This document shows, one piece after another, positions 1 through 64,000 of a stretch of 64,000 nucleotides of DNA. The stretch covers positions 24,374,089 to 24,438,088 of the forward strand of contig NC_049979.1 of the NCBI RefSeq assembly GCF_000003815.2. Reading direction: 5' to 3'. Under the pieces are notes generated by a model that had not been told where the DNA came from, ran no database searches, and saw only the letters and a program-made list of their open reading frames with translations. Source of the stretch: Branchiostoma floridae. Lineage: Eukaryota; Chordata; Leptocardii; Amphioxiformes; Branchiostomatidae. Numbering within the stretch: the stretch's first letter is position 1; the number at the start of each line of letters is the position of its first letter. The position numbers and the translations under genes are program-made.

Positions 1-59
1 CACACACACACACACGCACACGCGCGCGCGCACGCACGCACACGCACGCACAACACAGA
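1..59. repeat. (CA)n microsatellite with CG/CACG variants
   Basis: The window opens inside an alternating CA tract interrupted by CG and ACGC variants. It is cut by the window edge, so its full length is unknown. Confidence 0.95.
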
Positions 60-1217
60 CACACTGCGGGTTTTGAGAGAGCAAAAACCTGCCTCTAGTT
101 TCGGTCCCATCCATAGGCGCCGCCATAAGTCAGGATATATCAGCCGATATCTTCTCATCTTTTACCCGAGCGTCATGGTGGTATAGTCGATAGTCATATG
201 ATACTCGAGGTAAAACATACAGAAGGAGGGAGGTGCTTTTGACTTTGAGGCATGGACAACTTTCACGTCGCATAAAGCCTGAACGGCTTACGCAAAAGCC
301 ACCAAATTTGGTGTCCTTTCTTTAAACCAAGGGAAATCGTTACTTAATGATTCTAAAAGTATACAGACAAGCACCTTGTAATTTGTACACACAGAGTAAA
401 TATTGTGACACTTTTGCATTTTAACATTATGCAAACCTGAGACTTGAGACATAAAGATAGGACACTGCTTCAATTATTCATTTATTTATGTTTATTTCAG
501 GCACATGACCCATAGCACAACATTAAAAAAAGTATAAGTATCATCAATTGATAGGAAACTTCTACATACATAGTGGTAAATGATACGGTTTTTCATGTCC
601 ATGTCGTATGTAAACTTAAAAGCAAAGGAATGATACTGGTTACAAATTAGGTCATAACTTGCATAGATTATGAGAATGCATCATTAGTACATGATAATAG
701 TACATTAATTTATGGGAAAGAACTGTAATTGATACAGAGTAACAATATTTGCAAAACATTTCTAGGGTACTCTGAATCTTCTTGTAAACCGAATCGCAAC
801 TGCAAACACCCTGCCATTGCAAATGTGTTCTGCAGATTCCTGTCTATAACGTTAGTACTCATTGATTTAAGACATAGAAAATGCGTGCGCATAACGGTAA
901 GACAAATCCCTTGTCACAAATGATTATTCGTAATACATACATGTATATTATTCGGGCTTTACGTCTTCGCTTATTGTCGTTACAAATTGTGTTTCCCCCT
1001 TCGAGCGTTATGTGCCTCAGCAGGGCCTACTCTATGAAAACGGTCCTAAACTCAACATTCAAGATTCTTTTAAGCCTCATTTAATGCAAATCTAGAATAC
1101 ATTTTCTCATGTCCAAAGTATAACTACATGATCAGATATACGATGGTTGCCTGGTTGCTACAATGGTTGGAATAGGTTGCCTGTCCTTCGTGTTGAAGAG
1201 ATTTCTTTCGTGGAGTG
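60..1217. other. 3' flank of the NRF-6-like gene, no gene seen
   Basis: This stretch follows the stop codon of the minus-strand acyltransferase gene. Reading frames are short and unconvincing on both strands. Part of it, next to 1217, is presumably 3' UTR of that gene, but I see no clear poly(A) signal that decides the transcript end. Confidence 0.5.
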
Positions 1218-4200
1218 TTATTTGTTGAAGATGATTTTCTCCAATCCCACGAATGGTGTCTCCACTGCCACACACGTCAGGAAGGCCAGACCGAAGGATA
1301 GAGTCAAGTGTCCCAAGAAGAAATAGACCTGGAAAAGTCAAACGAACATTAATATTGAAAGTCAGCCAACCGATGTGTCTGCGCGTGTGTGTCTGTCTGT
1401 CTGTGTGTGTGTTGTAGAGTAGCGTGTGTGTCTGTGTGTGTGTGCATGTGTCTGTGTCTATGTGTGTCTATATGTGTGTGTGTCTGTGTGAGTGTGTGTT
1501 TGTGAGAGTCTGTGTGTTTGTGTGTGTGTGTGTGTGTCGGAGTGTGCGTGTGTGTGTGAGCAGCTGCAAATGGATCTTTATAATATTTGAAAGTGACTGG
1601 GGATCGGGAAAATGAAGGACATGTTGGATTATGGGTCTTAATGGCTTTCTAAGATACTGCAGCGGAGATTCCTGTTTTGAATCTCGTGTTCTGGACATGC
1701 TATAATCGTGACTTTATGGCGGTATTAGCTCTTGTGGAAAGAGCAAGTGGTGTAGGTTCGGGCCTCCCAGCGGCTTGAAACTGCAGCTGCAGGGGCCATT
1801 TGACTCTCAATCTTTGAAGGAGAAGGACCCAAGAAGGGGTTCCCTGATCGTCATGATCTTTCTTATGTAGTTAGAATACTGATGGCGTACACAATCGAAT
1901 GCTAAGGAAAGTAAAAATATGAAACCCTAGATCTAGTTTGTATTTTATCAATTTAGTATTCCCTCATCCTATTCACTAGTATGGAGTTTTCGCTCAGATT
2001 AGCGCAAAGGCATGCACTGATAGATAGATTGAATAAAGTACACAGTGTATGTACTTTCAAGTCATTTTGTCTTACAGAATTGTAACGCTAGTTCACCTTT
2101 ATCCGCAGGGTAACCTACATCCGTTGCTATCAAAACAGGGTATTTAAGGATTACAAGTCGACAGACGCTGCAATAGTTTGAAAATATTTTGAGAATATTG
2201 TAATTTGAAGCTACAGTTCGTCGACTTGATATCCCCAAATACAGTTTTTAAAACTAAACGGATTTAGGTTACCCGGCGGATAAAGGTGAAGCAGCGCTAC
2301 ATTAACGCACCATAGTGAAATTGGAGAAGTGGATGGGCCCCTCCATGGAGAGGTATACCACTAACACCAGCTGTTGATGTAACATGTAGGCACAGTAGTT
2401 CAGTCGGCTCAGGGGCACCCAGCCGTGCCAGGACAGAATGGTGTCCACCACTCCTGTAGGGAACAAAGTACATTAGGCCACATCGACTCAATTTTATGGA
2501 TGACATCCTCGAAAAAAAAGAATAATTCAGAAAAAAACTTAAGGCTGTTGACTTGTAACGACATAAGCCAAGTTTTAATTAAAATATCATTGTGTTTCGT
2601 GGAATGGAACAACAGTTGTTACATGACTAACGTAAGTAGGACTATGAATCTAAATAATATCTATGTAACGTTACCTCCGTATCCATGATGACATGCTACA
2701 ACCACCCAGCCAAGCGCCATGGCCCAGACGGTACGGTGGACAGTCAGGTACAGCACGTTCTCGGCTTCCGTCTGGAGGGTAGTGCCGATGTATATGCCGT
2801 ACGTTGCATACAACACAGCCACGGCAGAGGCGGCAGCAACAAGCCAACCAATAGTCATCAGCAGGCTCATGGTCTGGTGCAGAAAGATGTGAACAGAAAT
2901 AAATACAATCGTTGGTGTCCTAATTATGTTACAATTTTAAACTTTATATCCGTACACAAAACAAAGCGCTTACCAGCAAGCTTTCGATCAGTCATCTGAT
3001 CCTTTTCAAGTTGAAATTACAAAAAGCCTATTTCACACATCCAGACCGGAAGTATGACGTCAGCAATGGGTCAAAGGTGTTTGGAAGTCGGTATCGGCCC
3101 CCGTCTCGGTTGACGGAAGATTGATGGGCTCTGATGTAAATGACCTCTTTCACTCCCCTGAGAAAGCAACCCTGTCTTGGTTGTTTACATCAAGTTTATA
3201 TTGCTGTTATAATTTATCTAGTTGATATCATTTTCTTCCCATTACAGTATTGTTATTTATCTTCGGATCCGTGGTTTACGTTACTTTGTATCTGTTTAAG
3301 CTTGTTTCAGTTACTGCTTTATGAGTTTATTTATGTTTATTTGAAATGCGGATCCTGCGAAAAGAGCTCTGCAACAGACCTGAGTCAGCCTACAGATGTG
3401 CCCTATGTGGCAGAGACTGCCATTTTCGTATAGGACTGTTTAGCCACAGTCGACGCTGTAGGGCTGATATCAATTAGGATTTTACCATGGTCAATATTGA
3501 CCGAAGAAGGCCATATATTTGAAATGCAACAAAAAAGGAAAGAAATCCCACTGCACCTAACGTTATCTATTCAGAATGTATGGTTATGTGCTCGTTCAGA
3601 CAACGCGCTGTCAGTCTCGGAGGCCGGGCAATTGAACCTAACTTCAATTGTCCAATTGATGTTTCTACATTACGTTTATCTTAGATTTGAGCCAAGTCCA
3701 GCTGTATAGTACGCGGAAGTTTTAAAGCGTATTGTCATATCGATGTTTTTATGATATATGCCCAGTTGTAATATGTGGTTTTCCATGCTTGTATTGTAAC
3801 GTTACATTGTTCGTAATTTAGCTTTTAGTTGCGATGTATCACGTTTCAATAAATCTTTCAGTCATTCATTCATCCATTCATTCATTCATCCATTCATTCA
3901 TTCGAACATGTGTTTGACTCACGATGCTCCTTGTCTGTTTCCTTTTCATCTTAACCAACAGCCAGCCAACAGCAACTCCCACCAAGTACGGCCCGATACG
4001 ACAGTATGGCTTGCCATAGTACGTAACAAAGTCCCTGCAGACGAAATACAGTTAAAAGATGGTTGGATGCTAGCAATGGATAGTTATGTTTGTGAAATCC
4101 TCTACAGCAATGTAAAAAATGAATACAAAAGATTCACATGACAGCAATTATCTTATCAATCGAAACATTCTGGCAATTTTGAGGCAAATCGATCTTGGAC

Positions 4201-7200
4201 GGCCGAGCAAGGCGGGGTTAGAGGCTCATGCTGCTTAATATTCATGAGCATCCTTTGTTTACTCGTGATCCTCGGCCCTAATTGTCCTACGATGTCATTG
4301 GTCAGAAGGTCAGGTGATCTCTCATATCACCATATAAGGATGACCGTGGAGTGATCTATGTGCAGACAATTTGGTTCTCCGTCAGCCTAGGCCACGCTTT
4401 TCTTCGTTCCCGACCACAGCGGCTTCCCCGAGGAAATTGTCTACAAGCTTCGATTTGAGGACAGCCACGTTTGCCTAGAAATGCTTTATCCGTGGTCCCT
4501 TTTCTTCAGAAGGGAAAATGAAGGTTTGGTGAAATGTTGACATTTGTTTTACGTGCTTTATTCGTTGAGGGGAAATTTCCGTGCCCACGTGTTATGCGCT
4601 GACATTCTTTGTTGCCTTTTCGTGTGCTTGTCTTCGCCCAGCGTCGACATTTGACTCCGTTTTGTTTCAGTTTTCTTCTCTTGTAGTTCCCCAAGAATTT
4701 AGCTTGACGAGATACTTTTGGGGGCATGTTGTCAAGATGAACGATTTTCCTTTGTTCTCAGCTACGTATACGATGGCCAGCCGCCAGGTGCAGAATGTGT
4801 TTCCACTAATTAACTTGGAGCGTTTCTTTCCTAGGGAAGCCGCACTGGTCATTAAGATTTGTGGAAGATTTGAGGTGTGCGATATGTTTTATGTGTGTCT
4901 TTTACTGTTTTATCTGCCAGAAGTTTAGAAAGTCAAATGTGGTGCAGACTGCAGGGGTTACCACGAGGCCAGGACACACGTTGACTTAATTAATTTCCCA
5001 TCACCTGCATTCCTTGTTGGTTTGCCTTGTTTTCATTATTACCGGGTTAGGGAGCGTTTGGATGATTAGGTGTTAATTATTTGTTGGGATTTTCGTTTTC
5101 TTTCTGACGTTTGTTCATCGGCTCGAGCAAGGAGGATTGGCGAGTGGGAGACGCAGGTTTTCACATGTTTGTTCTGAGTTATTTTTCACAGATCTCCTGG
5201 CCGACGACAGAATTGACGTTATCACGAGGCCAGACTTCATATGCAGATTTTGCCGGCTCTGCTGTCAGGAATTAGCGACACCGTGCTGCACGTGGACAAG
5301 TTCTTCAGATTCCTGATTTTTTTTTCGGTGGTTGGTGGAAAACGTTTACGGTTACGTAAGCTTTGCTTTCGATTGAATTTGTTTCAGAGGATACGTTGAA
5401 TTATTAGATTGTGTATGGGGGTTTGATGTTGTTTTATTTTCGCTGGGGAAACTGTTGTATTCCGCATTTCGAGTTCCTCTCTTTGGCATGGTTGGGTTTA
5501 CGTGTGTGCCAGTTGTGGTTTGGAAGTTGTTTGGGAGCTGTATAAAAGGCTGCCTGGGAGGCATGTTATCGGCACGTTGTGGCCCTTTGTAACCAGGATA
5601 GCGCAGTGTGGTTGGTTTGTTTGGGAACTTGAGAGAATGTTACAACGTTGTTTTGCCACATTGCGCTAGTTAACTATGTACGTCTTTGGTTTACCAGTCC
5701 CTACGGTAGCCGGTACGAGCCAGTCCTTTCCTGGTTACCTGATTGAGAGAGGAGACGGCGGCGCCGGCCGGCTTCGGTTCATCAGGCGGCTCCAGTCCTG
5801 GTTCGCGCGGCGGCGGCACCGAGTCAGCAGGCTGCTCCAGTCCCGGTTCGCGCAGTCAGCAAGCGATTCCAGCCCTCGGGCCTTGAGCTGTGGTGGCACT
5901 AGCGGTTTTTGGTTTTTTGTTTCGTTACCACGGGTTTCTGGGTTTGTTTGCTATTGTCTGCATTGTTTTCTCCAGTAGATTTTCTATGCTAAGTTTTTTG
6001 TTAGTTTGTTGTTTTGTTTGTTGTTGTTTTTTTTTTTAGGCTTTGTAACCAGGCAGCAGTGTGGTAGGTTTGGTATGGAAGAGAGAATATTAATGTTGCA
6101 ACGTTTGTTTTTGCCATCTGTGTTTAGGCTTTAATAACTACGTATGTCTTTGTTAATAGCTCCCGCAACGACTTTAGGAGACGGATTGACGGCGTCGGCT
6201 TAGCAGGCGGCTCCAGTCCCGGAGTTGGTGGCTCCGAGTCAGCAGTCGGCTCCAGTCCTGGTTCACGTGGCGGTGCCAAGGCAGCAAGCACCAGTCCTGG
6301 TCCTAGCAGTGGTGGCTCCGAGTCAGCTGGCGATTCTTTGATTTCTTCCGTTGTTGTCTTTGTTCGTAGTCGTTACTAAGCAGTTCCCCGGTTTCGACGC
6401 TAGGTCGTTGGGGTGTAAAGTCGTTCCCCGGGTTCGACACTAAGTCGTTGGGGGTGTAAACTATTGCTCCCCGGTTTCGACACTAAGTCGTTGGGGGTGT
6501 AAACTATTGTTCCCCGGTTTCGACACTAAGTCGTTGGGGGTGTAAAGTATTGTCCCCCGGTTTCGACACTAAGTCGTTGGGGGTGTAAAGTATTGTTCCC
6601 CGGTTTCGACACTAAGTCGTTGGGGTGTAAAGTATCGTTCCCCGGTTTCGACACTAAGTCGTTGGGGGTGTAAACTATTGCTCCCCGGTTTCGACACTAA
6701 GTCGTTGGGGTGTAAACTATTGTTCCCCGGTTTCGACACTAAGTCGTTGGGGGTGTAAAGTATTGTCCCCCGGTTTCGACACTAAGTCGTTGGGGGTGTA
6801 AACTATTGTTCCCCGGTTTCGACACTAAGTCGTTGGGGTGTAAAGTATCGTTCCCCGGTTTCGACACTAAGTCGTTGGGGGTGTAAACTATTGCTCCCCG
6901 GTTTCGACACTAAGTCGTTGGGGTATAAACTTTAGTTCCCTGGTTCGGCACTAAGTCGTTACGGGTTATTTTTGTGTAGAATTTGTTAAGTATCGATGTT
7001 TGTTTCGATGCTAGACCTATTGGTTGATGTGAAGAGGCGAGATAACGTGTAAGTAAAAGAAGTGTTTGTGCGTGGCATGTTACTGACAGGAATTGCAAGC
7101 TCTGATTCAGCGCACAGATATTGAAGAGACAGACCAGGCTACGGAGCTTCTGTTTAATCGAAGCACGGACGTAAGCAACAAGATGAAGCCCGGAATTCCG

Positions 7201-10200
7201 ACCCCTGTTACATCATCTACTCTCTGACTGCAGGAGCTCCCGTGGAGGGGCCAGCGAGGCATCGTCTGAGTTTGGATATTGTTGTAAAGAAGATGTTGTT
7301 TGGTTTGATATGACTATATCTAGGTTATAAAATAGAAAATTGAAGATTGTATAGACTTTAATAAACTTGGATAGGCAAATGGCATATATGTATTTATATG
7401 TTTTGTATATACGTGAATTCACCTGATGTTTTCAGGTTATTAATAAAGAACTTTGTTGTGTGGTGCGTCTCTTTTCTGTAGCATGTTCTTTCTTAGTTTG
7501 CTGATGGTTAAAAAGTTTTCAGTTTTGAGAGGCTTTTGTCGTGCTCATAGTCTTAGTTTATTTATTCTTAAACGAGGCGGTGTAAAGTGCTGGGGTAAAT
7601 GGTGATCTATATTACGAGCTTGATAGTTGATTTACATATTGCGAACGGCACCAGATAATGGTTTGTGTAAATTGAGTTGAGAGTGGGAATAGTTGATGAT
7701 TTATATAACTTGACATGAGAGTGAGAACAGAGGTTGGTTTGTTAGTATGAAAGAAGATTGGGGATTGTATAGCGTGAAATGAGAGTGGGGATAAATGATA
7801 GATTGAATAAAATGAAATGAGAGTTGGGGTAAGTTATGGTTTAAGAAGAAGACTCTGCTCTACTTAGACACACTGGGCGTGTTTTAGGGAAGGTAAGGGC
7901 AGAAGTAACAAGTGCAACTAGTGCGGAAGACGGCAATCTCCGCATCATCTATTCACCTACACCGGAGGACCAATGATTACGCAGGATAATTAGGAAACTA
8001 ATTGTCCTACGATGTCATTGGTCAGAAGGTCAGGTGATCTCTCATATCACCATATAAGGATGACCGTGGAGTGATCTATGTGCAGACAATTTGGTTCTCC
8101 GGCTGCCGCTAGGCCTAAAGCGACCCACCCAGCCCGCCCTAACACATTTTCCTCGGGGAAGCACGCGACCGCTCAGGAGCGGTCGCATTAGAAACCATGA
8201 AACTTTAGGCTTCAGACGGCAATCTCCGCATCATCTATTCACCTACACCGGAGGACCAATGATTACGCAGGATAATTAGGAAACGAATAGTCATGATCAT
8301 GCTCCGGGCACGTGTTGCAGGGCGGACGGAGCAGTTAATTAATATTCATGAGTCCAAACACCCCGTGGCAGTCCAACTCAGCCAACGTGTTGACTGGTCC
8401 TCCCAGAGGAACTAAACAATACCACAGCATGTCAGCATTGACTACTGTAATTCTTGAAATTCTCGCGTCTGGAAATTATAGCGTTTTGGGGAAAATGGAG
8501 TAACTCGCGTCACTTAATTTTAGCGTTGTGAAGGAGCCGCTAAATTTTCAGTCGGATGTGTGAAAAAATAGCATGAATATCACCAAAACCCTCGATAGTT
8601 TACATGCCTAAAGTCCGAAAAATACATGACTAGAAATAACATACACGCCAGCGCTGCGTGTGGTTCTGAATAATAAACAACTTCCGTACCGACGCGGTGA
8701 TTTCAAAACGCGCTTGACGGCCGCCGACTCTGGCCGGCCGGCGGCCCGCTAAATTTTGACGGACATAGCCGACCTAACGATGACAACAGCCCACTTGATA
8801 CTGCTGTCGTGAATAAGGAAGCTGAGAAAGCCATACAGGCGGCGAACAGCGAGAAAAAACGTAGCGGGAACCACCACCATACTCCGGAAGCAGGACCAAG
8901 ATTGCGAAATTTGGTAGCGAAAACTTGTGAGGGACGTCAGCGAATCTCGAATCGGCCACGCATTCGATCAAAAAGACGTTTCTGGAAGAAGTCGCCCGCC
9001 ATGGAACGAACAAGATCGCAAACTTTTCACACAAAAAACATCGCCAGACTTGAAGGTTGCCGACCTCGATGCGGCACCGCAGAAATAATTTTTGTGAGAA
9101 CATGCGGCGCAGGGTCGGCGCCATTTTGAAAGTTGATTGTTGTTGTTTGTACGCTTGGGTGGCGGCGGATTCTTGTAATGAGGGTTTGATTCCGAATTGT
9201 TCGTAGCTCACAAAAAAACACGCCTTACATATTGCGCTTTGACGCTATGAATTTGACTGTATTTCTGCCTAGAAATTCGTAGATTTACACCAAATATTCC
9301 GTAGTGGCTTTGTATTTTTTTCTGCGACGCCATTTTTGCTGTTGTTGTCTGCACGCTAAGATGACGCGGACATTTTCTAAGTCTTGTGTAACATCGTAGC
9401 ACAACGTGAACTTCGTAACTGTTTTGTATATTTTATGGACAAACTTCTAAATCGTAGCGTAGAATAATATTGATAAATACGATTGTGTAAATATGCAGCT
9501 CAGTTCGTAACGAATTTGTGTTGTTTGCGTCAGCAATGACTCAGCATGCTTTCACTGCATTTTGTAAAAGAAATGACGACAAACTTTCCATTTAAATATA
9601 TGTTTTATTTCTTGAAGAACGACGAACTTCTTGTTCCTGTGTGAATTACTAGTGTAATGTGTGCACGTTTTTGTAAAGGATAAGAGTTATATCGTGACCG
9701 TATATAACAAAACCAGAAATCGGTGCCGCGACATTAGAGGGAGGGGGGCGGTGGTGAATTCGCGTAATGAAAAAGTCGCGTAATGAAAATTTAGCGCTCG
9801 ACTAGTGGGCGCTAAAAACGCTAAAATTAAGTTACCGCAATAAAATCAAGAATTACAGTATATATCAAGAACGCTAAAGTCAGGATTAATACATAGTGAA
9901 TCAGTCATGTACGTCACCGCCTTTGCTATGACGCGTTGTGCTCTGTCATTTCAGGAATACTAAACGGTATCCTTACCCGTCAGGTGCTTTCATATCATAG
10001 TGCCAAGTGAGCACTGCAGTGGTGATGAAGCTAGCCAACAGGACAGCCAGCTGCACAGCAATCCCCAATATCTGCCATCTGGGAGTAAGCAAGTTTTATC
10101 ATGTGCAAAACGTAGCCACGGGTCTCATATGTCTTTCTGAGGGAAGGAATCTAAGTAGGTATTAATCAAATGTATCTTGGTTATACATATATTTGCAATT

Positions 10201-13200
10201 CATCCCAATGGCTGCAAACAAGCTTCAATCGTGTTGCTTTTTGATGATATCATCAGTTAAAAGATTATAGATTGGCAGCATGTCGATTGGAAGACAACAT
10301 TTCGTTATCGCTTTTTATAACTTGCACCATGAGTTTAAACATGTTACACACCTGTACAGTATGTAGACGAGAGGAACTCCGATGACGAAGAACTGCATAT
10401 CATTGGCCACGTACCAGGTCCAGCCCATGCACTAAGGAGTGGCAGAGAAAAAACAATTTAGATGGAGATGCTTTAATCCTAGAATATAAATCGAGAATAT
10501 TTAAATACAATTCAATATGCTGTTGTATATGTGGTTCAAGCACCTCCCTTCGCTTGTACATCATATTCAGTTTAAAACAGAACTACGTACATTCCTATCG
10601 CCGTTGATTCCGACAAAGTTGTTAATATACAGTAAGTTTGTCCACCAGTTGTCCGCACAGTTTTCCAGGGGGTCTAACCCGTCAGGAGCTGGCGGCCAGA
10701 ATGGACCAGAGAACATGTAGGGAAGCACCCAAATGTACAGCATCATGGAGAACAAGTACACAGGGGTCAACCTGAGGATGGCAGAATGAAAGCAATTGAG
10801 TTCCAGGACGATTCCCTATGTAGCGTGTTTATTCGTTGATCACTACCATATTGTTCAGTCCCCTGGTTTGTTTGATGTAGTATAGTTGGTCAAATCGTGC
10901 TGTCCGTTTGACTTTACTAACAAAGATAAACAAAAGCAGTTCATTGAAAAGGGCAGACATAACCACATTCCTTTGGAGCAAAGAATCTGTCAATATTGCA
11001 ACCTAAATAAGATAGAGGATGAGTGTCACTTTATTGTGGACTGTACTTTATACACCAACGAAAGAAACGTCCACTTTAATTGCATGCAAGATATGTTACC
11101 TAATTTCCGTTATGTAAATAGTAAGGAAAAATTCATATTCCTTATGCACCTAGATAAATCCTGTATTATAGATTACATCTGCCCATCATGCCAACTGTCT
11201 TAAGAAGTTGAACCTGTACATACTAGCATATAGTAGTCTCTGTAGATGTAGAAAGATAACACTTTTCTTATATCAAATTGCACTTTGCTTGTTTGAGCAT
11301 AAATGTACAATAAAGGTCTTTCATTCGTTCATTCATTCATTGAAAGATAATTGTGATACTTGTGATTAAAGCAGAAAACATCGAAAGTGTCGACTTGAAA
11401 TTTCTGCAATGTGTTTTTAGGGATGGTCTTGGGGCAGTTTTCCTAATAGCGTGTCTTGGCTGGTGTGATGGCTTAGGTTTGGAATGTCCTCACCTCCAAT
11501 ATCTGTGAAAATACACCATTCCAAACGAAACTGATTTTCCAGTTTCTTTGCTTTTCTCCATCTGCTTGATTAGAAGGTATGACATCAGGAGTCCACTGGG
11601 AGGGAAGATGTGAAAACATGGTGAGCTGTTGATTTTAGAACTTGACATTAGTTGGAATGCCTGATTGCAACGTACTATTAATGGGATTTCGATAGAAACT
11701 GCTTTTGAAACATGTAACTGAATCAGGTTCCACCAGTGTAACATTATGTTACCTGAGGAAGAAGAAGGAGTCCACGGCGACGAAGGAATTGCTGATGGCT
11801 TGAAATGTAAATGTTTGCATGACCTCCGAGACTTGCAGCGGGTTGTCTGAAAGAGCAAATAACCTTAGCTTAGGGGCAAATTTCGGTATTTAGGCTGCAT
11901 ATACTTAACAATGGGAATCATGGCAGAAAGAGGCTGTCAAAAATCACCTGCCTGAGTTTTAGCTATAGAACATGAAAAACTCACATTGGCATGGTTGTGC
12001 GGTCTCTAAAGTGTCATTTAAGCACAAAAAAGGACAAAATTGACGGCAGAATCACGTTAAAACTTTATCATAACATATGGGGTGACCTTTTAACCCCTTT
12101 TCGTTGCCTGTACAGAACATCAAAACAATAACTTTTAGAACCTACTGCAACCACAAACATTGCTAAAAATCTGTTTTTTCAACACAATATAGAGGCAAAA
12201 ACCCTTACCTGTAATATGCACCTCCAAAATCCAAACATATCCCAAGAAAAACATTTCCACAGGCAATTTTGCCGAGGGTACCTAATCATTTTGTATGGCC
12301 TACTTTTAGTCCATCTGCGCGTGTCCGGAAATACCGAAATATGCCTTTAGCGGATTCCAAAATTTTGCCCACGTTTTTACACGTAGACAACACGCAGTTG
12401 CACGTACGTACGGCGGGTTGTGACCAAGGCGGTGACAACACAAAACAGAAAGTCTAGCATATTACAAGTCGGGGCTGTTTGTAAGATAGTTTGGAGGTAT
12501 TTTCCACTATAGGTTTAAAAAATGTTGTGACAGTAAAAAAAAAAGCAACATGGCTCAGAAAGTTATAGTAAGATGATCGGCCGAAAATGCCCATTTGGAG
12601 CTCGCAAACAAGTAGACCAAGCTATTGATTTGTAATGGGGGCTTTACCAGTAGTTATCATCACCATACTAGTACATCGCGGGACTTCTGGGTACTTTATC
12701 GTATAATGTGAAGTACTGTGCATTTTGTACGTTCTAAAATTAATATCTGTCAGCATAAATACTCTCTTCTGGGTTTTAGGACTCCTTTAAATATGCAAAA
12801 TCCACATACCAAATTCAGGCGATAGTTTAGCAAACATATAGGTGTGCGCCAGGATGATCCAGCTCAAGCTGAAAAAGCGGATGCCGTGCAGGCTCTTGAT
12901 ACTGCCGGGCGCCTGTTTGGTACTGAGGACCTTCCCGGTGTTGGTGGAGAGGGAGAAGCACAGGAGGATGCGGGAGGCGACGCCTGTGGAAGATGAAACA
13001 GTTCAAGATATAAGAAATCACCACAACTGACATGTTTTATGACAGAATTACAAAAAAAATAAACAAAAACTGTTACACCGTTATAACAGTTTTGTATATA
13101 TTATCCTCCTTCGGACCACATTGTAAAGATTCGCATTTGCAGTCACTGTACATATGTAAATGCTTTACGTATACGTTTGTGACCGCATCTGTAACTGTAA

Positions 13201-16200
13201 GCAGCGACACCTAGTGCTGCAATACAATGTAAACTGATCAGAATTGTTAGGTGACAGGCGGTCACCGAGACGTCGGTGGAAATAAACCAATGGATGTGCA
13301 AAAAGAGTCTCTTTTTTTAGAATTACGATCTGTTTGACATTTAGCCATGTGAAATTGTTGGACATGATGCCGACTTGTTATTGCTTTCACGTCGACGATC
13401 GTAACATGGTTGAAATGATAGAGTAACTTTATCCGGACCTTCTTTGGATGCTGAGATTTCCTTGCTTGGGGGTCGGTCCAGCGGCAGCGTCCTTTCGTCC
13501 GGTGAAGTCAGGGTGACGCCAGGTTCTTGTAATTCAATCTCCTGTAAAGTCAAGTCAACATACATCACTGTCAGTGCAGCCTTACGATCGTTGTTTGATA
13601 ATGCCGAGTCTTCTAATACCGAAACGATTCACTCGGATCATCACAGAGGACAACCTTCAAAACGATAACGAGGCCTGTGACTCGTCCTGAAATAGTTCAA
13701 CTTAGCATTGGTATGGTTCGCATCACAAAGCAATGGTTTGTACCAGTTTTGTACCACAGAAATGTAAACTATGTACACACGATCATGTGCTGTTTCTCGT
13801 ATGAAGGGTCGCATTTCTAAAGGTTTGAATATGATGCTTCTGCTTACCTTCTGCTTTTTCGTGGGTATCTGTCGGGGTTGGTGGATGATGACGTCATAGA
13901 CGGTACCGATCGCCAGGAGGAGTAGGAGGACACCGCAGATACAGCTGTACAAAGAACAAAGGGAGCAAACATATCGTTCTTTTAAAATAAGTAGGGAAAC
14001 AGGTAAAGTTCAATGTCATCAGCACTCACCCTTATGCTGATAGAAACAGAAGATTGCTCACATCGCAGCAATAGTGACATTCTGGATTGGTAGGGACTCC
14101 TGTGAATAGGCTGACGTCACTTGTAGCATCCCCTGTTGAACAAGGAAATGCCAGTACATACCTGAAAAAAATAAGGTAAATTAGTCTTCGTTCACAGAGA
14201 GACTGGTTGAGAATACATATCGTCTAAATTTTCATCTCAATTCAGTTTAACACATACTTGAATCTTTTATGTTAATTTTCAGAACTAACTGCATAATTGC
14301 AATATTGATAAGAATAACAACTCAAGGTGCAGTGTATTGTATGTATGTATGTATGTATGTATGTATGTATAGTTACGAATCAGCATGTTTTAAGTAAGGC
14401 CGCAGCAAGTAAATTTTATGGATAACATCCGCGCGCTCATTAATTTTCGCCTGATTTCAGAAAAAAAACAAGAATTTGTTTCTTCTTCAGGGATGGTCAG
14501 ATAGACCACAATGGGTAAATATGTTGCAATGTGTTGTTAACTAATAATTGTATGTAGAATTGACACTTGAGGGGTAACCTTGACTATAGTTGCAGATGTG
14601 AAACTTTCTGGATAGTTGTAAAAGTGGCACCAATATGGAAGCCATGGGTGTAGTTGCCAACATATGGTTAGTGATACCAGTCTACCACACTAGTGTCACT
14701 TTTACTACACTAGTTCACTTCTTGAATACATGAATGAATGCCTTGTTGCTTGTGATGTCATATTTTGTCACTCCAATTCTTGTTACTACGTTTATTGTGT
14801 CTATTTTGAAAATTTGCCATCTTGTTTTTTTTACCCATCTTGTTTTTTTTCGCCCTATCTCATTATTTTTGCAGTCTGCAGAGGATGTCATCCATAAAAT
14901 TTACTTGCTGTGGCCTTAGCTTGAGTTTGATGGGCATTTTAATTCACGAGCGAGATTCGATGCCTGACTTACCACCGTCCAATGTTCGAATGACGTCATG
15001 TTGACTACAGCAGCTGGGCACACAAACGCCGATCTTTAACTCAGTCACACCGGCGTTTCCGCTTCCGCTCTGTAGAAACAACGGCATGAGTTAGCATCGT
15101 AGTAATCTATAGGAAAAGGCGATCTCTCTGCTTTAGCAGTTTATTTTTGTATTTGCCCACATGTAACTTCTGTGACTTCTAATCACCTCGCATGTGTCAG
15201 CTGTTCAGATTGTTTCCAATACACCTGCGCACTTCTTGCTCGGTTTCGCTTTGGTATCTACGGTCTTCATTGTTGTCCTTTTAAACGGAGTTGTATTTCA
15301 GGTTCATCATGTACCTGTAGGTACCAATCCGAAGCCATTTTTCACTTCATATTTAGGTGTTCCTTGTTTTTTAACCACAGAGCGAGCTTCCTCGACACGC
15401 TAGCAAATTTAATCTGGCCTTTGACTCCCACAACCCAATGGAACACAAACTTGTAGTGATAAAACCCCTTTCCACTGGGCAGACAACATCATTTCCTCAA
15501 ACAAAGCCAAAACAGACAACAAAACACCTCCTAGGTGCCTTAGCCAAATGTGTGTGCTTAGGCTAACGTCACATTTCCACAAAAGGGCCTGGCCGGGCAG
15601 AGTTGGGGAACGAAAAATACGATATAACAGACAAGTAGGCACTGTTAGAATAAGTTCCATAAATTGAGTGCAGTGTCCGTCTTATTTTAAGTTGAATAAT
15701 AAAAAGTTGACCACTGGTATCTACCAATGTCGCCATGTAGAACTTCCCATCGAAGGTGATGTTGAATCCTTCCCTCGTGATGTTCACGCACTGGGAGTAG
15801 CTACCGGCCCAGATCAGGTTTCCGCTCAGGATTCCACTTGGGGGTTTGCCACCTGCATCCAGCACTGTTAGAGAGAGGAGGTGTTGTCATTTCGGCGCTG
15901 TGCAAACTAATGTATGTCTCCTGTTTATTAGGGCAGAAAAAAACAAGTGCTTTTGAAAAATGCTGTACTTCGGCGGTCACAGATCTATACCATTCTACAC
16001 GACCAAATGATCAATTTTTTCAAAGTCAAATTTTATTAATTTTGTAAAATTCAGACTTTATTTACTCAAGCTTTTGACTTTGCTGTTTAGCACACACAGC
16101 CAGGGCTGCTCAACTATCTGGCCGTTTAAAAAATTGTTGCCACATGTACATGATAACAATAATGACAATATTCTAAGCTTACCGGTAACTAATGTACCGA

Positions 16201-18796
16201 TACAAGAATGTGCATTTTCAACCCGCGTAAGCCGATCGATGGGAGAAACGTTTCTATGGCCTGGATTGAAAAAAGGGACAGTGACTGGGGATCGAACATC
16301 TTGTACATCTGAACCGCGGCCCTGCAATCACACATATCGAAAATTGGAGGGGACCGTCCCATTGTGGGAGGATCAATTAAATCTGTCCGGATATGCAGCT
16401 TGTACTTTTCAGTAACAAACTTGGTGTCTTGCACTTTAAAGGGGCATTTCACTCCAGACAGGACTGTTATTTTCCGATAGACATTAATTGCAGGAAGTGA
16501 CAAATGTATGCTACTTAACATTATACGATAAAGTACCCGTTTAATAGCCCCAAGCGCATCAAAAAGCATTCAGTCTTCTACAAAACTTCCCAAGTACCCT
16601 CTAATTAAATTAATCAATCTCGGCCTATGGCTGACGACAATGTGCCTGACAACGCCTGACTTAAGTTAGGTTACAAAGCTGATTCATGGGCGCTAAGACG
16701 TCTTGTTATGTGTTCTTTGATATCTTGTGAACAATTGACCTTCTTGGTGTGCTTAGCGCCCCTCATTTATGCCGAAAATATTGACGATAGAGGACGTGTA
16801 GGGAATGCATGGGTGGGGGCTGCATGGGTGTAGTGAGTGTCATGTTGTTTTACAAACACACGTTGCGTAATTCGCCACAAGTGGAATTCCATAAAAGGTC
16901 GACTGATCATGTATTTATAGATACATTATCTATTGAAAGATAACGCTTCCTTCTTCAGTGGAATGTCCCTTTAAGGCGGTTTACAGGGCATGCAATACAA
17001 ACAAACAAAAAAGATCAAAGACCATATAGTATGTTTGTCTTACACATGTTCCATTTACTTGAAGGCGCGTGCAGATAAAAATAATGACTCACACTTATGT
17101 AACCTACTGACTTGAATAAAGCAACTACCATATGTATGTGAAAAAAACACCAAAAAAAACAACAACTGCCATATGTATTGTATGAAGCTGAATGGATGAA
17201 GCCAATCGTAGGTATAATTGCACCTGAACGTATATCTAACAATTTGTTTGTTTGAACTTTGTTTATTCATGAAAGCTCAAATCGGCCTGCAGGCCGCTTT
17301 TCATTGAGACAATGAGGGAAGGGGCAATGGTCAGACAGAGTATATAACAGAGATATTTCCTTTAAGTCCTAATGAGTCTTATAAGTCCATAAGTCTATAT
17401 ACCCAATTTTGCATACATGGTACAATATACATAATAGTGCGAGCTTCTACTTGATTCGAGTCCATTCATTTCGGTCGTTCCCGTTACTTTAAGAGTCGCT
17501 TAAAGGAAGTCAGGGTTGGGGCTGTGAGTATGTCTGGTGGTAGGCTGAATTTATAACATTCCATATCAAAGCAATCCCACAGGTTATAGGACAAATTGGC
17601 GATTTCCATTCCAACGACACATATGGTCACGCAACAGTGGGATGTTTTTTAAAATCCTCTCCGTTTCGTCATACCACTGTTAAACAATTAGTACATGCCT
17701 GAATGGCTTCCTTGCGCGTTAGCCATGTCCAACTCGATGCTATGAGGGCTAACCAGGAAGCCGTCAGTACCTGACCTCTTTAAATAGGAATTATCGTCAT
17801 TACCGTTCACGTATTAGTAGACGGTAGCTTGTGCAAAGTGATGATAAGTACAAGTAGTAGTGCATGTTTTAAAAACCTGGTGTATACGTATGTAGCTAGA
17901 CGTGTTCCCAGGACGATCGAACACTTCACACTAGGGGTGGGTACCGGAACAGAAAATTCAGGTCCAGGTACGGTCCAGGTCCAAAGGATCAGGTCCAGGT
18001 CCGGATCTGAACCTGGGCCTGATTCATTATGTGAGAACTTGTGAATGGACGATACTCAAAACAATGGTAAATTTCGAGTATTCGACTCCCACTGGCGTTT
18101 TAAAATCCTACAAGGCTAACTGCCCCTGTACGATTGGCTGTAAAACTTGGTAGAAATGACAATAGACTCTACTCTACTTCGCTCTTGTTATTTTCCTTGA
18201 CCGGTAAGCCCCAAAACGTGTGAATGCCTGATGATCATATAATCTATTCATTTTCCAAGAGGTACAACATCCGGGCCACCGAATTTTTTCAGGTCCGGTT
18301 TTTCTGGACCGGTCCAATAAGAAAAACCGGTCTTGTACCGGTACACCGTACCGGTACCCATCCCTACTTCACACCAAGTCTTGTATCCAATAAACTAGCA
18401 ACGTCACAGTCTGTGTTACATTCCATGTAGACCTAAGCCTCCGAGAAGCAAATATGAACTGGACAAAGTAGTCGAAAGAGTTCACTTACTTTTCAGGGCA
18501 TACATCTTTCCTTGGGACAGGTCTGTGTTGTACTGTGCAACATCCTTCTGACACTGCTGGCTGATGTTGGCGGTGGGTTGGGCGGGGATGAAGACATCAG
18601 TCCAGTTCACGGTGCTAACATCCCGGATGGTGTCGGCAAGTTTCTGCTGAAAATGTACTTTCGACCCGAATGTTAAGAAGGATTGCAACAGGTTTAACTT
18701 GGCTGTGGCGTCGGGAACACCTTGGTTCCATACTGCCTGTGACCTAGTTAAGATAACTACAGTCGAACAAAGAAAAATGTACAGCAAGAGCCTCAT
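1218..18796 (-). CDS. Nose resistant to fluoxetine (NRF-6)-like acyltransferase 3 family protein, 16 coding exons
   Basis: Coding exons 5'->3' on the minus strand: 18796-18490, 15864-15725, 15069-14973, 14161-14062, 13944-13848, 13541-13391, 12983-12810, 11846-11753, 11595-11494, 10771-10591, 10431-10352, 10078-9977, 4034-3956, 2873-2675, 2453-2311, 1328-1218. All junctions are GT-AG and in phase, giving about 718 aa. Residues 1-20 are a signal peptide ([16 protein letters not shown]...). An NRF domain follows: [16 protein letters not shown], the Cys at SYSQCVNIT, and IGVCVPSCC. The first membrane helix is [14 protein letters not shown]. The acyltransferase-3 region begins near residue 329 ([20 protein letters not shown]) and keeps the R-x10-H motif (R333, H344). 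Later family hallmarks are [34 protein letters not shown] and [10 protein letters not shown]; it ends [10 protein letters not shown]. The likely role is transfer of acyl groups at an internal membrane; C. elegans relatives act in lipid and drug handling. The exon 6 donor is uncertain (13391 or 13439; both keep frame, the shorter gives 702 aa). The 5' UTR was not located. Confidence 0.9.
1383..1556. repeat. (GT)n microsatellite, imperfect
   Basis: A long GT/TG tract with TCTG and AGTG interruptions lies just upstream (minus-strand sense) of the last acyltransferase exon, within its final intron. The Cys/Val-rich and His/Thr-rich open frames across it are products of the dinucleotide repeat. 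Confidence 0.9.
2081..2302. mobile_element. MITE, family A copy 1 (TIR GCTAGTTCACCTTTATCC)
   Basis: The left end GTAACGCTAGTTCACCTTTA is mirrored by the reverse complement of the right end, TGTAGCGCTGCTTCACCTTT, giving TIRs of about 40 bp including GGGTAACCTA. The interior is itself nearly palindromic around two GTCGAC sites. Three related copies lie at 28827, 39047 and 56834. The right end stops about 2 bp before the splice donor of the exon at 2453-2311. Confidence 0.8.
2473..2510. mobile_element. Isolated MITE family B terminal repeat remnant
   Basis: The segment begins TTAGGCCACATC and ends TTTTATGGATGACATCC. It matches the terminal inverted repeat of the 525-bp family B elements at 14395 and 51483, but I see no partner end nearby. 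It lies in the intron between two acyltransferase exons. Confidence 0.5.
3350..3905 (+). mobile_element. 3' end of a non-LTR (CR1/L2-like) retrotransposon
   Basis: From 3391 the plus strand reads [19 protein letters not shown], followed by SRRCRADIN and a stop at 3475-3477. This C-x2-C-G-R ... R-I-G-L-x-S-H-x-R-x-C pattern is a common carboxyl terminus of animal LINE ORF2 proteins. About 400 bp of 3' UTR follows, then AATAAATCTTTCAGT and an (ATTC)n tail at 3862-3905, a typical LINE 3' end. The 5' part is missing. It lies in the intron just 3' (in gene sense) of exon 4034-3956. Confidence 0.75.
4278..4381 (+). repeat. Split direct repeat A1
   Basis: It begins CTAATTGTCCTACGATG and ends TTTGGTTCTCCG, and is repeated at 7998-8101 with no difference that I can see. 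CATATAAGG near the middle could be a core promoter. Immediately after it the two copies diverge completely. Confidence 0.9.
5580..6330 (+). repeat. Two-copy GC-rich module with GGCTCCAGTCC subrepeats
   Basis: The copies begin at about 5585 and 6045 (CTTTGTAACCAGG in both), pass through a TTTGCCA/CTACGTATGTCTTTG segment and end in repeated GGCGGCTCCAGTCC blocks (5789, 5832, 6206, 6249). The copies are diverged and of unequal length. They sit inside the split-repeat element just before its minisatellite. The open frame at 5676-5978 is an accident of the GC-rich repeats. Confidence 0.7.
6384..6960 (+). repeat. 43-bp minisatellite with a five-unit higher-order repeat
   Basis: About 13-14 tandem copies of a 42-44-bp unit, core TCCCCGGTTTCGACACTAAG followed by TCGTTGGGGG and a short variable linker. 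Linker variants recur in order: the TATTGC linker falls at 6467, 6681 and 6894, and GTATCGT at about 6631 and 6844, so blocks of five units (about 214 bp) were themselves amplified. It is internal to the split-direct-repeat element. Confidence 0.92.
7928..7998 (+). repeat. Split direct repeat B1
   Basis: It begins AGACGGCAATCTCCGCATC and ends GGATAATTAGGAAAC, and is repeated at 8214-8284 without visible difference. It directly abuts A2, as expected for a B1-A2-B2 3' end. Confidence 0.9.
7998..8101 (+). repeat. Split direct repeat A2
   Basis: Second copy of A1, including the CATATAAGG motif. It joins B1 on its left without spacer and is separated from B2 by 112 bp containing a perfect hairpin GCGACCGCTC-AG-GAGCGGTCGC at 8165-8186. 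Confidence 0.9.
8214..8284 (+). repeat. Split direct repeat B2 (element 3' end)
   Basis: Second copy of B1; identity ends at GGAAAC, after which the sequence reads GAATAGTCATG. I take this as the right boundary of the element. No target-site duplication is evident, as expected for tyrosine-recombinase elements. Confidence 0.85.
8443..9860. mobile_element. 1.4-kb non-autonomous TIR transposon
   Basis: The left end TACTGTAATTCTTGA (8443-8457) is the exact inverse of TCAAGAATTACAGTA (9846-9860). Subterminal TTAATTTTAGCG and GCTAAAATTAAG motifs also mirror each other. The ends are compatible with a TA target duplication. The interior has two diverged stretches of TTTTGAAAGTTGATTGTTGT / CATTTTTGCTGTTGTTGT type, and open frames on both strands (8774-9211) that match no family I recognise and lack transposase motifs. 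Confidence 0.65.
10889..11341 (+). mobile_element. Truncated non-LTR retrotransposon 3' fragment
   Basis: The plus-strand frame ending at 11203 reads ...[19 protein letters not shown]... then [19 protein letters not shown]. The pattern E/QRxCxxC ... (V/I)EDExHFxxxCxxY is the usual tail after the reverse-transcriptase domain of animal LINE ORF2 proteins. A short 3' UTR with AATAAAGG and an ATTC-repeat tail (11321-11341) follows. The reverse-transcriptase core is absent, so this is a dead 5'-truncated insertion, in the intron between acyltransferase exons 11595-11494 and 10771-10591. Confidence 0.75.
14335..14371. repeat. (TATG)n microsatellite
   Basis: About nine perfect copies of TATG/GTAT, immediately left of MITE family B copy 1. 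Confidence 0.95.
14395..14918. mobile_element. MITE, family B copy 1 (524 bp)
   Basis: The ends are inverted repeats of about 35 bp: left TAAGGCCGCAGCAAGTAAAT, right the reverse complement of TAAGGCCACAGCAAGTAAAT, each continuing to TATGGATGACATC with few changes. The same body, with the same internal landmarks such as GTGAAACTT and GGAATGAATGCCTTGTT-like text, recurs at 51483-52009. No coding capacity. It is in the acyltransferase intron between exons 15069-14973 and 14161-14062. Confidence 0.88.
16190..16345 (-). mobile_element. Possible tRNA-derived SINE fragment
   Basis: On the minus strand the sequence reads ...CAAGATGTTCGATCCCCAGT..., containing a GTTCGATCCC pol III B-box-like motif in a GC-rich leader. 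A convincing A box and tail were not found, so this is a weak call. Confidence 0.3.
17932..18366. mobile_element. hAT-type MITE with 8-bp target duplication
   Basis: The element starts TAGGGGTGGGTACCGG and ends GGTACCCATCCCTA, so the terminal inverted repeats are TAGGGRTGGGTACCGG. It is flanked on both sides by CTTCACAC (17924-17931 and 18367-18374), an exact 8-bp duplication characteristic of hAT transposition. The interior is rich in GGTCCAGGTCC and ACCGGT repeats and carries no transposase. It lies in intron 1 of the acyltransferase gene. Confidence 0.9.
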
Positions 18797-19334
18797 GTTC
18801 CTGTTCGTGTAAGCAGAGTACCCGTGAACGGTACTTCTTCACCACAGCTAGACGAATCTGATATGCAAATACGATTTAGAAGGGCTTTTGATACCAGTCT
18901 GAAGACAGGGCTAATGACGTAGTTACGCAAACAGGAGACACGCGCTGAATACCAGGTGACCGTAGTGACCGTAGGTAATATACTCTGTGACCTAATTATG
19001 TTTTATGTCGGTTGTGATGTTTTCTGTGGTGTAAGACTCGGTGTTTATATCGCATACAGAACACATCAGATCAACTTATACCAAAAACTTACTTAAAAGC
19101 TAACATACCAAACACTGCCAAAGTTTAAGCACAGTCCTGTACGCATCAACAGCAAAATCAGCGTCTTAATCGAACTACACCAAATGAAAACAACCACGCA
19201 CACCATTTTAAAAAGTGTATCAGTGACAGCTGTGGACATAACTCCATATATCTGCTTTGAGATAAGTAAATTGCAAACCCCATCGCCTATAGGCCAGCTG
19301 TTCCACAATACCAGGGAAATAGGGATGATTTCTC

Positions 19335-19652
19335 AAATTATTACATCGATAATGAAAAGAGCTACCGCGAAAAAAAAAGATCCCAAGGATCAAACACGTT
19401 CTAACCATAAAATGCATATGACCGCGCAAAATGTTAACAGTATGCTATATAAAATCAACCTCAGTACTGGAAACGCAAAGCCCGAACGAGATGGCATATT
19501 CCGACGAGGACAACATCTGCTTGACGATATTCAATTACCTCAAGGCTTAATGCGCGATGATAACGAAGACCTGAACCACTTTACCGGACGGCGTAGGGGT
19601 GAGAACTGAAATTATTACATCCATGATAAAAGCAGCTACCGCGAAAAAAAAA
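19335..19652 (+). repeat. Pair of about 44-bp direct repeats
   Basis: AAATTATTACATCGATAATG followed by AAAAGAGCTACCGCG and an A tract (19335-19378) recurs as AAATTATTACATCCATGATA, AAAGCAGCTACCGCG and A tract at 19608-19652. The two lie 273 bp apart, upstream of the acyltransferase start. They may bracket an old element; no inverted ends were found. Confidence 0.6.
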
Positions 19653-19964
19653 ACAGAACGTGCATCATTTCGCAACGGAGTACAGACGACATGCCAAACC
19701 ACATACGATTGCGGCAAACGGAACATAGAGTTATAGGTGCGAACACTCAACGCATCAAGTGATCACAAGACTCTGTCGCTGAAGGTTACCCTCCAGTCAC
19801 AGAGTAATGAGCTGTAAGTTGGGAACACTGAGAAGTTTACGGTGGGAGATAAAGAGAGACATTTCGCGACCACTTGCCTTTTCTGCTCAAGAAAAGGACT
19901 TTCCACTTGTCATAAAAGTTACTAAGTTTTTATAAAGATATTCTGTAAGAAACGGCACACAATT

Positions 19965-20306
19965 CAAGTAAAAACCAGGTATGCGTTTTGTTTATTTGAT
20001 ACCTATAAACCCCCGTGCGATTGATCTGAATGGGTAAAGCTACCCAAACTGCTGACCATACATATGTTGGTTGTTGGGACATGTGTATCTGCCTGTGGAC
20101 AGTATTTGCTGTGTCAGCCGTTGGGATCGGTCAATGTTGAACAATTAACTCCTACTACTAGCTTTTATATCTAAGTTGGCCACGCGGGAGTCTGGTAGAG
20201 ACTACATACCAACGACCAATAGGATTCACGGGTCAGAAGTTTGGGTAGTTCTACCCATTCAGATCATCGCACCGGGGTTTATAGGCACATGCCTGGGTTT
20301 TACTTG
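19965..20306. mobile_element. MITE with about 85-bp terminal inverted repeats
   Basis: The left arm CAAGTAAAAACCAGG ... TATAAACCCCCGTGCG ... CTGAATGGGTAAAGCTACCC is matched by the reverse complement of the right arm (CAAGTAAAACCCAGG ... TATAAACCCCGGTGCG ... CTGAATGGGTAGAACTACCC). The whole 342 bp could fold as one long hairpin. No coding capacity. Confidence 0.85.
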
Positions 20307-20984
20307 TACTGCAGAGGAACTTCCGTTCTGGAAATGCTGTGGTTGTGATTTTTGAGTGTTAGGTAGCCCTTGAAAAAGTGCTGTGAGTTTGGGCCCCCTA
20401 GCGGCATTTTCGGAACTGCAGGCGCCGATTTCCTTTCAAACATTGGACAAAAATAACTCGAGAACGTGTTTACGGATAGTCAAGATTTTTAGTTTGTAGA
20501 TAACGATGACTTACATAATAAGATACTAGCTATGCAAATCAACAGCTTATCTGCAATGAGGAAAGTTTAAAAAGCCACTACATTCCATGATAGGACTTTC
20601 AAACTTGTCACATATGTAACTGAGAAAGAGAGAAATGCCGATAGATATCAATTATGCAAACGGCGACGTATTTGCATAATGAGAAATTATTATAATTCCA
20701 CAGTGTCAATTGATGGGAATTTCATACTTACAATTATGGACTTTAGTGAAGGGGAACATTATTAGACATATATTATTCAGATTAGTTTGATATTTACATA
20801 ATTTATGAGGAAACTCTAATTTCGTAAATCGCTACCAGGGACACTCTATTTTCCCGCTGCCGCGATATCATTTCTTCAATGCGTGTAGGACAGCTTGTGA
20901 ACTGTGCTATATGGGATAGGGATATGCTGGATTTAAGACTGTATGATTTAAGACTGAAAATACCTAACCATGGACATGGGCATG

Positions 20985-21335
20985 GTTCTGCAACTGATTG
21001 CATATCTGCAGTTCTGTAGTATTCCGCTAGTCTGTGCACGACAAGTATAGTAGTCCCCCTGGTCTTTTGGACATCTGGTTTATATTTCACGGCTTGTTGG
21101 CGGTAATCATTCAGTGCCACTGGCTTTACGCAAAGACCACTGAGTACAGAGATGTGAGGAACGCCTTTTCGGTACACATAAGGATGTACTAGTAATAGGT
21201 TTGGATACAGGCTAGTCTTTTTCACACTCATACCTGTACCTGGGTGCCTCGCAATAAGATTATATTCCGTCATTACATTGTTATTTAGACAGCGGTGTGA
21301 TTAAATGTCTACCTAATGTCCCCCAATGACCTAGC
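20985..21335 (+). pseudogene. Decayed copy of the small membrane-protein frame at 23441-23818
   Basis: The plus strand carries recognisable pieces of the intact frame (IAYLQF, SIPLVCARQV, DIWFIF), but with a stop right after CARQV and frame shifts before DIWFIF and in the region corresponding to TRYRFGYRL-like text. Nucleotide similarity continues past the frame through AATGTCTACCTAATGTCCCC. A minus-strand open frame over the same span is incidental. The parent is probably the downstream intact copy or a shared ancestor. Confidence 0.65.
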
Positions 21336-21353
21336 CTGGGTACCATCCGGAAA

Positions 21354-21477
21354 GTAGTTCGCTCCGGCGTTCATTATATACTATATACAGTCGCTTCTAG
21401 CTCTGGCATTCATTATACACTATATACAGTCGCTTCTCTGTGTTTGGATAGCAGAAGTGAACATAGGAGCGAACTAC
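21354..21477. mobile_element. Small MITE with internal tandem duplication
   Basis: GTAGTTCGCTCC at the left is the inverse of GGAGCGAACTAC at the right. Inside, CATTCATTATA-CACTATATACAGTCGCTTCT occurs twice in tandem. The element is 124 bp and non-coding. Confidence 0.65.
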
Positions 21478-21663
21478 TATCCGTACGCATCTTGGCTAGG
21501 ACATTACAATGTTTATTATACAAACTAACGGAACAAAGTATACTTCTTATTGTTCTAAATATACAATACAGGTAACGACCAAGGTGTTCTAAAGTAAACA
21601 ACACAGGTAACTACCGAAGTGTTCTTAGCAGTGTTCTAAATAAACATAAAGGCAACTTACAAA

Positions 21664-21737
21664 GGGTCATTGTCATTGTTATTGCATTGTCATCGTCATT
21701 CCATTGTCATTTCATTGTCACTGTCATTGTCTTTGTA
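21664..21737. repeat. (TCATTG)n-like simple repeat
   Basis: Imperfect hexamer array of TCATTG/TTATTG/TCATCG just upstream of the RIIa reading frame. Confidence 0.85.
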
Positions 21738-21996
21738 ATAAAGTCTTGTAGAGAGCATTGTTTTGGGCTCCAAACACGCACTGTTTTTTATCGTGCTAAA
21801 CGTCCCCGCTGTGAAGGGCGACGCTTGAGAATAACCAACTTGTTGGACTCCTCCGGACCGGGGAGACAACCTCTGCGAGACACGTGCATCTCGTCATCGG
21901 GACTTGGAGACACAAGCGGCCGCAGCTCGGCTCAGATCCGCCCGGTGTTTTGAGCCGGTTGACGACGCACAAATCATTGAAACGGTGTACATCAAG

Positions 21997-22221
21997 ATGA
22001 ATGTCGAAATTCCAACGGGACTTAGAGACCTCGTACAGGACTTCACTGTCGCTGTTCTGAAGGAAAGACCGGACGATTTGGTGAGTTTTGCCGCCGATTA
22101 CTTCACCAGCCTGCGGGAAAGGGCGGGCGGACAGAAGGGAGGAGATGGCGATGTCGAGCCCATGGGAAACGGTTCAGACGACGCTCTTGGCGGTGGTGTT
22201 ATGAGCGAGAGAGAGGGATGA
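21997..22221 (+). CDS. 74-aa RIIa (PKA type II regulatory-subunit docking/dimerisation) domain protein or orphan first exon
   Basis: The ATG at 21997 (AAG before it, A at -3) opens a frame whose residues 4-41 read [38 protein letters not shown]. This is the IPxGLxxLLxxFTxxVLxxxPxDLxxFAxxYFxxL pattern of the RIIa fold, which forms an X-type four-helix dimer and binds amphipathic helices of A-kinase anchoring or ciliary proteins. The remaining 33 residues are Gly/Asp-rich and end in a stop. No cyclic-nucleotide-binding or pseudosubstrate exon appears downstream on this strand. It may be a small RIIa-only protein, exon 1 of a PRKAR2-like gene using the GT at 22193-22194, or a duplicated exon. 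The surrounding 21.75-22.2 kb is GC-rich, like a promoter. Confidence 0.6.
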
Positions 22222-22612
22222 ATGATGTCCACACTGTGCTGTGTTTCTGACAAGACTGATTGGGGACCTGGGATCTCCGGAGGTCCTGCATTTACTGTTC
22301 TTAATCAACTCCAGATGCACTCAGCATCAAGCAGATGCACATTGCTACATTGGGCTTGACTAGAAACATCCTAACTATACAACATCTAATAGAAGCTTCA
22401 GCATGTCTCAAATTCACTGTCTTCTCTGAAATCGTCACCCATAACTTTCGCTGACACACGCTGTAACACCCCGGTTGTTTGAAGGTCATTGCCATATTGA
22501 ATTCCATATGTATTTATCAGGGAAAATACACAATTATTTGAAGACCATTCTTTAGTCCACTGATTTAATGGGTAGTTCAGAGTTGGTACATGGTTTATTT
22601 TATTCATGTCAA

Positions 22613-23019
22613 GCCATGTTGATTTGATCATGGATGACATCCTCTGGGAGCCTTAAAGTTGATGCGATATAGTGCAACACACGTATAAAAAGTTTAGCTC
22701 AAACAAAGTTCCCTTCATTATGAAATCTAATTGGTTAGGAAGGTTAAACAAATGGCCAAACACACAGAGCATGGTGTACCAAACAATAAATTCTTCATTT
22801 TTGTTCTTGCATATCTTCTTTGACCTAAGAATTGGCGTTGGCATTCCATGTCATTAGTACATTTGTATTTGTTTTGCGATATGATTTTGTTCAATCCATG
22901 GCATATATTTGTTCATTTTGCAGCTGCTTTGTACAATTCATTCCATTGTTGAATTTTTCTAAACGGCCGAAAATTTATGTGCGCGCTTATGTCATTCGTA
23001 TGATCAAATCAACATGGCC
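22613..23019. mobile_element. MITE, family C (about 405 bp)
   Basis: GCCATGTTGATTTGATCAT at the left is the inverse of ATGATCAAATCAACATGGC at the right. The inner part of the left repeat, ATGGATGACATCCTC, also occurs in the family B terminal repeats, so B and C are probably related. Non-coding. Confidence 0.75.
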
Positions 23020-23440
23020 TCAAATCTAAGAAAAAAAGATAACAGTAATAGCAAATAGAAATAGATAGCTGGACACTTGTTTCTTTATACCTGCACAAAC
23101 AAAATAACTGTCAACTGTACTTGCTCTAGGTTGTATACGTAATCTTTGCCATGGTGCATGCCCAAATTGCTGTAGTAGACAACAATCAACAGTTCACTCA
23201 GTGGTAATGCGCACTACACGGTACTTTCCATGGTGCATAAACTGTCTCAGTTAATCGTCTTCTCTATACCCAAATAGCACAAATTGTTTAGAGTATGAAA
23301 ATGGTATCTTAGCCAAGAAGAGATTACACGGACAGCAAAAATAAACACGTCAGAATGCTTCTGATTCCTGAACTCAATTACCCTTTAAACGTGCGATAAT
23401 GACCGGATAGTCTTACAAATGAAACAATATACACATCTAC

Positions 23441-23818
23441 ATGCATAACAATAATCATGACATGAGTTATTCTCCGGTAAATTTTGCTGTGTTCTGCAGC
23501 TTCTGCTTCACCTCAAAACTGATCGCATACCTGCAGTTTTACAGTATTCCGCTAGTCTGTGCACGACAAGTCGTCCCGCTTGGCCAGTCTGGCCCGTTGG
23601 ACATCTGGTTTATATTTTACGGCTTGTTAGCTGGAATTATCCTGGTTGCCACTGGCATTACGCAAAGACAGAGATGCCAGGAACGCCCTTTCGGCAGCTA
23701 TTATAGGTTTGGATACAGGCTAGCCTTTTCCACACACACACCTGCACCAGTACCGGTACAAGTGCCTCGCAATAAAATAGAGGTGCTCTGGCACATATTT
23801 AACTCCTTAATTAAATAG
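23441..23818 (+). CDS. Hypothetical 125-aa membrane protein (or exon)
   Basis: The open frame from ATG 23441 to TAG 23816-23818 has one clear hydrophobic segment, IWFIFYGLLAGIILVATGI, at about residues 59-77, preceded by a moderately hydrophobic LIAYLQFYSIPLV. A basic Arg/Tyr-rich stretch (RPFGSYYRFGYRL) and a Pro/Val-rich tail follow. I do not recognise the family. A diverged, broken copy lies 2.5 kb upstream at 20985-21335, and the sequence TGTTCTGCAG before residue 17 could be a splice acceptor, so this may be the last exon of a longer gene or part of an unclassified repeat. Confidence 0.4.
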   Translation: MHNNNHDMSYSPVNFAVFCSFCFTSKLIAYLQFYSIPLVCARQVVPLGQSGPLDIWFIFYGLLAGIILVATGITQRQRCQERPFGSYYRFGYRLAFSTHTPAPVPVQVPRNKIEVLWHIFNSLIK

Positions 23819-24533
23819 GTAGGGCATTGCCATTGAATGTCTACATTGTCCCGCAATGACCTGGAGGTCAAGGGACTACATATGTTAGGTATGAAGTTAG
23901 GTATTCTTAGGTGTTGATATTACATGTGCAATGTATTTAATCTGTCTTCGTTGTCAAATGTAGACCATCCATAGTTAAAACTGCGCGAACTTTTACTACC
24001 AAATGGCAAAATGAGGGTGGTGGGGTGGGTGATACCATACAAGACTCCACCAGTTTACTTTGACTTATAGATAACTGAACTATTGCCAGAAATTGCTTTG
24101 GGTCCAGTGCAAAGGAAGTTCCCCCTTGCTACATTTCCAGTGTGTATTGGAAGCCATACAGCTGCGTGTGTTTTGTCGCCATTGGACAAATAATTAGGGG
24201 TAATAAATTACGTATACATGATGAAAACGATGCCAGACTTAATGTAATTACCCCAAGGTACACACGATCAACGAGTGATCAGACCATTTTAATGATATAG
24301 GCCCATGCGAGGCCCGGAATTTGCCAATTGTGACACCTACTTTTTTGGCTAAGCCTTTAGCGAGGTTCATAAAACCCTACCGTTCTGCCACCTATCAAAT
24401 ATGTATATTTGTATTTCTTAAATTGAATGCAATAAAGCTCAGACAGTCGATAAGGTCTAAATCCGACGACAGAAGCGGAATTAGATCGATACAAATTACA
24501 TAAATGTAACTATGATACACCCAAACACAACAG

Positions 24534-24616
24534 TGACGTCACTGACCCCGCCCACCTGCGCAGACGCGCTGCGCGGTGGTCCCTCCCCAGTGTGTTTATC
24601 ATGTTGCCAGGCGAGC
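24534..24616 (+). promoter_or_regulatory. Probable CCDC170 promoter elements (CRE, GC box, X-box-like)
   Basis: A perfect TGACGTCA palindrome (24534-24541) is followed by CCCCGCCC and, at 24603-24616, GTTGCCAGGCGAGC. The first half equals the RFX X-box half site GTTGCC; the second half is imperfect. The cluster lies 240-320 bp before the CCDC170 start codon in a locally GC-rich stretch. RFX control would fit a cilia-associated gene, but this rests on motif matching only. Confidence 0.35.
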
Positions 24617-24852
24617 GCACAACAATAACACTCGACTCACGTTGCTGTTTTATTCAGTTTTCATAGCGTCAAGAGAAAGTTCAGGTCATTTCTTGTACGT
24701 GGGAACGTATATCAGAGTCCCATTAACATTGTGGGACATCAAGATCAAGGTTTGTGATCATTCGTGAGGATTTTAGGCGGGAAAAGCATCAGTGAATAGT
24801 AGTAGCACTGTGAGTTTAGTCAATTATTCCCGTGTGTCCACGAGTGTCCAAG

Positions 24853-27800
24853 ATGACCAGCTACAGACTCACGGACAAGGATACCCTCCCGAGACTTCCT
24901 CGTGGCGGCCTGAGCAGTGCCCCACCTCGTGCCGGACTACAGACCCTGGACGACTCGGGGCTGGTGTACGATATCGGGAATGAGCGGCCGTTCCTGGCAC
25001 GCTCCACCCCGCCGGCTTCCCTCTACAGGACCGCCGCCGACCGCCCAGCTTCTCCCGGCGCCTCCGGACAGACATGGAGACTCATGCAGGAGGTGAGACC
25101 ACTTCTACACGTCTGTAGTGCGATGTAACGCTAAATCTTAGATGTATGACACTTTATAACACAAAGGAAGGGGGACAATTTTATACAAAATTCCCATTTG
25201 AAACAGAAAGCGACACAGGGGTCTAACACCTTATTATTCAGTAGATTAGGCAGATCAAAGTAGATTTTATGGAAACCATCTGTGCAGATAAATATAATGC
25301 AACTTATGCAAGGGTGTAAAAAAATTAAGTAGTTACATAATGGCATGGCTTTAGAAATGAAGAAAATTACGAAATAAATGTTGTGTTAACCGTTTATTCC
25401 GCCATGACTACAAACACTAAAAAATGAAAATGCTGTCTAAAATTAGTAAAAAGCAGAATACCACTTGTTATCTTCATTCTCTTTATTATGTCATCCTCAG
25501 ATATCTAGATATGACATAAAAATAGATAAACGTCACATCTAGAAGAAACCCCTGCATATTACGCTAAAATCAAGGACCGAAGCTTTTCACCTAAAATTTG
25601 GTCGCCTTGCTGGCAGAATTATGAAAAATCAAATTAGGCATGCAGGCCCTCATAAAACATTTCTGACCTTAGTAACTAGTGTGAAACCGATACTAAAAGA
25701 CTCAACTCTTGCACTTCATTATATTTATTACTAAGTACCATGTAACAGTCATTAACTTCTCCCTACTGGCCTATTTGCATCACATTTCGTGCTGATAAGG
25801 AGGTTAAATTGCAGGTTAACCTTTTCCTGCCAGGTGACCTTAAATCTTTAAATATTTGTGTTATCTCTGTGTTAGGTTTTTCTCTGGTTGCTTCTTCAAC
25901 TGCATACTCATTATGTATTTCTTTTTGTGTTGCTCATACGTTATTTCAACCACGGACTCTTTTTCACCATTCCACAAAATTTTGGTGCTACAAATCTTAA
26001 AACAGTATTCAAATCCCTCCTGGTATGTTATCCCAGGGTATGGGGGTTTGAAGAAAGCGTTGTGCAAACAATTGTTCAGACTTTTCGAAATACTGTAGAT
26101 CGGAAAACTTACGCGGCAGTTTTACTTTCACAGTTTCGCAATGAGCTCTCCACCGATAATTTGTAACACCTCTTCCTTCTATGACTCCAATACTACAAAA
26201 TTGTTCCAACTGCGATTCTAGAACACCATGAAAACCTTACTATAAAATAGAACCAGTCTGTGAATGTAAAATGTATAACAATGGTATGTTAACAGTGTTA
26301 CATTTTGGAAATGATGTGGAAAGGTGACTTGACATCATTAGCTAGTCATTGTAACTATATTCTTCTTTGTTGACTAGGTCAATACTTCCCTTTGTGTGTG
26401 TTCGTGTATGCTGTTGTTAATCATTACGTGATAGACCTCAGCGTCCATTGAAGTGCAGGGACAATGGTGAAAGCCTCATGTTTACGTTGTACATAGTTAC
26501 ATCATACAAACATGTTTTTATCTATCACAGATGCAAGAACAGCTGAAACTCTACAAGAAAGAACTGGAGAAAAAGGATGACTTGATCACATCTTTGGCAA
26601 CTGGAAGGTAAGGAACATGAATTCTGATCATTGGTCAAAGATCAATAATTGTCGTGAAGTAAAGATCAAAGGGCCATTGATAATACGTACATATCTAGAT
26701 AAGAGCCCCAATTTCATGTGAAAGATGTCTGTATTTTCACAGTAAAAAAACATACATTGTGTAGGTTCTGCATTTCTACATTTTTGAATGTTTTGTACCC
26801 ACCTGTCCAAAATACTTTATTACTCAATACTGATTAATAGACAAAAGACTTTGAATCTAATGCTTAGAGTACACTGATCTTCTGACTACGTGTTACCAAA
26901 AAGACAACTACTTGTAGTAGCATTTCCTGATATCATTCCCTTGTAGCTTCAGTAATACCATTGCAGCGTCAGTCTCTAGAAAAAAAGTTATGTTGAAATT
27001 GTCCTGCATGTTTGCATTGTAAGATCTGGACAAAGGATTAAGCTGGGCAGGTCATGCAAACCTTTTTTCTGTCACGAGCAATTTACAAGGATCTTCAGAA
27101 ATTGCAACACACCCAGAAATGTGACCTATCAATTATTCATAACTGCATCAATTTAAGCCTTGCATAATTTTTTGTCTGCCAAACTGCAGGACTTACTAAA
27201 TTTTTACCTACTTCATTTTGAAACCTTTTGTCTAAAAATGGCAGGTTGCGGGTACATATTTTGTGTCCCGCTGGGATTAGGGCTTACCTGTTGGACAGGT
27301 TGTGACAACTGTACAGTTCAGTCATCCATGGCATGTGTACATTATATCCGGCACTTTCTTCTATTTTTGTCCAAATAGAACCCGCCTTTTCCTTTTTGTT
27401 TGCAACACCACAGCAAGTAAATTCTATGGATGATAGAATTCCACTATCGACTTCAAACCTGCTACGAGAGCACAGGAAAGGATCAAAGACTGGCAAAAAA
27501 CAAAAAGGCCCAAGAAAATAGTAAATTTTCAAAATGGAGGATTTTTAATGAGACGAAACACTGTATCACAACCAACAAGTTTTAAATTCAAGAAGAAGAA
27601 AGAGACATTAGTGTGATAGCCAAGTATCACTACTGTCTACAAGTTCGGAATTCAGGCAAAAATAAAAATGGTGCTGTGGATGTCATTCATAGACATACTT
27701 GCTTCAGGCTAAAGCAGAAATACTGTGTCTATAGAGCTATGATACACGGCTGTGAATTGTCATCATTGACTACGACTGACGAACAATTTTTGGGTACAAA

Positions 27801-30800
27801 CGGTCTCTCCTTGTAATGTCTCATGTAGGTAATGTTATTGCTACAGTTGTTATTGTTTTCAACAATTGACATATTTTCTTATTTTCTTGTTCCCCTGCAG
27901 TAAAGGACCAGAGACACCAAAGGTGAGACACTTCTCTAAAGTATCTTTTTCTTTCAACATCATTATAAGATGATTGTTGTCCTTAATTTGATGGTAGTTG
28001 TTAAACTGAAAATTGTGAAATCAACATTGTTCTTATCTGCATTAGCTCATTCATTCATTCATTTATCCATCCATCCATACAATAAATTCATAAAGTTCAA
28101 TTTATTTATACTCTACAATTGGTTATGTTATGTTTCACAACCTACATGTATTTGTATCCTCTAAATGGTTTTCCATTGTTGCCCATTTGTAGATCAATGG
28201 CTACTTCTCTTCGGGAGACCCTGCCTATCCCCCCCAGCCCCCAGCCCAACCCCCACCCACAGGGGCGCGCACCCTGCACTACCGAATGGCCGCAGAAAGT
28301 GCCACTGGTGAGCTGGCTGCCATGCAGGTGAAGGCAGAACGACTTCAGGCAGAGGTAAAAACCCTTCCCTTTGTTACTTTCCGCTTGTATCTTAAAAGTT
28401 CAAAATGATTATTGTTGTCTTTTTCTAATCTATTACTTTTGAATCAGTTACTGTAAATGCATTTAATTTGCAGGGATTTAATTTCGTGGTAGCGTGAAGA
28501 AGGACTGTGGTGATTTTAAGTTCGCGGTAGCACCATGCACTGTAGTCTCTTACTGCCATGGAAAAATGTTCGCGATGGTTTTCAATTCGGGGTGAAGTGG
28601 CCATCGCGAAAAACTGCGAACATAAAACCACCGCAAACATTTCTGCATTTACAGTACTTTGAACAAGTTGCATTTTGAATAGCAGCTGTTTGCTTCAATT
28701 CAGTCCGTTAATTAAGAGCTACCCATAAATGTTATGACATTTGAAGATGGCTTTGAAATTCCTTTTCCTGACGATGCAGTAAAGGTTTCATTATTTTTCT
28801 GACACTTAAATGTAAAAAATTTGCTTTAACGCTAGTTCTACTTTATCTGTGGGGTACCTACATTCCGTTATATCTAAAAAAGGGAATTTGAATTGGAGGG
28901 TGGTTTCAAACTGCACTATTGTGAAGAAGAAAAATTGTAATTTGAAACCACCATCCGTCGACTTTATAATCCTAAACACCCTCAGGCTGTTTTTAGATAC
29001 AACAAATACTTTTTTGTATAGTTTACCCTGAAGATAAACCTTTACCAGTATGTAACCCTACACAAATATCTCAGTTCACTCACAGTAAAAGATTATGCAG
29101 CCAGTGTTTCCCACAAATTTGGTTAAACTAAAAATGTTTCCTCTGACTACAGCTGGGAGAGACCAAGAACAGATGCGCAATCAAAGACGTGCAAATCCGA
29201 GACATGGAGACGGAGATCCAGAGCTACAAGGAGGACAACGCCCGCCAGGTGGCGCTGGTGCAGACCCTGCGGAACCGTATCCGGGAGATGGAGGACGAGA
29301 CCGGGACGCTGTCCGTGGTGAAAGGGCGCGGGGAAATCACGATCCAGGCCCTGCAGAAGGAGATGCGAGAGTACCAGGACAGGGTAGCCGAGCTGGAGGG
29401 AAGACTTAGGTAAATACTAAGACTCTAACCTTTGTTTTTTTTTTAAATCTGAATATAATGTACATACAGAACAGTAACTAAATACAATATAATAATCATG
29501 AAACATGCAGGGGAGCACCCATTGCCTTCCCTCATTCGATACTTTTAGAATACAGTCATTACCCAACCATGAAACAAAATGAATTTACCTTACTATCAAA
29601 AAGTACAAAAACAAACAATAATTTAATCGGTATTTATTGGCTGCTATCTCAAGTTCTAAGCCTAACATGTCTCAAGGGAAAACCCAACCATTAAACGTTA
29701 CTAAAAATTTCATCATGACATGTCCATGCACAGATTCAAGGAACGAAGACAGGTCACATTTCTTACTGATCAAAACTTCAGGTAGAAAAGTCTTTATACA
29801 TACTGCACGCTTCTAAATAAGGAACAGGTCAGGCCAAGAGATTTTGATGAGGTCCTCACATAATTTTCTGCTAGTGATACATAGAACTCTATTCTAGAAA
29901 AAGGCCTTTTATTTACGAAAGAATATCTTGTAAGTTCTGACCTATTCCTCTATAGCATGGACTCCCCTAACAAACAGAATGGTGTCACCCATACATGCAG
30001 TTTCTTTTCCAATGGCATAGTAACCCGGCTGCTATGGTGATGGTTTTGGTGCATTATTTATGCGCTATGAAGCTTAGCCAATTAGTAGTAGACCACTTTC
30101 AGCAATATGAGTGCGTAAGTCAGTGGTTTGTGACCCTACCTCTGGACCATGAGGTTGTGAGTTCGAATCCTGACTGTTGTCGCTCACCCAACATGCATGC
30201 TAGTCTGGAAAGGGTGGCAGTGCTTGGGATGGGACGTTAAGCTATGTTACACTAACTGTTCATGGTAAAAAGAGCTAGAGGATTTTCCCCAGTACAATGA
30301 ACTTGTAAATACTGTACATAGCATAAATGTCTTCCTTGTCACAACCAGTGGAAGACTAGCTCATTGAGATCATTTGAGCTAGACTCACTGGTTGGAGATC
30401 ATTTTCACTTTACTAAACGTGTTTCATCCCTCTCATACACAGGAGTCACATCTCCGAGCGCGAAGACGCAGAGCAGAAGTCGCAGTCCTGGGAGAGGAAG
30501 TATCGTGACCTCTGCACGGAGGTCGGACGTTGCATCAGTCTGGACACAGCGGCCGGGAGCATCCCCGATGTCATTGAGAAGGTCACTCACAAGGTGAGGC
30601 ATAGAGAAACTTTTTACTTCAAGGTAACCGTCATCAACAGTGTAAACATTTTATGCAATAGGAATCTGGAGGTAGCATCAGTTATTTGTGTCTGTATGCT
30701 AAGCTTAACCAATATAAAGAGCCATCACAATCTTGGGCTTGAAATTTTCTAAATCTACACAACCTTTTTGCCTAGTTATGAATCCAATGCTTCTATGACA

Positions 30801-33800
30801 ATATATGAGATAACAGATATGAGTCACCACTGGAACAAATAGGGACAGAGGATGCTATTGAAGTATCTACTACACATTCGTTCCACATGAGTCTGTAAAT
30901 TGTGCACAAAGAAACATCATTGATTCATTCACTGACAAAGACTGGATATCCGGATGTTGTCTAGTTGAAGATTTGGCTAAGATCAAGTTTTCAGTCGAAA
31001 ATTTAGTAACTTTTGAAAATGTTTCTTTACACCCTGTAATATATTCCATCAATGTATGAACATTCAACCTAACATTTCATAAACTTTTTGTGGTGGGTAA
31101 GAAGTATTAGATTATTGACTGTATGTTTTCTTCCATAGATTAACACTATCCTGGAAGAGAACACCATGCTTCGCGGGAGACTGTCCACGCTGACTGAAGC
31201 GCTGAACAGCAGCGAGCTGGAGACCAAGGCGAGCAGGGAGACCATCATGAGGCTGGTGTCGGAAGTCGGCCGCGAGCAGCGAAACTTGTCTCAAATCAAC
31301 ACCAGTACGGAGCAGTTGAGAATGGTGAGTAGAGGGGATCTTCCGAAATTGACCTGCAGTTGTTTGTTTCCAGCATGTCATTCAAATACTCGGCTCTAGA
31401 CAACTTTTCTCTAGAAAAATACACCCTTTCACACATTTGGTAAAATTCACCATTCAAACAGCAGCTGATTGAAAAGTCAGCTGTCTGATTGGCTTGCCTC
31501 ACACAGTTGTCACTCAAAGTTTAGTAACTGTTACTCTTTCCACTGCAGCTCTATTCTTACCTCAGATCTACAGCACCCTTCAGTGTCTAGTCTTTGCACC
31601 AGGTACTGTCTCTCTCCTACTTCTCAGCTTTGAAGGCTCATTTCTTACACTTCTCAATTGTCAATCATGATGAATGTTATACGTATACGCTGGTGATGCT
31701 TTCCAAATCACCTGTCACACATAGCCGACCATGGTCTCCCAACCTTCTACAGACCATGTGTTTAGACACCTTCAGCGTTCTTTCCACAAAGCCCCTTCAC
31801 ACTTGTGTTCAGATGTGTTCTAATCAAATGTTCTAACTGTCTCTTCTGTTCTAACCCCCCCCCCCTTCCTGGAGGCATATCCCATGTACCCACATTCCCC
31901 TAAGGCAAGTTTTGTGGTGACTGTCCGGTCTTCCTATTGTATGTCTATTCAGTACTTAGTGTACTTTCACGGGTATATACACTGAAATAGCTGCAGCTAT
32001 CAATCACTATTCTCACACATAAAAAAATTAGCATAGGTTTGCTTTTAGGACTGCTCAGCTATGTTTATAGGCTTGAATTGCTTTAAATGCTGCTTCATAC
32101 AAGAGACGTAATCTTGGCTGTGAAAACAGTGGCTGTACATGTACTATTGATCTAATGAATTGTTCTTGAATACTGGTTCCGTGCCATTATTTCTGAATCA
32201 ATTCTATGACTCAGTGGGAAATGAGGTTCTTGTTTCAATAGCCTTCAAGAAGTTTACTGGGCCGATATTTTGGTAACTGCTCAATATCTTCCACCCTAAA
32301 GCCTCAATGAACTATGCTATTTCTTGTGACAAGAATGCCTTCTCTATGTTAGTCAAGTTGTGTAAAATGGGTCTCAGCTTCTTTTAAAGGCCCATTTCTA
32401 ACTAGTGCTTGGTAATATTTTGCAATAGCCAACTTGAAAGTGCTATTCACAGTATCTCAGTATGACCCTCCTGCCTAAAAGATTATGTTATTTTGACATC
32501 ACAGGACAGAGAGGAGGCCATTCGGTCCAAAGAGGCGTTGGTTAGGGAGAACCAGCTTCTCAGGGAGCGCATCGAGTCCAGCGAGAAGGCGTGGAAGTCG
32601 ACACGAGACGAGCTGGAACACCGCGAGGGTCGCGTGCAGACCATGGACGAGCAGCTGCGTACCAGCCAGTACACGGCCAAGGCGGCCCAGACACAGCTGG
32701 ATACGTTCAAACAGGCGATCGCGTCACTTCTGAGTGACGGTCACGTCATCATCCACGAGAGGGAGGACGATATTAAGGACAGAATCAGGTCCATCATGGG
32801 CTCCAGCAGGGACAAGCAGGCAGTAAGTAAAACATAAGAGTTTTTTGCACAATCCGTTACTTTTTAGCTAGGCTAACTCTGTAGGCCATGTTTATGTGAT
32901 TATGAATAGCATGTGCCTGCATCAATTTTTGTCTGTTTTCAAAAGTGTCAACCATACAGTAAATCTCACAGATCAGTGGCAAAATGAGTAGATATATGCC
33001 CCAACTTGCAAATCAATACCAGAAAACGGCTACTAATGTGAGAGTCGTAGAATGTCAAAGTCAATTCCATAGTCAAATAAGTGCAAGGGTTAAGACAGTT
33101 AGGATGAAACACACGCATAATCTCAATGTACCTTCCAGGAATCAGAAGTAATTGATCTGAAAGTGAAGAGCCGACCAAACAGTCAGACTGACTGTCATAG
33201 GGTTAGGGGTTGGGGTTAGGGTTAGGGTTAGGGTTAGGGTTAGGGTTAGGGTATAGGGTTGGGGTTGGGGTTGGGGTTGGGGTTGGGGTTAGGGGTTAGG
33301 GTTAGACTTCAACCCACTGATTATTTCATTGTACTTTTTAGGAAGCAGAGATGCTTGATCTGAAAGTGAAGGAGTTGACCAAACAGCTGGAGTCGCAGTG
33401 TGAGCTGCACCAGCAGGCCATCCGCAGGGCCAAGAAGGCTGAGGCTGGGGTCGGCGACCTGAAGGACAGGCTGAACAACATGGAGGGTGAGCTGTCCTCC
33501 GCAGATGTGCTGAGAGATGGGCTCAGGACGGATAAACAGAGGGTAAATGCTGAGATTATTCTAGATATCTTACCATGCAACAGTTTCACACAATTAATTA
33601 AAAGGTAAAAGCAAGTTAATTGCACAACGAATAATTGCACTCTTCTGTTAAATGCACAAAATCCCCAAATCCTGTGGTGGTGCAGTCCAGCTTAATAACT
33701 TTGCTCCGTTGCACCATTCGGATAATTGAATGAAATGCAAAAGCAAATGTTGTGTGCAATTTAGCGGCTTCTCATTCCAGAGCAATCATGACAAAATATT

Positions 33801-36682
33801 TTCCTTTTTTTGCAAAAAAATTAAGCAGTTAATTTTCTGACAAAGCCAAATGTCATCATATAAGACAAAAAAAGTGGAATTTCCAGGGTATGTGAATGTC
33901 GGAATTATAGTTCCGGAATTATAATGTTTCTTACTCACTGAATCTGTAACCTTGAAGTGGCCTTCAAGTCTTGTTATGTGGTGACCATTTAGTAACTCAT
34001 GATCAAAGTAATACCTAAAAGTAGCCTATTGGCCTTGCATTGAGCAAACTTGTAAAAGCAAAAGCTAAGTGCTAACCCTAGTCTTTATTGAACCCTGTGT
34101 AGTATCTGGAGTTCCTGGAAAAGATGGCGCGAGTGATGAAGCTAGATGAGATTGCCCTGGATGTCGGATTTGACCTGAACGGTGACGCCCTCGTGGCACG
34201 AGCCCAGCAGCTGGTTCACATGGAGGGAGATTCGCTGAAGGACCGCACAACGCACGTCTACAACCTGCAGAGGAAGGTACGCATGACCCATAGACATTTT
34301 GGAACAATTTTTTTAAACGGACCAATATAGGATCCTGTTTNNNNNNNNNNNNNNNNNNNNNNNNNNNNNNNNNNNNNNNNNNNNNNNNNNNNNNNNNNNN
34401 NNNNNNNNNNNNNNNNNNNNNNNNNNNNNNNNNNNNNNNNNNNNNNNNNNNNNNNNNNNNNNNNNNNNNNNNNNNNNNNNNNNNNNNNNNNNNNNNNNNN
34501 NNNNNNNNNNNNNNNNNNNNNNNNNNNNNNNNNNNNNNNNNNNNNNNNNNNNNNNNNNNNNNNNNNNNNNNNNNNNNNNNNNNNNNNNNNNNNNNNNNNN
34601 NNNNNNNNNNNNNNNNNNNNNNNNNNNNNNNNNNNNNNNNNNNNNNNNNNNNNNNNNNNNNNNNNNNNNNNNNNNNNNNNNNNNNNNNNNNNNNNNNNNN
34701 NNNNNNNNNNNNNNNNNNNNNNNNNNNNNNNNNNNNNNNNNNNNNNNNNNNNTTCATCATTCCAGTTATCATGTGTTACACAACAGATCATATTCAACCC
34801 AAGTAGAGGTCTTCATGCTTTGATGAAAATTTAAAAAAAGTCTTTATTCCAAACATCTTGAGATTTTGTGCAAAATCTCCAGATGTTTTACTTATTCTTG
34901 AGATGTTTTAAACAATCTCAAGATGCTTTCGAAAATCTCACTACAATTGTAATCCTTATTTACTAAAAGTGTCTCAAGAAGAGTTTCAAATATCCCAAAT
35001 ATTGGGTTAGATACCAAAGAAGAGATGATAAAGATGGCTGTGCTGACTGAGTCCCTTGGTTTTCTACAGGTTAAGCAGCAGAAAGAACAGCTGGAGAGTA
35101 AAGATCTTCACATGGACCTACTCCGCAAGAAGATTGGACAGTTGGAGGAGAAGCTGCAGGTAGGGGCACCTCTTTTTTCACACATACAGCCTACCAGTAC
35201 TGTGGATTAGAAGGCAACAAGATTACCTAAGGCAACTAAAAAGCAACCAAAACAAAAATACAATTAGCTTTGTGAATTTCATTCATGAAAGTCTTGTCAA
35301 AAAAGTTGCAACAGTCAATTGTTGCAGTTTTGAAGTAAGAAAAAGTAAAGTCGAGTGGAAAACCTTAACTCTTGAAGTATGAATCTGAGCAACACACAAA
35401 AAAGTTTGTGAACTTAGTTTTGGTTGTATATTGTTGGTAACGATTTTTAATTCATGGTTTGAGCACCAGGGCAACTTGCATGATTGGGTTGCAACAAAGT
35501 ATCATTGTATATAGGGTGATAATGAGTCAAATTATAAGTTTTCAAACATTTGTGCTGAGTGAGTATTCAACGGACAAAGAATATCAGGAGTCTAACAGTA
35601 ATTTTTCACCTGTCCCCCAGGGTCGGAATGAGCTTGCGTTGGAACGAGACGACGCGGCCATGAAGATCCGTAAGCTGCAGAAGCAGGTGGAGCGGCTGCA
35701 GGGACAGCTGGGGAATGCTCGCCACCAGAACACCGAGCTCAAGGCCAAGCTGCAGGAGGTCACCGACCTGAAGGTCAGGACCCTGCAGCAGAAGGACCAC
35801 ATCAAGGAGCAGGAGGATGAACTCCTTAGGCTACGTCTTATGAAGGAGAAGCTGGGGAAGAAGGTCAGCAACCTGAAGTCTGAGATCCAGATGACCGAGG
35901 CTGAGAGTGAGGAGACCAAGGTGTTGTCGTCCAACACTGTCCAGGCTCTGTCCAACGAGCTCAGGAGCACCAAACTGGCACTGGATGAAGTGGCCAGGAG
36001 GGAAAAGGAGGTTTGTATTATATTTATTATCATTTATCATATATCATTTTTATCATTTGAGTTAGATTTTAGACTAGAGTAGGCCTTGCTATGTTGTAAT
36101 ATACACTGTTTTTTAGCCTTTCATGTTACATTCAATTAGTCCACGGGCAGGAATTTGTGATGAACTTTCCATTGTCCTAAAACAATCATGAAAGATTCTC
36201 CATTGTGTATTGTTTTAGAAAGTTAGACGTATTTGGCACATGATGCATGATTAGAATGCTTTTTGATGCAAACAGATCATTGATGTTTGATTTTGGCATC
36301 GTGCCACTAGTGTGCATCTGTAGTAAGTTTAGAATGACAACAAGATCAATGAGATTATGGTGTCATATGCATCGGGTATTAACCAAAAGGTATTTCTGTT
36401 TTATTTGTGCAGCTTGTTGACTTCCGCCAAGTCATCGCGAGAATGCTCGGCCTGGAGATCCACACTCTCGCCGTGCCAAACTACGAGATCATCGCCCGGC
36501 TAGAGAAACTCGTCAACGCGCATCACGCGCACACCGCGACAACGCTCGGCGTGGAAACGGCTCTGGACGACAACTTCGTTGCAGGGTACGAGGATGCAAG
36601 AAGGTTTCTTAAGACGAGCCCAAGAAGTCCAAGACGCGCTCGATCGGTATCACCGGCAAGAAGATACTACCAAACTCAATAG
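24853..36682 (+). CDS. CCDC170: CCDC170-like coiled-coil protein, 13 coding exons
   Basis: Coding exons: 24853-25092, 26531-26607, 27901-27922, 28193-28354, 29153-29409, 30443-30593, 31139-31324, 32505-32822, 33342-33542, 34103-34276, 35070-35159, 35621-36010, 36413-36682. All introns are GT-AG and phases agree, giving 845 aa; human CCDC170 is near 715 as I recall. Residues 1-165 are low-complexity, Pro-rich around 114-140. From about residue 168 to 760 the protein is almost continuous heptad coiled coil. The most diagnostic block is exons 10-13: YLEFLEKMARVMKLDEIA, YNLQRK, KEQLESKDLHMDLLRKKI, ERDDAAMKIRKLQKQVERLQ, LVDFRQVIARMLGLEI and NYEIIARLEKLV. It ends in a basic Ser-Pro tail (SPRSPRRARSVSPARRY). 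CCDC170 relatives associate with Golgi/stable microtubules and motile cilia. The start was chosen as the first ATG in a GC-rich first exon ending in a GTGAGA donor. The assembly gap is intronic: exons 10 and 11 join as expected. Confidence 0.92.
28449..28656. mobile_element. MITE with TACTGTAAATGCA inverted ends
   Basis: TACTGTAAATGCA at 28449-28461 is the exact inverse of TGCATTTACAGTA at 28644-28656, and the next 30 bp (TTCGCGG / CCGCGAA-type text) also mirror. TA at both ends fits a TA target duplication. It is 208 bp, non-coding, in CCDC170 intron 4. Its outermost bases resemble those of the 1.4-kb element at 8443. Confidence 0.82.
28827..29048. mobile_element. MITE, family A copy 2
   Basis: Starts TAACGCTAGTTCTACTTTAT and ends with the inverse, AGATAAACCTTTACCAG. 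The interior GGTGGTTTCAAA ... TTTGAAACCACCATCCGTCG is a strong palindrome shared with the other copies. It lies in CCDC170 intron 4, about 105 bp before exon 5. Confidence 0.75.
30095..30300 (+). mobile_element. tRNA-derived SINE
   Basis: GGACCATGAGGTTGTGAG then GTTCGAATCC (30161-30170) reproduces the anticodon-arm-to-T-arm portion of a tRNA with a perfect pol III B box. It is followed by a non-tRNA body with GGGATGGGACGTTAAGCT. The A box is degenerate. The GGGAC-TTAAA/ATAAA body motif is shared with the SINE at 62634. It lies in CCDC170 intron 5. Confidence 0.6.
33139..33186 (+). pseudogene. Decayed duplicate of the 5' part of CCDC170 exon 9
   Basis: CTTCCAG then GAATCAGAAGTAATTGATCT, GAAAGTGAAGAGCCGACC, AAACAG closely matches the real exon start at 33342 (acceptor TTTTAG, then GAAGCAGAGATGCTTGATCT, GAAAGTGAAGGAGTTGACC, AAACAG). 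The copy keeps an acceptor-like AG and stays open for about 16 codons, then breaks off into a telomere-like repeat. It lies 203 bp upstream of the true exon 9. Confidence 0.72.
33198..33305 (+). repeat. Interstitial telomeric repeat (TTAGGG)n with TTGGGG variants
   Basis: About 18 hexamers: a run of TTAGGG, then a run of TTGGGG, then TTAGGG again. It fills the space between the decayed exon 9 copy and the real exon 9 in CCDC170 intron 8. Confidence 0.95.
34341..34752. other. Assembly gap (412 N)
   Basis: Unknown bases within CCDC170 intron 10. The flanking exons read continuously across it, so no coding exon is obviously missing. Any open frame drawn through the N run is meaningless. Confidence 1.
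34852..34927. repeat. Two consecutive hairpins built from CTTGAGAT
   Basis: ACATCTTGAGATTTTG-TG-CAAAATCTCCAGATGT forms a 16-bp stem with one mismatch and a 2-nt loop. It is followed within about 10 bp by CTTGAGAT ... ATCTCAAG with a 10-nt loop. It starts 100 bp right of the assembly gap. Confidence 0.8.
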
Positions 36683-37560
36683 TATATGTTGTAAACAATC
36701 ATTTTGTCTGTCTTGTCTTGTATAAAACCGTACAGACTGATACAACTTTGTCATCTATTTTTCTTGAGACAATTTTTTGTGCATGTCAATTGTCGAACAA
36801 CTGCATGGGGAGGAATATGAATATACTATACAACATTTTGTGGTAGAAGTTTATAGAATTGTAGGAAATGTGGAAGTTACATGTAAGACCAATGCAGTGT
36901 GCCTTTAAAGATGACATGTACATGCCTTTAAATAATGTTCAGACATTTCACAGATACGAATCCCTAGTACAGGCTGGGTTTTGATCCTCTAGAGTAAGGC
37001 ATGAATAACCCTTGCTTCAGGAAATAGGCTTATGTACATGTACAATTATGGTGGAATGCTTTTGTAAGTCATGAGCAGCTACATATTATGATAACTATAA
37101 TATGCAGTGCTGTATATATCCTTTTGGGACGGTACGTCCTTGATGCATAAGGGCTTTTGTACAATACGAATCTTTGGTAGATAACTACAAAGACTGATAA
37201 GAAAATGATCATTTAGATTCTATAGAGTTGCCTAATGAATGATTCGTGCAATTTTTGATTATTTTTGCTTGTAGAATTTATTATCATCACAATCATGGCA
37301 CATGTCAGTTGTAATGTACTGGGGCAGGCCATTATTTTTTCCATTGTCAGAAGTATGTATCAAATTTATTAGTAGTTTTGGGAAATTTTAGGACTTGCTT
37401 CTGTTACTGAAGCATGAGAATATGGTAAAATATGGAGATGAAGATATCACATCTCTCAGAATATTGAAACATATTTAGTAATGTTCCTGATGTTTTCTAA
37501 TGCATGTTTGTGCATTAAGGAAACATTGAGATTTTGTACATATTAGACATTTTTATTAAA
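36683..37560 (+). other. CCDC170 3' UTR (probable)
   Basis: AT-rich sequence without a convincing reading frame follows the stop codon. ATTAAA at 37555-37560 is the best poly(A)-signal candidate I see. The UTR end is inferred only. Confidence 0.45.
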
Positions 37561-39046
37561 GCATAAGACTTGGATATTGGTTAGTTTGTGATTATTTAAT
37601 ATCTGGGTTTTGATTGATAAAATATTCTATTACTCCTCTGCACATATGAAACAATATAAATGTAGTATATACTGTATAACATTATAGTAGCTTAAACAAC
37701 AAACGTAGTGATAGATATAAAGCACTAGATTCGAAAATCATTTTCACTATGTATCTGTATTACATACCCGGTAAACTGCCTTATTAAACAACACACCAGG
37801 TTTGTACTGACGAGTACAAGCTGCATATTCGGACAGATTTAATTCAGGCACTAACACTTGGAAAGGACCCTTTTTCGTTTCGATGAGTGTGGTGGGTTCA
37901 TTTACGTGCTTAACGTGTGACTTTGCTCAAACAAGGGACCTCCATTCAACGCCCTTTCTGAGGGACGCCATCTTATGCTTCTGTCGCCTTAAAAAATCAT
38001 CACCCTAGAATACTCAAAATATTAACATACAAAAGCTCCTTAGCTTTGCCTGCAGTATCAGATATGACCGCCAGGTCGCTAAAGACTAAGGCCAAGTTGT
38101 ACCGTACTGAAATGTAAAGAGAGAATTCATAATACATGACGCTATGCTGTATAATAGATGTTTCTCATAGATGTGGAAAATAAGGTCCTCATTTGCATAC
38201 ATCACCTACGCAATCCACACACCCAAAATCGTGACGATCCGGCAACCCATTTAACTCATTTCAAAATCTCGAACAAAATCGGCTTTGCTCTTAAAAAAAA
38301 GCCACCGCGTAGCTCAAACCACGTATTAAGATCTACATGTATATCTACCACTCATAACCACAGCATACCTATAACACGAGATATCAAAGCTGAAGTTGCA
38401 CTGCTGTACCGTAGAAAGCCACTAGGGGGCCCAGTATCAAACTTGACCGTAAAGTTTGTTTTCCCAAACTCTACCTACCTATCAAATATGAAAAGGATCC
38501 GTTCTCGGCTTCTTGGGTTATGCTGGAAACAAGCATATTTAACGTTATATACACACATGAAAACAGTGCCGAAAACATAAACTTTTTAGCAACGGTGAAT
38601 ATTAAATTTTTCTTTGAAAAAAAAATACCATTCATGATTTATTTTTACCTCTATTTGAAAATGCTAAGCTACATGAGTAGCATACGAACTACGAAGGATA
38701 CGGCGTTGCCGTGTGGCTTACTAATCTTACCGCCGCAGCTGTCATTGCGTCCCCTAGGTGCCGACGGTTATCACTCAAACCACCGACAGCTTGTTTTAAC
38801 TCGGCCTCTGGGAAAAACGTAGTCGTGTGCGAGCGTTTTGCTTGTTGAAATGGAGCTGCAACTAGATCCGCCCTCCGTAAGATCCCAAGTCACAAGTTCG
38901 TCGCACAAGGGACCCACGACAGTAATTGAGGGTACTCTTACGACAGTAGTGGTTGTGTCGTACATTATTCATTTGTCTCGTGACGGGAAAAGTTGTCGTT
39001 TATCCTTTTCGACGATAATTTTTGTCATAACTCGTCAGAAAATCTA
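37561..39046. other. Intergenic, no supported gene
   Basis: No frame has family motifs. At 38850 a short ATG frame reads MELQLDPPS and meets a GTAAGA donor-like sequence in a locally GC-richer stretch, which could be a first exon; no matching downstream exon was found. Confidence 0.5.
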
Positions 39047-39260
39047 AAACGCTAGTTCACGTGGAGTAACCTAGATTCGTTGTTGCAAAAAAAAAACTGG
39101 TTATTTAGAGATTTCAGGTCAGTGACGGGTTTCAAATGTCAAAATTTTCAAAATATTGCAATGTGAATTCGAAACTACCTTCTGTCGACTTAAGGATCAC
39201 CAAATACCCTATTTTCATATGCAACGGGTAAAGGTTACCCTACGGATAAAGGTGAACTAA
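39047..39260. mobile_element. MITE, family A copy 3
   Basis: Begins ACGCTAGTTCACGTGGAGTA and ends GGTTACCCTACGGATAAAGG followed by TGAACTAAAGTT, with the internal TTTCAAA ... CTTCTGTCGACTTAAGG pattern seen in the other copies. Its left terminal repeat is shortened (CACGTGG replaces the CACCTTTATCCG segment). Confidence 0.75.
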
Positions 39261-42200
39261 AGTTAAATCTGAGACAAAAAAGTACGATAAATCTGACCGT
39301 ACCTAATAAACAATTGGCTCATTTTATTCCCTTCCAATAGCGTTTATGGGATGCATTACAATAGCACAGGAAACATAACGAAATGGAAGAAAAAAGATAT
39401 GCATATGAAAATCAGAAAGTGCCGGCATTTCCAATGAATTTTTTTCTAGATTTTTAGTATCATAACAAGCTTTACTGTCTTGACACTCGTGTCTATGCTT
39501 TATCATATGTACATCATACAGTACAGTACATGTATGACGCAATGGTCACGTATATGGTATTGAATATGTACATAAGATTTTGTCTAATTATTACGCACAA
39601 TGGGTATTTTTCTCTTTATAGTCGAATGTATTTATTGATTTAGAGTACATGTCATACACATTTATAGTTATGAAAATACACGAAAAGCGTGCTTTGAAAG
39701 AATTTAAACTTAGCAACTATTTCACAAATATCTTAGTTGTAATGCCAAAGAACAAGAGTGAAAAACAAAACAAAATGCATCTTGACTTTTGATGAACGCT
39801 TTCGTTGTTTTACCGGTGATTATTTCCCTTCACCCAAATCGCATTTTAGGATAATGTGGCATAATAGTGAAAGCAATAGAGCTGGTAATTGAAACAGACG
39901 GTATCTAGTACGAACCATGCACGCGTGAAATTCAGGAATGTTCTATTTTGTCTGTGTGAGGGGGTGCGGGTAAAAACATATTTTAGATCATCACATGAAA
40001 CACACTGGAAGAGACTAATATAGAATATTCCCGAATGTGCACAAATTAACATTCGGTGTATTTGTGGGAATGTGCTATGTATGTATGACAATATGGCACT
40101 ACACCGCCATATTGTATTACCCCTACCATAAATACGCAACGTTTCAACGGATATTCTATAACAATAAAGACGAATCAATGTTAGATTTATCATCATTGTA
40201 ATAATCATTACCCTCATTCTATTTCGTTTTCATATCAGGTTTTTGTTAGCCTTTGTCGTGTGTAATTGAAGTAATAATATCTATTTTTTATTCAAAGGTA
40301 GCGACAAAAGTTATCAGTGAAAACAAATTGCAACTCGTACGTCCTGTTAGTGTTAAATAAGTCCGCATGCCATAGGTATGACTATGAACAGATGGATAAC
40401 TGTGTTTGCAAAAGTTATGTTGCTTAGAGATTTTGTACTTAGATACATAGGCACGATTTGCACAATCATGTACACAACTTTTCGTAGTCAATTGTGTATA
40501 CATAACTTTGCCTGGTCTTCGGTAGCCTTTTTCCCCAAGTCAATTCTAAGTAGCGTTTTTCGTGCGCCTAAGTCTACGGAGTTGACTTTATTTGAGTGAA
40601 CTTTTTCCATGTTTTGTAAACATTTGTGGCACGTTGGTAAGCTTACTGGTGCGTCCACGGTAGTTCAGACATGGCACAATGCCACTACACTATGTGCGAG
40701 GGAGTTATATCACAGAAAACCACGACACCTAAAAAAGGATCGTTGTATCTTCTAACCACCTGTTTTGACAATGTAACGGTCCAAATCTTTTCTTTAACGA
40801 GTATATGGGTCGCCTTTCAGCTCTTTATTTCGGCTTTATGTACAACTTGATTGCATCATTTCGCGAAGGGCCACGAAATAAAGATCGCGTAGGATTTCGA
40901 GTAATCCATTCAAATAATCATAACCTCCGCTAAAATGGAGGTATTGTTTTCAGCTTATCTGTTTGTTTGTCTTGGCGTGTGTTCGCGGATATTTGAGATT
41001 TGAGGGGCAAAATGGTGTAGCTGGAGACTTGCAGGATTGGAAGGATGGTTTTGTTTGGGATTCGAAATTACACAGGTGGGTAGGAAGATGCATAGACAGA
41101 ATTAGCGAGGAATGCACAATATGATGACTCAAACAAGAAATTATTCACGAAAACTATTTATAGAGGTATGAAGTTTTCAATTTGTTGTTTCTATTGCTGA
41201 AAATAAAACCGTTTTTATGCATTTTTGGATACCCGTGTCAACCCTTATGAAACCCATGAAGTCCCCCGTTTTTCTACAAGACAAAACCAGCTATTTTCTT
41301 CATTAATCAATTAGAAGTACACAAATATAGACAAGTAACTTATGTCATCAAACAAACAAGAAAAATCAAATTAGCAAAGATACATCGATACAAATACACA
41401 CAAATGAATGCATGCACTTTGAAACAAAGCTGAAAAATATCTACCGACTACGTTTATTAAGGTTAGACATTTATGTTAGCAATATTCAAATACAACACAA
41501 ACTCTACACTGGATAAAAACGGAGATTTTCTTCGGAAGTAAATCACTCACTATATTCGTAATAACAGAATTTAGTTGTTTTCAGAACTTTCCTTGTATGC
41601 TTGACTGTCACAAAGAGCTACAAGAAAGATTGTCTTTATGTATTATTCCAAACCACTGTGCCAAGAAGATAGGAAAAGCAACGAAGCTGAAAATTGGCTA
41701 AGGGCGCACATTTGTATCAACCTACGCGCTCATGTTTAAATATTTGTAGTATTACGTTTTTCTGTATTGTTGCCAGGCGCTAAAAATCAGCCGAAAGCAG
41801 ATGTTCAGACATGAAGTCGTGCTGATAGTTTAGCGTATATACATGTGCATGGGTCATTCCGCGAGCCCTGGGGACAGTTGGTCCTTTTGATATGTAGTCC
41901 TTTACCCGGCTAGTGACATTTATCGGTTCGCGAGGGTCGGTTTCCTTTAAGAAATACGCGACGTCTCGGAGATACGGATCATGAATAACCCAATATAAGG
42001 TAACCTCAGTAGGTGAGGGGGCCTCCCTCAAGGCCCCGTACTCGTCCCCAATTACAGCATTTACGGATACCCCCGGAATATAGCGTATCACTATCCACAA
42101 TTCATGGTCTTTCCCTTTTCGGCATATGACTAGTATATACTTATCAAACACAAGACGTCAAAGCTTCGATTTTTTGCAGCACAGCAGGCGCCTCATGTAT

Positions 42201-42480
42201 GCGGGGCCAGGCTGGGTAGAAGCAACGATCTTTTGTCTCCACCTGAAGTGGGTTGCTGAAAAAAAAAAATTAAAGGGCACAGGATTGCAGGTTATGAGAT
42301 TTGTTGATCTGCGCCGCAGCGGGAGCTCAACAGTTATTACCAAGAGTCCTAGTTAACCGTGACCTTGCTAGCGGGGCTTGTCGGGGCCTATAATTAGCAT
42401 AACATTCCTGTAAGTAATGATAGAAACCTGTCTGGAAGGTCTGATACGGTCGGTGACGTTACAGTTTGATCTCTTCTGAT
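39261..42480. other. Intergenic, no supported gene
   Basis: AT-rich sequence with short frames only. A perfect 10-bp hairpin, ACAATATGGC / GCCATATTGT, lies at 40088-40115. The longest frame, minus strand 41780-42151, lacks an ATG start and shows no family motif. Confidence 0.5.
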
Positions 42481-44294
42481 TCAACCCTTGCATTTTAAGT
42501 GGTTTCGTGAGACGGAAACGCTCCCAGACACTTCGCGGTGCAGTGGTATCGATCGACCGGCTGCAGAACTGTAATTTTCGGGCGTATTTGCGGCTAGCTG
42601 TTTACGCCATGCGTAATAATGAATCGCACTTCTTTTTCCCGGGCTGACACCATTCCGTCTTTTTATCGATGTTCCTGTGAGACAAAAAACAGCAGGTCGA
42701 CCCAAAATGTTTCACAGATAAGAAGGAATAGAGAACGTACATCAACTGACAGAGTCTAGAACTTAAAATGAACGTGTAAAAGCAGCCCATCAGAAATGGA
42801 ATGTCTTGCGTTTATTCAGGTTATTGCCAATGTTGAAAATCATTATGATTGAACCACCCCCTGGGGCCACCCTATCATACAGAAGCAAAGTTTTCCAGGC
42901 CTCTCGCTCCAACAATGCGTTTGTAAAGGACGGTAATTATACGCTGGACCTGACATTGGCCTTCTTGCGAGCACGAACAGATGGGCCCCATTGCGAGCAG
43001 TCGAGGAGGAAAAATATGGACGGCGTGATTTTTTCTAGCGGCTGGTCCGCGATCGATGTCGTGGCGTTGCGGTATTGACGATTTTAGAGGGAAACTGATA
43101 GACCGCTCCGGGGCTGTCGTAATTGTGATTCCGCGGACTGAAATTGGGAGGCAGTGTTTGTGGGGGAGGTTCGTTGGTGTACAGTTGATCCAAGGGTAGT
43201 TTTTTTTAGAGGGATGGAGAAGTGGTAAGAGATGAATAATGGTGGGTTGATGGAGACCGGGGCGCATGGGTTGTGACTTCGCTCCCGCCAAATCAATTCC
43301 CCGCAATCAGCGCACCCCACTGATCGATGTTGCCTCCGCCGCCTCAATAACAAATTAATATAAAACAGGGCCCCGGGGGCCATGATTTCCATTGTTGTCA
43401 GAATTATATGGGCGTAGTACCGGGATGATCGCTAAGCAATGGGGCCCTCTGAAACCCTCCATCAGAAGAATTGTCCGTCCCCAACACCATGTTTACTGGG
43501 GTGGTCCTTTTTTCAGTCTGGGAGGACAGAATTGTCTATTGTTGCATTATTTGCGAGTCACGTGTCTGTTAATAAGGAGCAAGTCGCACGAGATGGAGGC
43601 AAGGGGTCTCCAACTGTATTATGTATGAAAATTTGAATAATGCAGCGGCGGCTGGCCTCCGGGGTTGGCGTGTGGGCTGCTTATAGGTAAGAAAGAAAAT
43701 GCGCAAGGTGGTAGCTAGCCTGCATCACAGCGAGGCTGCGGCACCGGTGCTGACTCAGGTAGGCCGCGGTGAGAGACGCTGGCAGGGCGAGTAGCGGGAG
43801 GACTGGGCCGAGACAGGGACGCCACAGTCTCTGTTTGTGTTTCCTACTCGGAAGAGGCATTAACTGTCTTCGAGAAGTGGCGCACGTTGTGAAGAGTGCG
43901 CGGCGCCTCCGCCATTGTTTGGTGGGGGGAGGGGAGACTCCGATATTTTCCAATAGGAGGTGCTGACTGGCCGGATTTGAGGAATGGCTGCTGAGTGGCC
44001 CGCGAGATGGGGAACGTGATTTGCTGGATATTATCGGGTGCGATTAAGTGGAACGAGCAGCCGTGAGGAGGCGGCGAGGAGATAGCGCTCACTGATCGAA
44101 ATCGGGTGGACCCCGCGAGCGCGTCCGGACAAGATGGGTGCGCGCTCGCGGAAACGGCGCCAGGAGTAGAGCCGCGTTTAACAGGATGTTCCCCGTCCGG
44201 CAGGTCCACGCTGGCTGAGACAGGGGAACAAGATCCTTTCAAAGACCTCTGTGTTCTAGACGCTACCAAACTGGCAGCCCCGGCGAGCATCAAC
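42481..44294 (+). promoter_or_regulatory. GC-rich upstream region and 5' leader of the Kv1 gene
   Basis: GC content and CpG density rise toward the channel start codon, as in a CpG-type promoter. The last 230 bp contain two short upstream ORFs in other frames, 44134-44169 (11 codons plus stop) and 44186-44218 (10 codons plus stop). The channel frame is open from 44067 but has no ATG before 44295. No TATA box was convincing. Confidence 0.45.
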
Positions 44295-46043
44295 ATGACC
44301 ACCACCGTGCACCTCGTGGAGCGCTACGGGCTCACTCCCATCCTGCGGCCCAAAGTGCACTCGACCAAGGACCTTGCAGAGAAGAGCAGCAATACCAACA
44401 CCCCGGTCGTCGAGGAAGAGGAAGATCAACGTGGCTCCACTAACAAGCTAGCGGTAGTACAGAGCGAGGATGAGGTGCCGGTGAGGACCCGTAGCGGCCC
44501 CACGCCCGACAACAGCAAGGACCCGCGGCGCAACTCGGGGCTCAACAGCATCACACCCGTCTCCCACTCCCGGTCCATGGCCATGCTGCAGGAGATTGAC
44601 TTAGACTCTTTCAGCCCAAAGGCCTACGAAGATGGCGGAGGGGAGTGGGACCATAAAAACTGCTGCGACCGGATCGTCATCAATATTTCCGGTCTCCGTT
44701 TCGAAACCCAGGTGCGAACACTGGCCCAGTTTCCTAACACTCTCCTGGGCAATCCACAGAAGAGACTGCGCTATTACGACCCCCTGCGCAACGAATACTT
44801 CTTTGATAGGCACCGGCTTAGCTTCCAAGCCATCCTCCATTTCTATCAAAGCGGGGGCCGTCTTAGGAGACCTGCCGACGTGCCCACGGATATTTTCACG
44901 GAAGAGATCAAATTTTTTGAGTTGGGAGAGGATGTCATAGAAGCTTTTATGGAAGAGGAAGGATTTGTAAAGGAGCCGGAGGAAGAACTTCCGACAAACA
45001 AGGTCATGAAAGCAATCTGGGTCGCGTTCGAACACCCTGACACGTCCTTCATAGCCAGGGTTATAGCCATTGTGTCTGTAAGTGTAATCATGGTGTCAAT
45101 AATCACTTTCTGTCTAGAAACTATGCCACAGTTTAAAAGGATGCAAGAAGTGACAGTGGGCAACAAAACTGTAGAGATAGAAGCCGAAGTGCCAGGTCCA
45201 ACAGACCCATTCTTTCTCATCGAGACCTCGTGCATCGTGTGGTTTACGTTCGAACTCATCATTAGGTTCATCTGCTCCCCGAGCAAGTGGGAGTTTTGCA
45301 AGAACTTCATGAACATCATTGATCTTGTTTCCATCGTGCCGTATTTCATCACCTTGGCCGCTGTCGTGGCCAAATCCGACGAGTCCAAAAATCGATCCTC
45401 CTCCTTAGCTGTACTGAGGATAATTCGGCTGGTGCGAGTTTTTCGCATCTTTAAACTTTCACGTCACTCTAAAGGACTGCAGATCCTCGGACTAACCCTT
45501 AAGGCTAGCATGCGTGAATTGGGACTCTTGGTCTTCTTCGTCTTCATAGGAGTCATTCTATTCTCGAGTGCAATCTACTTCGGCGAGACAGACTACAAGG
45601 AAACCCATTTCTCCAGTATCCCCGAGGCATTTTGGTGGGCTTTAGTGACAATGACCACTGTAGGGTATGGCGACATGTACCCACAGACCGTGGGCGGCAA
45701 GTTGGTGGGGTCGCTGTGTGCCATAGCCGGCGTACTGACTATCGCATTGCCGGTACCTGTTATCGTCTCCAACTTCAACTACTTTTACAACCGTGAGACT
45801 GCGGCAGAGAACGCCACCGATGAAGAAGAGTTCAGACACGTGGATCAGATCTGTCCGTACGTCCCACCATCGGACAACAAGAAGAAACTTAGCAACAGTG
45901 ACGGCACCGGGAACTCGATGGATTACATCGACACGGAGGAAGGGTGGATGTCGAACGATCCCTCCAGGGAGAGGTTGACAAAGTGCCTGAACTCTGACAC
46001 TCCCAGCTATGCCAAACTGAACAGGTTAAACACGGACGTTTAG
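44295..46043 (+). CDS. Shaker-type (Kv1 family) voltage-gated potassium channel alpha subunit, single coding exon
   Basis: 582 aa from the ATG at 44295 (ATCAAC before it). The tetramerisation T1 domain is at about 127-225 ([43 protein letters not shown]). S1 is about 252-273, S2 305-326, S3 338-358. S4 (369-390) has the regularly spaced Arg of [21 protein letters not shown]5 is 408-430; the pore and filter read [18 protein letters not shown] (446-463); S6 is 468-496 with [15 protein letters not shown], the Kv1 PVP gate hinge. NKT at 290-292 is an N-glycosylation site in the S1-S2 loop. The tail ends NTDV, a class I PDZ ligand. It forms K+-selective tetramers at the plasma membrane that repolarise excitable cells. 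Tyr at the GDMY position predicts high external TEA sensitivity by analogy with Kv1.1. The N-terminus before T1 (126 aa) is long and acidic/Ser-rich for the family. The intronless coding region matches vertebrate KCNA genes. Confidence 0.97.
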
Positions 46044-49000
46044 GTGAGCCCAGGCACTTTCTAATAAGACACAATAACTATAACGAGAGCTATAATGATA
46101 AGAATAACCTTAGGAAGCTAGATAATAATCAATGGATACAAAGATATGATCGCATGATCTCTACTATTGATGCATGTTTGTTGTTACTTGCCAGCACAAG
46201 GCATCACCTCATCATGAGTTGATCATCTATGCAAAAAATAACAACATGAAACCCAGACCTTAAAAGCAAACGCAATACGTTATCCACATATCACATTGAA
46301 TTCAAAGGCCACTTCATAGATAATCGGTGGTATTTCTTTTTATAATCAAAGCAGATAATTTTTGCTGTGCTTTATATTTTTGCATGTCATAATGTTATGA
46401 TGATATGGCACGGGGTGTATTTTGTATAAGAGTGGTGACCGCCTAGCATTGCTTGGTAAAACAAGTGCATGATGCCAAATAATAAGGGGAAGGTTCTATG
46501 TCAGAAAACCCTGCCGGGCCTCGCTACAGTTCATTATCGAGACCGTAAGAGTAGGGGAATCCGTTGGGGGGCCACAATAGGCTATGAAGGACGTGTCAGG
46601 TTGTTCTCAAGATGATAGGACATGGGGTTACAGGGGGAAACTAAACAATAAGATGATATATCTACTCAACCAGAGGAATTTTACCAGTGATGCATACACC
46701 CAAGATGTAACGATGCATGCAGGGTGTACTGCAGGTGTATGCATCTCTTTCTCTGATTGGCTGAGGCACGGGAAGACAGGTGGCATGCTCTGCACCCCTC
46801 ATTGGTTCGGCTCTGCATGAGGGATGTTTCCCTTTAGGTCATTTCACGCACAGCACGTTTGATTCTATGCAAATAACTTTAATTGACAAGTCTATCAAGT
46901 GAACTCATGGCGACATAATACGCGCATGTCTCATGGAACAAGAAAAAAAATGTATTTTGGTGCTGCCAGAATCATGTTGTTGTTCTTTTCAGTTCTCAGG
47001 GCCTTTGAAAATGATGTCATGTGTGTAGGTCATTTGAGGTGTGACTGAAATGACTTTCTACTTCAAAGAAAGCAGGAGGCCACACGAAAGTACAGGTTTC
47101 ACGTAGACATGACAAGCTGGGTACAATAAGTCCAGCGCTGACATTCTTTCCCTTGTGTTGAAAACCAAAAGGCATGATCAACTGATTTCCGAAGGGAACC
47201 AACAAAAAATCAAACGTTCGAAGAAAAAGCACAAAAAGCACACAACGTAGAGCACCGTCAACAATTTGTCCCCCAAAATCTCGGTGCTTGTAAATATAAA
47301 TAAATAAGTGAGGAAACAAAAAGCGAGGAGGATCGATTTTTGGACTATCTGAGAGTTTTTATCATCGTAGAAAAAATTGTATTAATGACATGTTTACTAA
47401 TTAAGACAGGCAGTGAAAATATATACATATATAGTTATCTTGCATATATACATAATATATATATACAAATATCAGCAGGAGAATTTCAAAGGTAGACCAT
47501 GGATAGCTATGTGCGACCCGTACCCGCAATATTACCTCTGTAACTCGAAGGCATTATTCATATCTACCCACGTGACCTGTGACCAGAATAACCCGCTATT
47601 CCCTTAATGTGTGTGGTCACGTGTGACCCACTATCTCCACTCCACAGAAGACCTGGGATTTCCTAACTATGCCACTAGAATACGCTATGCTCGAGCTCCG
47701 CACGTAGTACCCTAAATATTCATGGTTCAGTCCAGTGAGAACGCATGGCGCAGGCAGTACTATACATGCACAACCCATTTCGTGCCCCACCAAAACATCA
47801 AATATTCTGGCGGCATCTTTCAAACAAATCTATCTAAATTGAGCGGTGATTGCTTTATTTCGAGTCCCGGTGCGTTATTAGGACCTCGTTTAGTTTGTCG
47901 TAAGTCTATTTACAACAATATTACATATACGTACAAGGATACACGGCTCATACAATTCTGTGGCCTATGCAATCCAAGTCTATTCTAATACAAAGATTTT
48001 CGCAAAGCTCAATGGTTATACGTAAGTAGCCAAAATTCTAATTTTTTTGTAATGTCAGCATGTTATCTATAATCTACGAATACTTTGTTGAAATATGTTT
48101 TTTTTTCTAACAAGGGTTGGTAAAACAGCCACCTTCTCTAACTCTCAGGATTTTTTTCGTGAGCAACTAACACATGCATCTTTAACATTAGAATCCCTCT
48201 ACCGGAATATAAAAACAGGCCATTGCACACACAATGGCATTTATACAAATATCCATCCGCCAAAAGGAACGCAGTGCAAATTATGGTGTTTGTAAAACAA
48301 AACATATGTGGTATAAAATTGTGTCGTGCGTTCTCACTGGAGTGATTGAGCTTGTTCCGCGGTAGTTTTGCTGGCCACAAAAAACGAATTGCCTTGGTTG
48401 CGGCCTTGTATGCCATCTGTCAATAAGATTGGTGCCGAGCGCGAGGTAGGGAATATCAAAAGGGCGGAGCACGCAGTTGCATAGCGTACCTGCGCAAAAA
48501 TCAATGCACCAGAGAAGAAGAATAGTACCGCAAAGCCTTGTAGTTTGGGCAGAATATCAATTAAGTACACATCTATGTCGCCTGCAATCATGAGTCGTCA
48601 TTCATATATTCAAAATGATCCCCTTCTAACGCAGTTGCGCCAAGTTTCAGACTGAAATCTACGTCGTTTGACCTTAATTTCTAGTAAATTCCCAAAATTT
48701 TAATTGAATTTGAACATGCATTTTTAACATAGGTATTAGAATAGACAATGTTATGTCTTCATTGTTATCATACCGTAATAACAACATTTGTCTTTTGTAA
48801 ATTGAATCACGAGGTCTCAAAAATCATTACTCTTATTCAGAGAAATGTCTTTTGTGTTGCTGCCTAAATCCATATTCGTTCTACCGGCTCCTCAAAAGCA
48901 TATTTCAGGATACGATATTTGACATATGACCAGCCGGTGATTACAATTAGACCATTGTAGTTGGGCCACGTTTGTCAAAAGCAATGAAACCGTTGCCAGA

Positions 49001-51482
49001 GGGTCTGTTCCCATTACCAATTCAATTGGACGCCTGGCCCGATACTCAATCATCCGCAGCCCGATCGTAGACTATTCTCCGCTGCCATCGGTGCATCGTA
49101 ACGGATGTTTTAATCAGTCTCTTACCTCCTAGTTTTCACCGGAGATCGCTTGATTCGAATTAGAGTTCTGGCGGCGTGCCCACGCAAGGTCGCCGCGCTT
49201 CCAAAATCTTTATTACAGGAGATTTAAGATGATGGAAGTGGCTGATTCTCAACTTGACATTCAATCACCAAGGCTTTTCCAAAATGGTGAAATGCGTAAT
49301 GACCTCATACAGGCGTGGCGCCACGAAGGCATGGCGCTTGATTGTGAAGAACAGTTATATTGACGTGCAGATTTTTTGGCAAGGTCTAGCCAAAAGTTAG
49401 CGCAATAGCAAAAAAAAGTAGAATTGGGAACGATAGTAGGTATGGCAAAAAATGCAAATCCAGGTTTATCCAGGCGTAGACTTTGACAAACGCAGCAGTA
49501 ACTGTCTATCGAATTGAAGCGTCTCCATTTTATGAGTAAATGTTTCATTTTACCTTATATTGGAAAGTCTGACAAATCAAATTCATTAAATGTCTCCCAT
49601 AACTATTCAGCACACGATATCCCAGGTAGATTTCATTTCATTTTTAATACTGCATTATGAATATCATCAATATTGCAATAGTAAAACTAGCATACTATTA
49701 ACTAAAGGCTGTTTAAAGTTAGCATACATGTTGATGATCTATTTTCACAAGACATTCGACGCGCTCGTCTTATGTACATCAACACCTGGATGAAGACAAC
49801 TGCATGGATTGTATTCTATCATTTAATCGTGGCACAGCAAAACCACAGTGGCTCCCTAAAATTACGTATACTACGTATACTACGCATAGGAAATCCCAGG
49901 AGGATATCAAAATACTTTACAAAATGAAATATTTTTGTCCGCATTCTCATTTCTGATCTAAATCTATATGTTCTGTTGGCCTCAAATCGTACGCCTTCTT
50001 TCCAAGTCGTTTGTTGACCTACATGTCGAGGCTTGTCCTGATTGAATGAAGGAGTGGTAGATAGTTGTCGGGTGAAAGCCACATATGGGCCCCACACGAC
50101 AGCAATGAGTTTAAATCATTCTTACCTTACCAATTATACCGGCTATTTCGGTACTTTCTTGAAATATGAAACTGTAGGTTTGCTTATTTCAAGGATCGGT
50201 GTAAAAAAAAGAAGAAGCAAGCATATTGAGTTGTAGTGCCTTTCGGTTATGAAAACCTGGAAAGATAGGCCCGTCTGACAACCTATTGCTGACGCATCTA
50301 GCTTTGCCCGCCGGTCGATCAGATGGTAATACACAGGGCAGGGACGTGCTTTGCATGCTGTTAGCGGAGTCTGACATCTTGTAATGTATCAGGCTCTTGT
50401 TCAGCAAGCCAAGCCGTGCCGCAAAATCACAACTGCCGTGATTTCTTTCCTCTCCAAAAACCACATTTCCCAAGCTTTTATCACCATCTGTCCAATTTGA
50501 TGGCCTTTGCATGTAGTTTTACTATAGATTATATAACCACGATGAGACAAGCACAGTTTCCCGTGTATATAACAGACGACACCTTTATTAGCACAGTAAA
50601 GTAATCTTAAGTCTTACGGCTAAAGGAAACTATATAAGGTAGAATAGGAGAGTGCATGCACACGACCAGAAAACCAAGTCCTTTAAATCAAGCATTCATG
50701 TACTACCAGGACTACCTTAAGGAGCCAAATACACGATAAGAAAACTGGTAATAAATAAATGTAATAAGTACATCGCACAAAGGAACTGATGAATGATGAA
50801 AAAAATTGTACATATACTAGCAATAGATATTTATACCTTCAGCCTATCCATAGGCTTGCAATACAATAGAGTATAAGGAATGTCTGCACTACTGGACACG
50901 TTTACGTAACGGATGCATGAAACCTGTCGATACGATACGGTCACCTTCCATTCCCTTGTGTACTCATCAGAACAGTAATGGTGTTATGTATTGAGTAAGT
51001 AGTCCCTCCTGGAAAGTACATATCAGCTGTGGCCGCGGCATGATCGTTTTTTCGCGGAGAGAATGTCTTCGCTCATTTACATATCGATCTCCCCCTTTCA
51101 CAGCCTTCGCCATTTTGGGCGGCCTGTATCACGATGTATAGTAGATTAAGATCCAAACCTGCGGGTTCAGTGTATACGATATATCCAACATCACGGCTAA
51201 GGAAAGATCACTAAGTAAGTCTTCCCTCGATACATTTCCAGTAAATATCTTAAGGTCTAAGGCGCTAATGATGTTTGCATGTTGTTTATCAGATCTGTCT
51301 CTCTCAGAAGCTACCTGATAAAATGTAACGACCTACGGGCTTTGCTGCATTGCAGTACCAAACTCTGTCAAATCGAAAAATCGAAGATGGAAATAAAGCC
51401 AAAGAAATAACCGATTGGAGGCTGTCTTCAGTGTGTGGTTTGGTACATTTGCATATGCTGTGTGTGTCATGGAAAATAACCT
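46044..51482. other. Kv1 3' flank and intergenic sequence, no supported gene
   Basis: The first kilobase is probably Kv1 3' UTR. The remainder is AT-rich with a TATATA tract near 47420-47470. On the minus strand at 48591-48490 an ATG frame (MIAGDIDVYLIDILPKLQGF then a hydrophobic stretch) runs into CAG|GTACGC, a good donor. It might be an isolated signal-anchor exon, but no partner exon was found. Confidence 0.5.
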
Positions 51483-52009
51483 TAGGCCACAGCAAGTAAA
51501 TTTCATGGATGACATCAGTGCTTAATGATTTCCGCCTGATTTCAGAAAAAAAGCCTTTCTTCCTCTTGGTGGATGGTCAGATAAATCAAAATGGGCAAAC
51601 ATGTTGTGTTGTAGCCTAATGATTATACATGTACTTGTAGAAGTGATACTATGGAGGTAGCCATGACTATAGTGGCATAAGTACGTGAAACTTGTTGGAT
51701 AGTTGTAAAAGTGCAACCAATATGGAATCCATGAGTGTAGTTTCCAACTTGGCAAGTGATACCGGCCTACCACTCTAGTATCACTTTGACTACTTAACAC
51801 TAGTTTCCTTCTTTAATACAGGAATGAATGCCTTGTTAGTTGTGATGCCACGTTTTGTCACTTCAAATCTTGTTACGACGTTTATGGCGTCTATTTAAAA
51901 AAATAGCCATCTTGTCTTGTTTTATCTATTCTGTTTTTTTTCGCACTATCTCTTTATTTCTGCATTCTGCATAGGATGCCATCCATAAAATTTACTTGCT
52001 GTGGCCTTA
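51483..52009. mobile_element. MITE, family B copy 2 (527 bp)
   Basis: Inverted ends TTAGGCCACAGCAAGTAAAT and ATTTACTTGCTGTGGCCTTA. The body aligns end to end with copy 1 at 14395-14918 with scattered changes. Non-coding. Confidence 0.88.
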
Positions 52010-53388
52010 CTATACGATATGATAAGAAATAAAGGCCTCTCGTTCACTCGCTATCTTGAACCATAAAGTCCAGGTTGATGAGTGGAAGACCAATGAGGCT
52101 GGGACACAATATTTCTCCGTAAATCCACCAGGCTTACATTTTCCTATACATGACCGATTACAATTCCTCACGTGACGTTACAAGCATAACATTCTGTAAG
52201 CTTAGTTAAAACTATAAAGGCAACATTTTCGAGAAAATGCAGAATGTCTTCTCCGTAGAATCTTTGTAACTCGCACACAATACTATGTCATTAGGCTCGC
52301 CCTATATTATTGTGTGCAAGTAAAAAACACATCTACTCGGTTTCTTAATTTTCGGACCTCGCGGGTCATTAACTACACCATTAGGCTTGCTCTATCGCAT
52401 TTTGTGCGCGTAAAAATGCTCATATTCAAAATATTTATATCCCACTGTCTTAACGTCGCTCATAAAGTTTGCTAATTGTTGTACAGTGGAATGAAACATG
52501 ATTATAATGTCCTCGCAATTCAGCCTCCTAGGCTGCCAGGAGGACTGTTATGCGTATTGCTTTCTTAATAAACCAGTCTATTAATATACAGCTAATATCC
52601 AAAATAGGTTCTAAGCTCTGATTGGCTCCTGACAGAAAAAGATGAAATAAAATGAACACACCAATAAAAGCAAAATGATTTTGACTATCTGGCAAAACAT
52701 AATGAAGAACACCGAAAGGCTGTGCAAACCTTAATCGATACCACAGGTGACGCAGAAACATGACTGCGCAATAGGTGTGCCCTCTACATACTAAGTAGCT
52801 GGTTCCCTTCTCATTTCTTACAGCAAATGTCTGATACAGCATTCATACTTTATTATTGGGTTGTTTGAATTGAAATTATGATACCATTAAAAGTAATGAC
52901 GGTTTCATATTTAATCAGTTAGCAATATGAGTCACAACATAATTTTACATGTTAAAATCAAGAAAGTTTGTAATAAATTTTGTGGTTTTATTGACCAATG
53001 ACAGCGCTTTTAAAATATTGTTGTTGATTAAATCATGATTCTGAGGTATTGGTAAACGCATTCCAAATCAGCACACTTCCTTCGTCCATTTTTGCAATGA
53101 AAGAAAGTCGATACTCTTTCAGAATGTGCAATGGCTTAAGACTGATCTCCGTTAAAATCCTCACGACACCAATGACGTCAAAACTGAAAATTCCCTGGAA
53201 TTACATTTCATAATGATAACATGTTTTAGTAATATAGACACTTGCGCAAAATATATACACCTCTTTGACGTTATTGAGCATCGAACCATAAAAAACATAC
53301 CTCCTGCTTTGATTCTTCCCTCCATGTAATTAAATTAAAAAGTGACCTTTACGTTGAAGTAGGTTAGACATCCAGGTAATAAGATACG
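52010..53388. other. Intergenic, nothing recognised
   Basis: AT-rich, with an imperfect local duplication of CATTAGGCTYGCYCTAT near 52280-52410. No coding, RNA or structured element is supported. Confidence 0.5.
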
Positions 53389-53743
53389 CCAAAAAGTAAC
53401 AAGCAACGGCTATGGTTTTGGAAACGGCCAGACGTTTCAACTACTACCCAGTAGTTTTCGTCAGTGACACTGAAGAGATCTTGCTGGAGAGGGTTTATAT
53501 ACCCCCGCGTCAAACAGTTAGCTCCTGTGTTTCAAACAACAGGAGCTAATTAAATCATTTGCATCAACAAAGTCTTAATTTGTCTTACCTTTTGACCTTT
53601 GAAAAATTGTCTTCCACCCATTTTTGCATTTTGATTCTCCAACAAGATTGCTTCATTGTCACTGACGAAAACTACTGGATAGTAGTTGAAACATCTGAAT
53701 GTTTCCAAAACCATATCCAGTTGCTTGAATAACTGCTTTTTGG
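53389..53743. mobile_element. Foldback/MITE element with about 85-bp inverted arms
   Basis: The left arm from CCAAAAAGTAACAAGCAAC through TATGGTTTTGGAAAC, TTTCAACTACTA and CAGTAGTTTTCGTCAGTGAC is matched by the reverse complement of the right arm ending GTTGCTTGAATAACTGCTTT. Between the arms is a second hairpin, TAGCTCCTGT ... ACAGGAGCTA. GTGACCTTTACG occurs on both sides at a short distance (53342 and 53746), possibly part of the insertion-site history. Confidence 0.82.
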
Positions 53744-54732
53744 AGTGACCTTTACGGTCAAGACGTTACAATTAACATGTTTGAAAGTTTGCACCGCGGC
53801 TTGCAAATATTGTACTGTCTTTTAATTGTATGTTACCACGATAATTAAGCACCATTTGGTAATATTATAATGTTCTGGCAAATGTTGAATGCTCAATGGT
53901 GGCACGAATCAAAAGCTGGAAGCATGGTTTTTGATGGTGAGATGTTCAGTAGCATCAGAACGATGTGTATTTTGGTATAAACGTCTATGTTCATTGAATG
54001 ATGCTATTCTTGTTACAGATAGATAACAGAATGTTTTATTTTGGTATCATAAACACTTTACGGATGCAATTCCTCTCCGGCGTTAGCGGAAGGCCACAGT
54101 GCTTAAAAAAAGACAGCCACGTATTTAGTCCATTTCCCTTACCAGTACACGATAGCAATATGCTAAGTCATTTTTGTTGTTGCCATTGTTAGCTGCCTTG
54201 AGCTCGCCCAGGATATTATTTCTATTGGGTTTTTCAAAGAAAAGTAAAAAAACTTGAGGAACCATTCAACAGATTGGTGATAATTGTACAAGTTACAGAC
54301 TTGGATACATGAATAATGCAAATGATATTAATCAAAGATTTCATTACAAATCAAAGATTTTTAAAACCATAACAACACCAAACAGAAATTCAGACATGAT
54401 ATAATTGAGATTGTGGAATTTCAAACCTATGATAATAGTAACTGAAATTCAAATATAAACAATATAACAGGACAAGGTTTTTCTCAGCAACATACTAAAG
54501 ACAGCTGTCGCCAGAATTGTGTTATTTTATAAATTGATGTATTCAAATGATAAAAATTCGTCGTTAATTGATTTGAAGTTCTGTCTTAGTTTTTATCCAC
54601 CAAGCAAGCCTGGATATAAGAGATGGATGAATTTGTCCAACTGGCGTCCATACCATGTCTGATACGGTTTTATTCTTTCCGCAAAGTTTAGAGGAAGTTA
54701 AATCATCCAGAAACTGCTGGGTATAAATTTCC
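53744..54732. other. Intergenic, nothing recognised
   Basis: AT-rich sequence with short frames only on both strands. Confidence 0.5.
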
Positions 54733-54907
54733 TAATCTCCAAGCAGATCCTACGGTAGCATAAGATAGACTATCAAAAGCTGGCAGAGGAGTGAAGCCGG
54801 CTTAGGAGTGAGTTTCGCTACATGGCAAATTGACACCTCTTGACTGACTACACTCCTTGGCCAGGTTGGTTCTATCTTAAGCCATTGTAGAATTTGCTTG
54901 GAGATTA
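54733..54907. mobile_element. MITE with TAATCTCCAAGCA inverted ends
   Basis: TAATCTCCAAGCAGATCCTA at the left is matched by the reverse complement of TAGAATTTGCTTGGAGATTA at the right, and the inverted match continues through TAAGATAG. It is about 175 bp and non-coding. Confidence 0.8.
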
Positions 54908-56833
54908 TACATTTCCTAGGACAAGACATTTTTCAATACCTTTTCCAATATTTTAGGATGAAATACTGGTCATAAATGCTTTCCGTAACAAACTCATGAC
55001 ATAGAGAATGAAATCAAATTCGAAAAAATAACAACCCAAATGTCACGTTTTAGAGTGACGGTATCATAATATCATATTGGAATTTCAGTCAATTGAAGAA
55101 TGATCCTTACCTTTCATAAGAAAGAGCACCACCGGATATGTAACGTTATTTGCCTGTAGCGTTTATATTATAAGGAATGAAGGCTCATATTATACACACC
55201 ATTATCAATTTAATTTGACGTTGCGCTATCATGTGACGTACATTATCATTTTCTTCTCATATGTCAAAATAAATTGAACATTATATCTATAAGATTTAAC
55301 CTGCTAGCACCACATAGAAATGGTAAATGATAGTCATGGTTATCAAAAGTTCACTAGTTAATCATTTTGGAGAACTTTTTTTGTTGTTACCGTGTATACA
55401 TCACATTGCACCTGTTAACGACAAATAGGCGTTTAACTACGTTATCTGCTTTTTCAATATCACGAATATTTGACATTTTGTAACTTATTTTGGAGTTACA
55501 TGCTAAACAAAGCCATTTGGCATGCTTGTATCCATAACAATTGCGAAGAACACCAGAGAGAAGTATTGCCTTTTGCAGGTCCTTACCTAGACCACACGAA
55601 ATATTTATTTGATAAAGTATTCATAAAAATGCTCAAAACAATCGATTTACACCGACTTAAATTTAACTTTAACTTCAATTAAACGATAGACCGATGTGTC
55701 ACATTGCTATATTTTTTGTAATATTGTTTTGATGTTTTTGTCAACATCGACATTTGTTCACGAAATTTGATCAATTATTCAATTATTATTGAGAAGATCT
55801 ATGACTCTACTGGCTAGCCTGTCTACAATTTCATATTTCAGAAAAAAATCCAAATTTATAACAAAGGCCATGTTGTGGAATGCACTACTTGCATCAATAG
55901 TGTACTATTCTATCATGAGTACAACCAACAGAAACTATAATTTATAATCAGCATATTTCAGTATCAATTTTATCTTCATAATTTTGTATACCATGATACG
56001 AATATAGTATCTGTGTCTTTTTGAACAACTCTCATTTTTTGCGACAAGAATTCCTTTACGTTTTATCAACATTACATCACATAATAGTTCAAAATGCAAA
56101 TTTCTGATGAAATTATATGTTACCTCTTAACCTTACTTGGCAGTTGTAGGGCTAGCGCAGTTCTTTTCAAATAAGCTACATTAAGGCAGTAACTGCACAT
56201 ATGAGTGGTTGTTTCAAGACAAAACGAAGTGACCAAATTGGAAAGACCATAAATGTCCCCATCATATACACAGACTGCGGATTAGCGTGTTAAAACTCCC
56301 AGAGGAACGCAGGGGACTTTTGGACATAAATGTTGAATTAGAATGATCTTTTATTATCCGTCCCTAGAGCAATAAAACACAATGGGAAAACACAAAAGGC
56401 TCTTAAAATACATTTAGTGGGTACAAACTAAAGTAATTAACTATTTAGCCAAATAATTAGAGACATAAAGCCACGCAATAGATCATGTGCATTTTTGTTC
56501 CCAGCAAGTTATCCGCCTTTAAAGGTTTAACAAGAAGTGTTTGACAAGCTCAAACTTCATGACGATACTCAACCTACAGGTTTATGGATATTAGCCTCCC
56601 TCTTATTTTATGAATACAGGATTTATCGTTTCCTATTTTACAGTTTGACTGCAGATCAACTTCACAACGAAATATGAATTCTGAAAAATTCCATACAATT
56701 TTCCAGCTCCGCCGCAGCCAATTTAAGAAATATTCTTCGCAATATATAACGATATATTTTAAGGTGATAGCTTAGAAATGCATGTTCAACGTCGATACTA
56801 GCAAAAATGTAACTTTGGAAACAAAAATGCTTG
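54908..56833. other. Intergenic, nothing recognised
   Basis: Strongly AT-rich. The 70-aa frame at 55470-55682 has no family motif and is not called. Confidence 0.5.
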
Positions 56834-57063
56834 TAACGCTAGGTCACCTTTATCCGTTGGGATCATATATTCATTGTTTTCAAGAGCAGGGTATTTAGGG
56901 ATATCAAGTCGACAAATGGTGCACCATGGCTCAATATCTTCAACAATACATTTTCAAATGACGCAATTTGAAACCATCGTCCGCCGACTTGACATTGTTA
57001 GATACCGTTTTGAAAAAAACAACGGAGATAGGTTACCCCACGAATAAAGGCGAACTTGCGTTA
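56834..57063. mobile_element. MITE, family A copy 4
   Basis: Begins TAACGCTAGGTCACCTTTAT and ends AATAAAGGCGAACTTGCGTTA, with the internal CAAGTCGAC / GCCGACTTG mirror shared by the family. Confidence 0.78.
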
Positions 57064-59222
57064 CATATATTCCAAAATTTACAGTGGGGCATATGGCTAT
57101 GTTATAGCTGTACCAAATTCCACGTCATTCAGGCTTGAAATGAAGGCGTGGCGCCATCTGGCTCGATGGTGGATACCCAATCGAACTCGGATCACATTCA
57201 CGGGAACACAGCCTGATCTTGAGAAAGCTTGATTAGATTTGGATTTAGGTTCAAGCCAATGAATTTTATGTTTTTCAATCACGTTACTTGTTTTGAAGAT
57301 TAATTTTGAAGTTCATGAAAAAAATTCAAATGTTTTCCTACTAGCCCTCGTTTCGGTACTTCGTCAGCCACATTCTTCAGGTAAATAAATAAGTAAACAA
57401 ACAAACAAATAAACAACAAACAGATTATCAAGCCTTTGGCGTGTGAGAAGAATTTTGATTGTGCGCATGAGCTACAAAATACATTATCTGATAACCTGAT
57501 GAAACTATTCACGGATGCGGTTTTGCAGTTTGATCAAATCTTGATGAAATTTGCTACATATAGACGTCTATAGAGGGGCCGCTACTGCCGGAGGGGGCCC
57601 CTTAGCACCTGTGGGTGTGTACATGTACGATCTGACAAATGGGTCCTGTCTGCACTTCATCTGAGCGTGTCGTATGAGGTCGTATTCGTGTGTATAAGGA
57701 TGATGTTCCGTCTATAGTATCCAAATATTGTATGGGAAAATATATCCTATACAACGGACAAAATTCTGATGCAACGTTGATCGAACGTACGTCCAACACA
57801 ACCGTGATGAATCTTTTGCAACTTATCATGTACAAACCTGGTAATACTAAGTAACTGAGATTTCAGGCTTGTCAAAGTGTTGAAATTGTGTTGGTTGTTA
57901 TTGTTGACAGTTGACTTTGACACTCATTATGTCAATGCAAACAATAAACCACCGGGCTGATAGGCCTGATCCCGCGCGTGTGCATTTTGTTCTGGGACGG
58001 CAGTGCTGGTCCTGTAATTTTTTTCAACTCACGTGACTATGACGTCACTATCGTCCGCCATGTTGGATGGTACACCTAATAAGTCGCCAGAAAAATTTAA
58101 ATCTATATTTGTAATTACAAGGTTATTCGACTACACAAATATGAGTGTTGTCTGGATATAGTCAACTTGTCTAGACATAATAAACAATAGTATTTCAATT
58201 CATGTTACAATAGTGGCAATCACAGACATTGTTACATGTATGTTTCTTATGTCTACTATCTATGTCTCATATTTCCCCAAGTTCACGTACTTGCAATTAG
58301 CACGAGCTGGCAAGTAACCTTAACTATAATGTAATTACAGCGAGTGATTAACACGTTATGCACACGCAAATTTATCACCAAATGTCACGTAGCTCTCCAC
58401 TCTAAACTTTACATTCATGTCTGGCACATCCCAAAAACCGTTCAGACGGAATAATTTCGGAGCGAGTCTCTGATATGAAATTCCGTACCCCAGCTGCCCA
58501 TCGTCGCGTTCGCACTTTGGGCAGATAATGATAGATTTGCGCCGAGTGACATTTAAGTCATCTAAATTATAAATTGAAGATGTCGTCACCAGGGACCGGA
58601 GTTTCTCCTGAGACAAGGTGGAGAAGGAAGGCCATTCGTTAGGATTTCATCCTTGATATTTCTATTCGCAATCCTTTCCAAAAAAAGCTATTTCTTCAAA
58701 ATCACGATACACGTAATTGCAGAATGGTATTAGTGCTGAGATTGTAGCGGGTGTTTTTAATCAGAAGATCATTTCAAGGCCAAAGTCACACATTTGGATT
58801 ATTCCAAGGAGAAGCGAAGCTGAAGGAAATTTTTAAAAAAAAAAATAGAGGAAACAATATGATGTATTCTATTGTAAAATAGTAACCAGATTGTGGAAGG
58901 TTATTTTTCTCGATTAGAAGGATATTTCAAGGCTGAACGTACGCAGTTTGATTAATCCATTGAGACGTGAAGCCGTTGAGGGAGAAGGAGAGAGAGAGTT
59001 TGTGTTGTGTTTGTATTCCAGTCACGCGTGTGTTGTGACGATTTAGGGTAATACAGTCTGCACGGGCTTGGCTCGCACGTCAGGTCAGGCCGGGCTCTAT
59101 CGATCGCTCACGCAATCCCGCACCGCCAGTCTGTCATCCCGCCACGCCGTCCCCCTGGGCGCGGCAACAGCGCACCAGCGCCGGCTCATCTGGCCACGGG
59201 GAGTCGCCCAAGCGTTGGTCAG
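57064..59222. other. Intergenic, no supported gene
   Basis: Mostly AT-rich, turning GC-rich at 59060-59220. CACGTGACTATGACGTCACT at about 58030 has a diverged relative at about 59750 (CACGTGACCATGACGTCAGT), so these are probably copies of one interspersed repeat. The minus-strand frame 58356-58616 has no ATG start and no recognisable motif. Confidence 0.45.
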
Positions 59223-59427
59223 AACGACACTAATTATGCGCCAAACAACGCTGGAGTTCTATAGGGGCGAACCGTCATAGAATCACGGTTCTGACGGTGA
59301 GCTCACTACCTAACGGTGTGTGTACTTGTCTGTGAAATAGACGGAAAGCTTAGTTCTCTTAGAAGAAAACGACACTAATTATGCGCCAAACAACGCTGGG
59401 GTTCGAACCGTCATAGAATCACGGTTG
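59223..59427 (+). repeat. Pair of about 60-bp direct repeats
   Basis: AACGACACTAATTATGCGCC followed by AAACAACGCTGG and ACCGTCATAGAATCACGGTT occurs at 59223-59291 and 59368-59427. The first copy has a short insertion (AGTTCTATAGGGGC). The 76-bp spacer is unique. The repeat ends in a small inverted motif, AACCGT ... ACGGTT. Confidence 0.85.
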
Positions 59428-60313
59428 TACCTTATCAGTCAGGTCTGCTTGATTTCCTGTTCCGTGCCGTCAAGAATCCTAACTATACTTATCAATATAC
59501 ATGAAACGCAGCACACACATTTATACTTTAATGACTATACGCGCCCTGAATCTGTCTGCTGATTTTCTATAAGCATTAATATCTTCTCAAGAGTGGATGT
59601 GTAATTAGCAATAACAAGACGGTCTTATGCCAAATGCATATGTTGCATATTTTGGGTGATTATGTGACACACGATGCTAGAATAATATGAATATAAAATC
59701 CGCGAAAATATTTCCAAGCAAGGTGAATATGTAGAGTGATTTCACCCACGTGACCATGACGTCAGTAAATTCAGAAGTCTGACTCTTCCAGGTTTTTAAC
59801 CAACCAACATGGCGTTTGTGACGTCATGTGAATACATCCAAACGCGAACCTTCAGTAAAAGAAAAAAAAAATATTCTTGCACCGTTCAATAAAAATGCAA
59901 ATCGCGTAATCGGTCGATGTCAGCAGTTATTAGTTTTTTTTAAAGATTTGTTGAAATAAGAAAATTACAGATGATTCTCTGATATTTGGCTGGAATACTT
60001 GATTGATCCCTGATCCACGAAACTCATTTTATGTACACGTATAACCCCTGAAAGACAATATTTGATTGTGTGTATGCTGGTAATACTCCGTAATCTATGA
60101 GCAGCCAATTTCACCACCAGGTTTCTATTGAAGCTAAACCTCTAAATCTGCATGTATTTTCTGCAAAATAATTTTATGTCGAAGTTGCCTACCCACGGTC
60201 AACCCAAATTGCAATTACTCAGGCCTGCAAAAAGCATGAAAGGCTATGTCTAGTTTTGCATCCTTCATTATAAAATGACCACCGAGAAACAGGAGGGAAT
60301 AAGCCCTTTCATA
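59428..60313. other. Intergenic, nothing recognised
   Basis: AT-rich sequence. Apart from the TGACGTCA-bearing repeat fragment near 59745-59830, nothing is supported. Confidence 0.5.
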
Positions 60314-60536
60314 CTAGTTCTCACACATGCGCGGGCGAAAGGATCTCTGGGTAATATGTCAAAGTTGAAGGCCCCCAGAAAATCAACATTCCACAATTTG
60401 CAGGCGCCATTACGTTCCGGACATTTTTACACAAATCGAAACAATGGTAGAGACAAGACTGCTGACGTCTGAGGGCCTTCGACTTTGACATATTACCCCA
60501 AATTCCTTTTACCCGCGCATGCGTGGGAATTAGTGA
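60314..60536. mobile_element. MITE with about 55-bp inverted ends (GCGCGGG ... AATATGTCAAAG)
   Basis: ACATGCGCGGGCGAAAGGAT ... GGGTAATATGTCAAAGTTGA on the left is the inverse of TCGACTTTGACATATTACCC ... TTTTACCCGCGCATGCGT on the right. The total is 223 bp. The frame across it is an artefact of the repeat arms. Confidence 0.85.
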
Positions 60537-61115
60537 TTACTCAAACAAGGCTGTAATCAAAATAATATGTTTCTCATAATGTTTATACTAGATACATCTA
60601 GTGTTACATCTATTGTGGCTTTGAACTCTCATTGTATAAAGATTAGTATACAATGGAAAGTCTGGAGATACAGGATGTTCACAAACAGTACTAATAGATA
60701 GCTTCAACGATCTCGAAAGAAGTAAGGGTATACTACATCATTTTTTTGTACATGTACTTAACCAACATTGAGTAGTACGGTATTGGGTGTTATATCATGT
60801 CATCTTGTGTCATAGTCTCATTCTTCGCGGAATTTTTCTCGCAGTTTTTTGTCAGCGAGGCTATGCAAGAACCTACCAACTACTTTGACAACCTTTGTTT
60901 CAAGACAGTCGAATTTTCTACGACACATCCACGCCTTTCTCGACGCTTTCTTTGCTGTTGCACGCCTATCGCACGACAAATGTGAAAAGGAACCTGATGT
61001 ATATTCCGTCAATTAAAACGTTTTTGTACGCTATTAGCGGGATGGTCCTGTCAACAATTGTTTTTGGCACTATTGACAGGATTTTCTTTTTGATTAACCT
61101 CGTGACCTTATCAAA
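60537..61115. other. Intergenic, nothing recognised
   Basis: Short unsupported frames on both strands. Confidence 0.5.
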
Positions 61116-61244
61116 GCTAACCCTAATCCTAACCTTAACCTTAATTCTAATCCTAATCTTAACCTTAATCCCAACCTTAACTCTAGCCCAAACTCTAATC
61201 CTAATTTTAACCCTATTCTTAACCCCAACCTTAACCTAAGCCCT
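61116..61244 (-). repeat. Degenerate telomere-like (CCTAAY)n tract
   Basis: About 21 hexamers of the form CCTAAC, CCTTAA, CCCAAC, TCTAAT, close to (CCCTAA)n but mutated at nearly every unit. This is the telomeric C-rich strand orientation, opposite to the tract at 33198. Confidence 0.75.
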
Positions 61245-61301
61245 AAGGATAATCCTGTAAAATGGTATAAAAATAAAACCTATTTACTTCCCTAGGCAAA
61301 A

Positions 61302-61505
61302 ATGACAGGCCATAACTCTTCAGATGAGCTAAAGCACAGATTCTTTGAACGGATGTCTACAGATATCGATGTGAAGGTCTTTTCAGTCAACAAGGCTTTC
61401 TTGAAGGAATATCCTGTCAATAGCCATTGTCTAAATCTATTGCACTCAGAGATCATCTACAACACGTCCTCTTCTGAGCACCATAAAGTGATTTATGATC
61501 ATTAA
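61302..61505 (+). CDS. Hypothetical 67-aa ORF
   Basis: The frame opens with AAAAATGACA just after CCCTAGGC, an acceptor-like AG, and ends TAA. It is hydrophilic with a basic-acidic start (DELKHRFFERM) and no membrane segment or family motif that I know. It may be an exon with the frame at 61997 downstream, or chance. Confidence 0.22.
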   Translation: MTGHNSSDELKHRFFERMSTDIDVKVFSVNKAFLKEYPVNSHCLNLLHSEIIYNTSSSEHHKVIYDH

Positions 61506-61996
61506 TGATTCACGATTCGTCAGTCCATTCATATATCATTGCAACACATTAAGGTGAAGGGAAGCCTAAATAGCCACAGAGATTTAGTAAGCTTTATTGT
61601 TGCCTGGAGATTTAGTTAATCCTTATAAAGGGTGGCATTACGAGTCGCTTAATCACGCAAGGTGTCCGTTTCACCACATAAGTCCTCCTGCGGACCCTTA
61701 AGTATAGTATTTCTCATAAATCCATAGCTATCCTGACGCATCGGGATAGTTTTGCAGAGGGGAGCGATATTATGTGTGTCAGAATCGATCATCTTTCATT
61801 TCCAGAACAGATCGTATTGATTTTATGATCTGTAGAAGGGAAGGATCAGATGGCCCGTGTGACAATATGTAAATGTGTACATGTGTGCGAATCTTTTTGC
61901 GTTTCTATTATGTAATTGTGTACTAAATGCGTGTGTCAAGGGGAATAATTAAGGGTACTTAAAGTGTTTATATATTATTTTGTCCACGTGTTGGAA

Positions 61997-62260
61997 ATGT
62001 TTGATAAACGAAGGAAAAGGAAAAGTATTGAGAAGTACACATTAGAAAGTCCAGAAGAGAGCTCTTTGTACCATTCTTGGAGGATAATACACGATCTACA
62101 ATTCAACACTTCTGTTCACACGTCTGCAAACAAACAGTTCATTAACCTGTGCAGGAAGTTTGGAAGTAAACTAGACCCTGAACTACTCCCTCGGAAGATA
62201 GGACAACGTCAAGGCAGACCTACAAGAGCCTTGCACAAGCTTAGCACTGTCAATCTGTAG
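61997..62260 (+). CDS. Hypothetical basic 87-aa ORF with a downstream poly(A) signal
   Basis: From the ATG at 61997 the frame reads MFDKRRKRKSIEKYT, then mixed polar sequence, and ends LLPRKIGQRQGRPTRAL... before TAG. AATAAATAAG at 62331 lies 71 nt after the stop, as in a terminal exon. The basic tail with RQGRPTR resembles an AT-hook-like GRP core, but one motif is not enough to assign function. It could be a last exon or a transposon remnant. Confidence 0.3.
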   Translation: MFDKRRKRKSIEKYTLESPEESSLYHSWRIIHDLQFNTSVHTSANKQFINLCRKFGSKLDPELLPRKIGQRQGRPTRALHKLSTVNL

Positions 62261-62633
62261 ATAAAGAGACTCACCGACAATATCGAATTACTAAAGAACG
62301 GCTTGTTGTAAATGATCTATTTTTAGATTGAATAAATAAGGAATATGTTTATACCGCCGTACGTTCAAAGCGAAACAGGTAATAATTTTGTGTGTATATT
62401 TAGATATCATGCGTGACTACTATATTGATATTATGCGTGACCGAACAGTTTAAATTTTTTTAATAAATTGTTGTCTGTCAGAAATAACGCAATTCTACCT
62501 AAGGCTGCAAAATTCTTTCAATCTAAGAAAAATCATTCATTCATATTTGATTGATCCACTTATCTATTGATTCATCAAATTGAATTTTGTGTACAGATAA
62601 TATCGTGATTTTCCAGTAGCTCAACTGTGAGTG

Positions 62634-62880
62634 AGACTGCTACCAGTTTTAGTTGGTTCCAATTAGTCGGAAATTGGGAGACTCCGGTTCAATCCTGGGT
62701 AGGGCATCACGGTTGGGCTGCATCCGTCTTTCGGAAGGGACATAAAATGGGGTCCGTGTTCGAGGAGGTTTCCCGAGTACCCAAAGGCTAGATACCCCTC
62801 GCTGCAAAAATATACTGTGATACAGAAACAGGAAGGAAAATTGCATCCATATGCACCACTAGGCACTACAATGGTTTAAA
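62634..62880 (+). mobile_element. tRNA-derived SINE
   Basis: GAGACTCCGGTTCAATCCTGGG carries a pol III B-box (GGTTCAATCC, about 62687-62696). It is followed by a body of the common metazoan SINE form GGGCTGCATCCGTCTTTCGG, AAGGGACATAAAATGGGGTCC. The A box is poor. Minus-strand frames here are incidental. Confidence 0.6.
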
Positions 62881-63225
62881 CAAATGAACGAACAGCTAGA
62901 GAATGTTGATTTACTTGGAATTATCATGCCACAGATTGGACTGACCCATCGATGTATGGATCGAGTTTATGTTTGCGTAATGCACATCAGATCAACCTGC
63001 CTAAAAGATTTGATCTACCAATGACGTCATATCAGTCTGACCAATGATTGATAAAACATTTTATGACGTCATGTCTATCTACCTGATGATTTGCAACAAT
63101 TTTTTAAGAAACAGTTGTCCTATTCATGCGGTGTCTTCTGTACCTACCAAAATATAAAGGGCGTGGCAAGTTTCAAGCAAATGTCTGAGTGAATTTTGGG
63201 AGGGGGTGTCTCGCTATTGAGGATA

Positions 63226-63297
63226 ATCCTAAACCTCACTCAACCCTAGCACAACCCTAATCCTGACGCAACCCCAACGTCATCCTAATTCTGATTC
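63226..63297 (-). repeat. Second degenerate telomere-like tract
   Basis: Irregular CCTAA/CCCTA/CAACCC units (for example AACCCTAATCCTGACGCAAC). More decayed than the tract at 61116. Confidence 0.5.
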
Positions 63298-63760
63298 GCG
63301 CGCAAGGCCCCACTGAGCAAAAATCGGGCTGAGCAGAACTTTGGCTCGGCGTTTGCTTTGTCGAACTCGAGTGCGTAGGTGGAGAATTACTTCTCTGTCT
63401 GGTGGTTTCTCCTGCACTGCCTCATCATGTCAAACGTGGATGCAGCACGTGAAGAAGCGACATCTAGCGACAGTTGTATTTATTCATAAGTTGTGTAAAA
63501 CTGTTTCTTTGGCGATACCCAGGGGACAAAGGCATTTTTACAGGATTACTATTGCCCTGAAAATTTACTTTGATATTTACACAAAATCCCCGTGATAATC
63601 GATTTTGTAATATTTTTAAAAACTCAGGAAGCTGTGATCCTGTGTAATGTTATGTTTGGTATGATGTGCGTAAGTTTTAGCAAATCTGTTAGCACAGTGT
63701 TCTACAACAACCACTGTAAAAGAACTGACGGTTGAAAATGAAGTCTGGTGGTTTGTACAG

Positions 63761-63975
63761 TTTGTGTGTGGATGGTGTTCAGCACTAAGGACAGGTATGT
63801 TTGTGTGTGGATGGCGTTAAGCACTAAGGACAGGTATGTTTGTGTGTGGATGGCGTTAAGCACTAAGGACAGGTATATTTGTGTGTGGATGGCGTTAAGC
63901 ACTAAGGACAGGTATGTTTGTGTGTGGATGGTGTACAGGTATGTTTAAGTGTGGATGGTGTTCAGCACTAAGCAA
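63761..63975 (+). repeat. 39-bp minisatellite
   Basis: Four near-identical 39-bp units (TTTGTGTGTGGATGGCGTTA then AGCACTAAGGACAGGTATG) followed by a shortened unit and a further partial unit. The period is a multiple of three, so both strands stay open and encode a 13-residue repeat; this is a consequence of the period. Most changes fall in the GGTGTTC/GGCGTTA position. Confidence 0.93.
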
Positions 63976-64000
63976 TCTACCAGTGAGTCGAGTTCAGGAG

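Follow-up and report, generated by a model that had tools for sequence, protein, structure and literature searches.

Branchiostoma floridae is among the hosts listed for ALOG-containing retroposons of the DIRS1 type (Iyer and Aravind 2012, PMC3537659), and an inactive methylase is reported in ALOG elements in the same account (PMC3537659). The element described here from this species resembles these retroposons in that its relatives L050, L063, L055, L060 and L043 carry the same recombinase class (Pfam ALOG). However, while the ALOG retroposons are presented in that account as coding elements or remnants and not as non-coding passengers (PMC3537659), the present element does not code for protein, its split repeats are complete and it seems to have moved recently. 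No counterpart of the inactive methylase was matched in L050.

Ngaro-like elements with split repeats have already been noted in amphioxus (PMC2632668), and those of Cafeteria include solo AB units (PMC8547959). They share with our element the A1-[..]-B1A2B2 geometry, and the Cafeteria solo AB units are comparable to the A-S-B loci reported below (PMC2632668, PMC8547959). As described in these sources, they are coding elements or relics, whereas the present element has no shared ORF and the recombinase of its relatives is of the ALOG type. Likewise, SIRE of Trypanosoma cruzi is equivalent to the A2-B2 part of VIPER and is described as a truncated non-autonomous version (PMC6681497). This A2-B2-only form resembles the A-S-B-only loci seen here, but SIRE as described is devoid of the A1...B1 part (PMC6681497), whereas our element keeps every part of the geometry, with an interior of 3.5 kb.

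The window, which denotes the whole 64,000-nucleotide stretch of B. floridae DNA that was analysed, holds two pairs of repeats arranged as A1...3.5 kb...B1A2-112 bp-B2 in a unit of 4,006 bp. The sequence-only reading took this unit for a non-coding split-repeat retroelement of the tyrosine recombinase (YR) type, and the geometry, an exact insertion and ALOG-YR relatives support that reading. We conclude that it is very probably a non-autonomous split-direct-repeat YR retrotransposon of the DIRS order, mobilized in trans by ALOG-type YR elements that reside in this genome. TOC1 of Chlamydomonas, a relative of the coding TOC3, is likewise non-coding and of kilobase scale; its terminal repeats are rearranged and tandem repeats lie inside it. 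It differs from the window element in host and in branch. Non-coding or solo derivatives of split-repeat YR elements are already on record in SIRE, the solo AB units and TOC1.

Repeat geometry and genomic copies

The order first read from the window, including the abutment of B1 (ending at 7998) and A2 (beginning at 7999), is borne out by the coordinates and identities of the repeats (Table 1). The first base of the element is T4279 (TAATTGTCC...) and the last is C8284 (...GGAAAC).

Table 1. Features of the window element (positions in the window)
Feature	Position	Strand	Description
Whole element	4279..8284	+	4006 bp; TAATTG...GGAAAC; ends set by 6 copies with unrelated flanks
A1 repeat, left terminus	4279..4381	+	identical to A2, 103/103
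Non-coding interior	4382..7927	no strand	ORF, Pfam and Rfam scans
15-nt segment	4422..4436	+	complementary to 8148-8162 in S
Tandem array	6383..6960	+	42-43-bp unit repeated about 14 times; the number differs among copies
B1 repeat	7928..7998	+	identical to B2, 71/71
Junction palindrome at B1/A2	7983..8008	no strand	AGGATAATTAG[GAAA]CTAATTGTCCT; 11-bp arms, one mismatch in the window copy
A2 repeat, adjoins B1	7999..8101	+	identical to A1, 103/103
S spacer	8102..8213	+	112 bp; hairpin GCGACCGCT[CAGG]AGCGGTCGC at 8165-8186 within an outer stem
B2 repeat, right terminus	8214..8284	+	identical to B1, 71/71
Predicted empty-allele sequence			flanks of the window copy joined without 4279-8284: ...CTCGGCCC joined to GAATAGTC...

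Using the A repeat to look for other copies, as had been proposed, yielded five more full copies and five A-S-B loci. The A repeat has at least 19 matches in the genome. Six full copies (the window copy, L017, L018, L019, L020 and L023) account for 12 of them, as the A1 and A2 of each. The remaining seven fall at the A-S-B-only loci L021 (whose S has a deletion), L024, L025, L026 and L027 and, for two of them, at a single copy that is rearranged or truncated (L022/L029). All six full copies show the layout A1...B1A2-S-B2 between unrelated flanks and so present the split-repeat arrangement with near-identical pairs. The repeat geometry is not due to chance, because A has so many matches and 12 of them lie in six copies of the same layout. 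Furthermore, the B pair is present in every full copy, which rules out the local tandem duplication of B that had been named as a possible refutation.

The other refutation that had been envisaged, copies in the form of LTR elements with one full LTR at each end, likewise failed to materialize. An ordinary or damaged LTR retrotransposon with mis-parsed LTRs could account for direct repeats that are near-identical within a copy and for single A-S-B units looking like solo LTRs; in 6/6 full copies, however, only A stands at the left and B1A2-S-B2 at the right, L023 has no target duplication and the relatives carry a tyrosine recombinase. The six-copy geometry and one exact, duplication-free insertion refute this class, whose probability we regard as almost negligible. 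The existence of A-S-B alone at five loci could also suggest a tandem composite of two adjacent elements, [A-interior-B] and [A-S-B]. This is highly improbable, as the compound is common to the six full copies and L050, its halves change together within each copy, and solo A-S-B is what recombination between A1 and A2 would leave, as proposed for the Cafeteria solo AB units (PMC8547959). None of the loci retrieved showed a full-length A-interior-B unit standing alone in a clean insertion. A Helitron was also considered and rejected. Helitrons begin with 5' TC, end with 3' CTRR, bear a hairpin 10-15 nt inside and insert between A and T; the window element has the ends TAATTG...GGAAAC, its hairpin stops 98 nt before the right end and its flanking bases do not match.

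The copies also bear on age. The A pair is identical within 5/6 copies and the B pair within 6/6, a single difference being found in about 1,040 paired sites of the six copies together, and L019 and L020 are 98.9% identical between unrelated flanks. The apparent youth of the element, claimed from the identical pairs of the window copy, is thereby upheld, and recent activity is supported. Moreover, in 14 of 15 variable repeat columns the paired repeats of a copy agree, among them one with a base found in the window copy alone; gene conversion could explain part of this concerted change.

The repeat junction and the insertion site

The B1/A2 junction has the sequence of the predicted circle junction (B2/A1) and is a lox-like palindrome, whose strength was equalled at only 2 of 345 null positions. 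Several related families, in a chosen set rather than all YR loci, keep a junction palindrome with different arms. Of 15 junctions, 4 (L061, L062, L042 and L048) escaped a first test that required the centre to lie at most 6 nt from the repeat boundary, which chance matches shift at these loci; both signal and null were then scored with a radius of 12 nt. The palindrome screen covered 21 loci, 11 of them outside the 15-junction test. Among the 21, direct repeats without a junction palindrome were seen at L030, L031, L036, L046 and L052, and no repeat in the size range at L033, L045, L053, L054, L057 and L058. L050 and L048 have no palindrome by the stricter rule of this screen and were included, the former for its known geometry and the latter for sharing the centre of L042; the palindrome of L043 is a reading by eye. 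The junction palindrome is likely both a recombinase site and an internal copy of the circle junction, and such a putative internal B1/A2 circle-junction palindrome with family-specific arms is new here.

Integration without target duplication had been anticipated and a look for empty sites proposed, and for one copy of six both could be verified. Indeed, the empty paralogs L065 and L066 read straight through the L023 insertion point, between CTCAG and TATCC, and compared with them the insertion is exact and free of target duplication. The bases flanking the copies are C^G, C^T, C^T, C^T, A^T and G^T.

Coding content of the element and of its relatives

The window copy has eight ORFs of 61-115 aa. 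It has none of 120 aa or more, and no such ORF is common to the six copies. Counted from stop to stop, ORFs of at least 120 aa number 0 in the window copy, 0 in L017, 1 in L018, 3 in L019, 5 in L020 and 1 in L023. Seven overlap tandem arrays (over 80-90% of their length for the four longest of L020, about 30% for the two longest of L019 and 36% for that of L018), and the remaining three lie outside arrays. Two window frames gave nothing over the Pfam cut-off (best E 0.052), and the interior had no Rfam match at E 0.1. With ORFs that are short and not shared, and no Pfam match over cut-off in the two frames scanned, a coding interior was rejected. The window element encodes neither RT, RNase H nor tyrosine recombinase, and ranks as a non-autonomous derivative, not a coding member; the YR with an N-terminal ALOG domain is absent from it and present in relatives. 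The claim of a non-coding passenger is supported, YR genes being found on relatives.

One coding relative, L050, shows this geometry with gag-like, RT-like and ALOG-recombinase sequence in between, and its A1 is 97.2% identical to its A2. It contains a CCHC piece (E 0.0022, below Pfam's cut-off) and a frame of 741 aa that matches ALOG (E 3.6e-23) and, weakly, RT entries of the PDB (best E 0.011), followed by an interrupted YR (PF00589, 2.3e-6) and B1A2-S-B2. Its RT is not recognized by Pfam, its RNase H was matched by no search and is read by eye only, and the 741-aa frame of this damaged relative gave no match at E 0.1 to a methyltransferase, the domain whose absence between RNase H and YR sets Ngaro apart from PAT. 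In L063, ALOG (4.5e-19) and YR (1.2e-7) lie in two overlapping frames upstream of a B1A2-S-B2 module that matches that of the window at 67.6% over 374 nt (E 2.8e-24). The autonomous relative that was to be looked for is thus found in part: L050 has the same geometry and L063 a homologous module, but no coding copy with near-identical ends emerged and RNase H stayed unmatched. Among the YR matches listed, no coding copy had B ends nearly identical to those of the window. ALOG also occurs in other relatives with homologous or like-built ends (L055, 9.9e-23; L060, 2.9e-27; L043, 7.4e-19), while the single frame of L056 has YR only. On these domain matches, the relatives are assigned to the ALOG-recombinase class. 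The window element is supported as a non-autonomous member of the split-direct-repeat YR type (Ngaro/PAT/VIPER) within the DIRS order, placed no finer and tied to the ALOG class.

The recombinase of L063 has no second close copy among the matches listed, the best other full-length match being 47% identical, whereas its ends are common to 13 places, which suggests many passengers and one driver. Of the 55 places with the pattern, only two, those of L063, are near a YR match among the YR matches listed. A dead relic family of old deletion derivatives that are no longer mobile would agree with the low copy number, with this solitary L063 recombinase among the matches listed, with the interruption of the YR frames in both L050 and L063, and with the judgement that metazoan ALOG elements are inactive (Iyer and Aravind, PMC3537659). 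We nonetheless consider it unlikely in view of the scarcity of paired-repeat differences, the L019/L020 identity and the long ALOG-YR frames (577 and 531 aa) that are open in related families.

A model for replication and its significance

In the A repeat, ATTGG stands at position 19 and TATAA at 55, and both words recur at 19 and 55-58 in 5/5 A repeats examined (window, L023, L063, L050 and L064). Inverted, ATTGG reads CCAAT, and with TATAA it likely makes up a promoter in A1. Complementarity of the type 4422-4436/8148-8162 extends over 11-21 nt in 6/6 copies and is missing from L050. Pairs of the S structure were counted by script on ten rows, leaving out L018, L020, L021, L050 and L064; three pairs are broken in L026, two in L027 and two in L028. 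In the diverged S of L063, 5 of 10 outer-stem pairs are broken in the alignment and the hairpin has one two-sided change, while its own predicted fold would be similar, with the outer stem restored in a shifted register.

A DNA-only element (Crypton-like or another circle), moved by a YR and never via RNA, would suffice for the palindrome and the exact insertion, which require a recombinase alone, and the RT of L050 is weakly supported. However, duplication of A1/A2 and B1/B2 is needless for a DNA circle, the concerted change of the pairs and the promoter-like words in A fit regeneration by reverse transcription, and a CCHC piece and RT-like sequence are present in L050, whose geometry is the same, so that we find this alternative quite unlikely. 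For the window element we infer instead a passage through RNA and mobilization in trans. Transcription would begin close to the 3' end of A1, some 30 nt downstream of the TATA word, and stop in B2, so that the RNA would be short of the outermost stretch of both A and B. Both stretches lie joined together in the internal B1A2, which could serve during reverse transcription as template for their restoration and link the two ends of the cDNA to close a circle. The junction of this circle, B2/A1, equal to B1/A2, would present the palindrome, in which arms up to 14 bp long flank GAAA, and a tyrosine recombinase bound to the arms would recombine the circle with the chromosome at a loosely chosen site, without duplication. 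The A-S-B solo loci may stem from recombination of A1 with A2, which would leave just that.

Taken together, we give about an even chance to the following reading: split direct repeats would exist to carry a self-renewing lox-like site, whose two arms, lying in B and in A respectively, would evolve with the recombinase in ALOG-type YR retrotransposons; non-coding elements would persist by virtue of the site, an RNA fold and 5'-3' paired closure, would outnumber the sole recombinase copy with matching ends, and would have moved recently in a living chordate although animal ALOG elements are judged inactive. To our knowledge, little is known of the binding sites of animal retrotransposon recombinases. 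The geometry described here points to a candidate site, and the family-specific arms make the pairing of recombinase and site directly testable. Furthermore, the young non-coding copies suggest that ALOG-class elements, held inactive in animals in the account cited above (PMC3537659), worked recently in this genome.

Split repeats, copies and insertion sites

As the sequence-only reading had proposed, the window element carries its repeats in the order A1...B1-A2-B2, with A1 equal to A2 and B1 to B2 exactly. Its termini are sharp (left TAATTGTCC, right GGAAAC), and the sequence across B1/A2 reads GGAAAC/TAATTGTCC. The same reading called for further genome copies, and five full ones were found besides the window copy: across 513 Mb in 431 contigs, the A repeat has at least 19 matches, 12 of which come from the A1 and A2 of six full copies (the one in the window, C1:24374089-24438088, plus L017 on C18, L018 on C11, L019 on C19, L020 on C2 and L023 on C5). 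All six share the order of parts and have unrelated flanks; they measure 3,503-4,307 bp, are 88-99% alike over alignable columns and vary in the unit number of a 43-bp array. Other A matches are loci with A-S-B only (L021, L024, L025, L026 and L027) and a rearranged 5' copy, L022/L029, which accounts for two matches; the fragment L028 was detected by an S search. The A-S-B units at L026 (C10:0.59 Mb) and L027 (C10:2.56 Mb) have the same flanks in opposite orientation, so that one insertion was probably duplicated with its surroundings. At L029:2025-2615 and at L020 element positions 1477-2236, a 45-bp tandem array is far longer than in the window copy and open in several frames.

Coordinates of element parts and of open ALOG-YR frames
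Locus	Feature	Position	Remark
Window	A1	4279-4381	
Window	B1	7928-7998	abuts A2
Window	A2	7999-8101	
Window	S	8102-8213	
Window	B2	8214-8284	
L050	A1	2247-2353	
L050	Interior		after A1: CCHC piece, 741-aa frame, interrupted YR pieces
L050	B1	8157-8216	then A2, spacer
L050	B2	8491-8550	
L055	Long open frame	388-2118	577 aa; ALOG and YR domains
L060	Open frame	304-1896	531 aa; ALOG and YR, YR match below Pfam cut-off
L043	Open frame	817-1908	364 aa; ALOG and YR domains

The claimed non-coding nature is borne out. ORFs in the window copy span 61-115 aa, frames of at least 120 aa are absent from the window and L017 copies, and none is common to the six full copies, all of which were compared; L018, L019, L020 and L023 have one to five such frames each, partly within tandem arrays. 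No Pfam match to two window frames passed the cut-off, and an Rfam scan gave no match.

Integration without target duplication, which the sequence-only reading gave as known for such elements, holds at one copy, L023, which by our own reading of the sequence by eye sits inside a LINE-like reading frame. Two element-free paralogs match its joined flanks, one of them at 91% along 164 bases with no length difference, the other at 85%. Because both read straight through the site (CTCAG/TATCC), L023 was inserted exactly, with neither duplication nor loss. The immediate neighbour of the element is T on the right in 5/6 copies and C on the left in 4/6, similar to the C^T at the predicted circle junction, six sites being few.

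The paired repeats change in concert. Among the variable columns of the six copies (10 in A, 5 in B), both repeats agree in every copy in 14 of 15, the exception being one L023 base, and a private A at position 11 of the window copy is present in A1 and A2 alike. Renewal from a template at every move, as in LTRs, would produce this pattern; gene conversion on its own is a weaker explanation.

Coding relatives and a probable source of recombinase

Coding relatives were identified in the genome. A PF00589 search of the genome gave 51 matches, and one of the best 20 of these examined as loci, L044, bears a split-repeat end; enlarged as L050, it has the geometry, CCHC piece, ALOG domain (aa 596-714 of the 741-aa frame) and interrupted YR. 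Its reverse-transcriptase matches against PDB are weak (best E 0.011), and the YIDD (RT) and RNase H motifs are what we take, by eye, to be such. The L050 B1/A2 junction is 75-77% like the window type over 52 nt (E 0.005 to the window copy, about 1e-4 to four others). With the L050 YR end as query, 12 of 27 matches were examined as loci; the B1-A2-S-B2 module of L059/L063 is 67.6% identical to that of the window over 374 nt (E 2.8e-24). At L063, two overlapping frames with ALOG and YR precede the module; on the upstream side, which consists of satellite-like DNA and gaps, A1 was not seen.

A B-end pattern search found 55 places in the genome and 0 in the reversed control. Apart from the window-type copies, the 55 include a sister group of 13 places with L063-type ends, their B1/B2 pairs, of TACGCATGATAAATAGGAAAC type, lying 249-287 bp apart. 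By coordinates, among the matches listed in three YR searches, only L063 of these 13 is near a YR match, and no window-type copy is. The L063 recombinase frame gave 51 listed matches (89/89 candidates scored), the best being L063 itself; among them no other exceeds 55% identity, the 55% match is partial, and the best near-full-length ones reach 47-50%. In L064, the one other place read, 451 nt at the 3' end are 89% identical to those of L063; the 825 readable bases before it contain no YR match, and 3.2 kb upstream is a gap. From the placement of YR matches and the reading of L064, the non-coding elements therefore probably fall into two sets, window-type and sister-type, with a single recombinase copy, L063, whose ends match and which is interrupted in this assembly; others could be hidden by gaps or lie beyond the matches listed. 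Open ALOG-YR frames occur elsewhere (table), in contrast to the animal ALOG copies judged inactive in the portion of a 2012 survey available to us (PMC3537659).

A palindromic junction and other common signals

Tyrosine recombinases typically bind inverted arms flanking a short crossover region. An inverted repeat spans the B1/A2 junction and is perfect at L023 (CGCAGGACAATTAG-GAAA-CTAATTGTCCTGCG) and L063 (CATGATAAATAG-GAAA-CTATTTATCATG). Lox-like palindromes with family-specific arms, from about seven ALOG/YR families, were observed at L042, L048, L050 (weak), L055, L056 and L060-L063: L060-L062 have 17-bp arms with one mismatch and a 9-nt centre, and around the centre TTGGTACT the arms measure 15 bp with one mismatch (L042) or 17 bp with three (L048). 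In 12 of the 15 junctions tested, which represent about seven families by our own grouping, near-copies included, at loci selected for a recognisable repeat pair, no same-locus null position scores as high; the remaining three have 2/345 (window), 7/243 (L055) and 80/864 (L050) such positions. From family to family the two arms change together, a pattern with little explanation unless the palindrome as such is preserved. We found no statement of it in searches of the open literature; subscription reviews lie outside this scope, so no priority is claimed. 'Palindrom' is absent from the main text, as far as available, of PMC8547959, PMC9210276 and PMC3266345, the last of which, on DIRS1-like elements, mentions a circular junction of 3 bp.

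All five A repeats examined (window, L023, L063, L050, L064) carry the words ATTGG (position 19) and TATAA (55-58). For the S of the window and that of L063, the predicted fold places a long hairpin with 4-nt loop inside an outer stem (z-scores -2.5, B included, and -3.6); the L063 outer stem pairs only in a shifted register, and a fixed alignment of ten rows gives thin covariation support, with one two-sided change in the hairpin. In all six full copies, though not in L050, a 5' segment immediately inside A1 shows complementarity to S along 11-21 nt. A purine-rich motif like ATGAGAGTGGG, seen by eye upstream of B1 (window:7661-7838, L050, L064), might be a priming tract.

Proposed mechanism and place among known elements

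By analogy with the published PAT/Ngaro model, mentioned in the accessible part of PMC6681497, we infer that transcription starting in A1 would drop the outer part of A and that the RNA would end without the outer part of B. B1A2, keeping both missing parts pre-joined, would let reverse transcription rebuild them and join the ends into a circle, with the palindrome at its junction; a recombinase provided in trans would insert this circle.

In its workings the element resembles a split-repeat YR retrotransposon, and the coding elements closest to it belong to the ALOG class; lacking coding capacity, it is classed as a non-autonomous derivative, with Ngaro and PAT both candidate subgroups. Parallels on record are SIRE and the solo AB repeats, and TOC1 is a further one. 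Ngaro-like (PMC2632668) and ALOG (PMC3537659) elements were already published for amphioxus, according to the parts of these papers available. What is added here is a non-coding family with full split-repeat geometry, tied to the ALOG class, with signs of recent movement and a palindromic junction whose arms change together.
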